This document shows, piece by piece, positions 1 through 64,000 of a stretch of 64,000 nucleotides of DNA (the stretch's first letter is position 1; each line of letters opens with the position of its first letter). This DNA is from Saccharibacillus sacchari DSM 19268 (lineage in GTDB: Bacteria; Bacillota; Bacilli; Paenibacillales; Paenibacillaceae). The stretch lies in NCBI RefSeq assembly GCF_000585395.1, contig NZ_KK073875.1, positions 5,887,631 to 5,951,630 on the forward strand, read 5' to 3'. The notes under the pieces are model-generated. The model did no database searches. It was not told the origin of the DNA and saw only the letters and a program-made list of their open reading frames with translations. The position numbers were made by a program, and so were the translations under genes.

Positions 1-181
1 CGTTTAAAAGAAAGCACGATGTGCTCGTTTAAAACGTTGGCGATTCTTGATTGCTCAAGAATCTTATATTCTCACGATGATCTTCATCATCGCGACTCAC
101 TTACTGTTCAGTTTTCAAGGAGCAAACCGTGTTGATTTGTTTCTTTCGTTCGGCGCCGTTTGTCTCAGCGGCGACTTTTAT
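1..181 (-). other. 5' leader of an rRNA operon (16S expected just off the left edge)
   Basis: On the minus strand this stretch has the features of a Firmicutes rrn leader. A boxA-like antitermination element, TGCTCCTTGAAAACTGAAC, lies at about 106-124. It is followed by small stem-loops: a 9-bp stem at 42-50/55-63 and GCAC/GTGC near 14-24. Tandem promoters lie directly upstream. The 16S gene itself is not in the window, so this is an inference from leader motifs and from synteny: in Bacillus subtilis perR and ygxA also lie directly upstream of an rRNA operon. No protein is expected here. Confidence 0.7.
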
Positions 182-211
182 ATCCTATCACAGTTTCAAG
201 CAGTTCGTCAA
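182..211 (-). promoter_or_regulatory. rRNA operon promoter P2
   Basis: On the minus strand the -35 is TTGACG (206-211) and the -10 is TAGGAT (182-187), 18 nt apart. An A/T-rich stretch just upstream (about 214-235) resembles an UP element. A G lies 7 nt after the -10, as in Bacillus rRNA promoters that start with GTP. The start point is inferred. Confidence 0.65.
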
Positions 212-299
212 GCACTTTTTTTAAAAGTTTTTTCGAAGCTTGTTTGCGATGTATTACTCTCAGCAACTTAGCACTGAGCGCCTTTGAAGGGCGAGATTT

Positions 300-329
300 A
301 ATTTATCACATATTCGAACTTACCGTCAA
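300..329 (-). promoter_or_regulatory. rRNA operon promoter P1
   Basis: On the minus strand the -35 is TTGACG (324-329), identical to that of P2, and the -10 is TAAATT (300-305), 18 nt apart, with an A-rich upstream stretch. It lies about 118 bp upstream of P2, giving the tandem arrangement usual for Bacillus rrn operons. Confidence 0.55.
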
Positions 330-383
330 CCCTTTTTCGAAATTTCATCCGTTTTCATTTTTCATATGCTTGCTAAACCCGCA

Positions 384-1253
384 TCAATTCGCGCTATAAC
401 GTATTTCTTCACTGTGCGGACTGCTTTTGCCTTCACGCGGCCATTGCTTGATCAGGGAACGATAAACCAGTTTACGCACTACCATCGGCAGCTCTTTTTT
501 TACGTATTGCAGATCGGGGTGACGAACCAATTCTTCAATGGTCCACGGAATTCTGCGACTGCGAAGAACGCGAATCAGGAGTTCCGAGCATGCGGCCATT
601 TTGGACATGACGGAGAATTCGCAGGCCAACAGCACCAATTCAACCCGTTCTTGCAATGTCTCTTGGCTGAATGCAAGTTGCTCATACAATTTGTAGACCT
701 GGGCGCTATAGGCTCGAACCTGATTCCAAATCGTCTTTTCCGGATATACCGATTTTTGCACCAACTCGATACAAGCCCAATGATGCAGTGCTTTGAGCGT
801 ACTGTAATAAGCATCCATCTCGTGCCCTTCCGTCAAATGACGCTTGGCTTCTACGTAATTCCGAAGAAAACGCGAGAACTCGAAAAACAACCGTTGTTCC
901 TGAAGCGGCTGTTCAAAATGTTCAACTTGTTGTCTCAAGTGCAGAATTTGCCCGTTCACGTCGTCTATCACTTCTCCCTGTAAAAAATAATGAACCAACG
1001 AACGGTTCTCGCCGGTCACGATCCATTTCTTCAATTCCTCAGCTTGCAGGCTCAAAAAGTGATAATGAACGCCGTTTTCTACACGATGATGCGTCTGAAC
1101 GTCTTCGTGAGGGGAATCGAAAATCAGAAACACCAACACGTCAAAGTCCTGAAGCAGCGCGCCGTGAAACTTCCCTCCGGGCCGATAACAAGCGACAGCT
1201 CCCAGAGGAAGAGAATCTTTTTTTGTCCAATCGTTAAAAGTAAATGGGCTCAA
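384..1253 (-). CDS. ygxA: nucleotidyltransferase-like protein, YgxA type
   Basis: A soluble protein of about 289 residues resembling the nucleotidyltransferase-like YgxA proteins of Bacillaceae. The N-terminal part (to about residue 110) is rich in beta strands and contains a QDFDVLVFLIF segment of nucleotidyltransferase character. The rest is helical. Its biochemical function is unknown. The start is set by the ribosome site: AAGGAGG is followed 10 nt later by a TTG at 1253-1251, whereas the TTG at 1259 is too close. In B. subtilis the order is perR, ygzB, ygxA, rrn; here perR, a GH18 gene, ygxA and the rrn promoters are in the same order and direction, which supports the name. It ends about 55 bp before rrn P1. 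Confidence 0.75.
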   Translation of the reverse strand: MSPFTFNDWTKKDSLPLGAVACYRPGGKFHGALLQDFDVLVFLIFDSPHEDVQTHHRVENGVHYHFLSLQAEELKKWIVTGENRSLVHYFLQGEVIDDVNGQILHLRQQVEHFEQPLQEQRLFFEFSRFLRNYVEAKRHLTEGHEMDAYYSTLKALHHWACIELVQKSVYPEKTIWNQVRAYSAQVYKLYEQLAFSQETLQERVELVLLACEFSVMSKMAACSELLIRVLRSRRIPWTIEELVRHPDLQYVKKELPMVVRKLVYRSLIKQWPREGKSSPHSEEIRYSAN

Positions 1254-1419
1254 GGTCAACTCCTCCTTGCATTTGGGCCGCCTGGACGTCCGGTTATTTA
1301 GAAAAAAGGCAATGCGTACCGATTATGGCCGTTACACCTTATTCTACGCCGGACGATCCATTCCTTCTTCAAGAGAGAGCCCGTAAAAAAATGCACGAAG
1401 TGCCCATGACAACCTCTTC

Positions 1420-3171
1420 TTACTTTTCATTGATCGTGCGCAGCACTTTCCAAGCTTCGGCCGAAGCAAAACTGCGGGTCCAACTGGCCACTCCGGCAAG
1501 CTCGTGCTTTTTCGCCAATTCAATCCGCCTTGCCAATGAGCCCCCGTCTTCCAGCCAAACACGCTTTTTCGTACCGTCCTCTTTATCTTCGTATTCCGCG
1601 TAATTTTGTCCGATGTCTTCAAGAAGTTCCTGTTTGGCACCATTCTCAGTGAGGAGTCGTTGCGAACTTTCCATCCCGATCGCAGAAGAGGAGACTTTAG
1701 TCTCGCCATTCTCTTCAGTCTCCGTCCATACGCGCGTGTACAGCGGAATACCGAGTACCAGCTTGGAAGCCGGAACGTTATCCTCTTCCAAAATCCGTGT
1801 AACAGAAGTCTCGACCCAAGGTAAAGAAGCCACAGAGCCCGCATTCGGACTGCTCGCCCAATGTTCGTCGTAAGCCATGACCATCATAAAGTCCACGGTT
1901 TCTCCCAGTGCTCGTCGATCCAGGAAGGCCGACCACATCTCGCTGTTCGACTTTGGCGTTACATCAACAGAAACGATCAATCCGGCTTGATGCGCCTGAA
2001 CGGTAAATTCGCGCACGAATTCGACGAACGGCTCTTTATCTTCGGTGTATACATTTTCAAAATCGAGATTGATTCCGTCCAGCTTATATTCGGCGGCGTA
2101 ATCCAGCACCTGACGTATCGCTACGGCACGCGTGCTGTAGTCGCTTAACATATCCCGCGTCCAATCCGCCTCGAAGCTGTTGCTGAACAGTCCCCATACC
2201 TGCTTATCGCGATTATGGGCACGTCCCACATAGGCGGAGTCGGCTTTGCTTTTCACATTGCCCGCGCTGTCTTTCAGCTCGAACCAGGTCGGACTGACGA
2301 CATTGATGCCTTGCATTTCTTCGATCACGTCCGGACTCGGTTTACGCTCGTAGACCGCTTCCCAGGCGAGGTTAATCTTTTTGTCGGACCATTCTTTGGC
2401 TGCGGCAGTCTCGGCGACTTCGAGCACCGGTACCTTTTCCTCGCCGCCGATCTTCACTTCGTCTGCCGGGATATAGCCTGAGCGGCCTTCGTCGGTCTGC
2501 GCGTACAACCAGCCGTCTTGCTCGCTCCAAATTCGTAGCGGCGTGCCGTCTTCGAGATCGGCGACAGCCGGAGCTTTGATCGTGTGGTCGCTTCGAAGTT
2601 TCGGTGAGCTGAACAGCCCACCGTCTGTTGCCGATCCCGTACGAAACTCATTGCCGGCTTTAAGCACAATGACACTCCCGTCCGGACTTTCTTCCGCGAT
2701 TTGAATGCCGTACAGCTGTTCGAGAGGTTCCACGGGTATGTATAGCATGCCGTCCGATTCCTCCAAGGAGGAGCCGAGTGCATAACTTTCCCCATTGAGC
2801 CTAGCCTGTTCATCTCCCTGAGTCATCACAAGAAGTTCGCTTGGCGTAGTCAAAATTGCGGTTTCTCCATCAGGATCGCCATAAGCGTAGGCATTGATTT
2901 GTTCACGCACTAACGGTAAAGGCAGCTTTAGCGTATCCCCGCTCCCGCGTGCCGTATAACCGCTCCATTGTCCTTCTATAAAAACAGGCTTTTTCTGCCC
3001 GATCCATTCCGGTTCTTCATGCGAGAAGTTCGGCAAGAACTGCCATGCCCCCCAACCTGCACCTACAAGCACAATACCGAGCAGAATTATTCTGCCCGGA
3101 CGTTTCTTTTTACGAGTACGCGTGCGTTTTTGTCTGCTTCCTATCACTTCACAACCGCAACCCTTCTGCAT
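1420..3171 (-). CDS. membrane-anchored GH18-family glycosyl hydrolase with copper-amine-oxidase-N-like and SH3 domains
   Basis: A hydrolase-fold protein of about 583 residues. A basic N-terminus (RTRTRKKKRPGR) precedes one membrane segment (IILLGIVLVGAGWGAWQFL), so the rest should lie outside the membrane. Next come a region like the copper-amine-oxidase N-terminal domain, then an SH3-like domain, then a GH18 barrel with the catalytic motif DGINLDFE, whose Glu is the expected acid. GH18 proteins with SH3/LysM-type modules act on peptidoglycan or spore cortex (family knowledge); the substrate here is not shown. The reading frame stays open up to the perR terminator, so the start is uncertain: ATG at 3171 or GTG at 3147, the latter with AGAAGGG about 13 nt upstream. 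It replaces the small ygzB gene found here in Bacillus. Confidence 0.8.
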   Translation of the reverse strand: MQKGCGCEVIGSRQKRTRTRKKKRPGRIILLGIVLVGAGWGAWQFLPNFSHEEPEWIGQKKPVFIEGQWSGYTARGSGDTLKLPLPLVREQINAYAYGDPDGETAILTTPSELLVMTQGDEQARLNGESYALGSSLEESDGMLYIPVEPLEQLYGIQIAEESPDGSVIVLKAGNEFRTGSATDGGLFSSPKLRSDHTIKAPAVADLEDGTPLRIWSEQDGWLYAQTDEGRSGYIPADEVKIGGEEKVPVLEVAETAAAKEWSDKKINLAWEAVYERKPSPDVIEEMQGINVVSPTWFELKDSAGNVKSKADSAYVGRAHNRDKQVWGLFSNSFEADWTRDMLSDYSTRAVAIRQVLDYAAEYKLDGINLDFENVYTEDKEPFVEFVREFTVQAHQAGLIVSVDVTPKSNSEMWSAFLDRRALGETVDFMMVMAYDEHWASSPNAGSVASLPWVETSVTRILEEDNVPASKLVLGIPLYTRVWTETEENGETKVSSSAIGMESSQRLLTENGAKQELLEDIGQNYAEYEDKEDGTKKRVWLEDGGSLARRIELAKKHELAGVASWTRSFASAEAWKVLRTINEK

Positions 3172-3190
3172 GATCGCAAGAATACGCCAT

Positions 3191-3220
3191 AAAAAAAAGC
3201 GCGGGAGCCTTCTCGGCTCC
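3191..3220 (-). terminator. perR terminator
   Basis: On the minus strand GGAGCC-GAGAA-GGCTCC is followed within 6 nt by eight T residues. It lies 24 bp after the perR stop and separates perR from the GH18 gene. Confidence 0.8.
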
Positions 3221-3243
3221 ACACGCCCTATTGTAAGCAAACG

Positions 3244-3669
3244 TCAATGTTCACTGCAACCTTTGCATACTCCATACACTTCCAAACGATGTCCTTTGAC
3301 TGTAAATCCTGTTGATTTCGCCGCAGCATGTTCAACTTCCGCCAAGTAAGGATGATGGAAATCTTCGATCTTGCCGCACTTCTCACAGATAATATGATAA
3401 TGCTCGCTGACGTTCGCATCGAATCGGCTGGAGTTGTCTCCATACGTGAGTTCGTGTATCATTCCGGCTTCGATGAGCATCTTGAGATTGTTATAAACGG
3501 TAGCGACGCTCATGCTTGGAAACTGCGGACACAACGCGCGGTAGATCTCGTCCGCGGTCGGATGCCCCATGTTTTCCATCAGGTAGGTCAAAATGGCATG
3601 TCGTTGGGGAGTGATGCGCACACCGTTGATTTTCAACTGTTCCAAAGCATGCTGTACACGTGTCGTCAT
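3244..3669 (-). CDS. perR: peroxide-responsive repressor PerR
   Basis: A Fur-family repressor of 141 residues. All five ligands of the B. subtilis PerR regulatory metal site (His37, Asp85, His91, His93, Asp104) have counterparts here: His36, Asp84, His90, His92 and Asp103. The Asp in place of Glu at the 104-equivalent position is the feature that separates PerR from Fur. Two CxxC pairs (CEKC near 95 and CKGC near 135) form the structural zinc site. The helix-turn-helix segment [15 protein letters not shown] is canonical. The ATG at 3669 is preferred over an upstream ATG because GAGGAGGAGAAC precedes it at normal spacing. The gene has its own promoter and terminator. A PfeT-like metal-efflux gene at 47.3-49.3 kb is a plausible target. 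Confidence 0.93.
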
Positions 3670-3709
3670 CCCGTTCTCCTCCTCGCCGTAATTCCTTAGA
3701 TTACTCTCC

Positions 3710-3739
3710 ATTGTAAGGTTTGTGAATATTTTTTGTCAA
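3710..3739 (-). promoter_or_regulatory. sigma-A promoter of perR
   Basis: On the minus strand a perfect -35 TTGACA (3734-3739) and a -10 TACAAT (3710-3715) are 18 nt apart, about 40 bp upstream of the perR ATG. The downstream TAATCTAAGGAATTA is only a poor match to a PerR box. Confidence 0.65.
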
Positions 3740-3763
3740 CGTGTCAATCGATCAGCTCGCTAT

Positions 3764-5023
3764 TCACTCGCTGCGAAAAATATTCAGGTCTCCGTTGCCG
3801 TCCACTTTTACCGTGAAATCTCCGTCTCCGTAAGTCCCGCTGAGCGTCCGGTCTTCAATCGCAAACGGCAGTTCGCTGCGAATGTCCCCATAGCCGTTCG
3901 AACCGTCCATCCGATAATCCCCCCGGTCAGGCAGAGTCAGATCGATTCGTCCTACTGCGCTATACACCGACCAATTCCCGCGCACGACACGAGAGTTGAT
4001 GGCGATGTTGCCGTTGAGGCTTTGTGCGGATAGCCCAAAGTTGACGCCATTGATCTCGATGCTGCCGTTGCGGGTATCCGCGGCAATATCGCCAATGGTT
4101 CCGTTCGTTGTTATGTTGCCCAGAATCGTAGTGAGGTTGGCTGAACCGGAAATATTTGCGCTCTCGATATCTCCCTGTTGGGTCTCGGCTTTTACGTTGC
4201 CGGCGACGGTCGAGAGTTTGACGCTGCCTTTTGACGTCGATGCCGAAACATTTCCGCTCACATTGGTGAAATCCAGATTCCCTCCGCCGGTTTGCACAGC
4301 GATGGAGCGAAGAGCCTGAACGCCATTCAAAGTGACGGAACCTCCATTGGTGCGGATGTCCATATCAAAGCTTCGTTCGGGCGGGAGTAAAATTTCCAGA
4401 TCGATCCGCGGCTGGCGGCGTCCCGAAGTCCCGTAAGACTGTGAATCGGTTGTGACCGCCAGCGTCTCGCCTTCTTTGATCTTCACGCCGGTTTTTTCGG
4501 CAATGGCCTTCGCTTCTTCGGGTTCGGCCTGATCGACCCAGACTGTACTCCGCACGCGAATTCGGTCGGAAAAACCGCGGCGAACGATAATATCTCCATT
4601 GATGCCTTCGACGGTCAAGCCGGTCATCTCCAGCGTTGCCGCGAGATCGACCGAAGGCTTGGCGAACTTATTGCCTTCCGCTTCGCTGAATTCGATGCCG
4701 GAGGTGGTCAGATCCATACTTACCCGATTCCATAGATGGAGATAATGATTTTGCTGGGTGACGATAAAGACGGAGGCGCTAAGCAGAGCAGCTACCAATA
4801 TGCCGGCAAAATCGATGCGGAAGCGTCGTCCTCCGCCCCGGCGACGGAACACCAGCAGCATGACGACATACTCGATTCCCCAAACGACAAAGATCGCAGG
4901 CCACCAGCGAAGCAGCTCCAGCATATCGTCGCGTCCGCGCAGCTCGTCGCCAAGCAATAGCAGCCCGACGGAGACGAGCACGATCGCCGCCGTCCAGCGG
5001 CCGATACGGATTTTAGGATTCAT
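3764..5023 (-). CDS. membrane protein with LiaI/LiaF-like transmembrane region and DUF4097 beta-helix domain
   Basis: A protein of 419 residues. Three hydrophobic segments lie in the first 95 residues (near 10-25, 42-58 and 73-88), resembling the transmembrane region of LiaI/LiaF-type proteins. The rest, from about residue 125, is a repetitive extracytoplasmic DUF4097 domain with regularly spaced G-N/S-I/V rungs (for example GNVKAETQQGDIESANISG), typical of a right-handed beta-helix. DUF4097 proteins are often tied to cell-envelope stress, but the role of this one is unknown. Its start overlaps the end of the upstream membrane protein gene by 11 bp, so the two are probably cotranslated. Confidence 0.8.
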   Translation of the reverse strand: MNPKIRIGRWTAAIVLVSVGLLLLGDELRGRDDMLELLRWWPAIFVVWGIEYVVMLLVFRRRGGGRRFRIDFAGILVAALLSASVFIVTQQNHYLHLWNRVSMDLTTSGIEFSEAEGNKFAKPSVDLAATLEMTGLTVEGINGDIIVRRGFSDRIRVRSTVWVDQAEPEEAKAIAEKTGVKIKEGETLAVTTDSQSYGTSGRRQPRIDLEILLPPERSFDMDIRTNGGSVTLNGVQALRSIAVQTGGGNLDFTNVSGNVSASTSKGSVKLSTVAGNVKAETQQGDIESANISGSANLTTILGNITTNGTIGDIAADTRNGSIEINGVNFGLSAQSLNGNIAINSRVVRGNWSVYSAVGRIDLTLPDRGDYRMDGSNGYGDIRSELPFAIEDRTLSGTYGDGDFTVKVDGNGDLNIFRSE

Positions 5024-5609
5024 GGCGTCTCCTCCCCTCTGTTACGGGCGACTGCTTGGGTTCGGCTGACGGGGAAGAAGCAGGCTGTTTGGCTGCTTGG
5101 CGTACGCCGAAAGCTTGAACGGTCGCAAAAATAAGGCCGATTGCAACAAGAGCAATGGCTGCCGTTTCTCTTCCGTAAAGCTCGATCAACTGCCGGAACC
5201 AGAGAGGACGACTATGCAGGATCAGCAATACCGCACCTTCGCCGACCAGAATCAAAGCAAACACCATGCTTTTTCGCCAATTCCGAAATTCATTCTCTAC
5301 CGTGCGCCGACGTTCGTTGACCCGATCCGTCGCTTGCAGCACATCGTATAAATTATAGAAGTAAATGATCGGAATGGTCAGGCCGAGCAAAATCAAGAGA
5401 GGAACGTTTATTTGGATACCCGTAGCCGAAAAGTACAATAATGCTTCGATCACGAGCAGAATCGACAACATGAAAGAAACACCTTTTTGAATCAATCCCA
5501 GATAAAGATGTCCCGCACCGGGAATAACGGCGGATAAGATACAAGCAATGGTGGTTCTTTTTTGACGCAAAGTTTTGCTCTTCTTGTGCTTTTTATCGGT
5601 TTTGCCCAT
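5013..5609 (-). CDS. small multi-spanning membrane protein of unknown function
   Basis: A protein of 198 residues that starts with a very basic segment (KKHKKSKTLRQKR). The motif ACILSAVIPGAGHLYLG, near residues 22-38, resembles the P-G-x-G-H/Q-x-Y signature of TM2-type membrane proteins. About five hydrophobic segments follow. The C-terminus is a Pro/Ser-rich cytoplasmic tail. A clear ribosome site (AAAGGAG) precedes the ATG. It overlaps the DUF4097 gene by 11 bp, which suggests that the two proteins work together at the membrane. I do not recognise a defined function. Confidence 0.72.
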   Translation of the reverse strand: MGKTDKKHKKSKTLRQKRTTIACILSAVIPGAGHLYLGLIQKGVSFMLSILLVIEALLYFSATGIQINVPLLILLGLTIPIIYFYNLYDVLQATDRVNERRRTVENEFRNWRKSMVFALILVGEGAVLLILHSRPLWFRQLIELYGRETAAIALVAIGLIFATVQAFGVRQAAKQPASSPSAEPKQSPVTEGRRRHES

Positions 5610-5656
5610 GATCCGGATCTCCTTTCGCCCAGCATGATCGGTAGCCTGAAAGTGAA

Positions 5657-6367
5657 TTACTCGATCGCAACCGAATACACGCCTTCCATATTCAGCAGTT
5701 GGTGGGTCATCTCGGCCGGGTCCATTCGCTTTTCCGAGGTCAGGTGCATGGTGATTTCCGCTGCCGAACTACCTTCCGATTCGGAGACCGGAGCATCGCT
5801 TTTGACGTGGACTTCCATTTTGCGGATGCGCACTTCGCGTTCTTTCATGAAGTCGGAGACTTTCTCCATCAGACCGTTCCCTGTTCGCCCGCGCACGGTT
5901 ACGACATGGGTATGGTGCCCTCGAATGTAACGCTGCTCTACGACGTTCAGTACAAGCAGGGTTAAAAATACGAATAACGTGGTGAGTATGGCGGCAAAAT
6001 AAAATCCTGCGCCTACCGCCAAACCGATCGCGGCTACGACCCAAAGCGAAGCTGCGGTAGTCAGGCCCGTAATCGACTTGCCCGTAAACAAAATCGTTCC
6101 CGCTCCCAAAAAGCCGATACCCGAAATAACGGCGGTCGCCAAACGCGCCGGATCGACCCGCACGCTCGGCTGATCGACGAAAGCGACAAAGCCGTACATG
6201 GAAAGCAGCATAATGAGCGCCGAGCCGACGGAAACGAGAATATGGGTGCGAAGTCCGGCGGCATGGCTGGAGCGTTCGCGCTCCCAGCCGATCAGACCGC
6301 CGAGCAGCACCGCGGCTACAATGCGCAGAAAAATGTGTGTGTTGTCGATAATCCAAGGATCAGTCAT
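5657..6367 (-). CDS. MgtC/SapB family membrane protein
   Basis: A protein of 236 residues with four to five membrane helices in the first 150 residues, including the MgtC/SapB signatures LLGGLIGWERE (near 20-30) and ISGIGFLGAGTIL (near 86-98). A C-terminal cytoplasmic ACT-like domain (about 155-236) ends in GVYSVAIE. MgtC proteins are linked to magnesium limitation and, in pathogens, to survival in macrophages; in free-living Bacilli the role is unclear. Nothing in the sequence suggests a magnesium riboswitch upstream. Confidence 0.87.
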   Translation of the reverse strand: MTDPWIIDNTHIFLRIVAAVLLGGLIGWERERSSHAAGLRTHILVSVGSALIMLLSMYGFVAFVDQPSVRVDPARLATAVISGIGFLGAGTILFTGKSITGLTTAASLWVVAAIGLAVGAGFYFAAILTTLFVFLTLLVLNVVEQRYIRGHHTHVVTVRGRTGNGLMEKVSDFMKEREVRIRKMEVHVKSDAPVSESEGSSAAEITMHLTSEKRMDPAEMTHQLLNMEGVYSVAIE

Positions 6368-6414
6368 GTGCTTCCTTACTCCTTCTTTTCGGAAATTGCG
6401 AGATCAGTGCGGTT

Positions 6415-6885
6415 CTATCGTTCCGTTTTGCGGCGCATCGTGGTTAATTCAACACCGGGGGCAACATATTCTTTTCGAAAAGGAACAAACCCAAAGCTTT
6501 GGTATAAACGCATTGCAGGTTCGTTCATGGAGCCCGTCGATACGATATAGGTTTTGAAGTCCGGATAATGCGCAAAGATGTACCGGATCAACTTTGTCGC
6601 GATTCCTTGCCTGAAAAAGTTGGGGTCCACCATCATTCTTGTCAGCGTCAATTCGCCCGGATACTCTTCTTCGACCGCGATGGCGCCTACCAGTTCTCCG
6701 GCTTCGGTCATATATCCGTAAAACGTATCGCTGCTGCGCTTCAAGCTATCGACGGTATCGGCCAAAGGCGGAATTTCATCAAACCCGATCCGTTTGGCCT
6801 CCAAACGATAAGCCGTCGTTTGCAACCGAAATAACGCTTCGACTAATGAATGATCTTCCATATTCAATTTATCGATCATCGCCAT
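6415..6885 (-). CDS. GNAT-family N-acetyltransferase
   Basis: A protein of 156 residues with the GNAT fold. The central strand LTLTRMMVDPNFFRQGIA ends in the acetyl-CoA-binding loop (QGIATKL), and NEPAMRLYQSFGF is motif B, where the Tyr is usually involved in catalysis. The acceptor substrate cannot be told from sequence. The ribosome site AAGGAG lies about 12 nt before the ATG. It stands alone between the mgtC-like gene and the gat terminator. Confidence 0.85.
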   Translation of the reverse strand: MAMIDKLNMEDHSLVEALFRLQTTAYRLEAKRIGFDEIPPLADTVDSLKRSSDTFYGYMTEAGELVGAIAVEEEYPGELTLTRMMVDPNFFRQGIATKLIRYIFAHYPDFKTYIVSTGSMNEPAMRLYQSFGFVPFRKEYVAPGVELTTMRRKTER

Positions 6886-6977
6886 TCTCTTCGCATCTCC
6901 TTATCATTAACCGAATTTCCGACTTTCGCTCGGAACCTATTAGCTTGACCAAGCTACTTTAGATGAATATAGAAGAG

Positions 6978-7011
6978 AAAAGGACACGTTCGCAAGCGAA
7001 CGTGTCCTTTT
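6978..7011 (-). terminator. perfect-palindrome terminator after gatB
   Basis: A 16-bp perfect inverted repeat (AAAAGGACACGTTCGC at 6978-6993 and its complement at 6996-7011) with a 2-nt loop and T-rich flanks on both strands. It lies 86 bp downstream of gatB and is probably bidirectional. Confidence 0.75.
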
Positions 7012-7096
7012 AACGGCTCCGGTACCTTGTCTACGTCCATTGTAGCATGACGCGGATGACAAGTTTGAACGGAGCCTGAAGAAGCCGTATTTTCGA

Positions 7097-8533
7097 TCAG
7101 CCTTGCAGCAGTTCCACGAGCAGTTTGTTGACCAGTCCCGGATTAGCTTTGCCTTTACTCTGCTTCATGACTTGACCGACCAGGAACCCGATCGCTTTGT
7201 CCTTACCGGCACGATAATCCTCGACCGACTGCGGATTTGCAGCAACGACTTCGACGACGATCGCCTTGATCGCGCCTTCGTCGCTGATTTGAACCAGACC
7301 TTGTTCTTCAACGATTTGCTGCGGAAGCTTGCCGCTTTGCAGCATTTCTTTGAAGACGGTTTTGGCGATTTTGTTGCTGACGGTGCCTTTGCCGATCAAG
7401 CCGACCAGTTCGCCCAAGCCTTGACCCGTAATCGGAACGGCATTCAGCTCAAGTCCGCTTGTATTCAGATGGCCGAGCAGATCGCCCATGATCCAGTTGG
7501 AGACGGATTTGGCATCGTCGGTATGCTTCAGGCTTTCTTCGAACAAATCGGCCAGCGGTTTGGACGACGTAATGACCTGTGCATCATAAGCGGGCAGGCT
7601 GTAGTCCGCGCTGTAACGCGCTTTGCGCGCATCCGGCAGTTCGGGAATTCCGGCTTGAATCGTCGTTTTCCATTCTTCGCCAATTTCGACGGAAACCAGA
7701 TCCGGGTCCGGGAAATAACGGTAGTCATGCGCTTCTTCTTTGCCGCGCATGGACAGCGTTACGCCTTTGGCTTCGTCCCAGCGGCGGGTTTCCTGAACAA
7801 CGACGCCGCCTTCGTCCAGAATTTCGGCTTGACGGATTTCTTCGTACTCCAAACCGCGCTGCACGCCGCGGAAAGAGTTCATGTTTTTGAGTTCAGCGCG
7901 GATGCCGAATTCTTTTTGGCCTTTCGGACGAAGACTGATGTTGGCGTCGCAGCGCAGCGAGCCTTCTTCCATTTTCACGTCCGATACTTCGCAGTACTGC
8001 ATGATCGCGCGCATTTTTTCCAGATAAGCACGAGCTTCTTCAGGCGAAGACAGTTCTGGCTCAGATACGATCTCGACTAGCGGCGTTCCAACGCGGTTAA
8101 AGTCAACCAACGAGCCGAAAGCGCCCGTGTGCGTCAGTTTACCCGCGTCTTCTTCGAGGTGAAGACGCGTGATGCCGATTCGTTTTGTTTTGCCGTCGAC
8201 TTCGATATCAATCCAGCCGTGCTCGCCGATCGGACGGGCTGCCTGCGAAATCTGATAAGCTTTCGGCGAATCGGGATAGAAATAGTTTTTCCGGTCAAAG
8301 TGGCTGATATCCGCAATCTGGCAGTTCAGCGCCATCGCCGCTTTTACCGCATATTCAACGGCTTGGCGGTTCAGTACCGGCAGCACGCCGGGATGCCCCA
8401 AGCAAACCGGGCAAGTATGCGTATTGGGCGGAGCTCCGAATTCGGTAGAGCAACCGCAGAAGATCTTCGTATTCGTGTGCAGCTCGACGTGCACTTCGAG
8501 TCCGACGACCGTTTCGTATTGTACGGTGGACAT
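7097..8533 (-). CDS. gatB: Asp-tRNA(Asn)/Glu-tRNA(Gln) amidotransferase subunit B
   Basis: A protein of 478 residues, full length. GatB binds the mischarged Glu-tRNA(Gln) or Asp-tRNA(Asn) and phosphorylates the carboxylate before amidation. The N-terminus [11 protein letters not shown], the zinc-binding CGCSTEFG...[11 protein letters not shown] segment and the [13 protein letters not shown] motif are family hallmarks. The C-terminal helical YqeY-like tail ends in [11 protein letters not shown]. The ATG at 8533 follows GGAGGAAACGCTTGTT; the frame stays open upstream into gatA, but that part is not gatB. It is last in gatC-gatA-gatB. Confidence 0.97.
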
Positions 8534-8565
8534 AACAAGCGTTTCCTCCTTCTTAAGCACGCGGA

Positions 8566-10023
8566 TTAAATCTGCGGGCGGCGTTTGTGATGATCGGTAT
8601 TCTGCTCGAATGCGTGCGAGACGCGCAGTACGGTCTGTTCGTCGAACGGCTTGCCGATGATCTGAAGACCAACCGGCATTTCGTCCACGAAACCGCAAGG
8701 GATGCTGATTGCCGGCACGCCTGCAAGGCTGACCGGAATCGTCAAAATATCGTTCAGATACATCGTGAGCGGATCATCCGTTTGCGAACCGATCGCGAAT
8801 GCCGTTGTCGGTGCCGTAGGACCTACGATGACATCGAATTTTTCGAACACTTGATCGAAGTCCTGCTTGATCAGCGTACGGACTTTTTGCGCCTTCAAGT
8901 AGTACGCATCGTAATAACCGGAACTGAGCGCATAAGTTCCCAGCATAATGCGGCGCTTCACTTCATCGCCGAAACCTTCGCTTCTCGATTTCAAATAGAG
9001 ATCAAGCAGGTTATCCGGATTTTCGGCGCGGACGCCGTAACGAACGCCGTCGAAACGAGCCAGGTTGGACGAAGCTTCCGAAGAAGACAGCAGATAGTAA
9101 GCTGCCAATGCGTATTCCGTATGCGGCAGCGAAACTTCTTCCCATGTCGCGCCCAAAGCCTCAAGCTGCTTGATTGCGGCCAATACGGATTCCTTAACCT
9201 GCGGATCGACGCCTTCCCCCATATACTCTTTCGGTACGGCAATGCGAAGTCCCTTGATATCGCCTGTCAGTGCACACGCGTAGTCCGGCACATCCACGTT
9301 GGCCGATGTCGAATCGCGGTCATCATGCCCGGCGATCGCTTGAAGCACATAAGCCGAATCTTCGACGGTACGCGTAACCGGACCGATCTGATCCAGCGAG
9401 GATGCGAAAGCAACCAGGCCGAAGCGCGATACGAGACCGTAAGTCGGCTTCAAACCGACTACGCCGCAGTACGAAGCGGGCTGACGAATCGAACCGCCCG
9501 TATCCGAACCGAGCGTGAAGTAAACTTCGCCCGCTGCGACCGCTGCCGCCGAACCGCCGCTCGAACCGCCCGGAACGCGATCCAGGTTCCACGGATTACG
9601 TACCGGGTAGAAGCTGGAATTCTCGTTCGAGCCGCCCATCGCGAACTCGTCCATATTCAACTTGCCAATCGTTACGCTATCTTCCGAACGCAATTTTTTG
9701 ACGACTGTGGCATCATAAACCGGATCAAAGTTACGCAGGAATTGGCTGGCACACGTAGTACGCAGACCTTCCGTCACGATATTGTCCTTGATTCCCGCAG
9801 GCAGACCGAATAGCAGTCCGCGCTTTTCGCCGGCTGCCAGCTTTTGATCCAGCTTTGCCGCAGAAGCAAGAGCGCCTTCTTCATCGACGGTCAAAAATGC
9901 TTTTACTTTCTCGTCCCGTTCCCCTACTTTTTGCAGGGAATCCTTGACCAGCTCGGTCACGGACAGTTCGCCGGCTTGCAGCCGACTTTGAATCTCCCGA
10001 AGTCCCAAATCGAACAATGTCAC
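8566..10023 (-). CDS. gatA: Asp-tRNA(Asn)/Glu-tRNA(Gln) amidotransferase subunit A
   Basis: The glutaminase/amidase subunit, 485 residues. It carries the amidase signature with the Ser-cisSer-Lys triad: Lys in GIKDNIVT (near 79), the [14 protein letters not shown] loop (near 153), and the catalytic Ser in [13 protein letters not shown] (near 178). It releases ammonia from glutamine and passes it to GatB. The start codon is GTG, with GGAGG 7 nt upstream. It lies 44 bp downstream of gatC and 32 bp upstream of gatB, in one operon. Confidence 0.97.
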
Positions 10024-10067
10024 TATCGCACCTCCGCGTTGATCATTAGCTATTCGTTATTGCCGAG

Positions 10068-10355
10068 TCAGTCCAGCACAGCCGGTACAAGGAACTGCCC
10101 GTCTTCGTCTTCGGGCGCATTATGCAGCACCTTCTCGATCGGCAGACTTTCATGTACCTTGTCTTCGCGCATAACACTATGCAGCGGCAGCACATGCGTC
10201 GTCGGTTCCACGCCTTCCGTATCCAGCTCATCCAACTTTTCCGCATATTGCAGAATCGCGCTCAGCTGCTCGGCGAACATTCCTTTTTCTTCGTCGCTTA
10301 CGTTCAACCGTGCCAACTTGGCCACGTGCTCGACCTGTTCCACCGTAATTTTCAT
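10068..10355 (-). CDS. gatC: Asp-tRNA(Asn)/Glu-tRNA(Gln) amidotransferase subunit C
   Basis: The small (95-residue) subunit that wraps around GatA and stabilises the GatAB complex. MKITVEQVEHVAKLARL and the C-terminal HESLPIEKVLHNAPEDEDGQF segment are typical of GatC. The ATG at 10355 has AGGAGA 8 nt upstream; the upstream in-frame ATG at 10373 lacks a ribosome site. It is the first gene of gatCAB. The 660-bp region upstream holds two large palindromes, so the promoter position is not obvious. Confidence 0.95.
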   Translation of the reverse strand: MKITVEQVEHVAKLARLNVSDEEKGMFAEQLSAILQYAEKLDELDTEGVEPTTHVLPLHSVMREDKVHESLPIEKVLHNAPEDEDGQFLVPAVLD

Positions 10356-10441
10356 GTTAAGTTCTCCTATCATTTAAAGGGTTAAAGTGCCGAAACTCCT
10401 CAACGTCCCCATTATAGGTTAGCAACCCGCAAAAATCTAGG

Positions 10442-10672
10442 GCGCGTACATCCTAGCAGTCTGTCGAGAAAGTCACGTGTGCGGGGGAAGCGAGAAGACT
10501 GCGAGAGAAATTCGTTCAAGACGCTGTCTCACTCGGAAACGTCGATTAAAATTTTAGTGGAATCTTTCCGAGTTCAAAGGCGTCTTTCACTGAATTTCTC
10601 TCTCCGTCTTCTCGCTTCCAGCTACGTTTGGCTTTCTCGACACTTTGAATCTGGGGCGTGTACGCTCTGTAC
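10442..10672. repeat. large imperfect palindrome E1 (about 230 bp)
   Basis: Two arms of about 110 bp are inverted copies. GTCGAGAAAG (10462-10471) pairs with CTTTCTCGAC (about 10632-10641), GGAAGCGAGAAGAC with GTCTTCTCGCTTCC, GAGAGAAATTC with GAATTTCTCTC, and ACTCGGAAA with TTTCCGAGT. The tip is AT-rich (around AAAATTTTA at 10549-10557). No gene is supported inside. The arms carry GCGTACA and ACACGCCCC motifs at their outer ends and share the ACACGCCC/GTCGAGAAAG module with the element at 32845. A MITE-like or degenerate transposon origin is inferred. Confidence 0.7.
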
Positions 10673-10742
10673 CTTGTCGACACTAAAGGTAAGTTACTAG
10701 ACCATCCCGAAGTCGGCAAAGCCGCTTCCCCAAGCTTTTCCG

Positions 10743-10801
10743 CTGTGCGAAACCAAGTTCGCACAGCCCTAATAAAGAAAAAAGCCGGCAGCAGCCGGCT
10801 T
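10743..10801 (-). terminator. terminator hairpins upstream of the gat operon
   Basis: On the minus strand AGCCGGC-TGCT-GCCGGCT runs into TTTTTTCTTT (10778-10800). A second stem, CTGTGCGAA/TTCGCACAG, lies at 10743-10766. It probably ends transcription of the gene at 11035-11427 before gatC. Confidence 0.65.
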
Positions 10802-10810
10802 CATATGTAG

Positions 10811-11005
10811 GGAAAGTCAGGTTCGTATAAGGCTGCTCGGCAGAGGAGTCATTTCAGTGTAGGAGTTGCGGCGTATGCCGCAGCGTTCGCCTTTGAAATC
10901 GGGAAATCTCAAATGTAATCCAATTCAAATTTCCCGATTTCAACACGCGACCGAAACGAAATGACTCCGGCGCCCCTAAGCCTTACCTTACGAACAGGAC
11001 CTTCC
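10811..11005. repeat. large imperfect palindrome E4 (about 195 bp)
   Basis: The outer arms GGAAAGTCAGGTTCGTA (from 10811) and TACGAACAGGACCTTCC (to 11005) are inverted copies. GGAGTCATTTC (10855) pairs with GAAATGACTCC (about 10958), and TGAAATCGGGAAATCTCAAATG with its inverted near-copy around 10925. A small inner hairpin GCGGCGTATGCCGC interrupts the left arm. No coding potential is seen. It shows no clear similarity to E1. Confidence 0.65.
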
Positions 11006-11034
11006 CGGCAATTAAAAGCCGGCAGCAGCCGACA

Positions 11035-11427
11035 TCAAATCCATGCCCGCAAATTAATCCGCTTGATAAACTCCGCCTGCGTCATCGGCTCTGCCGACGC
11101 TTCAGCATCCGCTTCAAGCGTTTCTCCGCCTTCTTCTTCGCCGTTCATCACTTGATAAAACAGCTTCTCATTGTGCGTCGCCAACGCGTAATCAATCAAT
11201 GCGGCGCGCTCGACCTGATCAGCCTCGAAACGCAACACACTTTCTTCCGGCTCGATGTCTTTTTCCGTTACGAAAAAGTTGCGGTTAGCCTGCGGGATTC
11301 GAACGATATAATCGAAAGCGTTATCCGGATTACGGTCATAAGCGATCAAGTAGCCGTATTCTCCCACAGGGAGATTCTGCTCGAAGACATCCGCGACGAT
11401 CACGATTTTTTCTCCCAGATGAAGCAT
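11035..11427 (-). CDS. conserved protein of unknown function
   Basis: A soluble acidic protein of 130 residues. The N-terminus LGEKIVIVADVFEQNLPVGEYGYLIAYDRN reads as a small beta-rich domain, followed by a helical region (VERAALIDYALATHNEKLF) and an acidic linker (GEEEGGETLEADAEASAEP). I recognise it as a type of protein common in Paenibacillaceae but know no function. The ATG at 11427 follows GAGGGGGAGAAACA, which sets the start; the frame is open further upstream without a ribosome site. It stands alone, with a terminator downstream at 10778-10800. Confidence 0.7.
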   Translation of the reverse strand: MLHLGEKIVIVADVFEQNLPVGEYGYLIAYDRNPDNAFDYIVRIPQANRNFFVTEKDIEPEESVLRFEADQVERAALIDYALATHNEKLFYQVMNGEEEGGETLEADAEASAEPMTQAEFIKRINLRAWI

Positions 11428-11627
11428 TGTTTCTCCCCCTCGGTCGTCATCTACAAAGCCTGGCCCTCCCGGGTCTTTCCGGCTCCATGGTTCACCCACT
11501 CATGAAAATGAATGTAATGCAAATGCTTAGCTTATATCGTACTAAAAAAAGGTTTTGCTGTCCACGCCAACGGCTCACTTTATGTAGGTTTTAAACAAAA
11601 ATGTAGTCAAAATTTCCCGATTGGCCT

Positions 11628-11921
11628 TTATCTCGGGTCTTCTCCATTCCGAATCCGGCTCAAACGTTCATGCCAGGGCTGGTTTACACGCCCGTCTTGA
11701 AGCTTGGCCGAATTCCAGGCGCGCACAAAAACTCCACCGTCTTCATGTCGATACGTCGGCTTTTCTTCTCGAACCTCCATCCGTTTTGTCTCCACGATCG
11801 GTTCCGACTCTGTTCGCCGTTCCGGTACGAGTCTCGGCTTTTCCCTTTTCTCCGTGTCAAAAGGCTTGGCTCCGTCCACTTTGCTCATATCCCCCTTGAA
11901 TGTTACCGGATGTACATCCAT
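11628..11921 (-). CDS. possible small charged hypothetical protein
   Basis: A frame of 97 codons (or 86 from ATG at 11888, where AAGGGGG lies only 2 nt before the start). The product is very hydrophilic, with many Arg, Glu and Lys residues, and contains VFVRAWNSAKLQDGRVNQPWHERLSRIRN, which looks more protein-like than random. No domain is recognised and no clear ribosome site is present at the first ATG. It may be real but could be a chance frame. Confidence 0.4.
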   Translation of the reverse strand: MDVHPVTFKGDMSKVDGAKPFDTEKREKPRLVPERRTESEPIVETKRMEVREEKPTYRHEDGGVFVRAWNSAKLQDGRVNQPWHERLSRIRNGEDPR

Positions 11922-12240
11922 CCATATTGGATTAAACGCGCACTTCGGTCATCTGATTGCCAATTTAATCGTTAAAAAGCAAAAAAAAGAACGCAAACCG
12001 GGATTGAATCCTCAGCTTGCGTGCTTCGCAGGCATAATGCGTATAACGGATCTTAAATGGCCAACGGCCATGTCCGCAACGAACGCGTATTCACTTTGAT
12101 CCTATCGAGAAACAAGGTACTGGTGAGTAGACCTTGAGAGCGTCTTCTCCAAGTATCTCGTGCCAGGACGGATGTTCAATAGCTGTATCTTACTACCGCT
12201 ACATTGCCTTGTCCAGCTTTTTAGGCACAAGCCATCGAAT
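11922..12240. other. intergenic region without a gene
   Basis: It holds a minus-strand terminator (11980-12022) and a small hairpin ATGGCC-AAC-GGCCAT near 12057. The rest, including 12090-12240, shows no convincing coding frame or recognised RNA. Confidence 0.5.
11980..12022 (-). terminator. terminator of the DedA/thioredoxin-like/metallo-hydrolase group
   Basis: On the minus strand ACGCAAGC (12022-12015) pairs with GTTTGCGT (11998-11991), followed by TCTTTTTTTT. It lies about 220 bp after the metallo-hydrolase stop. Confidence 0.6.
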
Positions 12241-12873
12241 TTACAAAGCGGGAACGAACGGGTTGTTCGCCTTCTCGTAACCGATTTTCGTACGGGGTCC
12301 GTGGCCTGGATAGACGACCGTTTCATCCGGCAGCTTGTACAGTTTCAAACGAATCGAATCGACCAAATCCCCTTGTCGACCGCCGTACAAATCCGTGCGG
12401 CCTACGCCTTCGCGGAACAGGACATCGCCGGCGAACAAGTCTTTGCCGCACAGGAAGCTTACGCTGCCCGGCGAGTGACCCGGTGTATGCAGCACTTTGA
12501 ACTCGTTGCCGATCAGGCTCAACGTCTGTCCTTGGGCCAGCGCAAACTCGGCAGGGTCGGTGGTGATGGGACCGCCAAGATCGGACCACATGGCGGAACC
12601 GTTATGTTTGGCATCGGTCAACCAATCGGCTTCCAGATCATGCAGATAGACCGGGCAACCTTTCGCTTTGCGAAGCTCTTCGACGCCGCCCATATGATCG
12701 AAATGGGCATGGGTGAGCAGGATCGCTTCCACATGCAGATGTTCCACTCGGCGCATCAACGCGGCCGGGTTCATGCCGGGATCGATCACGACGGCTTTCA
12801 GATCATCTTCGCCGCGCAGCAGATAGGCATTCGTTTGCAGCGGTCCCAGATTGAATGTCTCGACTCTCAGCAT
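12241..12873 (-). CDS. MBL-fold metallo-hydrolase, YqgX/glyoxalase-II-like
   Basis: A protein of 210 residues with the metallo-beta-lactamase zinc motif THAHFDH (near 54-60), a further His in HTPGHSPGS (near 130), Asp in FAGDVLF, and His in YPGHGPRT near the C-terminus. It is the short form like B. subtilis YqgX and human MBLAC-type enzymes, often annotated as hydroxyacylglutathione hydrolase; the real substrate is not known. It begins 1 bp after the stop of the thioredoxin-like gene, so the two are cotranscribed. Confidence 0.87.
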   Translation of the reverse strand: MLRVETFNLGPLQTNAYLLRGEDDLKAVVIDPGMNPAALMRRVEHLHVEAILLTHAHFDHMGGVEELRKAKGCPVYLHDLEADWLTDAKHNGSAMWSDLGGPITTDPAEFALAQGQTLSLIGNEFKVLHTPGHSPGSVSFLCGKDLFAGDVLFREGVGRTDLYGGRQGDLVDSIRLKLYKLPDETVVYPGHGPRTKIGYEKANNPFVPAL

Positions 12874-12874
12874 C

Positions 12875-13444
12875 TTAGACCTCCGACAGAAGCGTGCGCA
12901 GTTCGTGCACGATCACTTCATGAATGGATGTGCCTTCCCCGTAACGCTCCATCATCTGCTCGCGGACGACTTTCATGTTATCCGCATAGTCCGCAGCTTC
13001 GCGGTCCGGATTCTCTGCTTTGAACTTGCGCATCAGCTCTTGAACTTTCTCCGGACGCGGTCCCCATTGCAGCAAAGGTTCGCCGTCTTCATTCGCAAAG
13101 ATTACGATCGGCACGGAGCGGCCGCCCATCGTCAAATACTCGTCCATCAAGTCGAAGTTCTGTTCCAAAATCAAAACGTCGACAGGAATGTCGGCAGCCT
13201 CCAATACCCGGAACACGACAGGCACGTTGCGCGCGACATCGCCGCACCAGTCAGCTGCTAAAATAACGGTTCTCAGATCGGTACGCGAGCGCAAGCCTTC
13301 GAAGAAAACTCGGTCCTCGTCCTTTTTCCAAGTGAAATCGCGGTAGCCTGTTTCGAACGGTTCTTTGTTTTTTTCCATGGAGTCGATGAAGCCTTGCGGG
13401 GTCAAACCGGTTCCGAATCGGGATTTCAAATTGGATTTGCTCAT
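12875..13444 (-). CDS. thioredoxin-fold protein with a single-cysteine active-site loop
   Basis: A protein of about 189 residues with a thioredoxin-like core: VILAADWCGDVARNVP (near 79-94) aligns with the WCGPC loop of thioredoxins but keeps only the first Cys, with Asp-Val-Ala in place of the rest. The cis-proline position is kept in GGRSVPIVIF. Such proteins are common in Firmicutes and annotated only as thioredoxin family. The resolving Cys is missing, so a classical dithiol oxidoreductase activity is doubtful. The ATG at 13444 has AGAGGGA 8 nt upstream and is preferred over the ATG at 13489. Confidence 0.75.
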   Translation of the reverse strand: MSKSNLKSRFGTGLTPQGFIDSMEKNKEPFETGYRDFTWKKDEDRVFFEGLRSRTDLRTVILAADWCGDVARNVPVVFRVLEAADIPVDVLILEQNFDLMDEYLTMGGRSVPIVIFANEDGEPLLQWGPRPEKVQELMRKFKAENPDREAADYADNMKVVREQMMERYGEGTSIHEVIVHELRTLLSEV

Positions 13445-13492
13445 GTTGTTCCCTCTTTTCTTCATTTGTATGGATGTTGACATAGACATTAA

Positions 13493-14107
13493 TCAAGCTC
13501 TCGCTTTTTTGCGACGGGTCAGGACCGCTTTGACGATCAGATACACCAGCATCAGGAACACGGCTCCCAAAATGATCGGTACCACATAAGGCGCCGCTTT
13601 TTCATCGATATGCTCCCATTGTCCGCCAAGCTGATAACCGAGGAACACGAACAAGACAGACCATGGAATAACGGCCAATGTCGTCAGAACCGTAAAGCGC
13701 CAGGTAGGCATCTTGGCCAAGCCCGCGGGAATAGAGATCGCATGCCGAACAACCGGGATAAAACGACCGCTGAAAATAATGCCGGCTCCGTACTTATTAA
13801 ACCATGACTCCGCATGGTCGATGTGCGATTCTTTGATGAAAATGTATTTGCCGAACCGATTCAGAACCGGACGACCGCCGTAGCGGCTGATCCAATAAAT
13901 GAACAACTGGGCAAACACGCCGCCGATCGTCCCGAACAACACGGCTCCCCAGAAGTTGATATCCCCCGAGTAGACCAGAAATCCTCCGTAAGCCAAAACG
14001 ATCTCGCTGGGAATGACTTCGACCATCAAGCCGAACATGATGCCGAAATAACCCAACCCTTGAATCCATGCAAAAAGCTGCGAAACGATATCCGTAATAA
14101 AATTCAA
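13493..14107 (-). CDS. DedA family membrane protein
   Basis: A protein of 204 residues with the DedA/SNARE-associated domain: GLMVEVIPSEIVLAYGGFL (near 26-44), the conserved FIPVVRHAISIPAG loop (near 116-129), and four to five membrane helices. DedA proteins are proposed lipid scramblases/flippases, some for undecaprenyl phosphate, and require the membrane potential (family knowledge). The basic C-terminus (LTRRKKARA) is cytoplasmic. It is the first gene of a three-gene run with the thioredoxin-like and metallo-hydrolase genes. Confidence 0.9.
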   Translation of the reverse strand: MNFITDIVSQLFAWIQGLGYFGIMFGLMVEVIPSEIVLAYGGFLVYSGDINFWGAVLFGTIGGVFAQLFIYWISRYGGRPVLNRFGKYIFIKESHIDHAESWFNKYGAGIIFSGRFIPVVRHAISIPAGLAKMPTWRFTVLTTLAVIPWSVLFVFLGYQLGGQWEHIDEKAAPYVVPIILGAVFLMLVYLIVKAVLTRRKKARA

Positions 14108-14194
14108 CGTTTTCCCTCTTTCCTCCGCTTTACTGCGCCGACCCGAAAAAATACGAGAGGCGAACAGGCTTAGCTTTTACTGACTAGGTAACTT

Positions 14195-15373
14195 TCAGAT
14201 CGTCGAAGGGGCAGGCAAACGGTCGCTTAGCGCTTTTTCCAAATACGGAGAAGCACCAAGGAAGCCGCGGAACGCTTCGTACTCGCGCCATAGGGCCGCC
14301 GTGTCCTGAGCGTCCGATTTGACCGCGCGGATCAGGATGTTTTTCGGCGTATGCTCCATATCGATGAATTCGAGCAGCTGCGTTTTGTACCCGACGATAT
14401 CAAGCAGCTTGGCCCTGATCGCGTCGGTCGCGAGCGCCGAAAAACGTTCTTTCAGGATACCGTGCGAAAGCAGAGGCTCCAACAGATCGTTTTGTACCTG
14501 CGAAAAAAGTTCATGTTGGCAGCACGGGACGGACAGAATCGCCGAAGCGCCCCAACGTACCGCTTTTTCCAAAGCCGCGTCGGTTGCGGTGTCGCATGCA
14601 TGCAGCGTGATCACCATATCCACGGCGTCGAATTCGTCATAGTCGGCGATATCGCCGATGCGGAAATGCAGCCCGTCATAGTTCAGCGTCCGGGCCAGAG
14701 ATTCGCAATGCTCGATAACATCTGCTTTCAAATCAAGTCCCACTACGTTCAACTCGAATTTTTCCTGTACGGCCAGATAATGATACAGAGCGAAGGTCAG
14801 ATACGATTTGCCGCAGCCGAAGTCGACGATCGTCAGTTTGCGGTCTTTGGGCAGAGCAGGCAAAATGTCCCGCACCATCTCCAGGAATCGATTGATCTGA
14901 CGGAACTTGTCGTATTTGGCGGCCAACACGCGACCTTTGTCGTTCATGACGCCCAGCTCTACCAGAAAAGGAACAGGTTCGCCTTCCTCCAGCACATACG
15001 TTTTTTTGCGATTATGCGCCAGATTGGCAGCTTGTTTTTTGGTCGGCGCTTTTTTCAAAATGCCCAGCTTGCCTTTTTTGCTGACCAGCACCTGATAATC
15101 GGCTTCCAGCGTGCAGAACAATCCTTGTCGCATTTCCTCTTCCAACAGAAGAGAGATGCGCGGCAAAGCTTGTTCAAGCGTCAAGTTTTCATGCGTGACT
15201 TTTTTCTCGTAATGATAAGCCAGTTGGTAATGCAGTTCATTCTTCAGCATAAGCGGCTTGACGGCGACTTTACTGTACGTTTCGTCATCTTTTCGCCGCG
15301 GTTGGCTGAGGGTCGCCGTAATCAGTTTGCCTTCCGGCAGCACGGCGTTCAGCAGTTCGTTCATGTTTTGCAT
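14195..15373 (-). CDS. SAM-dependent methyltransferase (METTL25/Methyltransf_32-like)
   Basis: A protein of 392 residues. A Rossmann methyltransferase domain begins near residue 178 with motif I VDFGCGKSYLTFALY, an acidic end of strand beta2 (VVGLDLKADVIEHC) and motif LHACDTATDAAL. The N-terminal 150 residues form a separate domain of unknown fold. Related proteins in Firmicutes and METTL25 in eukaryotes share the CGKSYLTFA and LHACD motifs; an RNA target is often assumed but not shown. SVPCCQHE near residue 280 has a Cys pair of unknown role. Confidence 0.82.
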   Translation of the reverse strand: MQNMNELLNAVLPEGKLITATLSQPRRKDDETYSKVAVKPLMLKNELHYQLAYHYEKKVTHENLTLEQALPRISLLLEEEMRQGLFCTLEADYQVLVSKKGKLGILKKAPTKKQAANLAHNRKKTYVLEEGEPVPFLVELGVMNDKGRVLAAKYDKFRQINRFLEMVRDILPALPKDRKLTIVDFGCGKSYLTFALYHYLAVQEKFELNVVGLDLKADVIEHCESLARTLNYDGLHFRIGDIADYDEFDAVDMVITLHACDTATDAALEKAVRWGASAILSVPCCQHELFSQVQNDLLEPLLSHGILKERFSALATDAIRAKLLDIVGYKTQLLEFIDMEHTPKNILIRAVKSDAQDTAALWREYEAFRGFLGASPYLEKALSDRLPAPSTI

Positions 15374-15405
15374 AGGTGGTTCTCATCCTCTCGGGCACGG
15401 CGCCT

Positions 15406-16062
15406 TTATTCATCCTGCAGCGCTTCAATGCCTTCTTCCAATTCTTCGCGAGTCAGTCCGCCAGCCTGAAGAATATCCGCTTCAAGCCCGGACAGTCTGG
15501 CGTAAAACATTCTTCCTTCTTCCAGCGCGTTCGTGTCGTTTTCGGGACTGGCGTTCAGCATGCGGTACATCGCGTCTTCGGCCTGTACATAGCGCCCTTC
15601 GCGTTCTTCGTACAGCATGACAAGACGCTCGGCATCCGCAGGCAAACGGTAACGTTCCAGCAGGGCAGACAGCTCCGTAATTCGTGTCGGATAATCGACG
15701 AGTTCCCGACTGCCCCCGTTAAGTGCCGCGTACATGTACAGATGCAGCGCTTTGATTCGGGAAGCCGCGGCCTCTTGTTCATCGCCCATATTTTCGCGAA
15801 TTTCTCCGTTTTCTTGCAACATGCGCGCCACGAGCTGAAGACTCTCGGCATCCACGCCCTCGCGCTGACGGAACAACTGAATCAATTCCTCGGGCGGTAA
15901 GGAACGCAGCATTTGCTCGCTCATGCGAAAATTGCGCTTCAGCAATCCGTCGAGTTTTTCCAGCGCCTGTTCGTTCTTCTGCTCGCGGCGAAGGCCCAGC
16001 ATGGCTCCGACAGCCTCGGTCATTTCCTCGATCATCCGGGTTAAATAATCTTTTCTTAACAA
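15406..16062 (-). CDS. DUF6483-like helical protein
   Basis: A soluble, mostly helical protein of 218 residues with repeated paired helices reminiscent of TPR-type folds (for example LEKLDGLLKRNFRMSEQMLRS and GRYVQAEDAMYRMLN). It resembles the DUF6483 proteins of Paenibacillaceae; the function is unknown. It lies between the methyltransferase gene (33 bp downstream) and the alpha/beta hydrolase gene, all on the minus strand. Confidence 0.7.
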   Translation of the reverse strand: MLRKDYLTRMIEEMTEAVGAMLGLRREQKNEQALEKLDGLLKRNFRMSEQMLRSLPPEELIQLFRQREGVDAESLQLVARMLQENGEIRENMGDEQEAAASRIKALHLYMYAALNGGSRELVDYPTRITELSALLERYRLPADAERLVMLYEEREGRYVQAEDAMYRMLNASPENDTNALEEGRMFYARLSGLEADILQAGGLTREELEEGIEALQDE

Positions 16063-16091
16063 TCCGATCCCACCTTTAGGTTAGACAAGGT

Positions 16092-16877
16092 CTACAAACT
16101 TTCGGCAAATGAAGCGATGTGGCGGGCCAACTCCTGCGGCGCTTCAAACAAGCTCATATGGCCGCAGCCTTCGATCACGAATTTGGAAGTATGCGCATTT
16201 TCGGCGGCAAACGCTTTTTCCGGCGGCGCGATCCCGTCTTCGCTGCCTGCAATCAGAAGGATCGGGAGCTTCGATTCGCGAATGACGTGTCCGCGATCCG
16301 GCCGTTCCCGCATCGCAAGCGCGGCACCGGCCGCACCTTCGGGCTTGGTGTCATAACCGATCTGCAGGACGCGATCCAGCTCGGCAGGCATGTGCGCCGC
16401 GGCGTTCGGAGCAAACCAATTAGGCGCGGATTGTTCGACGAAAGGTTTTGTCCCTTCACGCAGCACGCGTTCGGCAACCGCCGTACGCTTTTCTTTTCCG
16501 GCCTCGTCATCGGGTAACGGCATAGAGTGTACCAATCCGAAGGCCCGCAGCCGTTCCGGGTAACGCTCCGCGAACGATAATGCCGTGTAGCCGCCCATGG
16601 AATGGCCCAGCAATATTGCTTGTTCGATGTCGAGCACGTCGAGCAGCTGCAATACGCCGTCTGCCAACTGCTCAATCGTATAAGGGCCTGTCGGAGCTTC
16701 CGACTCGCCGTGGCCCAGCAAATCGGGCACGATGCAGCGAAAATGTCCTTCCAGCATCGGCACGACCCTCTCCCAATAATCCGCGTTGCCTACAAAACCG
16801 TGCAGCAGCACCAATACGGGGCCTTCTCCCCGATCCGCATAACGAATCGGAAGACCCGTCTGTTCCTTTCGTTGCAT
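16092..16877 (-). CDS. alpha/beta-fold hydrolase
   Basis: A protein of 261 residues with the alpha/beta-hydrolase fold: LLHGFVGNADYW forms the oxyanion hole region (near 25-36), GHSMGG (near 92-97) holds the nucleophilic Ser, GSEDGIAPP supplies the acid, and EGCGHMSLFE the catalytic His. The closest recognisable group is MhpC/MenH-like esterases. The gene neighbourhood gives no hint of the substrate. Confidence 0.87.
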   Translation of the reverse strand: MQRKEQTGLPIRYADRGEGPVLVLLHGFVGNADYWERVVPMLEGHFRCIVPDLLGHGESEAPTGPYTIEQLADGVLQLLDVLDIEQAILLGHSMGGYTALSFAERYPERLRAFGLVHSMPLPDDEAGKEKRTAVAERVLREGTKPFVEQSAPNWFAPNAAAHMPAELDRVLQIGYDTKPEGAAGAALAMRERPDRGHVIRESKLPILLIAGSEDGIAPPEKAFAAENAHTSKFVIEGCGHMSLFEAPQELARHIASFAESL

Positions 16878-16909
16878 ATTAACGCCTTCTTTCTTTATCG
16901 TTTATCCGC

Positions 16910-17470
16910 TTATGCTTCCGAAACTTCAATCCGCGGATTCATGCCGAATGATCGTTTCGCGGCCTCCGCGGTCTGTTCGACAAGCTGTAAAACCAGTCCC
17001 AGCGACGCCGTTTGCAACGCTTGATAAGGCTTGGGGCCATGACTGTTAACGACCGCCGCGATGCTGTAGTGGCCCACCGGAGCAAACGAGCCTTTCATCG
17101 CCCCTGCAGGTGTTAAAGCGCTTCGGGTCGCTATTATTTTCCCGATCGATCCAGGTTTCCCCAAACAGGCATCAAACGCGACAATGGTCAGTCCATCCGG
17201 TAGCGCAGATACAATCTTCTCCAGGTTAGTCGCATCGCAAGGATCTTCCAATGTGCCGACAACGCGCGGAAATCCTGCGGCTTGCAATCGGCTGCCCACG
17301 AGCGGACCAAAAGCATCGCCGCTTGAGCGGTCCGTGCCTATACATAAAAATAGAAGTTCGTCCGGGCGATAACTTGCCGCGACTTCCGCAAACAGTTCAC
17401 GGAAATCCGCAAAGCGATCCGCCCGCCTCTCCTCGCCGGTCTTAGCCCATACCGATTCGCTTATACTCAC
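16910..17470 (-). CDS. yyaC: spore protease YyaC family protein
   Basis: A protein of 186 residues in the YyaC/GPR-like family of sporulation proteins. Diagnostic segments are FLCIGTDRSSGDAFGPLVGSRL (near 41-62), DPCDATNL and VAFDACLGKPGSIG. The fold resembles that of hydrogenase-maturation-type aspartic peptidases. In spore formers such genes are expressed during sporulation; here no forespore promoter was identified. The start codon is GTG, with AGGTGGG 8 nt upstream. It is the main direct evidence in the window for an endospore former. Confidence 0.85.
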   Translation of the reverse strand: MSISESVWAKTGEERRADRFADFRELFAEVAASYRPDELLFLCIGTDRSSGDAFGPLVGSRLQAAGFPRVVGTLEDPCDATNLEKIVSALPDGLTIVAFDACLGKPGSIGKIIATRSALTPAGAMKGSFAPVGHYSIAAVVNSHGPKPYQALQTASLGLVLQLVEQTAEAAKRSFGMNPRIEVSEA

Positions 17471-17578
17471 TATTCATTCCCACCTCTTGCACTGTCTTCC
17501 CTTACATAAAGATCGCACTTCGATTTTATCGCACTTGTAGGGGTTTCTGCAAAAAAGGATGAGTCGGCAGTCGGTTCG

Positions 17579-17587
17579 TGCTACAAT
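17579..17587 (+). promoter_or_regulatory. extended -10 promoter for the DUF1128 gene
   Basis: TGCTACAAT is a TGn extended -10 motif without a good -35 element, about 100 bp upstream of the ATG. Confidence 0.4.
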
Positions 17588-17689
17588 GAGGAATCATGAG
17601 CCGTCGAAGCCGCGCATTTTTTCCGATCTCCAAGGTGACGAAAGCGCATCAGTCTCCTCGACGAATTGCCTGCCGGAAGGAGATTATAC

Positions 17690-17914
17690 ATGGATTTGTC
17701 CAACAAAACCCAGGAAAATGTGGAGTACATGATCGAAGAAATCAAAAATAAGCTTCGAATGGCTTCCGGAGCGGCGATGCAGCCGTCTTCGTTTTCGGTC
17801 GACCAGTACGATGATATTTTTGACGTATACGATCTGATCATGAACAAACCTAACCTTAGCATTTCCGAAGTTGAAGCGATTGCCTCCGAACTGGGGCGTC
17901 TGCGCAGAAAATAA
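17690..17914 (+). CDS. DUF1128 family protein (YfkK-like)
   Basis: A protein of 74 residues. MDLSNKTQENVEYMIEEIKNKL and SISEVEAIASELGRLRRK match the small conserved DUF1128 family (B. subtilis YfkK), whose function is unknown. The ATG at 17690 follows GGAAGGAG at good spacing; an in-frame ATG further upstream lacks this. A strong terminator follows. Confidence 0.85.
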   Translation: MDLSNKTQENVEYMIEEIKNKLRMASGAAMQPSSFSVDQYDDIFDVYDLIMNKPNLSISEVEAIASELGRLRRK

Positions 17915-17957
17915 GCAGACAAGTGCCGTAGACCTCTTAGAACCCGCATCTTTCGTT

Positions 17958-18003
17958 AAGCCCGGCCTTTTATGCTCTTTTTTGAGCAAAAGGCCGGGCT
18001 TTT
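17958..18003 (+). terminator. terminator after the DUF1128 gene
   Basis: AAGCCCGGCCTTTTATGCTC pairs with GAGCAAAAGGCCGGGCTT across a T-run loop and is followed by TTTGCTTTTC. Confidence 0.8.
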
Positions 18004-18164
18004 GCTTTTCCTTGCTTCCGAAATTCAAGCTTACGCCTGCTCTATACCGCACCGCTCTCCATGTTTCAGGGTGAAAGAGGACGTTTATATAGCAATTAAG
18101 AGCGGCTGCGCAACTGGACCAAGACCAGGCGCAAGCGAGAAAGCCGGGAGCGGAGGTGAGCCGG

Positions 18165-18422
18165 ATGTGGGGAGTGGTGATTAGCCTGATTATGGCGATC
18201 GTCATCGGATTTATCGGAAATGCGTTGGCTGACAACAGGATGCCAGGTGGAATCATTGGGGCTGCCGTTGCCGGGCTTGCCGGAGCTTGGATTGGCAATC
18301 TGCTGTTTGGTAGTTTCGGTCCTAACATTGCAGGCTTCGCCATTATCCCGGCTATACTCGGAACGGCGATCTTCGTTTTGATTCTCGGTCTCATTGCTAC
18401 ACTGTTCAGGCGCGCAGCTTAG
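18165..18422 (+). CDS. GlsB/YeaQ/YmgE-family small membrane protein
   Basis: A hydrophobic protein of 85 residues with three membrane helices and the Gly-rich pattern GGIIGAAVAGLAGAWIGNLLFG typical of the GlsB/YeaQ/YmgE (transglycosylase-associated) family, often general-stress proteins. The ATG at 18165 has GGAGG 8 nt upstream. Upstream, GTTTCA-N14-GTTTAT (18064-18089) is at most a weak sigma-B-like match. Confidence 0.85.
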   Translation: MWGVVISLIMAIVIGFIGNALADNRMPGGIIGAAVAGLAGAWIGNLLFGSFGPNIAGFAIIPAILGTAIFVLILGLIATLFRRAA

Positions 18423-18512
18423 AAGGTTCAATCTACGGAAGCAGTTAAGCAGATTCAACCACAGCGATCCATGGCCGAACGGCCCATGACTACATTTGAG
18501 GAGTGATTTTAG

Positions 18513-19082
18513 ATGAATGAAGCAGAGAGAGATTATCCGGTACAAAGCGGTTCGACTTTTGCAAAGGGTCTTTTGATCGGAGGTCTGATCGGCGCAGCAG
18601 CAGCTCTGCTGTTCGCTCCTAAGCCGGGACGTGACCTTCGCAGCGATATCTCCGATCAAATCGGTGTCGCTACGGACAAAACAAAAGGCGCGGCAAGCAC
18701 AATTGGCCTGAAAGCCAAAGATACCGCTACGGTTGTAGGCGAAAAAGCAAAAACGGCAACCACGGTCGTCAGCGACAAAGCGAAAGCCGCAGCTGAAATC
18801 GTAAGCGATAAAGCGACTACATTGGCTCAATCGGTTTCCGAAAAAACATCCAACGTCGTTCAATCCGTACGCAAAAACAGCGCCGACGTTGCCGAATCCG
18901 TAAAAGAAGCTTCGGCCGATGTGGGCGAAACGGTAAAAGCCGCTTCTGCCGACGTTGCAAACGAAGCCGCAAAAGCGGACAAGGAAATCATGAAAGAAAC
19001 GGCTGACAAGGCGGAAGAAACGAAGAATGAAATCAAATCGTTGAATTCCGGTTCGCCAACAGGCGAAAAACCTGTCCTGTAA
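18513..19082 (+). CDS. YtxH-domain protein with LEA-like repeats
   Basis: A protein of 189 residues. The N-terminus has one hydrophobic Gly/Ala segment (FAKGLLIGGLIGAAAALLFAPKPGRDLR), the hallmark of YtxH proteins. From about residue 50 the chain is made of repeated Ala/Lys/Val-rich 11-mer-like units (VSDKAKAAAEIVSDKATTLAQ), which resemble late-embryogenesis-abundant (LEA group 3-like) amphipathic helices. YtxH proteins in B. subtilis are general-stress proteins under sigma-B/sigma-H. GAGGAG lies upstream of the ATG. It sits next to the sigB operon, in the convergent direction. Confidence 0.85.
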   Translation: MNEAERDYPVQSGSTFAKGLLIGGLIGAAAALLFAPKPGRDLRSDISDQIGVATDKTKGAASTIGLKAKDTATVVGEKAKTATTVVSDKAKAAAEIVSDKATTLAQSVSEKTSNVVQSVRKNSADVAESVKEASADVGETVKAASADVANEAAKADKEIMKETADKAEETKNEIKSLNSGSPTGEKPVL

Positions 19083-19100
19083 CTCTAAGGAATCTCACCA

Positions 19101-19129
19101 AAAGCCGGCTGATTCAGCCGGCTTTTTTT
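19101..19129 (+). terminator. terminator after the YtxH-like gene
   Basis: AAAGCCGGCTGATTCAGCCGGC is followed by seven T residues. Confidence 0.8.
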
Positions 19130-19240
19130 ATCGAACTCCATTCTCTTTTTCTTCCGTAATTCGATCCTTTATTTCTTCCCAAGTGCCGCGAAGCTCAAGC
19201 CTATCCAGATTACTAACATACACGAAAGCGGGGGATTTCC

Positions 19241-19660
19241 ATGTCACCAACCGAAACTCGGCCCAATTCGGGCGATCGTTTCGCTAGCGGCACGATCGAA
19301 CAAAACGAACGAACAAATGACGGTACGCTCCGTCCGCAGGATTTGTCCAAAGATCATCCGTTTGAACTTCGTCATGAAGTGTCCCGTTTGAATAAGCAGC
19401 TGGAGGATATCTCGGTGGCTTTGAAAAAGGGAGACTTCAAAGACCTTGTCGAAAATTATACGGATTGGAAAAGGCGCATAATCTCCAACTTTACCGCCGG
19501 CATTGCCAGAGGTCTCGGCTTATCGGTCGGCACTGTAGTCGTGATCGCTTTATTGACCTGGATCGCTTCGGTGATGGCGAGCCTTGGCGTTCCTTACGTC
19601 AGCGACTTCTTCGACTATGTCGGAAGCTTGATCCAGCAAGGCCGCAATGGCGCATCTTAA
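19241..19660 (+). CDS. DUF5665-like membrane protein
   Basis: A protein of 139 residues. The first 75 residues are hydrophilic with a helical heptad-like stretch (RLNKQLEDISVALKKGD). A membrane helix (SVGTVVVIALLTWIASVMASL, near 95-115) precedes a short amphipathic tail (FFDYVGSLIQQ). This matches the DUF5665 family of Bacilli; the function is unknown. It shares a bidirectional terminator with sigB. Confidence 0.7.
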   Translation: MSPTETRPNSGDRFASGTIEQNERTNDGTLRPQDLSKDHPFELRHEVSRLNKQLEDISVALKKGDFKDLVENYTDWKRRIISNFTAGIARGLGLSVGTVVVIALLTWIASVMASLGVPYVSDFFDYVGSLIQQGRNGAS

Positions 19661-19699
19661 GCGCTGTCGCCAATGTGTATAACAGACAAAAAAGAACGC

Positions 19700-19750
19700 A
19701 AAATGGCCATGTCGTCTTCTCCTTAAAGGGAATAGGACACGGCCATTTTA
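19700..19750. terminator. bidirectional terminator between the DUF5665-like gene and sigB
   Basis: AAAATGGCC (19700-19708) and GGCCATTTT (19741-19749) are inverted, with GTC/GAC extending the stem. It lies between the two convergent stop codons. Confidence 0.65.
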
Positions 19751-19772
19751 TGATGAACTTGGATCGTTATTT

Positions 19773-20546
19773 TCATAACGAGGAAGAATTGGACATGATC
19801 TGCTTAAGCTTTTCTGTGGCCCGTTTTTGAATTCGGGACACGCTCATTTGGGAAACGCCAAGCTTTTGCGCAATGGCACGCTGCGACTGACCTTCCTGGA
19901 AGGCGAGCAGCAGCACTTTCTGCTCCTGCTCCTTCAACTGGCTAAGCGCCTGTTGAAGGTCCATGCGCCGTTCGACAGTATCATAGTCGTTGACGTCCGA
20001 ACTAATCAACTCGCCGAGCGTTGCTGCGCTTTCCTCTTGAGAAAGCGGAGAATCGAGAGAAACGTAATGGTAGCATTCGCGTCCAGCCAACACTTCCACG
20101 GTTTCTTCGACGCTCAAATCAAGATATTGCGCGATTTCTTTGACATCGGGTGAACGCTCCAGACGAACCGTCAATTCGTCGATCGCCTGCTGAACAAGCG
20201 CTCCTTTTTCCTTGATTCGTCTCGGCACCTGTATGTACCATGATTTGTCTCGCAAAAAGTTCTTCATATGCCCGATCATACTTTTCATCGCATAGGGCTC
20301 AAAAGGAATCCCCAATTGAATGTCATACTGTTGAAGCAGGCGAATCAATGCCATTTGACCAACCTGATACAAGTCTTCGTAAAGATCAGGCCGATTTCTG
20401 GCAATCTTGCCTGCGGCCATCTTCACCATCGGTTCATACTTTTTGATCAGTACCGTGGCGATTTCGTTGTCCTTGGTCTGCTGATATTCCCAAATCAAGG
20501 ACACCGCTTCGGACATGGATTCAGGCGGGGTCACTTTATCATTCAT
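19773..20546 (-). CDS. sigB: RNA polymerase sigma-B factor
   Basis: A protein of 257 residues of the sigma-B/F/G type with regions 2, 3 and 4. Region 2 includes YEDLYQVGQMALIRLLQQYD and VPRRIKEKG. The region 4 helix-turn-helix is SQRAIAQKLGVSQMSVSRIQKRA. It directs RNA polymerase to general-stress promoters (GTTTAA-N13/14-GGGTAA/T in B. subtilis). It overlaps rsbW by 4 bp in the order rsbV-rsbW-sigB, which identifies it as sigma-B rather than the sporulation sigma-F (whose partners are spoIIAA/spoIIAB). Candidate promoters matching its consensus occur at 29.5-31.0 kb. Confidence 0.92.
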   Translation of the reverse strand: MNDKVTPPESMSEAVSLIWEYQQTKDNEIATVLIKKYEPMVKMAAGKIARNRPDLYEDLYQVGQMALIRLLQQYDIQLGIPFEPYAMKSMIGHMKNFLRDKSWYIQVPRRIKEKGALVQQAIDELTVRLERSPDVKEIAQYLDLSVEETVEVLAGRECYHYVSLDSPLSQEESAATLGELISSDVNDYDTVERRMDLQQALSQLKEQEQKVLLLAFQEGQSQRAIAQKLGVSQMSVSRIQKRATEKLKQIMSNSSSL

Positions 20547-20998
20547 ACTTTCTCCTCACTCCTGGTGAGACGCTTGGTCAAAACGACCTGCGTTCCTTTT
20601 CCGCTCTCGCTGGCAACGTTAACGTCGTCCATGAGAGCTTGCATCAGATAGAAACCAAGACCGCCGATTTCCACATCATGCAAATCTTTGTCGTGCAGCG
20701 TAGGGGCAGTATCGGAAGGTTCGTTGCCCGGCAACGAGAAGCTTACGCCTTCATCCTTGACTGTAATCGTAAGTTCTTCTCTGGTAACGCCAAAGACAAC
20801 TTCCACTAATCCTCCTTCCTGTCCGTACGCATATAAAACTGAGTTATTGCAAGCTTCCGACACGGCAACTTTCATATCCTCGATGTCTTCATAGGAAAAG
20901 CCCATCTTGGACGCGATGCCGTACAGGTTCAGCCGTACAATATCCACGTAGTCGGCGGTAGCCGGTAAGTTGAGGGTAACGGTTTGATCTGCTTTCAT
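20543..20998 (-). CDS. rsbW: anti-sigma-B factor, serine kinase RsbW
   Basis: A GHKL-fold kinase of 151 residues. The N-box AVSEACNNSVLYAY (near 45-58), the G1 motif DEGVSF (near 82) and the GGLGFYLM segment (near 112) form the ATP site. In the partner-switching scheme RsbW holds sigma-B inactive and phosphorylates RsbV. Its stop overlaps the sigB start by 4 bp, giving translational coupling of sigma factor and anti-sigma factor. Confidence 0.93.
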   Translation of the reverse strand: MKADQTVTLNLPATADYVDIVRLNLYGIASKMGFSYEDIEDMKVAVSEACNNSVLYAYGQEGGLVEVVFGVTREELTITVKDEGVSFSLPGNEPSDTAPTLHDKDLHDVEIGGLGFYLMQALMDDVNVASESGKGTQVVLTKRLTRSEEKV

Positions 20999-21016
20999 GC
21001 GTTGTTCGATCCTTTC

Positions 21017-21355
21017 CTATTGGGAATTCTCTTGGGGTTCAAAAAATTTGGCGATGCCTGTCATGTCGAACAGCTTTTGAATTTGTGTCGGCACTTCTTC
21101 TACGCTGAACGAAGCGTTCACGGAATGCCGTGCTTTCAAAATGGACAACAGAATCCCAATCCCCGTACTGTCGATATACTTCAATTCTTTCAAATTGATG
21201 GCCAAGTCGACCTTGGAATCCCCTACAAGCGGCTCCATGACAAGACGAAAATCCGGTGCTACGGATAAATCGAGTTCCCCACTCAGGTATACCGTATTTT
21301 TTCCTTCTTCAGAAACCGTTCTAGCATTGAACTTGTCGTTTTTATTTGTGGTCAT
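21017..21355 (-). CDS. rsbV: anti-anti-sigma-B factor RsbV (STAS domain)
   Basis: A STAS-domain protein of 112 residues. The phosphorylatable Ser is Ser63 in LKYIDSTGIGIL. When dephosphorylated it should bind RsbW and free sigma-B. AGGGAG lies 7 nt before the ATG at 21355; the ATG at 21361 is too close to it, so translation should start at MTTNKNDKF. The upstream gene ends 118 bp away. Only a weak sigma-B-like sequence is seen between them (GGGAAT with a poor -35), so autoregulation is not certain. Confidence 0.92.
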   Translation of the reverse strand: MTTNKNDKFNARTVSEEGKNTVYLSGELDLSVAPDFRLVMEPLVGDSKVDLAINLKELKYIDSTGIGILLSILKARHSVNASFSVEEVPTQIQKLFDMTGIAKFFEPQENSQ

Positions 21356-21472
21356 AGACATTCTCCCTAAAAAAATGTTTTCTAAGCTTATTAAACATAA
21401 ACCAAGCGATTGAAACGAAAGCCGACAGATCCATTCCCGCAAGCCGCAGCCCGAAAAGACACTTGTACCGCT

Positions 21473-23131
21473 TTAATGAGCGGCTTTTTTTATCGGATAA
21501 CCACGGTATGCGGACAAGTGACGCGCAATCACTTGCTTGATTCCGGCCATCTTGACCGGTTTGCTGATGTAATCGTCCATCCCGGCTTCAAGGCAGCGCG
21601 ACTGAATGTCGTTCATCACGTTCGCCGTCATCGCTACGATCACGGGACCTGCTCCCGCCGGGAACCGTTCCCGAATTTTTCTCGTTGCTTCGATACCGTC
21701 CATCACAGGCATTTGCAAATCCATGAATACATAATCATAAGACTGGTCATCCAACATCTGAAGGGCCTGTTCTCCGTCTTCCGCGGCTGCGGCAGACACA
21801 TCCATCTTGCCTAACATGCTGAGCATCAGCTTACGGTTAACGGGGTGGTCGTCCACAATCAATACGGATGCGGGAACCGCCATTTCCTCATGCAGTACGT
21901 TCAAGGCTTCGTTTCGAAACGGACTGGGCTCTTCGGGTTGAAAAGCTTGAACCTGGATCGTGAAGACGAAAGTAGCTCCTCCTTCGTCCATGGCCTCGAC
22001 AGAAATATCGCCGCCCATCATTTCGACCAACGTTTTGCAAATGGCCAAGCCAAGTCCCGTACCGCCATACTTTCGAGTCATGGAAGAATCGAGCTGAGAG
22101 AACGGTTGGAACAAACGATGGACTTTTTCGGGCGAAATGCCGATTCCCGTGTCCTTAACCGCAAATTCCAACGTCAATCGGTCGTCTTCTTCTGCTCGTT
22201 TGGATACGACCAGGTAAATGCCGCCTTGATCGGTAAACTTCACGGCATTCGCCACTAGGTTAATCAGCACCTGCCGCAAACGGGTCATGTCGCCGTATAA
22301 GAGCTCCGGCACCGACTCCTCCGTAAAGTATACCATCTCTAAGTTCTTTCGAGTCGTTTCCATCGTAAACAGATTAAAAACTTCGCTAATGCATGTTTTC
22401 AGTTCAAAAGGATGCTCTTCAAGCTCCATCTTGCCGGATTCCATTTTGGTGAAGTCCAAGATATCGTTGATGACCGTTACGAGTGCATCCGCACTGCCGC
22501 GGATAATCTCCGTGTACTCCTTTTGTTCCGGCTTCAGTTCTGTCTCCATCAACAAGTCGATCATACCGATAACCCCATTCATCGGCGTGCGAATTTCATG
22601 GCTCATCATGGCCAGGAACTCCGTTTTCGCCTTGGCTGCGATCTCGGCCGCTTCTTTCGCCTTGACCAGCTCTTCGTTGATCTTCTCCAACTCTTGCGTC
22701 TTCTGATGCAGGAGCGTGGTCTGATCCTTCAGACGCTTATTGGCCAAATACATGCTAACGAACCCCTCAATTTTTGATTTCAAAATTTGGGGGATGAACG
22801 GTTTTACCATATAATCGATCGCGCCCGCGGAGTAGCCCGCAAACAAATGCTCGGATTCCTTGCTGTTGGCCGAGATAAAGATGATCGGAATATCTTTTGT
22901 TTTTTCTCTGGCCTTGACGAGCTTTGCAGTCTCGATGCCATCCATGCCCGGCATCTGCACATCGAGCACAATAACCGCAAATTCGTCTTTCAGCAGGCAG
23001 CGAAGCGCTTCTTCGCCCGAAGTCGCCTTCACAAGCGTATAGCGCTCACTCCCCAAAACGGCTTCCAAAGCGAGCAAGTTCTCCGGACGGTCGTCGACCA
23101 GCAGGATATGAATGGGCTCTTGAACCACCAT
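21473..23131 (-). CDS. hybrid histidine kinase, receiver-HisKA-HATPase-receiver
   Basis: A cytoplasmic protein of 552 residues without a sensor or membrane domain. Receiver 1 has its phosphoryl-accepting Asp57 ([12 protein letters not shown]) and Lys110. A coiled coil spans about 130-170. The HisKA box has His178 (MMSHEIRTP). The ATPase has the N-box ([12 protein letters not shown]), G1 (DTGIGIS, 327) and G2 (GGTGLGL, 356). Receiver 2 has Asp471 ([11 protein letters not shown]). The N-terminal receiver suggests that another kinase controls it. It is 19 bp downstream of the CheR-type gene and upstream of rsbV, so it probably belongs to the stress-sensing module. The B. cereus RsbKYM set has no such protein that I know of. 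Confidence 0.9.
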
Positions 23132-23149
23132 GGAATCCCCCTACGCTTT

Positions 23150-24019
23150 CTATTTAATCTTCCGGTAGATCTTCTCGACCCGATCCAGCGGCTCATAACA
23201 GTCACTGAATTGAGTGAAATGAATAGACTCTTTCGAACCGAGAACCAAAATGCCGAAACGGCTGAGGCTCTCATAAAAAAGTCCATGTACCTGATCCCGG
23301 AGCGTATCATTGAAATAAATCATAACGTTCCGGCAAAAGATGACGTTAAATTCATTAAAGGAACGGTCGGTTGCCAGATTATGCTCGGCAAAGATGATGT
23401 TTTTACGCAGATAAGGTTGAAGCATGACCGAATTGTACTTGGCGGTGTAGTAGTCCGAAAAAGACTGCGTACCTCCGGCTTCCAAATAATTTTTCGTGTA
23501 TAGCTTCATTTTCTCGATCCCGTAAATCCCTTCTTTGGCCTGCTTAAGCGAACGGTCGTTCATGTCAGTGGCATAAATGCGCGCCTTGTCGTACAATCCC
23601 TCTTCATGCAGCAGGATCGCCATGGAATAGACTTCTTCTCCCGTCGAACAACCGGCGTGCCAGATTCGGATGTACGGATAAGTTCGCAGGATCGGAACAA
23701 CTTCGCGGCGAAACGTACGGAACAATTCAGGATCGCGAAACATTTCGGTGACCGGGATCGAAAGGCTCTGCACCATGCGCTCGAAACAGGATCGATCGTG
23801 CAGTACTTTATTTTGAAGCTGGGAGATCGTATCGAGGTTCTCCGCGTGTACATGATGCCAAATCCGACGCATGAGCGACGGCTTGGCGTAATTCCGAAAG
23901 TCGTATCCGTATAATCGGTGAACCCCTTCAAGCAGAAGATCCGCTTCAATGGTCTCGCGCTCGCTTAAGTCGGAACCGTTTTCCGGTATAGTCGTTTCCT
24001 GAAATCCATCGAATGTCAT
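23150..24019 (-). CDS. rsbM: CheR-type methyltransferase, probable RsbM
   Basis: A protein of 289 residues with both CheR parts: an N-terminal helical domain (to about 105, ending SIPVTEMFRDPELF) and a SAM-binding domain with motif I IRIWHAGCSTGEEVYS (near 118-132) and the FCRNVMIYF motif (near 232). No chemoreceptor genes are nearby. In the B. cereus group RsbM, a CheR-like enzyme, methylates the hybrid kinase RsbK and damps the sigma-B response (established for that group). Here the gene sits directly after the large hybrid kinase gene and in the sigB neighbourhood, so the same role is inferred. Confidence 0.82.
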   Translation of the reverse strand: MTFDGFQETTIPENGSDLSERETIEADLLLEGVHRLYGYDFRNYAKPSLMRRIWHHVHAENLDTISQLQNKVLHDRSCFERMVQSLSIPVTEMFRDPELFRTFRREVVPILRTYPYIRIWHAGCSTGEEVYSMAILLHEEGLYDKARIYATDMNDRSLKQAKEGIYGIEKMKLYTKNYLEAGGTQSFSDYYTAKYNSVMLQPYLRKNIIFAEHNLATDRSFNEFNVIFCRNVMIYFNDTLRDQVHGLFYESLSRFGILVLGSKESIHFTQFSDCYEPLDRVEKIYRKIK

Positions 24020-24082
24020 AGGTTCAACCTCAGCTTATCTAAAAATCGTGTTTAATCTTTGTTTATTACCCAAAATTTTCGT

Positions 24083-27000
24083 TTACGAATACAACCAAAC
24101 GCGCATCAACGAAAGAAGCTGTTCCGTTTGTATCGGTTTTTTAACATAATCGGATGCTCCGGCCTCGATACACTTGCTTCGATCTTCTTTCATCGCCTTC
24201 GCCGTCAACGCAATGATCGGAATCCGCTCGAACTCGGGCAGCTGCCGAATTCGGCGCATCGCTTCGTAACCGTCCATCTCCGGCATCATCATATCCATCA
24301 AAATCAAGTCGAAATCTTGATGATTTTCGAGAATTTCAAGCGCCTCGCGCCCGTTCTCGGCAAAGGTCACATCCATTCGGTAACCTTCGAGCACGCTCGA
24401 TAACGCGAATACGTTTCGCACGTCATCGTCGACGAGAAGAATTTTCTTTCCTTCGAACAGCGTTTCTTTGTTATGCAGCTTTTGAAGGATTTTCCGCTTG
24501 TCTTCCGGCAAGTCGGCTTCGACGCGATGCAGGAACAACGTGGTCTCGTCGAGCAAGCGTTCCGGAGATTTGACGTCTTTGACGATGATGGATTCCGCGT
24601 ATTGCCGCAGTTTGGTTTCTTCTTTGGCATCGAGGTCTTTGCCGGTATAAATGATGATCGGCAGGTCGCGCAGGCGTTCGTCTTCGCGAATCCGATCCAG
24701 CATCTCGAACCCGGTCATATCGGACAGCATCAGGTCCAATACCATGCAGTCGTAATGATGACGCTGCAATTCTTCCAGCGCTTGCGTTCCGGTCGCTACG
24801 GCTTTGATCGCCACGTCGTCGTGTCCGATCAACTCGATGATGGCATGGCGCTGCACGTCGTCGTCCTCGACGATCAGCAGATGCTTGAGTCCTTTGTCCG
24901 CGTACGAACCGATGGAGGAAAAGGCCCGTTCCAGCCCTTCTTTGTCGGCCGGTTTTTTCAGATAGGCGATTGCGCCCATCATCAATCCCTGCTTCACGTC
25001 ATCGACGACGGATACGACATGGACCGGAATATGACGCGTCTCGGAGCTGCTTTTCAGCTCGCTCAAGATCGTCCAACCGTCGATTACCGGAAGCTGGATA
25101 TCAAGAATGATCGCATCCGGCATGCGGCTGCGCGCCGTTTCGAGACCGGTATCGCCTTGTACCTCGACAATCGCTTTGTAGCCGTTGCCGCGCGCCATGT
25201 CGCGCAGAATGACGGCGAATTTCGGATCGTCTTCGATGATCAGCAGCACTTTGTCATGCGGGTTCACGCTATCGCGATCGTCTTCGATCTCCGGACGGTG
25301 CGGTTTTGGCGCGATCGGTTCGACCGCCGCCGGCTTGCCGCGCTTCGATATCAATCGTTCGTCTGCATCCGGTTGAAGAACCTGCATTGCGGCGTTGGTT
25401 TTATCCACCGAATCTTCCCCGGACGCGTAAGTGGTCAACTTCGGCACGTAAAGCGTGAAGCGGCTGCCTCTGCCGTCTTCGCTTTCAAGCTCGATGCCGC
25501 CTCCGAGCAGCTTCGCCAGTTCGCGGCTGATCGAAAGTCCCAGGCCGGTGCCGCCGTATTTGCGGCTGGTCGTGCCGTCGACTTGTTGGAAAGCTTCGAA
25601 TACGATATCCGTTTTATCCTGCGGAATGCCGATGCCGGTATCGATAACGGAAAATTCGATAAATTTCCGCTTTTTCTCCAAATGCTCCGGCAAATGTTCG
25701 GGCTTCGCTTCTTGAACCTGGAAGGTTACCGAGCCTTCTGAAGTGAATTTGAATGCGTTGGACAGCAAGTTGCGCAGCACTTGTTTGAGTCGATGCCCGT
25801 CGGTCAGCAGCGTGCTCGGCAAATGGGCCGTATCGACTTCGATGTTCAAATCGATGCCTTTTTTCTCCGCGACCGCCGAGAAATTGTTGGCGACGAACGT
25901 CGTGATTTCATCAAATTCTACCGGTTCGCGATTTAATTCCATCTTACCTGCGTCCACTTTGGACAAATCCAAAATTTCGTCGATCATTTTGAGCAAATCG
26001 GCACCGGACATGTAGATCGTCTGCGCGTATTCCACTTGCTTCGGTTCCAGGTTGCCTTGTTTATTTTCCGCAAGCAGCTGCGACAAAATCAGCAAACTAT
26101 TTAGCGGCGTGCGAAGCTCATGCGACATATTGGCCAAAAACTCGGATTTGTATTTGCTTGATACCGCCAACTGCATCGTCTGGCGCTCCAGCTGTACCCG
26201 GGCATGCTCGACTTCGCGGTTTTTTTCTTCCGTCTCATGCACTTGTTCTTCCAAAGCGCGGGTCTTGGCGATCAACTCGGTATTGAAATGTTCGAGTTCT
26301 TCTTGCTGACGCTGGAGCAGTTCTTCGGATCGTTTAAGCGCGTCGGTTTGCGATTCGAGGCTTTCGTTCGAACGTTTGAGTTCTTCCTGCTGCGTCTGAA
26401 GTTCTTCCGATTGACATTGAAGTTCTTCGGTCAGCGCCTGCGACTCGCGCAGCAATTCTTCGACGCGCAGGCGTCCGTTGATGTTGTTCAAGATGACGCC
26501 CAGGTTGGTCATCAACTGATCAAGCAATTGGCGCTGAAGTTCGTTGAACGGCGTGAGGGAAGCGATTTCGAACACGCCGATGAGTTCGCCTTCCGCCAAA
26601 ATCGGATGAATCAGGATTTGCGCGGAACGGCTTTCGCCGAGTGCGGAGTGAATATGAATGTACTGTTGGGACGCTTCTTCCAGCACGATGATCCGACGGT
26701 CCGCCGCGCTTTGCCCAAGCAGCCCTTCGCCTACTTCGAACGAAGATTTGGATTTGGACGTTTTTCTATCCGCAAAAGCGTACGTGCCGTACAAACTCAT
26801 TTCGTTCGGATTTTTCACGTCGGCCAAATACAAAGCTCCGTACTCGGCTCCCAACACGGGCGTGAACTCGCTGACGAATGTTTGCGACACCTTTTCCAGA
26901 GACATGATTCCTTTCAATACATCGGTGATCCGGGCCATGTTCGAATTGATCCAGGCTTGATTGTTTTGCGCTTCCGCGTAAGCCCGTTCGATCGCCTGCT

Positions 27001-27775
27001 TTTCTTCGATATCCTCGGCCATCTGCTGGAACACGAGCGCTACGCTGCCGATCTCGTCCTTAGACTTGACTTTAATGCGGCGAATCGCTTTTAAACGACC
27101 TTTTCCGAAGCTTGAAATCATCATGGAAACGGTATTCAGCCCTCGGGTCACGCTAGGAACGATCCACATCATGATGCCTAATCCCAGAATGAGGCCTACC
27201 GCAAGAAATGCCGTCGTGATCTGCGTGGAACGCGTATAAGCTTCTTTGACCGCATCGACTTCCGACTCGACTTGCAGATCCTGATAGCTCGCCAGTTCGT
27301 TGATGGAACTCAATGCCGCACGCTGCAACTCGATGCCGGCGGAATTCCGATAAGCCAAAGCTTCCGCCGTTTCTCCGTTTTCGAGCAGTTGCATCAAATC
27401 AGCTTCGTACTTGGAGAAGTTTTCCCAACTTGTTCCCACGTTTTGCACGAGACGCCTTTCTTCCGCCGAGCCCGTCTCGGACGTAATCGAGTCCCAATAA
27501 CGTTCCGCGCGTTCTTTGGAATTTTCGATAAACAGCCGGCTTTCCGAGAGATTCGATGACTGCCCGCCTAACAGCTGCCCCGCCAACTCTGTAGCAATGC
27601 CGTTAATCTCGCCTCTCATCCCGCTGCTATAACGAACTTTCAAATAACGCTCCTGATAAACACGGTCGATCTGATCGTTCATGTAGCTCATTCGGTCGTA
27701 GCTCGCTAACGACAACGACAACATAATGAGGAGGAGTGCGGAAAAACCGATGACCAGCTTGGCCTTTATTTTCAT
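24083..27775 (-). CDS. rsbK: large hybrid sensor histidine kinase, probable RsbK
   Basis: A protein of 1230 residues. TM1 (8-25) and TM2 (186-206) flank a helical extracytoplasmic sensor (about 28-185; CHASE3 or four-helix-bundle type). A HAMP domain (about 207-262), a GAF domain (about 285-430) and a Glu/Gln-rich coiled coil (about 435-540) follow. The HisKA box has His552 (NMSHELRTP); the ATPase has [18 protein letters not shown] and GGTGLGL (741). Then come three receivers with Asp892, Asp1014 and Asp1161. The last one is the most canonical (LVDDD...[11 protein letters not shown]...KKP). It begins 1 bp after the RsbY-like gene. B. cereus RsbK has the same two-TM, sensor and GAF layout but fewer receivers, as far as I recall. 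The coiled coil with paired Glu/Gln residues is a plausible target for the neighbouring methyltransferase. Confidence 0.87.
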
Positions 27776-28939
27776 TTACTCAGCCGCTCCTTCTTTCAAT
27801 GAAATCCATACCAGACATTTGTCGTCGTCTTGCTCGGCATCGGGTTCGCCCACGAAAAACGTCTCTTCCATGCGAGGTTTATCGAAGGCGTGTCCCCCTT
27901 TAAGGTGAGAAACAAGAAATGCCAACTGATCTTCCTGTTCGCCGTCCACTGCTTCAAGCAATCCGTCGGTGTAAAGGACCAGATGGCTTTCGTCTTCGTA
28001 AGAAACGGTTTGCGGTTCCGCATCGATTCGGTCAAACAATCCTACCGGGTGGGAAGAACGCTCCAACTTGACCACTTCTTCGCCGCGGAACAACAGTCCC
28101 GGAGGATGACCCGCGTTTACATAATCGATTCGCTTGAAACGAGTATCGACGACCATGTAAATGGCGGTGAAGTAATACTGAATCAATTGATTTTCGATAT
28201 GCAATTGATTGAAGCGACGGTTCAGCTCCTGAATGACTTTTTCCGGGTCCACATAGGTCACGACCGTATCTTTCAGTACCGAAGCGATAAACATGGTAAA
28301 CAACGACGAAGAGATGCCGTGTCCCATCATATCGAGCAAAATGATGCCGTAGCGCCCGTCTCCCAGCGGATACCACGCATACAAGTCTCCGGCCAACTCG
28401 AACGAAGGTTTGTACAGAGCATCGATTCCGATATTCTGGTCGTTGACGGGAAGGCTTAATACGGCGTTTTGAACCATTGCCGCAAGCTTGAGCTCGTCTT
28501 GAATACGCTGATCGCGCTCCTTGTGCCAGTCTTTTTCCTGCTTCAGACGCAAAGCAAGACGAATGCGGGCCATCAGCTCAACTTTATTGATGGGTTTGGT
28601 CACATAGTCGCCTGCCCCGGCATCGAGAGCTTCGGCCAACTTTTTGGAATCGCCTACGGCGGTCACCATAATAATAGGAATATCGCGCAAGTGCTCATAC
28701 GTTTGAACAATACGGCAAGCTTCGATTCCGTCCATCTCCGGCATCATCATGTCCAGCAAAATCAGATCGATGTCCGAATGTTTCGTTTTCACTTGCGGGT
28801 CGAGATCGGCTACTCCAAGAATGGCGAACATTTCCCGGGCGGAAGCCGCAATCTCGATGTTTCGATATTCTTCTTTTTTCAAAATTTCGCGAATAATAAT
28901 GACATTGGTAGGATTGTCGTCGACAACTAGAATCTTCAT
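27776..28939 (-). CDS. rsbY: receiver-PP2C phosphatase, probable RsbY (RsbU/RsbP class)
   Basis: A protein of 387 residues. The N-terminal receiver has Asp63 ([11 protein letters not shown]), Thr92/Ala93 (MVTAVGD) and Lys117. A coiled-coil linker (about 128-150) precedes a SpoIIE-type PP2C domain with the metal motifs FELAGDLY, LLDMMGHGISSS, LYTDGLLEA and the C-terminal EQDDDKC. This architecture is that of B. cereus RsbY, which dephosphorylates RsbV-P when its receiver is phosphorylated by RsbK. It is the first gene of a likely operon with the kinase, methyltransferase and second kinase. AGAGGGAGAGG lies just before the ATG. Confidence 0.9.
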   Translation of the reverse strand: MKILVVDDNPTNVIIIREILKKEEYRNIEIAASAREMFAILGVADLDPQVKTKHSDIDLILLDMMMPEMDGIEACRIVQTYEHLRDIPIIMVTAVGDSKKLAEALDAGAGDYVTKPINKVELMARIRLALRLKQEKDWHKERDQRIQDELKLAAMVQNAVLSLPVNDQNIGIDALYKPSFELAGDLYAWYPLGDGRYGIILLDMMGHGISSSLFTMFIASVLKDTVVTYVDPEKVIQELNRRFNQLHIENQLIQYYFTAIYMVVDTRFKRIDYVNAGHPPGLLFRGEEVVKLERSSHPVGLFDRIDAEPQTVSYEDESHLVLYTDGLLEAVDGEQEDQLAFLVSHLKGGHAFDKPRMEETFFVGEPDAEQDDDKCLVWISLKEGAAE

Positions 28940-29033
28940 AATCCTCTCCCTCTTGCGTTAACCGCTTTATAATACTGGATCTCTAACCTTATCCAACCTG
29001 TTTATCAACATCTTGTAAAAGATTCCACAAACA

Positions 29034-29073
29034 TAGATAAGGAATGGGACGCAAGGTTCCCATTCCTTATCTA
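29034..29073. terminator. perfect 16-bp inverted repeat between the YflT-like gene and the RsbY-like gene
   Basis: TAGATAAGGAATGGGA (29034-29049) and its exact complement (29058-29073) flank an 8-nt loop. The T-run after the stem is weak on both strands, so it may be a factor-independent terminator of low strength, an RNA-stability element or a protein-binding palindrome. It lies about 95 bp upstream of the RsbY-like gene. Confidence 0.5.
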
Positions 29074-29126
29074 TACCTCGAATCCGCCAAAAGGCGGCAA
29101 ATCGATAAGGGAGGCGCTCCCGTCCT

Positions 29127-29474
29127 TCAGATCGCCGGTGTCAGAGCGACAACCAAAACCTTCCCCGTCTCAAGTTGTTCTTCATAATACGCAGATTCCT
29201 CTTCGGAAAAACCCATGCCGGCAATGCGTTCACGCAATTCTTCTGCACTGGATCTGAAGATTTGCGTTCCTTTCAGATCAGGCTCGTTCGAATGGGAAAG
29301 AATAGGCTGGACTCCTGCGGCTTCAGCCGTCAGTTCCGTATGACCGTCGTCATACGCAAGGACAAACAATTGATCGCCGGTATAACCCGTCATTCGAAGT
29401 TCACGAATCGTTTCGACCGCTTGAATGCCGTTTTCTACAATTTTCGCATAAGCCTTGGCATTGGCAGCATCCAT
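29127..29474 (-). CDS. general stress protein, YflT/GSP17M-like
   Basis: A protein of 115 residues of the heat-induced stress protein (YflT) family. KIVENGIQAVETIRELRMTGYTGDQLFVLAYDD is the typical start, and RIAGMGFSEEESAYYEEQLETGKVLVVA the typical C-terminal half. In B. subtilis yflT and gsp17M belong to the sigma-B regulon. A sequence fitting a sigma-B promoter lies 53 bp upstream (29527-29551). The biochemical role is unknown. Confidence 0.88.
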   Translation of the reverse strand: MDAANAKAYAKIVENGIQAVETIRELRMTGYTGDQLFVLAYDDGHTELTAEAAGVQPILSHSNEPDLKGTQIFRSSAEELRERIAGMGFSEEESAYYEEQLETGKVLVVALTPAI

Positions 29475-29526
29475 AATTTACGCGCGCTCCTTTGCAAATA
29501 GCCATAAAACGGGCACAAACAGTTAT

Positions 29527-29551
29527 TTACCCGCATAGCCGGAGTTTGAAT
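29527..29551 (-). promoter_or_regulatory. candidate sigma-B promoter of the YflT-like gene
   Basis: On the minus strand ATTCAA (29546-29551) is followed after 13 nt by GGGTAA (29527-29532). The -10 is a full consensus match; the -35 matches at four of six positions. Confidence 0.6.
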
Positions 29552-29555
29552 CATG

Positions 29556-30089
29556 TTATACCGAAGTATTATCAAATAAATCAACACTGCGAACTTCGCC
29601 GCTTAGAGGATCGATAAATACTTTGATTGCCTGTCCGTCATGTTCATAACCGAAGCCGTCATCTGCGGTGAAATCGGGCATGCCCAGTTGTTCCCGAATT
29701 TGATCCGCATCCATCGGCAGTTCGCGGCCGTTAAGATTAAAATGACCCGTACTGCCCGGCACCGATACGTAGTAAATCCAATCTTCATAAGCTCCGACTT
29801 TCACATTCCCGTAATTGTGTTCGTCTCCGGCCATATAGGCGGAAGTTTTGTCGGAAGCCTCGCCGTACAGGCGATCTGCATCTTGGATACGGTCTTGAAG
29901 AGTGAGTCCATTCAGCGTCTCCAAACCTGATTGGGACGGATAGGCAGAAACCGAAAGTGGTTCGGAAGCCGTAAAAGCGGATGTAACAATCGTCGGCGCG
30001 TTCACCGCAGCCGCGGCATGAGAAGGAGCAAGGTCCGGCGTCGAAAAAGAAGATAACATTCCGGTTAGCAGCATCATGATCGTAAACAT
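29556..30089 (-). CDS. secreted protein of unknown function with a PepSY-like tail
   Basis: A protein of 177 residues. The start at the ATG at 30089 is preferred, with AAAGGATG 9 nt upstream. A hydrophobic N-terminus (MFTIMMLLTGMLSSF) is followed by an Ala-rich cleavage-like stretch (APSHAAAAVNAP), indicating export. The mature part contains DWIYYVSVPGSTGHFNLNGREL and ends with QAIKVFIDPLSGEVRSVDLFD, which resembles PepSY-type inhibitory domains. I do not recognise a family with known function. A candidate sigma-B promoter (GTTTGT-N13-GCGTAA) lies 47 bp upstream, which would place it in the stress regulon. Confidence 0.68.
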   Translation of the reverse strand: MFTIMMLLTGMLSSFSTPDLAPSHAAAAVNAPTIVTSAFTASEPLSVSAYPSQSGLETLNGLTLQDRIQDADRLYGEASDKTSAYMAGDEHNYGNVKVGAYEDWIYYVSVPGSTGHFNLNGRELPMDADQIREQLGMPDFTADDGFGYEHDGQAIKVFIDPLSGEVRSVDLFDNTSV

Positions 30090-30135
30090 TGTTCTCATCC
30101 TTTCGTTTCGCTTCAAGGACTCCGGCAGCCTAACT

Positions 30136-30160
30136 TTACGCGGTCCAGTGACGCACAAAC
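30136..30160 (-). promoter_or_regulatory. candidate sigma-B promoter of the secreted-protein gene
   Basis: On the minus strand GTTTGT (30155-30160), 13 nt, GCGTAA (30136-30141): one mismatch from the GGGTAA -10. Confidence 0.42.
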
Positions 30161-30196
30161 GACGATTGTTCCTTTTTTAAATGGAATTACGCAAGC

Positions 30197-30718
30197 TTAA
30201 CGGCGGAATTTCTGCCATACCGCGGCGCCTGTGTCGATCCATTTCACAACCTTTTGTACGCCTACGCCTTCTCCGCTGCGCCCTTCCGTTCCATAGGTCG
30301 CTTTATAGCTTTGGACTGCCGGGCTTTCTTCGGATTCCGGAAGCAATGCCGCGCCTCCGTTTTCCCGTTTTTGCTTTTCTTTGTTTTCGCGATGGTGTTT
30401 GGCTTTTTCGATCATGCGATGCGAATATTGTTGGCTGACCAGAGTAACTTCATTCAGAAGCTGCCCCAGGTTTTTAACCGATTCCATGACCGGATCCAAC
30501 TGCTTCAGCTTGTGGTTCGCGTCCAACGTAATATCGTTGGTATGACGAATGATCTGCTTCACTTCGTAAGTCAACTCGTCCATCGTTTTCTGTACTTCTT
30601 TCAACGTCTGCGCCGTATTTTCCAGCGTCTTGGTTCCGGCCTGCAGTGTTTTGATCAAGAAAATGACAAGCACCGCAAAAGCCACCGCTACAATCACCAA
30701 AGCCCATTGCCAAACCAC
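30197..30718 (-). CDS. DUF948 family membrane-anchored coiled-coil protein
   Basis: A protein of 173 residues. One N-terminal membrane helix (ALVIVAVAFAVLVIFLIKTL) is followed by a long heptad-bearing helix (LENTAQTLKEVQKTMDELTYEVKQI and on), typical of DUF948 general-stress proteins such as B. subtilis YtxG. The C-terminal third is charged and disordered. The start is GTG with GAGG 8 nt upstream. A clear sigma-B-type promoter lies 72 bp upstream. YtxG and YtxH form a sigma-B operon in B. subtilis; here the YtxH-like gene lies 12 kb away. Confidence 0.85.
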   Translation of the reverse strand: MVWQWALVIVAVAFAVLVIFLIKTLQAGTKTLENTAQTLKEVQKTMDELTYEVKQIIRHTNDITLDANHKLKQLDPVMESVKNLGQLLNEVTLVSQQYSHRMIEKAKHHRENKEKQKRENGGAALLPESEESPAVQSYKATYGTEGRSGEGVGVQKVVKWIDTGAAVWQKFRR

Positions 30719-30789
30719 ATGTAAAACCTCGCTTTCTCTACACCCATTATTTTGTTTGCCTTCGAAACTTCTCTTGCTTTACTGCATAG

Positions 30790-30815
30790 TTACCCTGAGC
30801 TTTTTTGCACGAAAC
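30790..30815 (-). promoter_or_regulatory. sigma-B-type promoter of the DUF948 gene
   Basis: On the minus strand GTTTCG (30810-30815), 14 nt, GGGTAA (30790-30795): a very close match to the B. subtilis sigma-B consensus, 72 bp before the GTG start. Confidence 0.75.
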
Positions 30816-31000
30816 AAAAGAGAAAATGCATGCGTTACCATACGAGTAAGCATTGTTTCAATATGAAAACGCCAGGTTAATTGGAGTCTACGAGACAACG
30901 GAAACGAAAGCCGAACACGTAACGAATTCCTTCTATTATTAATATAATGCCAAGGATATTCAAAACTTCTTTGCTCCTTTCGATCCCGTCGGGAAAGAAA

Positions 31001-31026
31001 GTTTGCTATGAAGGCGCGTAGGGTAT
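31001..31026 (+). promoter_or_regulatory. sigma-B-type promoter of the DUF1328 gene
   Basis: GTTTGC (31001-31006), 14 nt, GGGTAT (31021-31026): a very close match to the sigma-B consensus, 74 bp before the ATG. Confidence 0.75.
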
Positions 31027-31099
31027 TCGTTTCTGCATCGGCTTTAATTGATTCGTGGCGTTTCATGTTTTTAAAATTTGAAAAAGGAAGGTGACACTC

Positions 31100-31276
31100 A
31101 TGTTGAAATGGTCTTTGGTGTTGCTTGTCATCGCGGTCGTGCTGGGAATTTTCGGATTCGTCGGCATTATCGAAGCGGCAGCAGCGATTTTCAAAGTTTT
31201 GTTCTGGGTATTTTTGGCTCTGTTCGTTATTTCTTTGTTCTTCGGCCGCGGACGATCTGGACGATCTACCCGGTAA
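31100..31276 (+). CDS. DUF1328 family small membrane protein (YtjA-like)
   Basis: A protein of 58 residues with two membrane helices (MLKWSLVLLVIAVVLGIFGF and AAAIFKVLFWVFLALFVISLFF) and a basic tail, matching DUF1328/YtjA. Its function is unknown; relatives are often stress-induced. GGAAGG lies 8 nt before the ATG at 31100; the GTG at 31091 overlaps the ribosome site region and is less likely. A sigma-B-type promoter precedes it and a terminator follows. Confidence 0.85.
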   Translation: MLKWSLVLLVIAVVLGIFGFVGIIEAAAAIFKVLFWVFLALFVISLFFGRGRSGRSTR

Positions 31277-31304
31277 CCAACGAAAACAAGGTTTTGTTTC
31301 CTAG

Positions 31305-31329
31305 CCGCTCCTTCGGGGGCGGTTTTTTA
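31305..31329 (+). terminator. terminator after the DUF1328 gene
   Basis: CCGCTCC-TTCG-GGGGCGG followed by six T residues and more A/T. Confidence 0.8.
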
Positions 31330-31574
31330 TTTTTATTTTCACTCCTTTTTTATGTAAGCTTGCGAATAATAGTTGCTTGAAAAAGAAGCGAGCAACCATT
31401 GCTGCTACAACGATTATAGCAACTTTACGTAGTTTGACCTAATCTCTTACTTCTATGAGACAAGTTACGATTCTGTTATTTTTTTTAGCAAGGTTGGTTC
31501 ATTACTCAAACTAGGGTTTATTTTTATAGCAGGACGGAGCAAACAAGCTCCCAAACAAAGAGGAGGACTACCTT

Positions 31575-32405
31575 ATGAAAAAATTATTCACTACACTTAC
31601 GGCATCGGCTCTGCTGATGGGCAGCTTGGCAACAGCAGCTTCGGCAGCTGAAGTAACACCTGCACCGACAGAACCGGCACCAGGCACGACTACAGCGACA
31701 GAAACGACTCCTGACGCAGTTTCCGGTTCTGTAACTTCTACTGTAAGCGATTCGAATTTCATCGGAAACAACCGCGGATTTTCGATTCCTAGACCTACAG
31801 GCTGGGACGGTAGCGTAAACACTCAAGAATACACTGCAGCTCAACTGCAAACAATGGGCGAAAACGGCGTTTATCTCGTCAACTTTACATATACCCCTGA
31901 GACTGCCGATGCGAACGGCATGAAGACTCCGGTCACTTTCGCTTCGATTCGCGGGTATGACAAAGCGGCTTGGGACGCAATGCCGAACAAAGATCAAATG
32001 GGTACGCAACTGAACGATAACGGAAACGTTATTTATGTCTTGAAGCCGGTTACCGAAGCTCAATTCAGCAATGCTGCTGACTTGGAACGTTTCAACGCTC
32101 TGGCTCAAGGCCTGACGAACACAACGTCCGGTTTTACTACCAACGTTCCTACTGCTCCTTCGACTACAACGATTCAAGGCGGGATTCCAGTAACTAACGA
32201 TCCAGCTAAAATCTCGACAAACCCGACTCCGAACATCGAGTTGACCAGCATGACGCCGTTCTACAAATCCCCAGGCGGCACGATGATCGGTTACCTCGGA
32301 CCGCAAAAGCTTGATACGACGGGCAATGGTCAAACCGACCCTGCCAGCGGCCAATGGGTAGAAATCTACACTTGGATGGGTCTGGCTTGGATCGTAGTCG
32401 AGTAA
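31575..32405 (+). CDS. secreted protein with C-terminal bacterial SH3-like domain
   Basis: A protein of 276 residues with a classical signal peptide (MKKLFTTLTASALLMGSLATAASA, cleavage expected near 24). A Thr/Pro/Glu-rich linker (25-60) is followed by a domain with FIGNNRGFSIPRPTGWDG that I do not recognise. The C-terminal 50 residues (TPFYKSPGGTMIGYLGPQ to WVEIYTWMGLAWIVVE) look like a bacterial SH3 domain, which often binds cell wall. GAGGAGG precedes the ATG. It stands alone with a good terminator. A cell-wall or extracellular role is inferred; no enzymatic motif is seen. Confidence 0.8.
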   Translation: MKKLFTTLTASALLMGSLATAASAAEVTPAPTEPAPGTTTATETTPDAVSGSVTSTVSDSNFIGNNRGFSIPRPTGWDGSVNTQEYTAAQLQTMGENGVYLVNFTYTPETADANGMKTPVTFASIRGYDKAAWDAMPNKDQMGTQLNDNGNVIYVLKPVTEAQFSNAADLERFNALAQGLTNTTSGFTTNVPTAPSTTTIQGGIPVTNDPAKISTNPTPNIELTSMTPFYKSPGGTMIGYLGPQKLDTTGNGQTDPASGQWVEIYTWMGLAWIVVE

Positions 32406-32440
32406 TCGATTTCTTTCCTAACAAAACTTCCACATCAAGA

Positions 32441-32474
32441 AGCTCTGGCATTTGCCAGAGCTTTTCTTTTTTTC
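32441..32474 (+). terminator. terminator after the secreted SH3-like protein gene
   Basis: AGCTCTGGCA-TTT-GCCAGAGCT is followed by TTTCTTTTTTTC. Confidence 0.85.
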
Positions 32475-32582
32475 ATCTTGTCCCGTCGGGTGAAAGCGGA
32501 TAATATAAAGAAGAAATCCGCAGTCGCACGGCATTCGTTTAGGGATGTCGGATCAGACTGCGCTAGCGAGGAGGAGTTCCGC

Positions 32583-32765
32583 ATGACCGAAGAAAAAGGA
32601 ACCCGTAAAGTCGATCTAGCCGAAGCGATTCGCAATAAGCTGGAGCAAAAGAAGCAACAAAACGGTTCAAACAAAGGCGGCTTCCATGGTAACGAAACCA
32701 AAAAGCTGACAACCCAAAACAACAAAAAAGTTAATAATCAACGCCGCCGTACCGGAGGATCTTAA
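32583..32765 (+). CDS. small basic hypothetical protein
   Basis: A protein of 60 residues. MTEEKGTRKVDLAEAIRNKLEQKKQQ forms a likely helix, followed by a Gly/Asn/Lys/Arg-rich basic tail (NKKVNNQRRRTGGS). The ATG at 32583 has GAGGAGGAG at good spacing, which supports a real gene. Basic Asn/Gly-rich tails are seen in small nucleic-acid-binding or spore-associated proteins, but no family is recognised. Confidence 0.62.
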   Translation: MTEEKGTRKVDLAEAIRNKLEQKKQQNGSNKGGFHGNETKKLTTQNNKKVNNQRRRTGGS

Positions 32766-32790
32766 ACCGACCTTTCGCGTAAGCAGCAGC

Positions 32791-32828
32791 AAAAGCCCGA
32801 TATCGGCATATGCCGATATCGGGCTTTT
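32791..32828 (+). terminator. perfect-palindrome terminator
   Basis: AAAAGCCCGATATCGGCAT and its exact complement form a 38-bp palindrome without a loop, followed by T residues on the plus strand. Confidence 0.8.
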
Positions 32829-32844
32829 TCAGTATTCACGTCCA

Positions 32845-32935
32845 AGGCGTGTCTTCAACCCTCGATGGAAGCAGGTTTTACCGAATTTCAGCAGATTTGA
32901 AGACACGCCCTAAAGTCGAGAAAGTGCAGCCAATC
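32845..32935. repeat. inverted repeat E3 with GGCGTGTCTTCAA ends
   Basis: GGCGTGTCTTCAA (32846-32858) and TTGAAGACACGCC (32897-32909) are perfect 13-bp inverted repeats 38 bp apart. The sequence just outside, ACACGCCCTAAAGTCGAGAAAG, is shared in module form with one arm of E1 (10.44-10.67 kb). No gene is seen. It is probably a remnant of a small mobile element. Confidence 0.6.
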
Positions 32936-32971
32936 CGACTTCTGCATTTTTTAATACGCGCGAAAACAAAA

Positions 32972-33017
32972 AAAGCCGCCCGGACGACAGGATATACTCC
33001 TTGTCCAAGGCAGCTTT
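32972..33017 (-). terminator. terminator of the ABC-F gene
   Basis: On the minus strand AAGCTGCCTTGGAC and GTCCGGGCGGCTT form a long imperfect stem followed by TTTTTTTG, about 25 bp after the ABC-F stop. Confidence 0.75.
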
Positions 33018-33039
33018 CGACGTTATTGAAGTCAACAAT

Positions 33040-34671
33040 TTATACTTGTACCGCGTACATACGATTGCGAAGCTCTTTCACTTCTTCGCTCTCCAGGTAC
33101 TCGTCATACGTCATTACGCGATCGATCACGCCATTCGGCGTAATTTCGACGATGCGGTTCGCGATCGTTTGAATGAACTGATGGTCATGGGAAACGAACA
33201 GCAGCGTGCCGTCGAAATCGATCAGGCCGTTGTTCAGCGCCGTGATGGACTCCAGATCCAAGTGGTTGGTCGGTTCGTCCATGATGAGCGCGTTAGCGCC
33301 GTTCAGCATCATTTTAGCCAACATGCAGCGAACTTTCTCGCCGCCGGACAGAACGCTGGCTTTTTTCAGGCCTTCTTCGCCCGCAAAGAGCATGCGTCCA
33401 AGGAACCCGCGCAGGAACGTCTCGTCCTGATCGTTGGAATACTGACGCAACCATTCTACCAGGTTCAGATCCACGCCGTCGAAGTATTCGGAGTTGTCTT
33501 TCGGGAAATACGCTTGGGTCGTCGTTACGCCCCATGTGTATTCGCCGCCGTCCGCTTCCTGCTCGCCCATAACGATATCGAACAGCGTCGACTTCGGCAG
33601 GCCATGAGGACCAACGAAAGCAATCTTGTCGCCTTTGTTAACGACCAGATTGAAGTTATCCAATACTTTTTCGCCTTCGATCGACTTGCTCAGGTTTTCG
33701 ACGGTCAGCAATTGCTTGCCTGCCTCGCGCTCCGGCTTGAAGTTGATGAACGGGTATTTGCGGTTCGAAGGACGGATATCGTCCAGCGAGATCTTTTCGA
33801 GCTGCTTTTTACGCGACGTCGCTTGCTTCGATTTCGAAGCATTCGCGGAGAAGCGTTGAATGAACGCTTGCAGTTCTTTGATCTTTTCTTCTTTTTTCTT
33901 GTTCTGGTCGCGAACGAGACGCAATGCCAGTTGGCTGGACTCGTACCAGAAGTCGTAGTTGCCGACATATAGCTGAATCTTGCCGAAGTCGATGTCCGCG
34001 ATATGCGTGCAGACTTTGTTCAGGAAGTGACGGTCGTGAGATACGACGATGACGGTGCCTTCGTAGCCCATCAGGAAGTTCTCCAGCCAGTTGATCGATT
34101 CGATGTCCAAGTGGTTGGTAGGTTCGTCCAGCAGCAGGATCTGCGGATTGCCGAACAACGCTTGAGCCAACAGGACGCGGACTTTCTCGTTGCCGCTCAG
34201 CTCGTCCATTTTCTTGTCGTGCATATCGCGTACGATACCCAGACCGATCAGCAGCGCGGCAGCATCGGATTCGGCATCCCAGCCGTTCAATTCCGCAAAG
34301 TCGCCTTCGAGTTCGCCGGCACGGATGCCGTCGGCTTCGGAAAAGTCGCTTTTCGCATACAGCGCGTCTTTTTCCTTCATGATCGAATACAGACGGCTGT
34401 GACCCATAATTACGGTCTCCAGCACTTGATATTCATCGTATTCGAAGTGGTTCTGTTTCAGTACGGCCAGGCGTTCGCCCGGCGTGATCGACACTTCGCC
34501 TTGGTTGGCTTCGATTTCTCCGGAAAGAATCTTGAGGAAGGTCGATTTACCTGCGCCGTTGGCTCCGATCAAGCCATAACAGTTGCCCGGGTTGAATTGA
34601 ATGTTGACGTCTTCGAAAAGTGGTCGCTTGCCGTAGCGAAGCGTAACGCCGCTTGTGCTAATCATGTGCAT
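33040..34671 (-). CDS. ABC-F family ATPase, YkpA/YbiT-like
   Basis: A protein of about 543 residues with two ABC domains and no membrane part, the layout of ribosome-associated ABC-F proteins. Domain 1 has Walker A GANGAGKST (near 37), signature LSGNEKVRV (Gly to Asn) and Walker B ILLLDEPTNHLD. The linker (about 245-300) is rich in Lys/Glu. Domain 2 has a strongly altered P-loop, GPHGLPKST (near 354), but a normal LSGGEKVR signature and LIMDEPTNHLD. Altered P-loops in domain 2 occur in Firmicutes YkpA-type proteins. The start is taken at ATG 34671, with AAAGG 6 nt upstream; ATG 34677 is possible. Confidence 0.88.
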   Translation of the reverse strand: MHMISTSGVTLRYGKRPLFEDVNIQFNPGNCYGLIGANGAGKSTFLKILSGEIEANQGEVSITPGERLAVLKQNHFEYDEYQVLETVIMGHSRLYSIMKEKDALYAKSDFSEADGIRAGELEGDFAELNGWDAESDAAALLIGLGIVRDMHDKKMDELSGNEKVRVLLAQALFGNPQILLLDEPTNHLDIESINWLENFLMGYEGTVIVVSHDRHFLNKVCTHIADIDFGKIQLYVGNYDFWYESSQLALRLVRDQNKKKEEKIKELQAFIQRFSANASKSKQATSRKKQLEKISLDDIRPSNRKYPFINFKPEREAGKQLLTVENLSKSIEGEKVLDNFNLVVNKGDKIAFVGPHGLPKSTLFDIVMGEQEADGGEYTWGVTTTQAYFPKDNSEYFDGVDLNLVEWLRQYSNDQDETFLRGFLGRMLFAGEEGLKKASVLSGGEKVRCMLAKMMLNGANALIMDEPTNHLDLESITALNNGLIDFDGTLLFVSHDHQFIQTIANRIVEITPNGVIDRVMTYDEYLESEEVKELRNRMYAVQV

Positions 34672-34853
34672 TCCCATCCTTTATTATAAACTTTTTGCTT
34701 AACGCCGATTACGCGCCGCAAAACCTGGTTCTTCTTGAAAGTCTGATGTTCTTTTCAAAAGCTTATTATAGCATAAAACGGGCATCTGTAAGGCGTTCTC
34801 TGACGGTTTTCCGGTAAAAATTCGTTCATCACGAACGTTAGCGCCAAAATCCG

Positions 34854-34878
34854 CCCCGGCATATACCAAGGCGGATCA
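34854..34878 (-). terminator. hairpin downstream of the metallo-hydrolase gene
   Basis: ATCCGCC and GGCGGAT pair across about 12 nt. The following T-run is short (TTT), so termination strength is uncertain. Confidence 0.4.
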
Positions 34879-34906
34879 TTTCGGCTTATTCAGTAACTTA
34901 CAGCGA

Positions 34907-36013
34907 CTAGGATTCGATAACCTTCTGCTGCGCGTGGACAATCATCGTCTCGCCGTGGATCATCAGCTTGATGCAATCCCTGGATGTTCCGGTGCGCAGC
35001 CGCTCAGCTTCCAGACGCGCCAATGCTTCTTCGGCGGTGTCGTCGGAAAGCTTGAACGTCCCGTAATGCATCGGAATCATGATCTCGGCACCGACGTCGC
35101 GAAACGCTTGCAGCGCTTGCTCCGGATTCATGTGCTGCGGCCCCATAAACCACTCAGGCTCGTACGCACCGATCGGCATTAATGTGATATGCACGCGGAA
35201 ACGCTCGCCGATCTCTCGAAATCCCGCGAAATAACCACTGTCTCCGGCAAAATAAACCGTCGGCGGAAGCGGATCTCCGTCCGAGGATACATTGGCGTTC
35301 AACGAGTCATTCCAACGCCCGCATTTGGCCTTGTCCGCAGATTCGATTGACGAGGGGTCTGCATGGCGTTCATACGTCAGGTTGTCGCTTTCTCCTACGA
35401 CGGTTGCCGCCGTTTCCTTCACGGCATCGACGGGCTCAAGCACAAATCCGCCCCAATGCGACGTATTCGCGTCAAACAAAGTCCGACGCGTCCAATGCTG
35501 GGTCGGCACGAAAGTGATTCTCACGCCTTCGACCACGATTTCCTCCCACCAAGACAACTCGATGCATCGGGTAACCTGCTTGCGGGCCAGCTTTTTTTTC
35601 AGACCGACCGGCACAATGATTTGCGTCTTGGGACTTTGCAGTTTGCGAATCGAAGCGATGTGCATATGATCGTAATGGGAGTGCGAAATCAGAATCAGAT
35701 CAATCGGCGGTACTTTTTCGATCGGAATCCCCGGCTCGGTCAACCGCTTGCCGATTCCCATCCGCTTGGCCCAGATCGGATCCGTCAAAATGTTCAGCCC
35801 GGCATATTGAATTAAAAAGGTTGAGTGCCCCACCCAGGTGATGGTCACATCGTCGCGATTATCCGTCAGGTAATCCAACTTAGCCGGCTGACTTGGAATA
35901 ATATAAGAATAATCGCGCTTCTTCCGTCTGCGATGCAGATGCCGATCGCGATGTTCTTTGAGCGTTTTCCCCATCGGGGTATTGTTTGCGTTCAAGTATT
36001 TGACCTTGGGCAT
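34907..36013 (-). CDS. MBL-fold metallo-hydrolase of the UlaG/NAPE-PLD-like group
   Basis: A protein of 368 residues. WVGHSTFLIQYAGLNILTDPIW opens the fold; the zinc motif is SHSHYDHMH (near 109-117); later ligands lie in FVPTQHW, FAGDSGYF and IPMHYGTF. This pattern matches lactonase-like UlaG and the phospholipase-D-like NAPE-PLD group. Residues about 200-245 (DAVKETAATVVGES and following) look like an extra insertion between core elements. The very basic N-terminus (HRDRHLHRRRKKRD) may be disordered. The substrate is unknown. Confidence 0.83.
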   Translation of the reverse strand: MPKVKYLNANNTPMGKTLKEHRDRHLHRRRKKRDYSYIIPSQPAKLDYLTDNRDDVTITWVGHSTFLIQYAGLNILTDPIWAKRMGIGKRLTEPGIPIEKVPPIDLILISHSHYDHMHIASIRKLQSPKTQIIVPVGLKKKLARKQVTRCIELSWWEEIVVEGVRITFVPTQHWTRRTLFDANTSHWGGFVLEPVDAVKETAATVVGESDNLTYERHADPSSIESADKAKCGRWNDSLNANVSSDGDPLPPTVYFAGDSGYFAGFREIGERFRVHITLMPIGAYEPEWFMGPQHMNPEQALQAFRDVGAEIMIPMHYGTFKLSDDTAEEALARLEAERLRTGTSRDCIKLMIHGETMIVHAQQKVIES

Positions 36014-36117
36014 ATCCGTTCCTCCTTCTCAAGACTGCCTCTCTATCCCATTACCCTCTCTTTCCTTATATCGACTAAGAAAGCGTAATTTTTTTGTAGA
36101 CCTGTCTGCTCGCTATT

Positions 36118-36146
36118 GTGACATTTATTATTGCAGCGTGTAAAAT
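36118..36146 (+). promoter_or_regulatory. sigma-A promoter of the CvfC-like gene
   Basis: GTGACA (36118-36123), 17 nt, TAAAAT (36141-36146), about 75 bp before the start codon. Confidence 0.55.
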
Positions 36147-36220
36147 AGAATAGAACCTTGTCAACACTAGGCGAACGTAAACCTCTGATTGAGTTGACAA
36201 AAGAGTCCAAGGAGGTCTGA

Positions 36221-37375
36221 TTGCCCATGAAAATTAAATTGATCGAACCTACCCCTAGCCCAAACACGATGAAACTTCATCTGGACGAAACGCTGGAAGC
36301 GGGTATCCGAAAAACATACACGCTTGAAAATGAACGTTCCGCACCGCCGATCGTCGCGCGGCTGCTGCATATCGAAGGCGTGAAAAGCGTCTTCCACACG
36401 GCTGACTTTATGGCGATCGACCGCAAAGGCGGCGCCGATTGGCCCGCGATCCTTTCCGGCGTGCAGGAAGTATTCGGCACGCGCTTCGAGCAGCCGATCG
36501 ATTCGGACATCGAAGATGCGGCCGGACACTTCGGCGAAGCTCAGGTTTTCGTCCAATTTTTCCGCGGCATTCCGATGCAAATTCGAGTCAAATCCGGTTT
36601 GCAGGAGGAACGGATCGGCCTTGCGAAGCGCTTCGTCGATGCGGTAACCGAAGTCGCAAGCGCCACGATGATCAAAGAGCGCAAATTGACCGACTACGGC
36701 GTGCGCTACGGCGACCTGCCGGACATCGCCCGCGAAGTAGAACAAGAACTCGAAGCCGCTTTCCCGCAGGAACGCCTCGAGCGCGTCATCAAGCAGGCGA
36801 TCGCCCACGGAGCCAAAGCCGAGGAATTTGTGGAACAACGTCGCGAATGGTCGCAAGCCGAGATTGAGGAAACGTTGAAAAACGAAGACTGGCGCCGTCG
36901 CTACTCCGCACTGGAAGCGATGGAAGTCAGCATGGAGAACCTCCCGTTGATCGAACAAGCATTGAACGACGATAAAATGCAAATTCGCCGCCTTGCCGTC
37001 GTGTATCTCGGCGACCTGAAAACTCCGGAAGCGATGCAGTTGCTGTTCCGCGCCATGAAGGACGGTTCTCCGGCCGTGCGCCGCACCGCGGGCGATACGT
37101 TGTCGGACATCGGAGACGATTCCGCTACGCAAGTCATGCTGGAGTCATTGACCGACGGCAGCAAAATCGTGCGTTGGCGCGCTGCCCGCTTCTTGTACGA
37201 AGTCGGAACCGACGCGGCACGGGACGCTTTGGAGCAAGCCTCCAACGATCCCGAGTTCGAGGTCGGGCTTCAGGCACGCATGGCTTTGGAGCGGATCGAT
37301 TCCGGCGAGGAAGCCGCAGGCACGATCTGGCAGCAGATGGCGAAAAGCCGTCAAAAACCGATCGAGTCTGTTTAA
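36221..37375 (+). CDS. conserved virulence factor C family protein (YpgR-like)
   Basis: A protein of about 384 residues. The first 90 residues (LIEPTPSPNTMKLHLDETL and VKSVFHTADFMAIDRK) form an Nfu/NifU-N-like domain. The second half (about 220-370) consists of HEAT-like repeats (for example QIRRLAVVYLGDLKTPEAMQLLFRAMKD). This combination matches CvfC of Staphylococcus and YpgR of Bacillus; the molecular role is unclear. Either TTG at 36221 (AAGGAGG 5 nt upstream) or ATG at 36227 (11 nt) could be the start. A hairpin with T-run (37485-37508) lies downstream. Confidence 0.85.
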   Translation: MPMKIKLIEPTPSPNTMKLHLDETLEAGIRKTYTLENERSAPPIVARLLHIEGVKSVFHTADFMAIDRKGGADWPAILSGVQEVFGTRFEQPIDSDIEDAAGHFGEAQVFVQFFRGIPMQIRVKSGLQEERIGLAKRFVDAVTEVASATMIKERKLTDYGVRYGDLPDIAREVEQELEAAFPQERLERVIKQAIAHGAKAEEFVEQRREWSQAEIEETLKNEDWRRRYSALEAMEVSMENLPLIEQALNDDKMQIRRLAVVYLGDLKTPEAMQLLFRAMKDGSPAVRRTAGDTLSDIGDDSATQVMLESLTDGSKIVRWRAARFLYEVGTDAARDALEQASNDPEFEVGLQARMALERIDSGEEAAGTIWQQMAKSRQKPIESV

Positions 37376-37442
37376 GAAGGACAATAAATTCCTGGTTTCC
37401 CTTAAATCATGCGCAGCTGTCAAAGGATTGTGCGAAATAGGG

Positions 37443-37471
37443 TTGCTCCATCATGGACAATCCCGTATACT
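37443..37471 (+). promoter_or_regulatory. sigma-A promoter of the riboswitch-lysP unit
   Basis: TTGCTC (37443-37448), 17 nt, TATACT (37466-37471), about 84 bp before the aptamer. A hairpin GCCCTGC/GCAGGGC with T-run (37485-37508) would lie at the very 5' end of this transcript; alternatively that hairpin is the cvfC terminator and the true promoter lies after it. Confidence 0.5.
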
Positions 37472-37484
37472 GTGAAAGTTGTTC

Positions 37485-37508
37485 GCCCTGCGGATCGCAG
37501 GGCTTTTT
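37485..37508 (+). terminator. hairpin with T-run after the CvfC-like gene
   Basis: GCCCTGC (37485-37491) and GCAGGGC (37497-37503) are followed by TTTTTCCC. It is either the terminator of the upstream gene or a 5' stabilising hairpin of the lysP transcript. Confidence 0.6.
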
Positions 37509-37554
37509 CCCTTTAACCGAATAGTTTTCCCCTCATCGCACCGAGATCGAACTG

Positions 37555-37805
37555 GTGATGAGGTAGAGGTTGCGGTGGCGATCAGTACACCGGAGGAGGC
37601 GCAGCAGAGCGCCGATGATCCCGGCCGGAAAGGCGCACCCGCCGAAGCACGGCGTTCTCTGAACTGAACCCCGTGCTGGGACCGTCTCCGAAAGGAACGG
37701 AACTGTCACCTGCCGTAAGGCGGGTGTTGAGCTATCTTCACGAAACGAAGCGCGTTTGCGATGCGGAATTTGCCATGCCGGCGGACCCGCGTCTGTCGGC
37801 TTTTT
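37555..37805 (+). ncRNA. lysine riboswitch (L box) with terminator
   Basis: The aptamer spans about 37555-37741. P1 is formed by GTGATGAGGTAG (37556-37566 region) and CTATCTTCAC (37732-37741). Conserved L-box segments in order are AGGTAGAGGTTGC, GATCAGTA, GGAAAGGCGCACCCGCCGAAG, GTGCTGGGACC and CTGTCACCTGCCGTAAGGCGGG. The expression platform ends in a terminator, GCCGGCGGAC-CCGC-GTCTGTCGGC plus TTTTT (37777-37805). Lysine binding should favour termination. The downstream gene is a lysine permease, as expected for this class. Confidence 0.9.
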
Positions 37806-37858
37806 GCCGTAGCCTTCTTTTCGTGATAACCAAACCACACGAGGAGAGTTGAATCATC

Positions 37859-39328
37859 ATGAAAGCTTCACCGCAAAAAGTACCGCGCACGACCGAATTG
37901 AAAAAAGGCCTACAGGCCCGACATATGACCATGATCGCCCTCGGCGGCGCGATCGGCACCGGATTGTTCCTTGCCAGCGGCGGCGCGATCTCAAGCGCAG
38001 GCCCTGGCGGGGCACTGCTCGCTTATGCCGCAGTCGGCATCATGGTGTACTTCCTGATGACCAGCCTCGGCGAACTGGCGACCCATTCGCCGGAACCCGG
38101 ATCATTCAGCGCCTATGCCGGACGCTATGTCGATCCGGCTTTCGGCTTCGCTATGGGCTGGAACTATTGGTACAACTGGGCCGTTACCATTGCGGCGGAA
38201 CTCGCGGCTGCAACGCTGATTATCAAATACTGGTTCCCGGACAGTTCTTCGTTTCTATGGAGCGTATTGTTCCTGGCGATCCTGTTCCTGCTGAACGCGC
38301 TGTCCGTACGGGCTTACGGCGAAGCCGAATATTGGTTCGCCCTCATTAAAATCATCACCGTTATCGTCTTCCTGGTGATCGGCGTGGCCATGATTTTCGG
38401 CGTTATGGGCGGCGAAGCGGTCGGATTCAGCAACTTCACCGTCGCTTCCGCTCCTTTTAACGGCGGATTCTTCGCCTTCCTGGGCGTATTCATGGCCGCC
38501 GGCTTCTCGTTCCAGGGTACCGAGTTAATCGGCGTAGCGGCGGGCGAAAGCGAAAACCCGAAGCGCAATGTGCCTCGCGCGATCAAACAGGTATTCTGGC
38601 GCATCCTGATCTTTTATATCCTCGCGATCTTCGTCATCGGCCTGCTGATTCCGTATACCGATCCGAATCTGCTGAGCAGCGATCTGGATCAAATCGGAAC
38701 GAGTCCGTTCACCTTGGTGTTCGAACGCGCCGGCTTTGCTTTCGCGGCAGCCGTCATGAACGCGATCATCCTGACTTCCGTCCTTTCCGCAGGCAACTCC
38801 GGCATGTACGCCTCGACCCGGATGCTGTACGCGCTGGCCGTCGAAGGCAAAGCGCCGAAATTCCTTGCCAAACTGACCCGCGGCGGCGTGCCGATCAACG
38901 CGCTGATCGTAACGGCGGCCGTCGGCATGCTGGCGTTCCTGGCTTCCTTCTTCGGCGATGGCGTCGTGTATACGTGGCTGCTGAACACTTCCGGCATGTG
39001 CGGCTTTATCACCTGGGTCGGCATCGCGATCAGCCATTACCGTTTCCGCCGCGCTTTTATCAAACAAGGACACAGCCTCGACGAATTGCCGTACCGCGCG
39101 CGCTGGTTCCCGTTCGGACCGTTGTTCGCTTTCGTGCTCTGTCTGTTCGTCATCGTCGGTCAAAGCTTGTCCACGATTGAAAACGGCACGGTCGACTGGA
39201 TGGGCTTGATCGCGACGTACCTGAGCGTTCCGCTATTCTTGATTCTGTGGTTCGGCTACAAACGAGCGAAAGGTACCAAAGTCGTCCCACTGGACCAATG
39301 CGATGTCAGCGGTCGTGACGATCTGTAA
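37859..39328 (+). CDS. lysP: lysine-specific amino acid permease
   Basis: A protein of 489 residues of the amino acid/polyamine/organocation family with twelve predicted membrane helices. LKKGLQARHMTMIALGGAIGTGLFLASG (16-43) is the family signature in TM1, and GRYVDPAFGFAMGWNYWYNW in TM3-TM4 is typical of LysP-type permeases. GQSFQGTE-like residues appear as GFSFQGTELIGVAAGES. The lysine riboswitch directly upstream strongly supports lysine as substrate. It imports lysine with protons and should be repressed when lysine is plentiful. GAGGAGAG lies about 12 nt before the ATG. Confidence 0.93.
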   Translation: MKASPQKVPRTTELKKGLQARHMTMIALGGAIGTGLFLASGGAISSAGPGGALLAYAAVGIMVYFLMTSLGELATHSPEPGSFSAYAGRYVDPAFGFAMGWNYWYNWAVTIAAELAAATLIIKYWFPDSSSFLWSVLFLAILFLLNALSVRAYGEAEYWFALIKIITVIVFLVIGVAMIFGVMGGEAVGFSNFTVASAPFNGGFFAFLGVFMAAGFSFQGTELIGVAAGESENPKRNVPRAIKQVFWRILIFYILAIFVIGLLIPYTDPNLLSSDLDQIGTSPFTLVFERAGFAFAAAVMNAIILTSVLSAGNSGMYASTRMLYALAVEGKAPKFLAKLTRGGVPINALIVTAAVGMLAFLASFFGDGVVYTWLLNTSGMCGFITWVGIAISHYRFRRAFIKQGHSLDELPYRARWFPFGPLFAFVLCLFVIVGQSLSTIENGTVDWMGLIATYLSVPLFLILWFGYKRAKGTKVVPLDQCDVSGRDDL

Positions 39329-39353
39329 TCTTACTGTCCTTCTAACATTGCGC

Positions 39354-39398
39354 AAAAAGAGCCTTCGGTTCCGGATTTCCGGCCAAGGCTCTTTTTTT
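39354..39398. terminator. bidirectional terminator between lysP and the transglutaminase-like gene
   Basis: AAAAAGAGCCTT (39354-39365) and AAGGCTCTTTTT (about 39384-39396) form the stem, with an inner TCCGGA/TTCCGG pair and T-runs on both strands. Confidence 0.8.
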
Positions 39399-39416
39399 CA
39401 AACAAGGCGATTTCGA

Positions 39417-40538
39417 TTATTTCCAATATAGCGTAACTTGCCAGTTGTTCGATCCGCTGAGCGATTTGCTCGTATACCCGATCGGCGATACTCCGTAGCC
39501 ATACAGCGTCAACAAATCGTTTTTCAACTTCGTCTTCGTTCCTTGATAGCGGAAAGTCAGGCTGCTTTGTCCGTCTTGAGCCGCTTCCTGCACGATCTTC
39601 TGCAAGATAGCCGCCGTCGACACCACGCTGCTGGAAGATCCCGTATAGCCCAGCGTCGCACGCAGTTCTTTTGCACCGGTTACCCCTTTGGCGATCAGCA
39701 GATCCAATGTTTCGTTGTAGGGAGTCACGGCTTTGGGATAATTCGCTGTTTTCCACGTATGATCCTGCTTCAACTGCGTATCGGTAACGAGGTAATACGA
39801 GGTCGAGACGCGATCGCCGCGATCCGGTACCGGGTCATCCCAAGTCGTATCGATCTGATACCATTTGCCGTCCAGCTTCACCATGTTCCAGGCATGCGCT
39901 TCATCTCCGACATAGCCTTCAACGATGTTCGACTCGAACCCCGCCTGGGTCAGCATGTCGTACGTGAGCAGCGCGTATCCCTGACACACGGTGCTTCCCG
40001 TCTTGAGTCCTTCGTACGCCGTGAATTTGGAAAGCGTCGTATCGTATTTAAGCGTGCGCACGACCCAATCGTGAATCGCTTTGACCTTCAAATGATCGTT
40101 CATATCGTCCGTGACGATCTCTTTGAGCGCGGCCGCGACTTGTTTGTGCACATAAGCGCTTTGCTCCGCCGTCTCGCGATACGTCAGTTTGACCTCGGCC
40201 GCAGCCGAAGAGTTGTTGCCGCGAAGCGAATAGGCATAGCCTTTCATCGTGTAGTGAATATAAGGATCTTGAGCAATCGCCTCGTCCAACGCGGGTTCGA
40301 TCGCTTTTTTGAGTTCATTAATGCCGCCCGCATAGGTTAGCTTCACGCTATCCTTATGAGCCGACAATGCTTCGAACAATTGCGCTTGCAATTGCTTCTG
40401 CGCCTGAGTTTGCGATACGGTTGCCGCGCTGACCGTAGGCGTGAGCGCCAGCGGCTGGAACCCTCCGAGCGTCCCCCCCGCCACCAGTGCGAGAGCGGTG
40501 CTCATCTTCAATAGCTGCCTTTTTGCGTTTCCCTTCAT
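39417..40538 (-). CDS. secreted transglutaminase-like protein
   Basis: A protein of 373 residues with a signal peptide (KMSTALALVAGGTLGGFQPLAL to VSAATVS, cleavage near 39). A transglutaminase-like papain-fold domain spans about 150-235 with Cys in TGSTVCQGYALLTYDML, His in DEAHAWNMVKLDGKWYQID and Asp in DTTWDDP, so the triad is complete. Such bacterial domains act mainly as cysteine peptidases or cross-linkers in the wall. The C-terminal 100 residues have no recognised domain. It stands alone. Confidence 0.85.
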   Translation of the reverse strand: MKGNAKRQLLKMSTALALVAGGTLGGFQPLALTPTVSAATVSQTQAQKQLQAQLFEALSAHKDSVKLTYAGGINELKKAIEPALDEAIAQDPYIHYTMKGYAYSLRGNNSSAAAEVKLTYRETAEQSAYVHKQVAAALKEIVTDDMNDHLKVKAIHDWVVRTLKYDTTLSKFTAYEGLKTGSTVCQGYALLTYDMLTQAGFESNIVEGYVGDEAHAWNMVKLDGKWYQIDTTWDDPVPDRGDRVSTSYYLVTDTQLKQDHTWKTANYPKAVTPYNETLDLLIAKGVTGAKELRATLGYTGSSSSVVSTAAILQKIVQEAAQDGQSSLTFRYQGTKTKLKNDLLTLYGYGVSPIGYTSKSLSGSNNWQVTLYWK

Positions 40539-40723
40539 GTGCCTGCATTCTCCCCTTCATTGACGAAAGTTTCTATTTCCTTTATCGGCATCCGGACCGG
40601 AGAACTGTAACGGATCAGCGAACGGATTTACAAAAGATCAAAAAAAGCCCCTCTATTTATTATGAACGTCTTCCGTCAAAAAGCAACTTCCCCGCCTCTC
40701 CCCTTCAATCCTGCATGGACACG

Positions 40724-40765
40724 GCAAAAAGCCGATCTCCCCGTATCGGGAAATCGGCTTTTTGC
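40724..40765 (-). terminator. terminator of xylB
   Basis: GCAAAAAGCCGAT (40724-40736) and its complement ATCGGCTTTTTGC (40753-40765) enclose TCCC/GGGA, giving T-runs on both strands. It lies 30 bp after xylB. Confidence 0.8.
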
Positions 40766-40794
40766 ATCGAATCAAGTATGCAGAAACTTGTTTC

Positions 40795-42300
40795 TTATAG
40801 ATCGCCGCCGCGGAACGCCGCCAGCTTGCGGTTCAGTTCGGCGGTCTGACCGTATACGTCTTGGTAGACATCGAACAGCTTGCTGTACGTTTCGGCACGC
40901 TGCGCGTCCGGCGTATACGTTTTGGCTTCGCGAATGAATTCGCGCGCGCAGTCTTGAAGACTCTCGAACCAGCCGCTGCCGAATGCCGCCAGCATCGCTG
41001 CGCCCATTGCCGGGCCTTGTTCGCTTTCCAGCTTCACGACGTCCGCGCCGAAAACGTCTGCCTGCATTTGCAGCCATTCCCGGTTTTTCGCGCCGCCGCC
41101 GATCGATACGACTTTGTCGACGGTTTTGCCGGCTGCGCGCAGGATATCGATCGACTCGCGCAGCGAGAAGGTAATGCCTTCCATGACGGCACGCGCGAAG
41201 TGCGGAAGCTTGTGGCTGGCGTCGATGCCGATAAAGCTGCCGCGAATATCGGCATCCGGGTGCGGCGTGCGCTCGCCCACGATATAAGGCGTGAACAGCA
41301 AGCCGTTAGCCCCCGGCGATACTTCGCCGATTCCGGCAAGCAGCTCTTCGAACGAAGCTTCCCCGCCGAACGTCTCGCGGAACCATTGCATGCTGTAACC
41401 CGCCGCCAGCGTGACGCCCATAATATAGAAGGCATCTTTTTCGCTGTGGTTGAAGAAGTGGACTTTGCCTTCGAAATCCAGGTCGCGGCGCGTCTCGTAC
41501 GACAGAACCACGCCGGACGTTCCGATGCTGCACATTGTCTGGCCTTCGTTCAGGATGCCCGCGCCGATCGCGCCGCAAGCATTGTCCGCGCCGCCCGCGT
41601 AGATGCGCGTTTTTTCCGTCAGTCCGGTTGCGCTCTGCATCTCGGGCAGCAGCGAGCCGGTGTCGTCGAACGACTCAACGAGTGCCGGGAACAAAGAAGG
41701 CTTAAGACCGAATGCTTCGCCGATCTCTTCGCTCCATTTTTTGCCGCCGACATCCAGCAGCAATGTGCCGGCCGCGTCGGAGTAGTCCATCGCGGCGTTC
41801 CCGGTCAGGCGAAGACGCACATAGTCTTTCGGCAATAGGAACAGCGAAGCTTGTTCCAAAATTTCGGGTTCGTGTTCTTGCACCCACAGGATTTTCGGCA
41901 GCGTGAAGCCTTCCAGTGCGCGGTTGCGTGCGACTTTGAGCAGCTTGTCGCCGAGTACCTGTTCGATCTTGCGGCACTGCGGCGTCGTGCGCGTGTCGTT
42001 CCAGAGGATGGCGCGGCGCAGCGCGCGGCCGTCTTCGCCGACCAGCACAAGGCCGTGCATTTGGCCGGAGAAGCTGATGCCTTCGATTTCTTCGGCTTTA
42101 ACGCCGGACGAAGCCAACAGGTTTTTGAGAGAAAGGATCGTTTTCTCGACCCAGTCTTCCGCTTCCTGTTCGCTGTAGCCCGGTTTCGGTTGGTAAAGCG
42201 GGTAAGCTTCGGATTGTTCACTGACGACCGTACCGGTCTTGTCGACGAGTACGGATTTGACGGCGCTTGTGCCGAGGTCGATCCCGATAACGTAACTCAT
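40795..42300 (-). CDS. xylB: xylulokinase
   Basis: A FGGY-family kinase of 501 residues. MSYVIGIDLGTSAVKSVLVD is the ATPase-fold start; SGQMHGLVLV and WNDTR are substrate-side motifs with the catalytic Asp region YAGGADNACGAIG (near 233); GGGAKNREWLQMQADVF is the C-terminal family signature. It phosphorylates D-xylulose to xylulose 5-phosphate. The ATG at 42300 follows GAAGGAGG. It lies 315 bp downstream of xylA, with a hairpin and tandem repeats in between. Confidence 0.96.
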   Translation of the reverse strand: MSYVIGIDLGTSAVKSVLVDKTGTVVSEQSEAYPLYQPKPGYSEQEAEDWVEKTILSLKNLLASSGVKAEEIEGISFSGQMHGLVLVGEDGRALRRAILWNDTRTTPQCRKIEQVLGDKLLKVARNRALEGFTLPKILWVQEHEPEILEQASLFLLPKDYVRLRLTGNAAMDYSDAAGTLLLDVGGKKWSEEIGEAFGLKPSLFPALVESFDDTGSLLPEMQSATGLTEKTRIYAGGADNACGAIGAGILNEGQTMCSIGTSGVVLSYETRRDLDFEGKVHFFNHSEKDAFYIMGVTLAAGYSMQWFRETFGGEASFEELLAGIGEVSPGANGLLFTPYIVGERTPHPDADIRGSFIGIDASHKLPHFARAVMEGITFSLRESIDILRAAGKTVDKVVSIGGGAKNREWLQMQADVFGADVVKLESEQGPAMGAAMLAAFGSGWFESLQDCAREFIREAKTYTPDAQRAETYSKLFDVYQDVYGQTAELNRKLAAFRGGDL

Positions 42301-42364
42301 GATTTTCCTCCTTCGGATAGGGAAACTGAAAGGCGTGAAACCTTTTAAAACACGTGAAGCATGT

Positions 42365-42410
42365 AAAAGGACGGCTCCCCTCCCCGAAGGGAGCTTGCGG
42401 GAAGCCGTCC
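42365..42410 (-). terminator. hairpin between xylA and xylB, possible attenuator
   Basis: On the minus strand GGACGGCT (42410-42403) pairs with AGCCGTCC (42376-42369), with an inner CTCCC/GGGAG stem, followed by TTTT. It would end part of the xylA transcripts and lower xylB expression relative to xylA. Confidence 0.6.
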
Positions 42411-42492
42411 GATTTATGGTGCGGTGATCGCTTTGCGCGATTCTATTTTTGGTGAAACCCTGACTTGGAGCGGTTGTGGAAAGATAGAGATG

Positions 42493-42610
42493 TCGCTTGG
42501 CGCGATGAATGAGATTCATGTTCTGAAGAGATCAGTGAATCTCGGTCTGTAAAGATTCGCTTGGCGCGGGAACTGCGATTCACCTTGCCCGGAGGGGTCG
42601 GTGAATCTCG
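42493..42610 (-). repeat. two tandem hairpin repeats between xylA and xylB
   Basis: Two units with a period of 64 bp (42493-42544 and 42557-42610). Each has TCGCTTGGCGCG, 5 nt, TGAGATTCA or TGCGATTCA, 15-18 nt, then TGAATCTCG. In the RNA (minus strand) each forms a stem-loop GAGATTCAC...GTGAATC followed by CGCGCCAAGCGA. A partial third copy, TCGCTTTGCGCGATTC, lies near 42429. The first unit begins 6 bp after the xylA stop. The function is unknown; RNA processing or differential stability is possible. Confidence 0.65.
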
Positions 42611-42615
42611 TTCCT

Positions 42616-43929
42616 TTAACCATAAATATACTGGTTAAGAATCGATTGAAGATGTTCTTGACGTCCGGATTTGTTCGCACGCGGAGTTTCGTTGTTCATT
42701 GCGTACTCAGCCAGGGAAGCCAGAGTCGTTTTACCGGCAACCACGTCGGCGCCGATGCCTTCGGAGAAGCTGCTGTAGCGTTCTTCGATGACTTTTTCGA
42801 ACGCGCGGTCTTCGATCAGTTTCGCTGCGACTTTGAGGCCTTTTGCATATGTGTCCATGCCTGCGATATGAGCCAGGAACAGGTCGTCGGCTTCGAAGGA
42901 GTCACGGCGTACTTTGGCGTCGAAGTTGATGCCGCCTTTGCCCAGACCGTCGTTTTGCAGCACTTCGTACAATGTCAGCGTTGCATCGTAAACGTTAACC
43001 GGGAATTCGTCGGTATCCCAACCCAGCAGCATGTCGCCTTGGTTGGCATCCAGGGAACCCAGCATGCCGTTGATGCGGGCTACGCGCAGTTCATGCTCGA
43101 ACGTGTGGCCGGCCAGTGTTGCGTGGTTAGCTTCCAGGTTGAGTTTGAAGTCTTTGTCGAGATCGTATTTTTGCAGGAACGCGATCGAAGTCGCCGCGTC
43201 GAAGTCGTATTGGTGTTTTGTAGGCTCTTTCGGTTTTGGCTCGATCAGGAATTGGGCGTCAAAGCCGATTTCCTTCGCGTAATCAACCGCCATGTGGAAC
43301 ATGCGGGCGATGTTGTCTTGCTCCAGTTTCATGTCCGTGTTCAGCAGGGACATGTAGCCTTCGCGTCCGCCCCAGAATACATAGTTCTCGCCGCCGAGAC
43401 GTTTGCCGACTTCGAGGCCTTTTTTGATTTGAGCCGCTGCATGAGCGTATACGTCCGCATTGTTGGTGGATGCGGCGCCGTGTACAAAGCGCGGGTTCGT
43501 GAACATGTTCGCCGTGTTCCAGAGCAGTTTTTTTCCGCTGGATTTCATGTTCGATTCAATCAGATCCACGATCGTGTCGATGTTCGCGAAAAATTCTTTG
43601 AGCGAAGATCCTTCAGGCGTGATGTCGATATCGTGGAAACAGAAGTAGTCCAATCCCATTTTGTCCATGAACTCGAATCCGGCTTCGACGCGGGCTTTCG
43701 CCAGATCCATTCCTGTGTAGGAATGCCAAGGACGGATCGCCGTCGTTGCGCCGAACGGGTCGTTGCCTTCCGCTGTCAGCGTGTGCCAGTATGCCATCGA
43801 GAATTTCAGGTGCTCGGACATTTTTTTGCCTGCTACCACTTCGTCGGCATTGTAGAATTTAAAAGCGAATGGATTTTGCGACTGACTGCCTTCGTAAGCC
43901 ACTTTACCGATGTTTTCAAAATAAGCCAT
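42616..43929 (-). CDS. xylA: xylose isomerase
   Basis: A protein of 437 residues of the class II type. WHSYTG and [12 protein letters not shown] (near 96-107; His99 and Asp102 are the expected catalytic pair) and [14 protein letters not shown] are hallmarks, and the metal ligands lie in [28 protein letters not shown] and SLDANQGD. It converts D-xylose to D-xylulose. It is the first gene of xylAB, divergent from xylR, with a candidate XylR operator and cre site in the promoter region. Confidence 0.97.
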
Positions 43930-43955
43930 GTAAGAAATGCCTCCTCGTTATTTCG

Positions 43956-43971
43956 CAGAAATCGTTTACAT
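43956..43971 (-). promoter_or_regulatory. candidate CcpA-binding cre site of xylA
   Basis: On the minus strand ATGTAAACGATTTCTG matches the Gram-positive cre consensus WTGNNARCGNWWWCAW at 14 of 16 positions. It lies between the -10 and the xylA ribosome site, as is usual for roadblock repression by glucose. Confidence 0.65.
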
Positions 43972-43975
43972 CGAT

Positions 43976-44004
43976 ATCCTAGCATATTCGAAAAACTTTG
44001 TCTA
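43976..44004 (-). promoter_or_regulatory. xylA promoter
   Basis: On the minus strand TAGACA (43999-44004), 17 nt, TAGGAT (43976-43981). The -35 lies inside the candidate XylR operator. Confidence 0.65.
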
Positions 44005-44018
44005 TTGGATAAACTAAG
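43996..44018 (-). promoter_or_regulatory. candidate XylR operator
   Basis: The plus strand CTTTGTCTATTGGATAAAC shares the core GTTTATTGGATAAAC with known Bacillus xyl operators. It is a partial palindrome overlapping the -35, so XylR without xylose should block the promoter. Confidence 0.62.
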
Positions 44019-44096
44019 TCTTTCGGGGAAAGTTTTTTCGGGGTAGAATTGGGGCAGGCGGCGCGGGGCTTAGGGTGCTCATCCCTTTGTGCGGAG

Positions 44097-44177
44097 GGCT
44101 CGATGTTTTCGTCAGGCGCTCCGGTTGTTTTCCCTTGCGGGAAAGCCAAAGGTCGCTTCTGCCGAAAACATCGAGCC
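44097..44177. repeat. inverted repeat E5 upstream of xylR
   Basis: GGCTCGATGTTTTCG (44097-44111) and CGAAAACATCGAGCC (44163-44177) are a perfect 15-bp inverted pair around an inner TTTCCC-TTGC-GGGAAA hairpin. No gene is seen inside. It resembles a small palindromic intergenic repeat. Confidence 0.6.
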
Positions 44178-44579
44178 GCGGCAGGTTGGTGCGGGGCCTC
44201 CTTCCCCATTTCTTGGGGGAGGCAGGGGTAGGACGGTAGGGCAGCGTCCCTGGATGCTCGGGACGCGAGTTGAGGAGGGCTGCCCGTTTCGGACTGTCGT
44301 CGAAACAGGGGCGCCAAAGGCAGGCAGAAGAACAAAAGAACAACATATAAAAAAATTTTAAAATTACAGGTCGCTCTTTTGCTTATGGGTGGATTGATTT
44401 AAGATAGTTAGACGTTCGAAGGCGCGGTTGAAATGTGTGGGCTTTCGAAAGAATGGGGCGAAGCGGTCAAAAGATTCGAGTTTGTTTTTATAGATGGATG
44501 TTAACGATCCGGAACGGCGATGGAAAATAGGTTTGAATGGAGTCGAAGATAAGGTACAGGTGCGGATGGAGGAACTGTA

Positions 44580-45821
44580 ATGAGGGTGACCGGGGATCAG
44601 GCGTTGGTGAAAAAGTTGAACAAGTCGATCGTGCTCGACACGATTCGGCGGAGAGGACCTTTGTCCAGAACGGATGTGTCGGAGCGGACGGGATTGAATA
44701 AAGCGACGGTGTCGAATTTGACGTTGGAGCTGTTGGAGCAGAATTTAGTCGAGGAAACGGGGCTCGGGCAGTCCAGCGGCGGGCGGAAACCGTTGATGCT
44801 GCTGTTTAACGGCGCAGCCGGATGCGTGGTCGGCGTCGAACTGGGGGTTACATTGGTGAAGGCGGCGTTGACGGATTTGAACGGAGAGATTTTGTTCGAA
44901 CGCAGCGCGCCGCTTGACGGACTTGATCCGGATACGGCTTTTGACGTGATCTGCGAGGTAGTGGAACCGTTATTGCAGAATGCACCGGAGACGCCTCACG
45001 GAACGGTCGGTATCGGAATCGGGGTGCCGGGCATGGTGGATGAATCCGGATTGATTCTGTATGCGCCCAACCTGGGTTGGGAAGGCGTGAATTTAAAATC
45101 GCGGATGGAAGAACGATTCGGCATATCTGTCGTGATCGATAACGAAGCCAATGCGGGCGCGGCGGGCGAGCGCGAGTACGGGGCCGGTCGGCATGTGCGG
45201 CATCTGGTTTATGTCAGCGCGGGCATGGGGATCGGCTCCGGCATGATTATCGACGGGCAGCTGTATAAAGGGGCTTGGGGATATGCGGGCGAAACCGGGC
45301 ATATGTCGATTGAAAGCGACGGCCGGTTATGCAGCTGCGGCAGTCGGGGATGTTGGGAGTTGTATGCGTCGGAACGGGCTTATGCCTACGCTTCGCTGCC
45401 CGGTCAGCATGGGCCGCACCCTGAAGATGATAGGGTCGCAAATCGCTCGAAACCTTTGGATTCGGCAGAAGCTTTGAATCGTCTTCCCTCTTTCACAACA
45501 GCCGAGTTGATCGAATACGCTCGGCAGGGAGATGAGAAAACCCATGCCATGTACGCAGAAATCGGTCGACGCCTGGGGATCGGCATCACCAATCTGGTCA
45601 ATGGCTTCAACCCCGAAAAAATCGTCGTCGGCGGTCCGTTGACCGAGGCTAAGCCATGGATCGAACCCGCTATGCTGGCTGCGATTGCGGAGCGCGCTCT
45701 TCCCTATCACCGGCGCGAGCTTGCGGTTGCATTCTCGGAGTTGGGCAGCCGATCCGCCGTGCTGGGCGCAGCTCACTTGGCCGTGTCGCAGTTCCTTGGT
45801 CGAGTACGGGTTTCGTTGTAA
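44580..45821 (+). CDS. xylR: xylose operon repressor XylR (ROK family)
   Basis: A protein of 413 residues. The N-terminal winged helix (LDTIRRRGPLSRTDVSERTGLNKATVSNLTLELL, near 19-52) precedes a ROK sugar-binding domain with IGIGVPGMVD, VIDNEANAGAAGEREYG and the zinc-type motif GHMSIESDGRLCSCGSRGCWE (near 241). It should bind the xyl operator and leave it on binding xylose. It has the usual XylR length and is divergent from xylA. GGAGG lies 7 nt before the ATG. A terminator follows. Confidence 0.93.
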   Translation: MRVTGDQALVKKLNKSIVLDTIRRRGPLSRTDVSERTGLNKATVSNLTLELLEQNLVEETGLGQSSGGRKPLMLLFNGAAGCVVGVELGVTLVKAALTDLNGEILFERSAPLDGLDPDTAFDVICEVVEPLLQNAPETPHGTVGIGIGVPGMVDESGLILYAPNLGWEGVNLKSRMEERFGISVVIDNEANAGAAGEREYGAGRHVRHLVYVSAGMGIGSGMIIDGQLYKGAWGYAGETGHMSIESDGRLCSCGSRGCWELYASERAYAYASLPGQHGPHPEDDRVANRSKPLDSAEALNRLPSFTTAELIEYARQGDEKTHAMYAEIGRRLGIGITNLVNGFNPEKIVVGGPLTEAKPWIEPAMLAAIAERALPYHRRELAVAFSELGSRSAVLGAAHLAVSQFLGRVRVSL

Positions 45822-45824
45822 GAA

Positions 45825-45857
45825 AAAAAGGCGCAGCCGATACGGCGCGCCTTTTTC
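45825..45857. terminator. bidirectional terminator between xylR and the glutaredoxin gene
   Basis: AAAAAGGCGC (45825-45834) and GCGCCTTTTT (45847-45856) form the stem between the two convergent genes. Confidence 0.75.
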
Positions 45858-45880
45858 GTGCTTCTATGACAAATCCGAAT

Positions 45881-46111
45881 TTACGCGTTCAGTGCTTTTT
45901 CCAGTTGCAGCTTGTTCATGCCTACGATTTTGGCTTCGCCGATTACGGTAACCGGTACGGCGCGCAGTCCCATATCCCAAACTTGCTGCGCGAAATCATC
46001 GCTTTGCTCGATGTTGCGTTCTTCATAAGCTACGCCTTTGCCATCCAGGTAACCTTTGACTTGTTTGCAGTGCGGACAGTTGGTGCTTGTATATACGATT
46101 GCTGTCGTCAT
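45881..46111 (-). CDS. glutaredoxin-family protein (NrdH-like)
   Basis: A protein of 76 residues with the glutaredoxin/NrdH fold: active site STNCPHCKQVKGYL (Cys12-x-x-Cys15), the cis-Pro loop RAVPVTVIG and a C-terminal helix. NrdH-type proteins take electrons from thioredoxin reductase; trxB lies just upstream on the same strand (109 bp), which fits this partner. The physiological target is not shown. Confidence 0.87.
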   Translation of the reverse strand: MTTAIVYTSTNCPHCKQVKGYLDGKGVAYEERNIEQSDDFAQQVWDMGLRAVPVTVIGEAKIVGMNKLQLEKALNA

Positions 46112-46220
46112 ATCGAATTCTCCACCTTTATCGTATTATTTTGAAACTAACTTTCTTTATTATATAACGTCAGGCCGGCTTCTACAAAACCTCGTCCGTG
46201 ACGGAATTTAGTCGAATTTC

Positions 46221-47174
46221 TTACAACACAACTTCGGCAGCCGCTTGTGCGAACTCCAGGCTTTCGATAAAGCGTTCAGCGTCCATAGCAGCCGAGCATC
46301 CGCTGCCCGCAGCCGTGATCGCCTGACGATAGCGCGTATCTTGAACGTCGCCGCAAGCGAATACTCCGGGAATATTCGTTTCGGTCGTACCTGGCGTTAC
46401 CACGATATAGCCGTTGGCATCCGTCGTGATTTGTCCATTCAGGAAACCCGTATTCGGATGGTGACCGATCGCGACGAACACGCCGCTGGCTTCGATCAAT
46501 TGGTCTTCGCCTGTCTCATTGTTGCGAACGAGCAGTCCTTGCAGACCGTTTTCGCCTTTAACGACTTCGAGCGGAGTACGATCCAGCGCCCATTCGATCT
46601 TCGGATTCTGACGCGCGCGGTCCTGCATGATTTTCGAAGCGCGCATTTCGTTTCTGCGGTGAACCAGGGTGACCTTGGTCGCGAAGCGAGTCAAGAAGTT
46701 GGCTTCTTCAAGAGCCGAGTCGCCGCCGCCTACTACGATGATTTCTTTGCCGCGGAAAAAGAATCCGTCGCAAGTCGCGCAGGTGCTGACGCCCATGCCG
46801 ACGTTTTCTTCTTCGCCCGGAATGCCGAGGTATTTAGCGCTTGCGCCCGTGGAGATGATCAGCGTATCGGTCACCAATTCGCCCATGCCCTCTACGTTCA
46901 GCTTGAACGGACGCTCGGACAGATCGACGTTCTCGACCCAGCCCGTACGGAATTCCGCACCGAAACGTTCCGCCTGCTTGCGCATGTTGTCCATCAATTC
47001 CGGACCCATGATGCCTTCCGGGAAACCGGGGAAGTTCTCGACTTCTGTTGTTGTCGTCAATTGTCCGCCTGGTTGCGGTCCTTCAATAACCAGTGGACTC
47101 ATATTCGCGCGAGCCAGGTAGATCGCGGCCGTCAGTCCGGCAGGGCCGGTACCGATAATGATCGATTTATGCAT
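46221..47174 (-). CDS. trxB: thioredoxin-disulfide reductase
   Basis: A flavoprotein of 317 residues. FAD motif IIGTGPAGLTAAIYLARA (6-23), the redox pair CATC (132-135), the NADPH motif VVGGGDSALEEANFL (near 148), and the second FAD motif GVFACGDVQDTRYRQ (near 273). It reduces thioredoxin with NADPH in the cytoplasm. Two residues after CATC is the usual DG. Length and motifs are standard. Confidence 0.96.
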   Translation of the reverse strand: MHKSIIIGTGPAGLTAAIYLARANMSPLVIEGPQPGGQLTTTTEVENFPGFPEGIMGPELMDNMRKQAERFGAEFRTGWVENVDLSERPFKLNVEGMGELVTDTLIISTGASAKYLGIPGEEENVGMGVSTCATCDGFFFRGKEIIVVGGGDSALEEANFLTRFATKVTLVHRRNEMRASKIMQDRARQNPKIEWALDRTPLEVVKGENGLQGLLVRNNETGEDQLIEASGVFVAIGHHPNTGFLNGQITTDANGYIVVTPGTTETNIPGVFACGDVQDTRYRQAITAAGSGCSAAMDAERFIESLEFAQAAAEVVL

Positions 47175-47290
47175 GATAGGTCCTCCTCTTTCTCAGTCAT
47201 TCCTAATTTATAATGATTACAATGTAGTTCTTATTATGGTGCTTCCAATTGATTGTGTCAAGTTGAATTTGTTGCCATGAAAATGAAGAT

Positions 47291-49273
47291 TTAATGAACC
47301 TTCGGGTGGAAGGCAAGCAATCGAAGTCCGTTCAAAATGACCAGCAACGTGCTTCCTTCATGCCCCATTACACCGAAGGGCAGCGCCAGATCAAAGGAGA
47401 ACGCGCTCGCAATCAACGATACGATCACAATGCAGGAAAAAATCAGATTTTGCCGAATGATTCGACTTGTTCGTTTGGCAAGCCGAAGAGTATCGGCGAC
47501 GCCGCTGAGATCGTCTTTCATCAGCACAACGTCTGCCGTGCCCAACGCTGCTGCACTGCCCCGAATGCCCATTCCCATACCGACGTCAGCCGCGGCCATC
47601 GCCGGCGCATCGTTGACGCCGTCTCCGACCATCAACAAAGAACCGTACTTTTTCTTAAGTTGCCGAACACGGGCCACTTTTTCCGTAGGCAGCAGGCCGG
47701 CAAATACAAGCTCGATCCCGGCTTCAGCCGCAATCGCTCGGCCTGCTTCGACGGAATCCCCGGTCAACATTGCCACTTTCACGCCTTGTGCCTTTAACTT
47801 TTGGACGGCGCTTCTCGTTTCAGGGCGTATCTGATCTCTCAAAGCAAGCATACCGACGGTTTCGCCTTCGCAAATCACAAAAGAGACTGTTTGGCCTTTT
47901 TCGTTTAGACGCCGTAATTCCGATTCTTGCCACTCTTCGTTCAGGCTTGCCGATGCTGGATAACGGCCGACCGACCAACTCCGACCTTCGATAGCGGCCG
48001 CAATTCCGAAACCGGGTCTTTCTTCGGGAACCTCAGCCTCAGGCTGGACCAGACCGGCTTGTTCAGCCGCCCGTACGACAGCCTGGGCTAACGGATGCGA
48101 AGAATGCCGTTCTACCGAAGCCGCGAAGCGAAGCACTTCGTCCGAATGCCAACCGGGAGCTGCCGAGACTTCGGTTAACTCGGGTTCACCCAGCGTCAGC
48201 GTGCCTGTTTTATCAAAAGCGACGACATCGACTTCCGACAAGCGTTCCATCGGGACCCCGCCTTTAAACAGTACATTGCGGCGAGCCGCGCTCGACATCG
48301 CTGACAAGACGGCCGGCATGACGGAAGCAACGACCGCGCACGGCGAAGCGACAACTAAAAACAACATGCCTTTATAAAATGAAGTCTGCCAACCTCCCTC
48401 CCATATAAAAGGTCCGGCTGCAATCAGCATCAAAGCCGCAGCCAGTACCAACTTGACGTATAGCGCTTCGAAACGTTGAATAAAACGCTGCGAATTCGGC
48501 GAAGACTCCCTAGCCTGTTCGACCATTGCGATCATGCTCGCCAGCAAAGTCTCGGATGCTTTTCGCGTAACTTCGATCCGCAGCGTGCCTGCTCCGTTAA
48601 GGCTGCCCGCATAGACGTCTTCGCCCGCCTCGCGGTCGACCGGGAGGGATTCGCCCGTAATCGAAGACTGATTGATCGTGGATGCGCCCGCTACGATCCG
48701 ACCGTCAGCCGGGATGTTTTCGCCGGCCCTGACCAGAATGAGATTTCCTTCCGCCAATTCCGAAACTTCCACTTCTTTGTACGCGTCGCCTTCGATTCGA
48801 ATCGCCCGTTCCGGGCGCAGCGCGATCAATTCGGAAATATCCCGCCCGCTTCGATCGGAAGAAAATTCTTCCAAAGCCCCGCTTAAAGCAAAAATAAAAA
48901 TCAGCAGCGCTCCTTCACTCCAGTATCCGATCGATGCCGCACCTACAGCGGCGGCTATCATCAATAGATTGACATCCAACGCCTTGTCTCGAAAAAGCTT
49001 GAGAGTCCCTTCCCGCGCTTTGCTCCACCCGCCTAATACATACGCCAAAACGTACAAAACGACGGAGAGGCTTTCGATGCCGACTTGCGACATCCCCCAA
49101 CCGGCCAGCATCAACAATCCGCTTCCCAACGCTTTACGGACCTCAGCATGCACGACCAATTCTTTAAACAAATTTCGGCGTGGCGAAAGGACAGGCTCTT
49201 TTGACGGCGGATAGGCGGAATGATTATGGCGAACGACGCGAAATGCTTTTTCGAAAATCGGATGGTTTTGCAT
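47291..49273 (-). CDS. pfeT: P1B-type metal-efflux ATPase, PfeT/ZosA-like
   Basis: A protein of 660 residues. No N-terminal metal-binding domain is present; only a short His-containing tail (RHNHSAYPP). Key parts are the metal-site motif SPCA (near 310) instead of CPC, SSITGESLPVD, phosphorylation motif DKTGTLT (Asp354) and the C-terminal HEGSTLLVILNGLRLL. SPC together with HEG(G/S)T defines the P1B-4 group, to which the B. subtilis iron exporter PfeT belongs. Iron(II) is the most likely substrate, zinc or cobalt the alternatives. The ATG at 49273 follows AAAGGAGG. Fur-box-like sites lie upstream. Confidence 0.85.
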   Translation of the reverse strand: MQNHPIFEKAFRVVRHNHSAYPPSKEPVLSPRRNLFKELVVHAEVRKALGSGLLMLAGWGMSQVGIESLSVVLYVLAYVLGGWSKAREGTLKLFRDKALDVNLLMIAAAVGAASIGYWSEGALLIFIFALSGALEEFSSDRSGRDISELIALRPERAIRIEGDAYKEVEVSELAEGNLILVRAGENIPADGRIVAGASTINQSSITGESLPVDREAGEDVYAGSLNGAGTLRIEVTRKASETLLASMIAMVEQARESSPNSQRFIQRFEALYVKLVLAAALMLIAAGPFIWEGGWQTSFYKGMLFLVVASPCAVVASVMPAVLSAMSSAARRNVLFKGGVPMERLSEVDVVAFDKTGTLTLGEPELTEVSAAPGWHSDEVLRFAASVERHSSHPLAQAVVRAAEQAGLVQPEAEVPEERPGFGIAAAIEGRSWSVGRYPASASLNEEWQESELRRLNEKGQTVSFVICEGETVGMLALRDQIRPETRSAVQKLKAQGVKVAMLTGDSVEAGRAIAAEAGIELVFAGLLPTEKVARVRQLKKKYGSLLMVGDGVNDAPAMAAADVGMGMGIRGSAAALGTADVVLMKDDLSGVADTLRLAKRTSRIIRQNLIFSCIVIVSLIASAFSFDLALPFGVMGHEGSTLLVILNGLRLLAFHPKVH

Positions 49274-49334
49274 GGATTTTCCTCCTTTAGTCATACGGGT
49301 TTGGACTTCTGACGAACCGTTGCCCGAGTCCGTT

Positions 49335-49353
49335 AATGAGAATGAAAGTTATT
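49335..49353 (-). promoter_or_regulatory. second, weaker Fur-box-like site
   Basis: The plus strand repeats the 11-mer AATGAGAATGA found in the main Fur-like box at 49411, but its right half (AAAGTTATT) pairs poorly (5 of 9). It lies between the hairpin and the gene start. Confidence 0.4.
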
Positions 49354-49374
49354 TCTAATGCCCCTAAAACAGCA

Positions 49375-49405
49375 CATGCTGCTTCGGAAGGTCCGAAGCA
49401 GCATG
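49375..49405 (-). terminator. perfect hairpin in the metal-efflux gene leader
   Basis: CATGCTGCTTCGGA (49375-49388) and its exact complement (49392-49405) enclose 3 nt. On the minus strand it is followed by TGCTGTTTTAGG, so it could be a weak terminator or attenuator between promoter and gene. Confidence 0.5.
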
Positions 49406-49410
49406 CGGGG

Positions 49411-49429
49411 AATGAGAATGATACTCATT
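49411..49429 (-). promoter_or_regulatory. Fur-box-like operator
   Basis: The 19-bp near-perfect palindrome AATGAGAATGATACTCATT (8 of 9 pairs) matches the Fur 7-1-7 consensus TGATAATNATTATCA at 12 of 15 positions. It lies immediately downstream of the promoter -10. Fur normally represses uptake genes, but in B. subtilis it also activates pfeT under iron excess. Confidence 0.65.
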
Positions 49430-49432
49430 TTT

Positions 49433-49462
49433 CCTATATTCAATTTTTTTGTGCGAAGGCAA
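49433..49462 (-). promoter_or_regulatory. sigma-A promoter of the metal-efflux gene
   Basis: On the minus strand TTGCCT (49457-49462), 18 nt, TATAGG (49433-49438). The Fur-like box starts 3 bp downstream. Confidence 0.5.
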
Positions 49463-49534
49463 CTTTAATGTCATATTAGTCCTTCGCATTGAAAAAGTAA
49501 AGATCCGATTCGCTGTTTTTTTTGAATAAAAAAC

Positions 49535-49567
49535 AACAAAAAGCACCGTTCGAATCTCGAACGGCGC
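49535..49567 (-). terminator. terminator of metY
   Basis: On the minus strand GCGCCGTTCGA and TCGAACGGTGC form the stem (49543-49567), followed by TTTTTGTTGTTTTTT. Confidence 0.8.
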
Positions 49568-49620
49568 CCTGCAATTATTGGGAATGGATAAGACTTACTT
49601 TCGCCAGCAAATGAGTTCTT

Positions 49621-51174
<1,554 letters not shown>

Positions 51175-52008
51175 CTATTCATCTTCTTTTGGCGGATAGA
51201 CCTTTCCCCAGCCGTAGCCGGCTTCTTCGGACGTATCTTCGGGCATGCCGGGCAGGATCAGGCCGCCGTCGACGCGCAGGTTGATGCCGGTGATGTAGGC
51301 GGCTTGGTCGGATGCCAGCCAGGCTACGGCTTCCCCGATGTCGGACGGCGTGCCTAGACGGCCCAACGGGATTTTGCGGCCCAAAGGTTCCGTTCTGGCG
51401 TCTTGGTCCAAGTCGTTGACGGTTGCGCCGGGCGCGATGCAGTTGGTACGGATGCCGTACGGGGCCCATTCCAGCGCAAGGGAGCCGCAGGAACGGATCA
51501 GTGCAGCTTTCATTCCGCCGTAAATGCTGTCGCCCGGGTAGGCGCGTTCGCCGCGGGACGAGGTGATGAATTGGATGCTGCCTGCAATCTCGCGTTCGAT
51601 CATCGACTGGGCAATGTATTTGGACAGGAGGATCGGCGCTCTGTAATCCAGATCGATCATCCAGCCGATGTCCTCTTCTTCAAGCTCTGTCAGAGGGCTC
51701 ATGGTACTTTGCCCGGCGTTGTTGACGAGCAGGTCGATGCGGCCGAAATGCTCCAGCACGGCTTCGGCTACGCGCTTCGGTTCGCCGGGTTGGGTCAGAT
51801 CGCTTTGGATGGCAAAAGGCTCCGCGCCGTAGATATGCTTCAGCTCCCGGGTCATCTCTTCCATATCGTCCGAGCTGGAATGGTAAGTCAAAGCAATACG
51901 GTAACCTTTTTGCGCCAGTACATGACAGATCCCGCGGCCGAGACCTTTGACTCCGCCGGTGACTAACGCGACGAGAAACTGTTCTGAGGAATGGGTGTTG
52001 CTGCTCAT
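51175..52008 (-). CDS. short-chain dehydrogenase/reductase
   Basis: A Rossmann-fold oxidoreductase of 277 residues. The NAD(P) motif is TGGVKGLGRGI (near 17-27), the NNAG motif is at about 96, Ser in TSSRGE and the YGGMKAAL active-site Tyr-x-x-x-Lys near 163. The C-terminal extension after DGGLILPG (SEEAGYGWGKVYPPKEDE) is unusual. The substrate is unknown. It lies 258 bp upstream of metY in the same direction. A sequence like a sigma-B promoter precedes it; related B. subtilis dehydrogenases such as YdaD belong to the sigma-B regulon. Confidence 0.87.
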   Translation of the reverse strand: MSSNTHSSEQFLVALVTGGVKGLGRGICHVLAQKGYRIALTYHSSSDDMEEMTRELKHIYGAEPFAIQSDLTQPGEPKRVAEAVLEHFGRIDLLVNNAGQSTMSPLTELEEEDIGWMIDLDYRAPILLSKYIAQSMIEREIAGSIQFITSSRGERAYPGDSIYGGMKAALIRSCGSLALEWAPYGIRTNCIAPGATVNDLDQDARTEPLGRKIPLGRLGTPSDIGEAVAWLASDQAAYITGINLRVDGGLILPGMPEDTSEEAGYGWGKVYPPKEDE

Positions 52009-52050
52009 AGTCGGTTCGCTCCTTTTTCGACAAGTCTGGCATACACCCCA

Positions 52051-52076
52051 TTACCCGACCGATGCCCGGTGTAAGC
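52051..52076 (-). promoter_or_regulatory. possible sigma-B promoter of the dehydrogenase gene
   Basis: On the minus strand GCTTAC (52071-52076), 14 nt, GGGTAA (52051-52056), about 43 bp before the ATG. The -10 is perfect, the -35 fits at four of six positions. Confidence 0.42.
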
Positions 52077-52182
52077 GCAGCCTATTTGGCGCAAGAAACA
52101 AGCCACGCTCGAAAGAACCTTTCCCGATGCAGCAAAAGGCTCCCTCGCTCAAGCTTCTGATCCGAATGCGCTGCATCCAGTC

Positions 52183-53043
52183 TTACGCCCGCGCATACAA
52201 GCGTCGCAGCTCGTCGGCCGAACGCTTCGCCTGATCAGCGGTAACGCCTTCGAGCGAGATGTCGATATGCGGCTTATGTTCTTTGAGCAAACGGTACAGC
52301 AGATCTTTGTTCAGCAGCCCGTCTCCGATCGGAAGATCCAGGCGAGGACGACCGCTGCCCGCGAAATGCCCGCCTTCTCCGAAATTCAAATCCTTGGCAT
52401 GAATCAGCACCATCCGATCGGCCAGGGTCTCGAACGCGTCCTTTATTAATTCGTCCTGCTTCGGCAGACGTTCTTCGTTCAACAGGTTACAGGCGTCGAA
52501 CAGCAGACCGATCGTAGACGAAGGCACTTCTTCGATCAAGCGGCGAACATGATCCAGCGAATTCAGCGTATGGCTTGCCACGGGTTCCATCGCCAGCTTC
52601 ACGCCCCATTTTTCCGCTTCCTCCGCCAATTCCGTTACCGTTTCCCGCAGTACGCTCCAGCCGTGCTCTTCGTAATTCGACGGATGCGATTCCGCGTACG
52701 TGCGAATCGATCCGGTCTCCGTCGCAACCATGCCGCAGCCGAAATCCCGGGCCAAGCGCAGATGCTCTTTGAACCGATTGATTTCGGCGCGCCGAATGTC
52801 CGGGTCCGGGTGCACGGGATCAATATAGCAGCCGAGAACCGCGACTCGTACCCCTTCCCGCTGAAAGGCCTCGCCTATATGATTCGCAAGCCCCGGACTC
52901 AATTTGCCAGGGGAACAGTCGATATCGGCGATCGCTTTGAGTAGCGCCAACTGCACGGACGAAAACCCTTCCTCCGCTACTTTTCTTGCCAGTTCCGCCG
53001 CCGGAAGCTTGCCGTACGTATGTGCCAAAATTCCGAGTTTCAT
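52183..53043 (-). CDS. sugar phosphate isomerase/epimerase family protein
   Basis: A TIM-barrel protein of 286 residues of the xylose-isomerase-like (AP endonuclease 2) superfamily. The metal ligands of this fold fit Glu in LAMEPVASHTLNS, Asp in GLLFDACNLL, His in LIHAKDLNF and Glu near the end (ISLEGVTADQ). It probably isomerises or epimerises a keto sugar. It lies 120 bp downstream of kduD in the same direction and may belong to the uronate operon, but the substrate is not known. Confidence 0.83.
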   Translation of the reverse strand: MKLGILAHTYGKLPAAELARKVAEEGFSSVQLALLKAIADIDCSPGKLSPGLANHIGEAFQREGVRVAVLGCYIDPVHPDPDIRRAEINRFKEHLRLARDFGCGMVATETGSIRTYAESHPSNYEEHGWSVLRETVTELAEEAEKWGVKLAMEPVASHTLNSLDHVRRLIEEVPSSTIGLLFDACNLLNEERLPKQDELIKDAFETLADRMVLIHAKDLNFGEGGHFAGSGRPRLDLPIGDGLLNKDLLYRLLKEHKPHIDISLEGVTADQAKRSADELRRLYARA

Positions 53044-53165
53044 TTCCGATTCCTCCTTTTATATGCTTCGCATGGAAAAACCGCGAAGCGGCGAGGACGG
53101 GTTCATGCCCTCCATCGCCGTCCGCGGCCCGTATCGAAAATATGAGATGATAAGTGTATCTTCCG

Positions 53166-53918
53166 TTAACGAATCATCCAACCGCCGTCGACGCAGAGCA
53201 CATGACCGTTGATATAATCCGCAGCCGACGAGGAAAGGAATACGGCGGGTCCGCCCACGTCTTCTCCCGTGCCCCAACGCGCTGCCGGAATCCGTACCGT
53301 GATCGAATCCGTCCGGTCTTTGTCCTCGCGGATCGGCGCCGTATTGTCGGTGGACATGTAACCCGGCGCGATCGCGTTGACCTGAACCCCTTTCGAAGCC
53401 CATTCGTTGGCAAAAGCTTTCGTCAAACCGGCTACGCCGTGCTTGCTCGCCGTGTAACCCGGAACGTTGATGCCGCCCTGGAACGACAGCATCGACGCAA
53501 TATTGATCACTTTGCCGCTGCCGCGCTCGACCATATGGTTGCCGACGAGCTGGGTCAGGTAAAACACGGTTTTGAGGTTGATGTCCAGCACATCGTCGAA
53601 ATCTTCCCAGCTGTGCTGAGAGATCGGCGTACGACGGATAATGCCCGCATTGTTGATCAGGATATCGATGCGTGCGGTAAACGCGAGCGCCTGCTTCACG
53701 ACGTCTTCGAGGTCTTCTTTTTTGCTGAGATCCGCTTGAATCTCGTACGCCTGGCGTCCGAGCGCCTGTACCTTTTCCGCCGTATCGGAACAGGACGAAA
53801 ATGAAACCGCGATGATATCGGCTCCCGCTTCCGCCAGCGCCAACGCCATTCCTTGACCCAATCCGCCGCTCGCCCCCGTTACCAGTGCCGTTTTGCCGCT
53901 AAGATCGAACATGCTCAT
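53166..53918 (-). CDS. kduD: 2-dehydro-3-deoxy-D-gluconate 5-dehydrogenase KduD
   Basis: A short-chain dehydrogenase of 250 residues. MFDLSGKTALVTGASGGLGQGMALALAEAGADI carries the cofactor motif; NNAGIIRR, the Ser in NIASMLSF and the YTASKHGVAGLTKA active-site Tyr/Lys fit KduD. PGYMSTDNTAPIREDKDR is characteristic of KduD rather than generic reductases. It reduces 2,5-diketo-3-deoxygluconate to 2-keto-3-deoxygluconate in pectin/uronate breakdown. kduI is two genes upstream, which supports the assignment. The ATG at 53918 has GGAGG 7 nt upstream. Confidence 0.9.
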   Translation of the reverse strand: MSMFDLSGKTALVTGASGGLGQGMALALAEAGADIIAVSFSSCSDTAEKVQALGRQAYEIQADLSKKEDLEDVVKQALAFTARIDILINNAGIIRRTPISQHSWEDFDDVLDINLKTVFYLTQLVGNHMVERGSGKVINIASMLSFQGGINVPGYTASKHGVAGLTKAFANEWASKGVQVNAIAPGYMSTDNTAPIREDKDRTDSITVRIPAARWGTGEDVGGPAVFLSSSAADYINGHVLCVDGGWMIR

Positions 53919-53958
53919 CTTTTTTCCTCCTGATAATGTCCCGGACCAAACGCAGCTT

Positions 53959-54738
53959 TTATGCCTGATTCTCCCGCTCGCCGCTTCCGTCGTCCAGTCG
54001 TATGTTTTTCTGTGAAAAAAGTGCTTTCTGTTCGTCATCCAGCCCGCTGTCCGTAATGATTACGTCCAGTTCATCGCAATCCGCAAACGTCCATAAGGCG
54101 AACTTGCCGAACTTCTGATGCTCGACTACGCCGTACGCCTGCCGGGCCGTTTTGACCAATGCCTTTTTATAAGGAACCAAATCGCCCGTGTAGATCGAAG
54201 CGCCCAGTTCCGGATGCAGCGCCGTCGCGGACAAAAATGCTTTGCTAATATTCAGCCCTTCCACGAACGGCGCGCTGCCCGGACCGATCAGCACGTTGCG
54301 CACCCGCTCGCCGCCCGGCACGACAAGACGAATCTTGTCTTTGCGCGCCAGTTCGCTCAAGATGAACAAATCGTTCGTAATGACGGTCAGCGGCGCGTTG
54401 TCGAGCTGACGGGCCATCTCGAGCGTCGTTCCTCCGCCGTCGAGCGCGATAATGTCGCCCGGCTGGATATAACGCAGCGCTCGGGCGGCGATCTCCGCTT
54501 TTTCCGCCGCGTGCTTGTCTCCGGTGCCTTTGGACGATAAAATGCCGAATTGGTCGTTCTGAGCCAGCATCGCGCCGCCGTGCACGCGAACGAGCAGCCC
54601 TTTTTCCTCCAGGCGCGCCAGATCCTCGCGGATCGTTTTGCCTGTCACCTCGAGAAGAGAACTGAGTTCGCCGACGCCGATTTCTTTGCGCTCGATAAGG
54701 ATTTCCATCAATTTTTCATGCCGTTTGAGTGCGTTCAT
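53959..54738 (-). CDS. DeoR-family transcriptional regulator
   Basis: A protein of 259 residues. The N-terminal DeoR helix-turn-helix (LMEILIERKEIGVGELSSLLEVTGKTIREDLARLEEKGLLVRVHGGA, near 9-56) precedes a DeoR sugar-phosphate sensor domain with IALDGGGTTLEMAR and VITNDLFILSEL. It is encoded between kduI and kduD in the same direction and thus probably controls the uronate genes. Candidate half-sites lie upstream of kduI (55661-55692). The effector is probably an intermediate of 2-keto-3-deoxygluconate metabolism (inference). Confidence 0.88.
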   Translation of the reverse strand: MNALKRHEKLMEILIERKEIGVGELSSLLEVTGKTIREDLARLEEKGLLVRVHGGAMLAQNDQFGILSSKGTGDKHAAEKAEIAARALRYIQPGDIIALDGGGTTLEMARQLDNAPLTVITNDLFILSELARKDKIRLVVPGGERVRNVLIGPGSAPFVEGLNISKAFLSATALHPELGASIYTGDLVPYKKALVKTARQAYGVVEHQKFGKFALWTFADCDELDVIITDSGLDDEQKALFSQKNIRLDDGSGERENQA

Positions 54739-54779
54739 GGTTGGACATAGCTCCTATTCCGAAAAAAGTCGTGTAGGGT

Positions 54780-55622
54780 CTATTTTAAGTCCTTCATATC
54801 CACGCCGTCCATATCGTCGAACAGTTGGTTTTCGCCGCCCATCGCCCAGCAGAAGGTGTAGTTGTTCGTGCCGACGCCGCTATGGATGGACCAGCTTGGC
54901 GACAAGATCGCTTGCTCGTTCCGCACGACCAAATGACGCGTCTCTTGCGGATCGCCCATGAAGTGGAAGACCGCGGCATTTTCCGGCATATTGAAGTACA
55001 GATACACTTCGGAGCGGCGGTTATGCGTATGGCAAGGCATCGTGTTCCACATGCTGCCCGGCGCCAGATGCGTGATGCCCATCACGAGCTGACAACTTTC
55101 GATTCCGCCCGGCAGGATATATTTGTTGATCGTGCGCTCGTTCGAGCTGTCGAGGCTGCCCAGATTGGCTTTGATCGCTTCGCCTTCGCCCGCTTTTTTC
55201 GTCGTATAGGCTTTGTGCGCCGGCGTGGACACCAGGTAGAACTTTGCCGGGCTGTCTCCGTTCGCGCTTTTGAAAAAGACGTCTTTTACGCCGAGTCCGA
55301 TGTACAGGCATTCGTTCACGCCCATCTCGTGCGTGTCGCCGTCAACCGTGACCGAACCTTCGCCGCCCACGTTGATGATGCCCACTTCGCGCCGCTCCAG
55401 GAAATAATCCGCGCCGATCTGCTTGAAGTCGGCTTCCAGCTTCAGTTCTTTGGACACGGGTACGGCCGAACCGACGATATACCGATCGGTATGCGAGTAA
55501 ACGGTTACAAGTTCATCCGGCGCAAACAACGTTTCGATCAAAAATTCCTCGCGCAGTCGGGTCGTATCGAAGCCTTTTACGTCTTTCGGATTGGAATCAT
55601 AGCGGTTTTCCACAATAGTCAT
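54780..55622 (-). CDS. kduI: 5-dehydro-4-deoxy-D-glucuronate isomerase KduI
   Basis: A cupin-fold enzyme of 280 residues. ERREVGIINVGGEGSV and the zinc-binding NTMPCHTHNRRSEVYLYF (near 192-209) are diagnostic, as are the WSIHSGVGTNNYTFCWAMGGEN residues at the C-terminus. It converts 5-keto-4-deoxyuronate, produced from unsaturated uronates, to 2,5-diketo-3-deoxygluconate, the substrate of KduD. It is the first gene of the locus. GGAGG or AAAGG lies before the ATG. Confidence 0.95.
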   Translation of the reverse strand: MTIVENRYDSNPKDVKGFDTTRLREEFLIETLFAPDELVTVYSHTDRYIVGSAVPVSKELKLEADFKQIGADYFLERREVGIINVGGEGSVTVDGDTHEMGVNECLYIGLGVKDVFFKSANGDSPAKFYLVSTPAHKAYTTKKAGEGEAIKANLGSLDSSNERTINKYILPGGIESCQLVMGITHLAPGSMWNTMPCHTHNRRSEVYLYFNMPENAAVFHFMGDPQETRHLVVRNEQAILSPSWSIHSGVGTNNYTFCWAMGGENQLFDDMDGVDMKDLK

Positions 55623-55660
55623 CCTTTCGATTTGGAGGATTTTAGCTAAAAAACAGTAAA

Positions 55661-55692
55661 TGAACGTTTATATAGGTTCATATTAGTTCATT
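55661..55692 (-). promoter_or_regulatory. candidate DeoR-type operator upstream of kduI
   Basis: Two direct GTTCAT half-sites (55677-55682 and 55687-55692) are 10 bp apart, one helical turn, and an inverted ATGAAC (55661-55666) lies 10 bp before the first. The block is 39 bp upstream of the kduI ATG, with a TATATA sequence inside that could be a -10. Confidence 0.5.
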
Positions 55693-55795
55693 TAATTCGC
55701 TTTGTACATCCTTTTTTGCTAAAAAGAAAAATCCCGCTTTACCAGATCCGGCAAAGACGAGAACGTTCAGCTTTTTCTAAGCTTGCTTTCATTTC

Positions 55796-55824
55796 TTGTT
55801 CATGTTTTCGGGTTATCATAGATT
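55796..55824 (+). promoter_or_regulatory. candidate promoter of the GT39 gene
   Basis: TTGTTC (55796-55801), 17 nt, TAGATT (55819-55824), about 44 bp before the GTG start. Confidence 0.42.
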
Positions 55825-55867
55825 GACTTAACTAAACGGAAACTCGACGGACCGGAGGGACTCTGAC

Positions 55868-57886
55868 GTGAACGCGAAACGACTTAAAAAAACCGACCCC
55901 ATTCCGGTAATCCTTGCACTGGCGGCGCTGTTTCTGTCGCTATATAATATTCAAAAATCCGGAAATCTAAATGCTTACTACACGGCTGCGGTCACGAGCA
56001 TGACGCAAAGCTTCCACAACTTTTTCTACAATTCATTTGATCCCGGCGGCTTCATTTCGATCGATAAACCTCCGGTTGCTTTTTGGCTGCAAGCGATTAG
56101 CGTCAAACTATTGGGATTGCACTCGTGGACGCTTGCTCTTCCGTCGGCGCTGGCTTTTGCGGGTTCTGTCATCCTGCTCTATCTGATCGTTCGGGGTTCA
56201 TTCGGTTTGGCGGCAGCGCGTTTGGCAGCTCTAATCCTGACTTTTACGCCGATTGCCGCTGCCGTCAGCCGGACCAACAACGTGGATAGCGTATTGGTGT
56301 TTTTCCTGCTGCTGGCTGTATACGTTTTAACCCGAGCCGTTCGAAACAGCAGTCTGCTCCAACTCTGTCTAGCTTTTGCGCTGGTCGGCGTAGGGTTCAA
56401 TACCAAGATGCTCCAAGCCTATCTCGTGCTGCCCGCTCTCTTTTTATTCGTGTGGGCGGCTTATCGCATGCGCAAGAAGCATTGGAAAACAACACTCCGG
56501 CACCTGGCCGCGGCTACCGGAGTTCTTATCGCCGTCTCGCTGTCTTGGGCGGTTATCGTGGATGCCACGCCTGCCGATCAACGCCCTTATGTCGGCAGCA
56601 GTCAGCATAATTCGGTACTGGAGCTGGCACTCGGCTATAACGGCATCGGCCGCCTGACAGGCGACTTGAGCGGAAGCTTGGCTTCGGGTCAAAATAACGC
56701 GCGAATCGCGGCCCAAGATGCCAGCTTGATGCCGACTCTTCCATTGGGAATAGATTCTTCGCGATTAGAAAAGGCTGGCATTCCGACAAACGAAACTCCT
56801 CGCGAAATCCGCTCTTTCGCTCCGGCTTCTTCCTCGGGCGCGATGAGTTCGACCAGCGAAGACGGACCGTCCGGACTGCTGCGCCTGTTCGACGTGAAGC
56901 TCGCCGGACAGATCGCGTGGCTGCTTCCTTTTGCGCTGTTCGGCGCCGTTCTGCTGTGGCTGCGCCGCCCGGAGCGCCGCGTCGACGTGATGCTCTGGGC
57001 GGGTTGGCTGCTGCCGATGATCGTCGTGTTCAGTCTGGCCGGATACTTCCATCGTTACTATCTGATTATGCTGGCACCGGGCATCGCGGCGTTGGCAGGT
57101 GCGGCAATTGCCGAATTATGCCGTTCGCGCCAGGCTTCTTGGATCGTCCCCGGAGCGATTATTGCTTTTGGCACGGTGGCTTATATCGCTTACGACGACG
57201 GGTTTCCGATGATCGGACTGGCCTGCGCGGTGATCGGCACGCTCGCCCTGCCCGGGTTATGGTTCAAAACGCGTATCGCGCCGAAGCTCACGTTGATCTT
57301 CTCGCTCATTGCCTTGCTCGCCGCGCCCGCTTACTGGTCGCTTACTCCTTCGTTATACGGGGTGAGCGCTCGCCAACCTTATGCTTCTCCGCATCTGGCC
57401 GAAGGCGGCGGAAGCTGGAGTCGCGACGGCGAACCGCTCGATGCGGCATTGGTCGACTATCTCATCCGCAATCGCGGCAGCGCCAAATATTTGGCCGCCA
57501 TGCCTTCATCCAACAGCGGTGCGGACTCTCTGATTATCCAGACCGGACTACCGGTACTCGCATGGGGCGGCTTTAAAGGCGTAGACCCGGCACTCGACAT
57601 CGCAGGCCTGCAAAAACTGGTCAAATCCGGCGAACTGCGCTATGTATTGATCGGCGGCGCGCATAATACCCAGGACGCTCTTGCGCGCTGGGTTGAATTG
57701 AACGGAAGCCCCGTGCCGGAATCAGCCTGGAATGCCATGAAGAAGGGCAGCGTGCAAGCATTCGGCCCTTCTTCGCAAGATGCGCAGGGCATCACCGGCG
57801 CGATCGGGCAGGTCGTCGATACGCTCGGTCTGAATCGCAGCTATACGCTATACGATCTGAGCAGCCTATCCATTAAGGAGGATTGA
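55868..57886 (+). CDS. GT39-family membrane glycosyltransferase (YkcB/ArnT-like)
   Basis: A protein of 672 residues with at least ten membrane helices. The first outer loop carries YNSFDPGGFISIDKPP, the conserved region of polyprenyl-phosphate-sugar-dependent glycosyltransferases of the GT39/ArnT-PMT type. Residues about 270-340 form a long outer loop, and the C-terminal 200 residues form an extracytoplasmic domain. It should move a sugar from an undecaprenyl-phosphate carrier to a cell-envelope acceptor. The GTG start has GGAGGG 8 nt upstream. A GtrA gene follows after 4 bp, as expected for a donor-flipping partner. Confidence 0.88.
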   Translation: MNAKRLKKTDPIPVILALAALFLSLYNIQKSGNLNAYYTAAVTSMTQSFHNFFYNSFDPGGFISIDKPPVAFWLQAISVKLLGLHSWTLALPSALAFAGSVILLYLIVRGSFGLAAARLAALILTFTPIAAAVSRTNNVDSVLVFFLLLAVYVLTRAVRNSSLLQLCLAFALVGVGFNTKMLQAYLVLPALFLFVWAAYRMRKKHWKTTLRHLAAATGVLIAVSLSWAVIVDATPADQRPYVGSSQHNSVLELALGYNGIGRLTGDLSGSLASGQNNARIAAQDASLMPTLPLGIDSSRLEKAGIPTNETPREIRSFAPASSSGAMSSTSEDGPSGLLRLFDVKLAGQIAWLLPFALFGAVLLWLRRPERRVDVMLWAGWLLPMIVVFSLAGYFHRYYLIMLAPGIAALAGAAIAELCRSRQASWIVPGAIIAFGTVAYIAYDDGFPMIGLACAVIGTLALPGLWFKTRIAPKLTLIFSLIALLAAPAYWSLTPSLYGVSARQPYASPHLAEGGGSWSRDGEPLDAALVDYLIRNRGSAKYLAAMPSSNSGADSLIIQTGLPVLAWGGFKGVDPALDIAGLQKLVKSGELRYVLIGGAHNTQDALARWVELNGSPVPESAWNAMKKGSVQAFGPSSQDAQGITGAIGQVVDTLGLNRSYTLYDLSSLSIKED

Positions 57887-57890
57887 ATCC

Positions 57891-58289
57891 GTGCCGCAAA
57901 ACAAAATGTCTGCCAGGCCGCTGCGCTTCGCCATTGTCGGCGTCTCCAATACGCTTGTCGATTTTATCGTCTTTTTCCTGCTTGAAGGATTGATCGGCCC
58001 GATCGCCCAAATCGCGGGTTATGCCGCCGGTACGGCCAACAGCTACTATTGGAACCGCCGCTGGACCTTCAAGACGGATCAACCCAAGCAAAAAGGCGAA
58101 CTGACCCGTTTTCTGATCGTCAATCTGACCGTTGCCCTGTTGACCACCGCTCTGCTTACGCTGCTCAATCTGTTCATGCCCGTCTGGGCCGCAAAAGTGC
58201 TCGTGACCGTACCCGGCATGGCGCTGAATTATCTATTGAGCAAAGTCTGGGTGTTCCGCCCCGCGGCAAGCGAAACGCCAAACCGTTAA
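57891..58289 (+). CDS. GtrA family membrane protein (probable lipid-linked sugar flippase)
   Basis: A protein of 132 residues with four membrane helices. RFAIVGVSNTLVDFIVFFLL and YAAGTANSYYWNRRWTF are the GtrA signatures, and MALNYLLSKVWVF is in the last part. GtrA proteins are thought to flip undecaprenyl-phosphate-linked glucose for GT39-type enzymes. The start is GTG with GGAGG 9 nt upstream. Its stop overlaps by 4 bp the stop of the convergent CE2 gene. No polyprenyl-phosphate glycosyltransferase gene (GT2) is present in the window. Confidence 0.9.
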   Translation: MPQNKMSARPLRFAIVGVSNTLVDFIVFFLLEGLIGPIAQIAGYAAGTANSYYWNRRWTFKTDQPKQKGELTRFLIVNLTVALLTTALLTLLNLFMPVWAAKVLVTVPGMALNYLLSKVWVFRPAASETPNR

Positions 58290-59386
58290 TTCGCGGAAGA
58301 AGAAACGGACCCGAAGTTGGTCTGATTGAACTCGGGCAGCAGCTTTTGAATATGTCGGACCAGCTGTTCAGCGGCCTGACGATGCGTTTTTTGAGACGGA
58401 TGGTAGTCGGCGGCGTAACCGTCTTCCGCCTGCTGAACATCGAATTTCAGAGTCGTTACCTTGAGGTCGCCTGTCGCTTCGATATATTGGCCTACCGCCT
58501 GCTCGACAAACGGATACAGCCGATCGCCCATAATTCCCAAAGCGCACAAGATCATCGCGTTAGCGTTCCTGCGGCGGACCGTTTTCAAAAACTCGGTATA
58601 CCGCATCGCGAACTCCGTCTGTCTCTCCAGGTTATTCTGCGCATAGGAGTCGTCATTGGTGCCCAAATTGATGATGACCAGATCGGGAACGAATTGCGTA
58701 AAATCCCAAACAACCGAGAGCGGATCGAGCGTCCCGTCCGGTCTGCCTTCCGATTTGGCCCATTTTTCATAATAGTCCGGGACCAGATGGGTGAGCAGTT
58801 TGGCGTCATTATCCGTATAACCGGAGATGATGCCGTAGCCGCTGTACGACACGATGCTGTAATCGGCGCCGAGCGCCTGAACGGTTTGATACGAATACGC
58901 CTTAGTTACGTCTTCTGTCGCGGTAGAAAAGGAATGCTCGGCATGCTCATCGTCGATTCCGTATCCGCAAGTGATCGAATCGCCGATAATCTCGATCTTG
59001 TGCTTCTTTGCCGGAGTAGGTCGAATACCGCCTTCTGCGTCCACGGCAATCTGCTGTATTCCGACCGTCGACATTGCCGCTTCCGACAGCTTGACGACGC
59101 GCACGATGACCGTCTCTTCTATTTCGCTTTCGAACACGATGTATCTTTTCGTCGCCTGATCGATCTGTTCGTCTACTACCCGTTTTCCATTCACCCAAAT
59201 TCCGACGCGCGCCCAATTATTCGTTCCCTGCGCCGTACTATCGCCCTGAAGCGTAATTTCCGCCTTTTTCCCGGTAAAAGAAAACTCGACCCCGCTGCCG
59301 GACAACCCCAGCCATAACGTCTCGTTATACCTATGCGTTCTGCCCAACTTTTTTACATAATCCGCCGTCGCTCTAAATTCTTTCAT
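58286..59386 (-). CDS. SGNH hydrolase, CE2-type carbohydrate esterase
   Basis: A protein of 366 residues. An N-terminal beta-rich (jelly-roll-like) domain of about 125 residues (RYNETLWLGLSGSGVEFSFTGK) precedes an SGNH domain with the nucleophile in IIGDSITCGYG (Ser137), the Gly block SYSGYGI, the Asn in INLGTND and a C-terminal DYHPSQKTH with the catalytic His. This two-domain layout matches CE2 acetyl-xylan esterases, which remove acetyl groups from sugars. No signal peptide is present. It is 4 bp overlapped with the ArsR-like gene. It fits xylan use together with GH43 and xylAB. Confidence 0.85.
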   Translation of the reverse strand: MKEFRATADYVKKLGRTHRYNETLWLGLSGSGVEFSFTGKKAEITLQGDSTAQGTNNWARVGIWVNGKRVVDEQIDQATKRYIVFESEIEETVIVRVVKLSEAAMSTVGIQQIAVDAEGGIRPTPAKKHKIEIIGDSITCGYGIDDEHAEHSFSTATEDVTKAYSYQTVQALGADYSIVSYSGYGIISGYTDNDAKLLTHLVPDYYEKWAKSEGRPDGTLDPLSVVWDFTQFVPDLVIINLGTNDDSYAQNNLERQTEFAMRYTEFLKTVRRRNANAMILCALGIMGDRLYPFVEQAVGQYIEATGDLKVTTLKFDVQQAEDGYAADYHPSQKTHRQAAEQLVRHIQKLLPEFNQTNFGSVSSSAN

Positions 59387-60321
59387 TTTCCATCCTCTTC
59401 TCCTCCATTTTGACGATCGCCGATATGCACGCGAATCACGATATCTTGGTCATGGTTGCCGAATCCCGCGCCGTAAAGCGTTAAGCCTCCCACATGCTCG
59501 GCCTGTTCATCCACCTGAAAACGCAGCGTCCAAAAGGGATCATCCAAACGCAAATCGGAAAGGGTGACGTCCGACATGCGTTCCCCGTCAATGGAAGCTC
59601 CTGAAGCGTCGATTCGAATCGTTTTGAGCAGTCCGTATTGGTTTACGTTACGGTGCCACCAAGACGGGGTGTATTTCCCCCTGGCGGCGCGACCGAAGTC
59701 TGCCGGGCTGGTCCAGTTGCCCAAGTAGATGCCGTTAAACACGAATCCGATGTCGGAAGGCCAGTCATCGCGAAGTCCCGGCGCTTCCGAAGCCAATTCC
59801 ATCGAAAGCTCGATCGCTTCCGCCGTCTGTTCAGGGAGTAGATAATTCGGCGTTTTATACTCCACAAAGCCTCGCCCCATCCACAATATAGCTGCCTGCA
59901 CCCGTTCCGGATCGAGAAAATAACGGGGATCGTCCCAAACGCCGATTTCTTTTTCCAAAGTACCGAGGCCGCAAGTGGGATGTACGTCGAAAGCCGTATA
60001 ATGGCCGATCGCGATCGACTGTTCCCGAATCCGTGCTTCCTCGCTCGCCTGCGGCAAAAGAATCTCGATCTTGCTTTCTTTGATAAAACAGATCTTATGC
60101 GTGCCGCCGTTCAATCGTACTCTGCGGCTCCCAATCAATCCGGCTTCCTCCAGCTTTCGAATATGCATCGTGACGATGGAAGGGCTCAGACCGAGGCGCG
60201 TCGCCAGATCTTTGACGTTCATCTCGGCATCGGCCAGCAATCTCAGCATCTTCCATCTTACCTCGCTTGCCAAGGCTTCGTATAGCGGAATAAATCGTTC
60301 TTCGCCGTTCGCTTTGATCAT
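59383..60321 (-). CDS. ArsR-like transcriptional regulator with a large unknown C-terminal domain
   Basis: A protein of 312 residues. The N-terminal 75 residues are an ArsR-type winged helix (ASEVRWKMLRLLADAEMNVKDLATRLGLSPSIVTMHIRKLEEAGLI). No metal-binding Cys motif is seen there. The C-terminal 230 residues (from about 85) are of a kind found with carbohydrate-gene regulators in Paenibacillaceae, but I know no function; a jelly-roll-like sugar-sensing fold is a guess. The stop/start overlap (ATGA) with the esterase gene implies cotranslation. It is divergent from the GH43 gene and probably regulates both. Confidence 0.75.
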   Translation of the reverse strand: MIKANGEERFIPLYEALASEVRWKMLRLLADAEMNVKDLATRLGLSPSIVTMHIRKLEEAGLIGSRRVRLNGGTHKICFIKESKIEILLPQASEEARIREQSIAIGHYTAFDVHPTCGLGTLEKEIGVWDDPRYFLDPERVQAAILWMGRGFVEYKTPNYLLPEQTAEAIELSMELASEAPGLRDDWPSDIGFVFNGIYLGNWTSPADFGRAARGKYTPSWWHRNVNQYGLLKTIRIDASGASIDGERMSDVTLSDLRLDDPFWTLRFQVDEQAEHVGGLTLYGAGFGNHDQDIVIRVHIGDRQNGGEEDGK

Positions 60322-60357
60322 TTGTCCCCCTGCTTCCGCTCATGTTGAAATCACATT

Positions 60358-60453
60358 TATATTTATTGAATAGATTTTCTCTTTGCGCCTTACTTTATCA
60401 TATTGTAAGGGGTATCGGAATACGGTTTAATTTGCTTAGATTCAATAAAATAT
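60358..60453. promoter_or_regulatory. paired inverted operator-like sites in the regulator/GH43 gap
   Basis: TATATTTATTGAAT (60358-60371) and ATTCAATAAAATAT (60440-60453) are inverted copies (12 of 13 after one gap), 68 bp apart, flanking the candidate GH43 promoter. One site lies near each divergent gene, which suits binding by the ArsR-like protein. Confidence 0.5.
60403..60431 (+). promoter_or_regulatory. candidate promoter of the GH43 gene
   Basis: TTGTAA (60403-60408), 17 nt, TTTAAT (60426-60431). The right-hand operator-like half-site starts 9 bp downstream. Confidence 0.5.
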
Positions 60454-60491
60454 GCAATTCGCAAAGATGTGAATTCAAGAAGAGGTGCGGC

Positions 60492-61991
60492 ATGAAATAC
60501 AACAATCCCGTCATCAAAGGCTTTTACCCCGATCCCAGTGTATGCCGAGTAGGCGACACGTATTATCTGGTATGCAGTTCTTTTCAATTCTTCCCCGGCG
60601 TCCCGCTCTTCGAGAGCAAAGACCTGATTAACTGGACCCAAATCGGCCATTGCCTGACTCGCGAGAGCCAAGTTCAACTGAGTCGCGTCAACAGCTCCGG
60701 CGGCGTGTTCGCTCCGACGATCCGTCATTACGAAGGCCGTTTTTATATGACCACGACCAACGATACGACGCGTCAGAACTTCTATGTATGGACAGACGAC
60801 ATTTACGGCGAATGGTCGGAACCGGTATTCGTCGATCAAGGCGGCATCGATCCGGATTTGTATTTTGAAAACGGACGGGCTTTCTTCATGAGCAACGGCA
60901 CGGACGATCAAGGCGTAGGCGGAGTGGTGCAATGCGAACTCAACATCGAGACCGGAGCGAAGCTGTCGCCGAGCCGTTCGATCTGGAAAGGCACGGGCGG
61001 TCGCTATCTGGAAAGCCCGCATATGTACAACATCGACGGGCGTTACTACCTGATGGCCGCCGAAGGCGGAACCGAATACGGCCATATGGTCATTTACGCG
61101 CGGAGCGAAGCGCTTTCGGGTCCGTTCGAATCGTACGCCGCCAACCCCGTGCTCACCAACCGCAACCTCGGCGGCTATGAGCTTCAGGGCGTAGGCCACG
61201 GCGATCTGATTCAAGACGGCGACGGCAACTGGTGGATGCTGCATCTGGGCTTCCGTCAGATCGGACGCTGGCTGACTTATCACCATCTGGGCCGCGAAGT
61301 GTTCCTGACCCCGGTCACGTTCGACGAAGACGGCTGGTTTACCGCGGGACATGACGGCATTACGCTGACCAGCTTTACCACGGACCGTATTCCCGATCAT
61401 GTCGTGCAGCAGGAACAAAAGATCGTAACCTTTGAAAATACCGACTGGAACCTGGATTGGTGTTATCTGCGTCATCCGTCGACCGAAAATTATAAGCTTG
61501 AACCCAATCGAGCTGTACTGCGCGGCACCGACATCACCTTGGATGCCCCGGCTTCCCCGACCTTCATCGGTATTCGACAAAAAGATTTCGATGCAACCCT
61601 CTCCTGCGAAGTCCGACTTTCCGGCGAACAGGGCGAAGCCGGAATCACGTTATACATGGACGAAAACCACCGTTATGACCTCGCCGTCCGCAACGATCAA
61701 GACGGCTCCGTCAAAGTCATCGAACGATTGAACGTGGGCGACGTCAAATCGATCGAAAAAGAAATCCCGATCAACCACGAAAGCCCAGCCCGACTTCTTA
61801 TCCGTTCCGGCCATGAACGCTATCACTTCTTCCTTGTGCAAGACAACGAAGAAATCGCCCTAGGCACAGCCCAAACCCGCTACCTCTCTTCCGAAGTCGC
61901 AGGCGGCTTCACCGGCGTCGTCATCGGTCTTTACGCCGCAGGCGAACACGCAGAAGCCGAATTCACGAATTTCAAATGCGAGTACTTATAA
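60492..61991 (+). CDS. GH43 family beta-xylosidase / alpha-L-arabinofuranosidase
   Basis: A cytoplasmic enzyme of 499 residues (no signal peptide). The five-bladed GH43 propeller contains the expected catalytic residues Asp14 (FYPDPSVC), Asp120 (GGIDPDLYF) and Glu174 (RYLESPHMY). Residues from about 320 form the beta-sandwich domain found in XynB-type beta-xylosidases (IGIRQKDFDATLSCEV). It should cleave imported xylo-oligosaccharides to xylose, the substrate of XylA. AAGAGGTG precedes the ATG at 60492; the frame extends upstream without family similarity. Confidence 0.92.
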   Translation: MKYNNPVIKGFYPDPSVCRVGDTYYLVCSSFQFFPGVPLFESKDLINWTQIGHCLTRESQVQLSRVNSSGGVFAPTIRHYEGRFYMTTTNDTTRQNFYVWTDDIYGEWSEPVFVDQGGIDPDLYFENGRAFFMSNGTDDQGVGGVVQCELNIETGAKLSPSRSIWKGTGGRYLESPHMYNIDGRYYLMAAEGGTEYGHMVIYARSEALSGPFESYAANPVLTNRNLGGYELQGVGHGDLIQDGDGNWWMLHLGFRQIGRWLTYHHLGREVFLTPVTFDEDGWFTAGHDGITLTSFTTDRIPDHVVQQEQKIVTFENTDWNLDWCYLRHPSTENYKLEPNRAVLRGTDITLDAPASPTFIGIRQKDFDATLSCEVRLSGEQGEAGITLYMDENHRYDLAVRNDQDGSVKVIERLNVGDVKSIEKEIPINHESPARLLIRSGHERYHFFLVQDNEEIALGTAQTRYLSSEVAGGFTGVVIGLYAAGEHAEAEFTNFKCEYL

Positions 61992-62025
61992 AAGGTTGGT
62001 TACCTTTCTCTATCCCCTTGACCTA

Positions 62026-62231
62026 AAAAGAGCTGTCCCTAAGCTAATCTAGGCCATGTACGCAAACTCAACGACGTGCATCTTGACCTGTCTTTTCGCC
62101 CTCTTCGGCGTCATTTTCCTTTGACGTGCCCCGGCACGCCTTCAGGAAAATTCCTTGCCGAGAACGAAAATCCAGCTCAATCTGCTCCCGGCGGAGTTTG
62201 CTTACACGCCCTAGCTTAGGACAGCCTCTTT
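62026..62231. repeat. large imperfect palindrome E2 (about 205 bp)
   Basis: The outer ends AAAAGAGCTGTCC (62026) and GGACAGCCTCTTTT (to 62232) are inverted, followed inward by TAAGCTA/TAGCTTA, TACGCAAACTC/GAGTTTGCTTACACG, ATTTTCCT/AGGAAAATT, and a centre GTGCCCCGGCAC near 62130. The right arm carries ACACGCCCTA, the module also present at the ends of E1 and E3. The ends resemble those of some insertion sequences, so a MITE-like origin is inferred. Confidence 0.65.
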
Positions 62232-62395
62232 TGTATCTTTTCCATGTCTTGAATTTGGCGGTCACATATCGCCTAATCCGACCTCTTGTCTTCTCTCACC
62301 CCAGCAGCCTGCTTCGGCGGGTTCTTGGGTTGGGATAGGTTCGATTTCTCCCGCAGCGTCTCCCCGCTCCAGCCCAGGAATTAAAACTCCCCAAC

Positions 62396-62423
62396 AAAAA
62401 AAGAGCCCGCCGAAGCGAGCCCT
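62396..62423 (-). terminator. terminator of the quinol oxidase operon
   Basis: On the minus strand GGGCTCGC-TTCG-GCGGGCTC is followed by TTTTTTTG, directly after the subunit IV gene. Confidence 0.8.
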
Positions 62424-62432
62424 TCCCTCATC

Positions 62433-62777
62433 CTACATTTTCATACCGATCGAGTTATTACCCATGATCCAGATCGAACCGACAACGACAGTCAACAGGA
62501 TCAGAACCCCGAAGATCAGCGTAATCAGGTTCCAACGAGGTTGTTCTCCATCACGCACGTGCATGAAGAAGATCAACTGAACCAGGAATTGCAGGGTCGC
62601 CGTTACCATGATCACTGCAATCGTGGCTGTACGTCCCATCATATCGTTCAACACGACAACGAGCGGAATGATCGTCAGCACGATCGAAATGATATAACCG
62701 ATGATGTAGGACTTAAGCGAGCCGTGCTCGTGACGTTCCCCACCGTGGCTGTTATGCGCGTTATTGTGATCCGCCAT
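62433..62777 (-). CDS. cyoD: cytochrome bo3-type quinol oxidase subunit IV
   Basis: A protein of 114 residues with a His-rich N-terminus (HNNAHNSHGGERHEHG) and three membrane helices (YIIGYIISIVLTIIPLVVVL, IAVIMVTATLQFLVQLIFFMHV, LITLIFGVLILLTVVVGSIWIM). It matches CyoD/QoxD, the small subunit that helps assemble the oxidase. It follows subunit III after 1 bp and is last in the operon. Confidence 0.92.
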   Translation of the reverse strand: MADHNNAHNSHGGERHEHGSLKSYIIGYIISIVLTIIPLVVVLNDMMGRTATIAVIMVTATLQFLVQLIFFMHVRDGEQPRWNLITLIFGVLILLTVVVGSIWIMGNNSIGMKM

Positions 62778-62778
62778 C

Positions 62779-63396
62779 TTACATCACCTCCATCAGGTAC
62801 ACGATCGAGAGCAGGAAGATCCAGACCGCGTCCAAGAAGTGCCAGTACAAGCTGAATACCGTAACTTTGCCCTTGGTATCGTCCGTAAGGCCGCGGCGAA
62901 CGATCTGAATGATAATCGCGATCATCCAGAACAGGCCGACGGTAACGTGAACGCCGTGCGTGCCGACCAGCGTGAAGAATGCCGACCAGTATGCGCTTGT
63001 TTGCAGCGTCGCGCCTTCATGGATCAAGTGCAGGAACTCGTTGACTTCCAAGTACAGGAAGCCTGCGCCGAGCAGTCCGGTGATCACCAACCAGATAATC
63101 ATCTGCTTGATCTTGTTTTGGTGCATCGCCAGAACGGCTACACCGCTTGTGAAGCTACTGGTCAAGAGCAGGAACGTCGAAATGATGATCCCGTTCATTT
63201 CCAACAGTTCCGCGCCGGTTACGTTGCCGTCTGTGCCGCCGCGAAGAACGATGAATGTCGCAAACAACGTTGCGAACATGATAACGTCGGTTACAAGGAA
63301 AATCCAGAAACCGAGCAGTTTCAGATCCTGAGGGTCGTGGTGACCCGCAGCGTGATGATCATGATGGTCCGAGCCATGCGCCGGAGACTGTGCCAT
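62779..63396 (-). CDS. cyoC: cytochrome bo3-type quinol oxidase subunit III
   Basis: A protein of 205 residues with five membrane helices and a His-rich N-terminus. KLLGFWIFLVTDVIMFATLFATF, YLEVNEFLHLIHEGATLQTSAYWSAFFTLVGTHGVHV and VFSLYWHFLDAVWIFLLSIVYLM are characteristic of subunit III of haem-copper oxidases. The five-helix form is that of quinol oxidases. It overlaps the subunit I stop by 1 bp. Confidence 0.94.
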   Translation of the reverse strand: MAQSPAHGSDHHDHHAAGHHDPQDLKLLGFWIFLVTDVIMFATLFATFIVLRGGTDGNVTGAELLEMNGIIISTFLLLTSSFTSGVAVLAMHQNKIKQMIIWLVITGLLGAGFLYLEVNEFLHLIHEGATLQTSAYWSAFFTLVGTHGVHVTVGLFWMIAIIIQIVRRGLTDDTKGKVTVFSLYWHFLDAVWIFLLSIVYLMEVM

Positions 63397-64000
63397 TATA
63401 CCGACCCCCTTAACGTCGCTTCAGTACGCTCAATTTCTTCAACCGGAATGTAGTATTCCGCTTTGTGAGCGCTGAACGAGCGAGCGAACATACAAATGAA
63501 TACGCCGATCAGACCTGGAATTGCCATCCACAGCCAGTGGAAGACCAGACCGAAGCCGAGAACGAACCAGCAGGCGCCCATGATCGGACCAATTGCTGAG
63601 TTTTTCGGCATATGAATCGGTTCGATCGGTCCGTGCTGCCAAGGCTTCTCGCCTCTGGCACGGCGTTCTTTCTCTTCCCACCACTCGTCGCGGCTGTGAA
63701 CTTGCGGAATAACCGCGAAGTTGTATTCCGGCGCCGGCGAAGGAATCGAGAATTCCAACGTGCGTCCATCCCAGATATCGCCTGTTGTATCTTTTTCATG
63801 ACGGAAAATACTGTAACCGATCTGCGCTACCTGGAACAGGAAGGCAAGACCCATGATGTACGCGCCGATCGTCGAAGCCACGTTCAGACCCTGCCAATCC
63901 GGGTTGCTGAATACGCTGATCCGGCGCGTCATGCCGTCGAGGCCGACGAGGTATTGCGGCATGAAGCAGACATAGAAACCGATATTCCAGAGCCAGAATG
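63396..64000 (-). CDS. cyoB: cytochrome bo3-type quinol oxidase subunit I (C-terminal part, cut by the right edge)
   Basis: The last 200 or so residues of subunit I; the coding frame runs on through the right edge (FWLWNIGFYVCF before MPQYLVGLDGMTRRIS). The MxRR-like GLDGMTRRI motif, two membrane helices, and the loop DIWDGRTLEFSIPSPAPEYNFAVIPQVHSRD with IHMPKNSAIGP match CyoB rather than cytochrome-c-type CtaD. The complete protein would hold the haem-copper centre and reduce oxygen using quinol. Subunits III and IV follow with almost no gap. Confidence 0.93.
   Translation of the reverse strand, partial: FWLWNIGFYVCFMPQYLVGLDGMTRRISVFSNPDWQGLNVASTIGAYIMGLAFLFQVAQIGYSIFRHEKDTTGDIWDGRTLEFSIPSPAPEYNFAVIPQVHSRDEWWEEKERRARGEKPWQHGPIEPIHMPKNSAIGPIMGACWFVLGFGLVFHWLWMAIPGLIGVFICMFARSFSAHKAEYYIPVEEIERTEATLRGSV

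Follow-up and report, generated by a model that had tools for sequence, protein, structure and literature searches.

Putative control of the sigma-B partner switch by two kinases in a seven-gene locus of Saccharibacillus sacchari

In Bacillus cereus, sigma-B is controlled by RsbK, RsbM and RsbY. In the portions of PMC4574943 and PMC9847131 available to us, RsbK is a membrane hybrid kinase with a CHASE3 sensor, HAMP, GAF, a signalling helix, histidine kinase (HK) and CA domains and a single receiver (D827), RsbM is an orphan CheR-type methyltransferase, RsbY joins a receiver (REC) to a PP2C phosphatase, and the output is RsbV-RsbW-sigma-B; these portions describe no receiver-led second kinase. 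The RsbK receiver is reported there to inhibit and not to relay (PMC4574943). For Paenibacillus spp., the available part of PMC9847131 already records rsbKY and rsbM, from two genomes examined, so the bare idea of such a set in Paenibacillus is not new. A second related system is LvrA-LvrB-LvrC of Leptospira, described in the accessible part of PMC13269768, in which a hybrid kinase acts on a receiver-controlled kinase and this on a receiver-joined sigma-switch effector. LvrB is there the second kinase of a chain that ends in a REC-anti-sigma protein.

We analysed a window of 64,000 nucleotides from Saccharibacillus sacchari DSM 19268. On its minus strand, positions 28939-19773 carry in this order rsbY, a hybrid kinase gene, cheR, a REC-HisKA-REC kinase gene, rsbV, rsbW and sigB. 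All seven frames are open with intact active sites, and all run one way, unlike the genes of the B. cereus system. An earlier note on this DNA had proposed this gene set and order, which open frames and Pfam domains bear out; its range of 20543..28939 has the genes at the right places but leaves sigB (20546-19773) just outside.

The rsbY-like gene (27776..28939, minus) encodes P0001 (387 aa), assigned by Pfam, conservation and phmmer. It consists of a receiver (D63; Response_reg), a helical linker and a PP2C/SpoIIE phosphatase (SpoIIE-type PP2C). D63, T93 and K115 and the PP2C residues D185, D203, D325 and D372 were present in 98/98 aligned REC-PP2C proteins, 97 from rsbW loci and one being the genome's other REC-PP2C; the protein of locus L119 was kept here, though that locus was dropped from the locus counts. 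Residues 55-335 match P. aeruginosa RssB (3eq2) in phmmer. With receiver and phosphatase joined and their phospho-acceptor and metal residues intact, P0001 is RsbY-like, and its plan fits the mechanism, based on a coiled-coil linker, that the available part of PMC12143880 gives for general-stress phosphatases.

The hybrid histidine kinase P0002 (1230 aa; 24083..27775, minus) was characterized by Pfam, conservation, a tree and receiver order. It contains a 4HB_MCP sensor (4HB_MCP_1), a weak HAMP (20.1 bits, below the Pfam cut-off of 25), GAF, a long coil, HisKA (H552), CA (HATPase_c) and three Response_reg domains, REC1 (D892), REC2 (D1014) and REC3 (D1161), whose phospho-acceptors the earlier note had placed correctly. 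H552, N673 and five REC3 residues are kept in 50/50 relatives, and the REC1 residues are intact in all 41 of these that possess REC1. The RsbM-like CheR-type methyltransferase P0003 (289 aa; 23150..24019, minus; CheR_N and CheR in Pfam) was assigned by Pfam, conservation, tree and its CheB-less neighbourhood. Its G123, E128, D152 and N231 are found in 61/61 sequences. As expected of an RsbM, it adjoins a kinase, has no CheB beside it and is distinct from chemotaxis CheR; a chemotaxis origin was rejected, and the second CheR of the genome stands far off in the tree. The receiver-controlled histidine kinase P0004 (552 aa; 21473..23131, minus) reads REC (D57), helix, HisKA (H178), CA and REC (D471), based on Pfam (Response_reg, HisKA, HATPase_c, Response_reg), conservation and AlphaFold2.

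The output genes follow. RsbV-like P0005 (112 aa; 21017..21355, minus) is a STAS anti-anti-sigma factor and scores above the cut-off of TIGR00377; its likeliest start is the ATG at 21355, where the list of open reading frames had a TTG at 21442. The anti-sigma-B kinase RsbW, P0006 (151 aa; 20543..20998, minus; HATPase_c_2), passes one of the two RsbW equivalog models, with 162.5 against a cut-off of 145 for NF003144 and 138.2 against 155.05 for TIGR01924, and it stands in an rsbV-rsbW-sigB order. P0007 (257 aa; 19773..20546, minus) has sigma-70 regions 2-4 and belongs to the SigB/SigF/SigG group by Pfam and NCBIfam; its best NCBIfam match was SigBFG (205.4, below the cut-off of 234.35). It is named SigB-like because it scored 203.8 with the Sigma_B equivalog TIGR02941, below the cut-off of 315. 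The scheme without a stressosome to which the earlier note had compared this DNA is borne out on this point: no RsbR/RsbS STAS proteins or RsbT kinase were found in the genome. Its four STAS matches have frame lengths of 592, 113, 515 and 151 aa, with the frame of 113 aa belonging to the L119 locus, and RsbW is the only small HATPase_c_2 protein found.

A candidate sigma-B promoter (21391..21416, minus; GTTTCA-N14-GTTTAA) lies upstream of rsbV. We aligned 17 upstream regions from 21 loci chosen. This sequence occurs in 6/6 regions of the window's genus, and other genera have GTTTCA-N14-GGGTTA, exactly in 7/11 and as a near-match read by eye in 4, so that the -10 element differs between the two groups. 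The B. subtilis PrsbV is GTTTAA-N14-GGGTAT (PMC9847131, available part). The promoter pattern was not more frequent than chance within the window, and genome-wide it gave 24 matches (7 with 14-base spacers) against 20 for the reversed pattern. Therefore, the motif serves as weak support, and defining a sigma-B regulon by this pattern was rejected.

As the earlier note had suggested, gene order was compared with other Paenibacillaceae, after exclusion of L119 and the second-copy loci L144-L147. The full seven-gene order, with the REC-HisKA-REC form and with order and strand kept, was present at 37/103 rsbW loci of the family and at 11/11 loci of the window's genus. Since the order recurs in this way, the set is not a product of chance, and a local oddity was likewise rejected. 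The receiver-led kinase is directly downstream of CheR in 51/103 loci. Of the 103 loci, 10 lack a receiver-led kinase while keeping hybrid kinase and CheR, as does Cohnella cholangitidis, and in 7 of the 103 hybrid kinase, CheR and RsbY occur without the second kinase. In another 37/103, no kinase or CheR was found within about 20 kb of RsbY. Among 42 named Paenibacillaceae loci, CheR and the receiver-led kinase are together in 41, with the hybrid kinase mostly just upstream, which points to a jointly working set; CheB was beside CheR at none of the 42.

It is highly likely that this gene set controls sigma-B. We consider the operon as a whole to be best explained as two kinases feeding into the partner switch of sigma-B (probability about 0.55). 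The observations behind this are gene content and order, catalytic residues, conservation, receiver order and the tree splits of kinase and CheR; the loci that keep the second kinase with RsbY after losing the hybrid kinase, and the LvrB-like layout of that second kinase, also favour it. The membrane hybrid kinase, of a three-receiver CheR-linked family, would sense stress through its 4HB, HAMP and GAF domains. CheR may methylate the coil of this kinase and so set its threshold, with no linked CheB for reversal. In the soluble second kinase, phosphorylation of D57 in the N-terminal receiver would act as the switch, the phosphate coming most simply from the hybrid kinase, as from LvrA to LvrB. 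One or both of the kinases would then phosphorylate D63 of RsbY, whose linker helix would activate the PP2C domain; RsbV-P would be dephosphorylated, and RsbW would release sigma-B. Sigma-B could raise its own rsbV-rsbW-sigB unit from the internal candidate promoter. While action of the second kinase on RsbY is probable, a strict series from hybrid kinase to second kinase to RsbY is a tentative proposal, and the series is not obligatory since the hybrid kinase manages without the second kinase in some loci. The branched phosphorelay suggested by the earlier note is poorly supported, because a Pfam search of all seven proteins turned up no Hpt domain and the B. cereus RsbK receiver inhibits and does not relay (PMC4574943, available part).

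The nearest alternative is that the B. cereus scheme operates unchanged, with H552 passing phosphate directly to RsbY, the extra receivers inhibiting and the second kinase a bystander or modulator. The partner set is identical (kinase, CheR, REC-PP2C, V-W-sigma), rsbKY and rsbM have been reported from Paenibacillus (PMC9847131), and the second kinase is missing from the seven hybrid-CheR-RsbY loci and from Cohnella cholangitidis. P0002 has the RsbK-type layout, but it carries three receivers where RsbK has one, and 4HB_MCP_1 in place of CHASE3. The sensor fold is a weak criterion for RsbK, since RsbY-linked single-receiver kinases carry either fold (CHASE3 in L279, 4HB_MCP_1 in L264). In a tree of 75 of 125 kinases, the hybrid kinase was split from the single-receiver, RsbY-linked kinases with support of 99/89, B. 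cereus RsbK itself not being among the rows; the published H505-D827 spacing of 322 was seen in none of the RsbY-linked kinases listed. CheR split likewise (100/99) in a tree of 67 of 131 CheR, chemotaxis CheR excluded. Outside the family, 21 of 29 CheR places in other Bacilli at E up to 1e-100 were examined, and eight and a weak G213 match were left out. Grouping P0002 with only the nine RsbY-linked kinases was rejected by the AU test (p 0.00013), the groups for the AU tests being named after sight of a first tree. The widest groupings, with the whole single-receiver side, were not rejected (kinase, p 0.13; CheR, p 0.086, which supersedes a first CheR test, p 0.006, that had the g17 rows in the opposite group), and the lineage claim therefore rests on the tree splits and the receiver order. 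Thus, of the earlier note's expanded B. cereus scheme, the joining of a kinase-CheR-REC-PP2C set with an added receiver-led kinase to rsbV-rsbW-sigB stands, but an expansion of that scheme is not supported, the trees placing kinase and CheR with the lineage of three-receiver kinases and receiver-led kinases. Together with that lineage, the retention of the second kinase described below makes the unchanged B. cereus scheme unlikely.

The REC1-REC2-REC3 order was identical in 24/24 scored non-Bacillota kinases, that is, those with GAF, HK and a REC3-type last receiver; Acidobacteria gp5 (L224), with kinase and receivers in two frames, is outside the 24. The clusters concerned, in cyanobacteria, Acidobacteriota and Chloroflexota, join a hybrid kinase to CheR, CheB and a receiver-led kinase, and their CheR is about 56-63% identical. 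At the 30 non-Bacillota loci, CheR, with or without CheB, and the receiver-led kinase are together in 21, and all three genes in 20. CheB is near CheR in 25/30, unlike in the window, and RsbY was found at none of the 30. The one receiver-led kinase tested there (L191) has a PAS domain, unlike P0004. The main kinase thus seems to come from a family different from, and older than, that of B. cereus RsbK, and cyanobacteria have this family too. It is possible, though somewhat less likely than not, that an ancient CheR-linked three-receiver module was plugged into RsbY-RsbV-RsbW-sigB in Paenibacillaceae, with the second kinase passing phosphate to RsbY, and that this two-tier cascade, not RsbK, runs sigma-B. 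If so, the 'rsbKYM' of Paenibacillus would in part be another kinase family serving an equal function, and work on sigma-B would gain a tractable receiver-controlled kinase upstream of a phosphatase. CheR without a linked CheB also raises the question of how methylation is used absent a linked esterase to reverse it.

In P0004, D13, D14, D57, S87, K110 and H178 are invariant in 51/51 sequences, and in the AlphaFold2 model a single helix (114-195) continues from REC into DHp. P0004 has the REC - helix - DHp - CA plan with receiver and histidine intact, and it matches LvrB in sequence, fold and layout, including this helix. Its layout is therefore that predicted for a receiver-controlled kinase of LvrB type, probably activated by receiver phosphorylation. 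The earlier note had called it a kinase without a sensor; it has no classical sensor, but the N-terminal receiver is itself likely the input. The window differs from Lvr, as described in the available part of PMC13269768, in having a REC-phosphatase in place of a REC-anti-sigma effector, an extra C-terminal receiver and CheR.

Alternatively, the two kinases could be parallel inputs, each phosphorylating RsbY, with the second switched by an unlinked kinase. Either kinase occurs with RsbY in the absence of the other, and the genome has further hybrid kinases of similar sensor part. The linkage of CheR, with or without CheB, to the receiver-led kinase in 21/30 non-Bacillota and 41/42 named Paenibacillaceae loci speaks against it, and we regard it as improbable, slightly more so than the unchanged B. 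cereus scheme. Natural losses of either kinase provide a ready set of species for asking which kinase talks to RsbY. The second kinase stays beside RsbY without the hybrid kinase in five loci (G024, G069, G106, P. forsythiae and Paenibacillus sp. HW567), and four g18 loci, three of which were read, also have it in the form of a kinase-only frame. Each of the five genomes has another hybrid kinase of about 920 aa elsewhere, which is a possible CheR substrate, and so the argument that hybrid-less operons prove the second kinase to be the CheR substrate was dropped. This kinase has no adjoining CheR in G024, G069 and G106, where the CheR kept at the operon may act on it in trans; the counterpart in G005 has one. 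For four pairs from the five loci, dN/dS of six genes was 0.01-0.18, with 0.03-0.11 for CheR and 0.05-0.09 for the second kinase, which by these sequence comparisons is under purifying selection where the hybrid kinase is gone.

In the window, seven genes run on the minus strand in the order given by the earlier note, with domains identified by Pfam: a REC-PP2C protein (RsbY-like, 28939-27776), a 1230-aa hybrid kinase (27775-24083, HAMP only below the cut-off), CheR (RsbM-like, 24019-23150), a second, receiver-led REC-HisKA-CA-REC kinase (23131-21473), a STAS/RsbV protein (21355-21017, ATG start at 21355), RsbW (20998-20543), which passed one NCBIfam equivalog model out of two, and a sigma factor of the SigB group (20546-19773), whose best NCBIfam matches, SigBFG and Sigma_B, were both under the cut-off. 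With rsbV starting at that ATG, the gaps from rsbY to sigB are 0, 63, 18, 117, 18, and −4 bases, and thus the genes fit one operon with space for a promoter 5' of rsbV. Excerpts of PMC4574943 describe RsbK as CHASE3-HAMP-GAF-S-helix-HK-CA-REC with an inhibitory receiver, and RsbM as an orphan methyltransferase; in B. cereus, RsbK transfers to RsbY (PMC7522486, excerpt). rsbKY and rsbM have been reported in Paenibacillus spp. by orthology from two genomes (PMC9847131), and the excerpt of that paper makes no mention of the second kinase beside them. Among the titles and abstract openings listed for open-licence PMC papers, none described this operon or a receiver-led kinase acting in the control of sigma-B.

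RsbW was searched in 118 Paenibacillaceae genomes and found in 103, and domain queries taken from the window were used to annotate these loci. The complete set including the REC-HisKA-REC kinase was present at 37/103 loci: all 11 of the window's genus (g1), 11/11 in genus group g7, 10/10 in g13, and 5/10 in g18. Four of the ten g18 loci had just a kinase frame without a receiver (three of the four read), and G055 had none. In g6, a two-receiver hybrid kinase occurred with a second kinase lacking the C-terminal receiver in 7/11; 3/11 lacked the hybrid kinase and retained CheR and the second kinase, and G059 had neither. The second kinase had a longer spacer 5' of HisKA in 4/7 g12 loci, and it was absent from g17 (seven genomes, two RsbW matches each), where kinase and CheR were present. 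No kinase was found within about 20 kb at the locus in g2, g3, g4, g5, g9, and g14, and at 37/103 family loci no kinase or CheR was found near RsbY. All second kinases with a C-terminal receiver at RsbY-bearing loci (37 family and 25 named, CheR-based loci, sets that may overlap in species and reflect few independent losses) were accompanied by the hybrid kinase; at no RsbY-bearing locus was such a second kinase seen without it.

The CheR alignment yielded 80 named loci, the best 80 of at least 589 matches and so the nearest ones rather than a fair sample. Among these, the receiver-led kinase lay directly 3' of CheR in 41/42 Paenibacillaceae, 21/30 non-Bacillota, and 3/8 other Bacilli loci. 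CheB, queried with two Pfam-checked members, was within 3 kb of CheR in 25/30 non-Bacillota loci, several on short contigs where misses carry little weight, and in 0/42 Paenibacillaceae loci. Outside the family, the analysis covered 21 of 29 class-level Bacilli loci: nine had RsbY without the receiver-led kinase, 11 had the reverse, and one had neither; these loci track the tree and thus represent few independent events. RsbY and the receiver-led kinase occurred together only in Paenibacillaceae among these loci (36/42 named, 49/103 family). In some Bacilli (L189, L192, and L277), a receiver-led protein of 818-854 aa that is not RsbY precedes a CheR-linked two-receiver kinase. Since the one tested, from L189, is REC-PAS-GGDEF-EAL-GerE, the same kinase-CheR module may feed c-di-GMP control there.

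The earlier note had proposed an expanded form of the B. cereus RsbK-RsbY-RsbM scheme. A tree of 75 kinases (HK plus last receiver) split with support 99/89 into RsbY-linked single-receiver kinases, together with g17 and the paralogues from g6 and from the genome carrying the window, and Bacilli kinases linked to the receiver-led kinase, together with non-Bacillota and Paenibacillaceae operon kinases. One exception, the RsbY-linked kinase of Cohnella cholangitidis, was placed within the Paenibacillaceae group. The AU test rejected grouping the operon kinases with the nine RsbY-linked kinases alone (p 0.00013) and did not reject grouping them with that whole side of the split, g17 and the paralogues included (p 0.13). 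CheR showed the same split (support 100/99; AU p 0.086), and a FastTree of RsbY also separated the window's protein from its counterparts at the nine RsbY-linked loci. The receiver order REC1-REC2-REC3 was common to 24/24 scored non-Bacillota kinases (one from a bacterium without a phylum name), and in eight kinases detailed each receiver matched its own counterpart at 101-179 bits and any other at 60 bits or less; we therefore read the three receivers as old and shared, rather than added in this lineage. Saccharibacillus qingshengii is the closest named relative in the kinase tree and among the CheR matches listed, which may not include the window's own record; the host is thus probably a Saccharibacillus. 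The window's genome also encodes a 912-aa single-receiver hybrid kinase without CheR beside it (L287, G000:C1:2017284), which falls near the RsbY-linked kinases on a long branch, its place being unsure. The record named Bacillus sp. FJAT-27264 (L154) has a full Paenibacillus-type operon with a kinase grouping within Paenibacillus, and thus its name looks wrong.

In the hybrid kinase, H552, N673, D712, and G742, and D1116, D1117, D1161, T1191, and K1213 of REC3, were kept in 50/50 aligned sequences; REC1 was intact in all 41 relatives possessing it, and REC2 was altered in g12 and two g6 members. Also kept were D13, D14, D57, S87, K110, and H178 of the second kinase (51/51), D63, T93, K115, and the PP2C residues of RsbY (98/98; 97 from rsbW loci plus the genome's other REC-PP2C), and G123, E128, D152, and N231 of CheR (61/61). 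With catalytic and receiver residues conserved, none of the steps proposed in the earlier note is ruled out by a dead site. An AlphaFold2 model of the second kinase (32 sequences, mean pLDDT 80.4, pTM 0.43) has a single helix, 114-195, from the receiver into the DHp. Foldseek ranked ShkA, GacS, and LvrB at the top, the ShkA and LvrB matches having low overall TM-scores and high rmsd because their domains are differently placed. According to an excerpt of PMC13269768, LvrA phosphorylates the LvrB receiver, and the activated LvrB passes phosphate to a REC-anti-sigma factor. Because the second kinase is LvrB-like and Pfam found no Hpt domain in the seven-protein set, a kinase cascade is, by analogy, more likely than a relay through an Hpt.

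Five loci have lost the hybrid kinase and kept RsbY, CheR, and the second kinase. CheR dN/dS was 0.03-0.07 in three g6 pairs without the hybrid kinase and 0.11 (dS 1.4) between P. forsythiae and HW567. Each of the five genomes has one RsbM-type CheR, plus a weaker CheR match, and an additional hybrid kinase (about 920 aa); thus CheR may act on that kinase.

The operon is flanked by general-stress-type genes: YflT domain (29474-29127), DUF948 (30718-30197), YtxH-like (18513-19082), and Transgly_assoc (18156-18422). In B. subtilis, genes of these kinds belong to the sigma-B regulon. Three of the genome's seven 14-spacer GTTTCA-N14-GKTTAW sites lie within 13 kb here, the pattern overall not being above control: 18063-18088 (plus strand, ending 67 bases 5' of the Transgly_assoc gene), 21391-21416, and 30855-30880 (plus strand). 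A second partner-switch-like locus (L119, G000:C1:4908100-4928000) encodes a REC-PP2C of 384 aa, a protein of 695 aa, a STAS frame of 113 aa, and a protein of 758 aa that matches HATPase_c_2 close to its end. SpoIIE-domain matches in the genome were only two, RsbY and the L119 protein, and a search of it found no small SpoIIAB-like ATPase; therefore the lineage is possibly non-sporulating, despite a DUF1256 gene (PF06866, 16910-17470) that we take to be the spore-linked YyaC.
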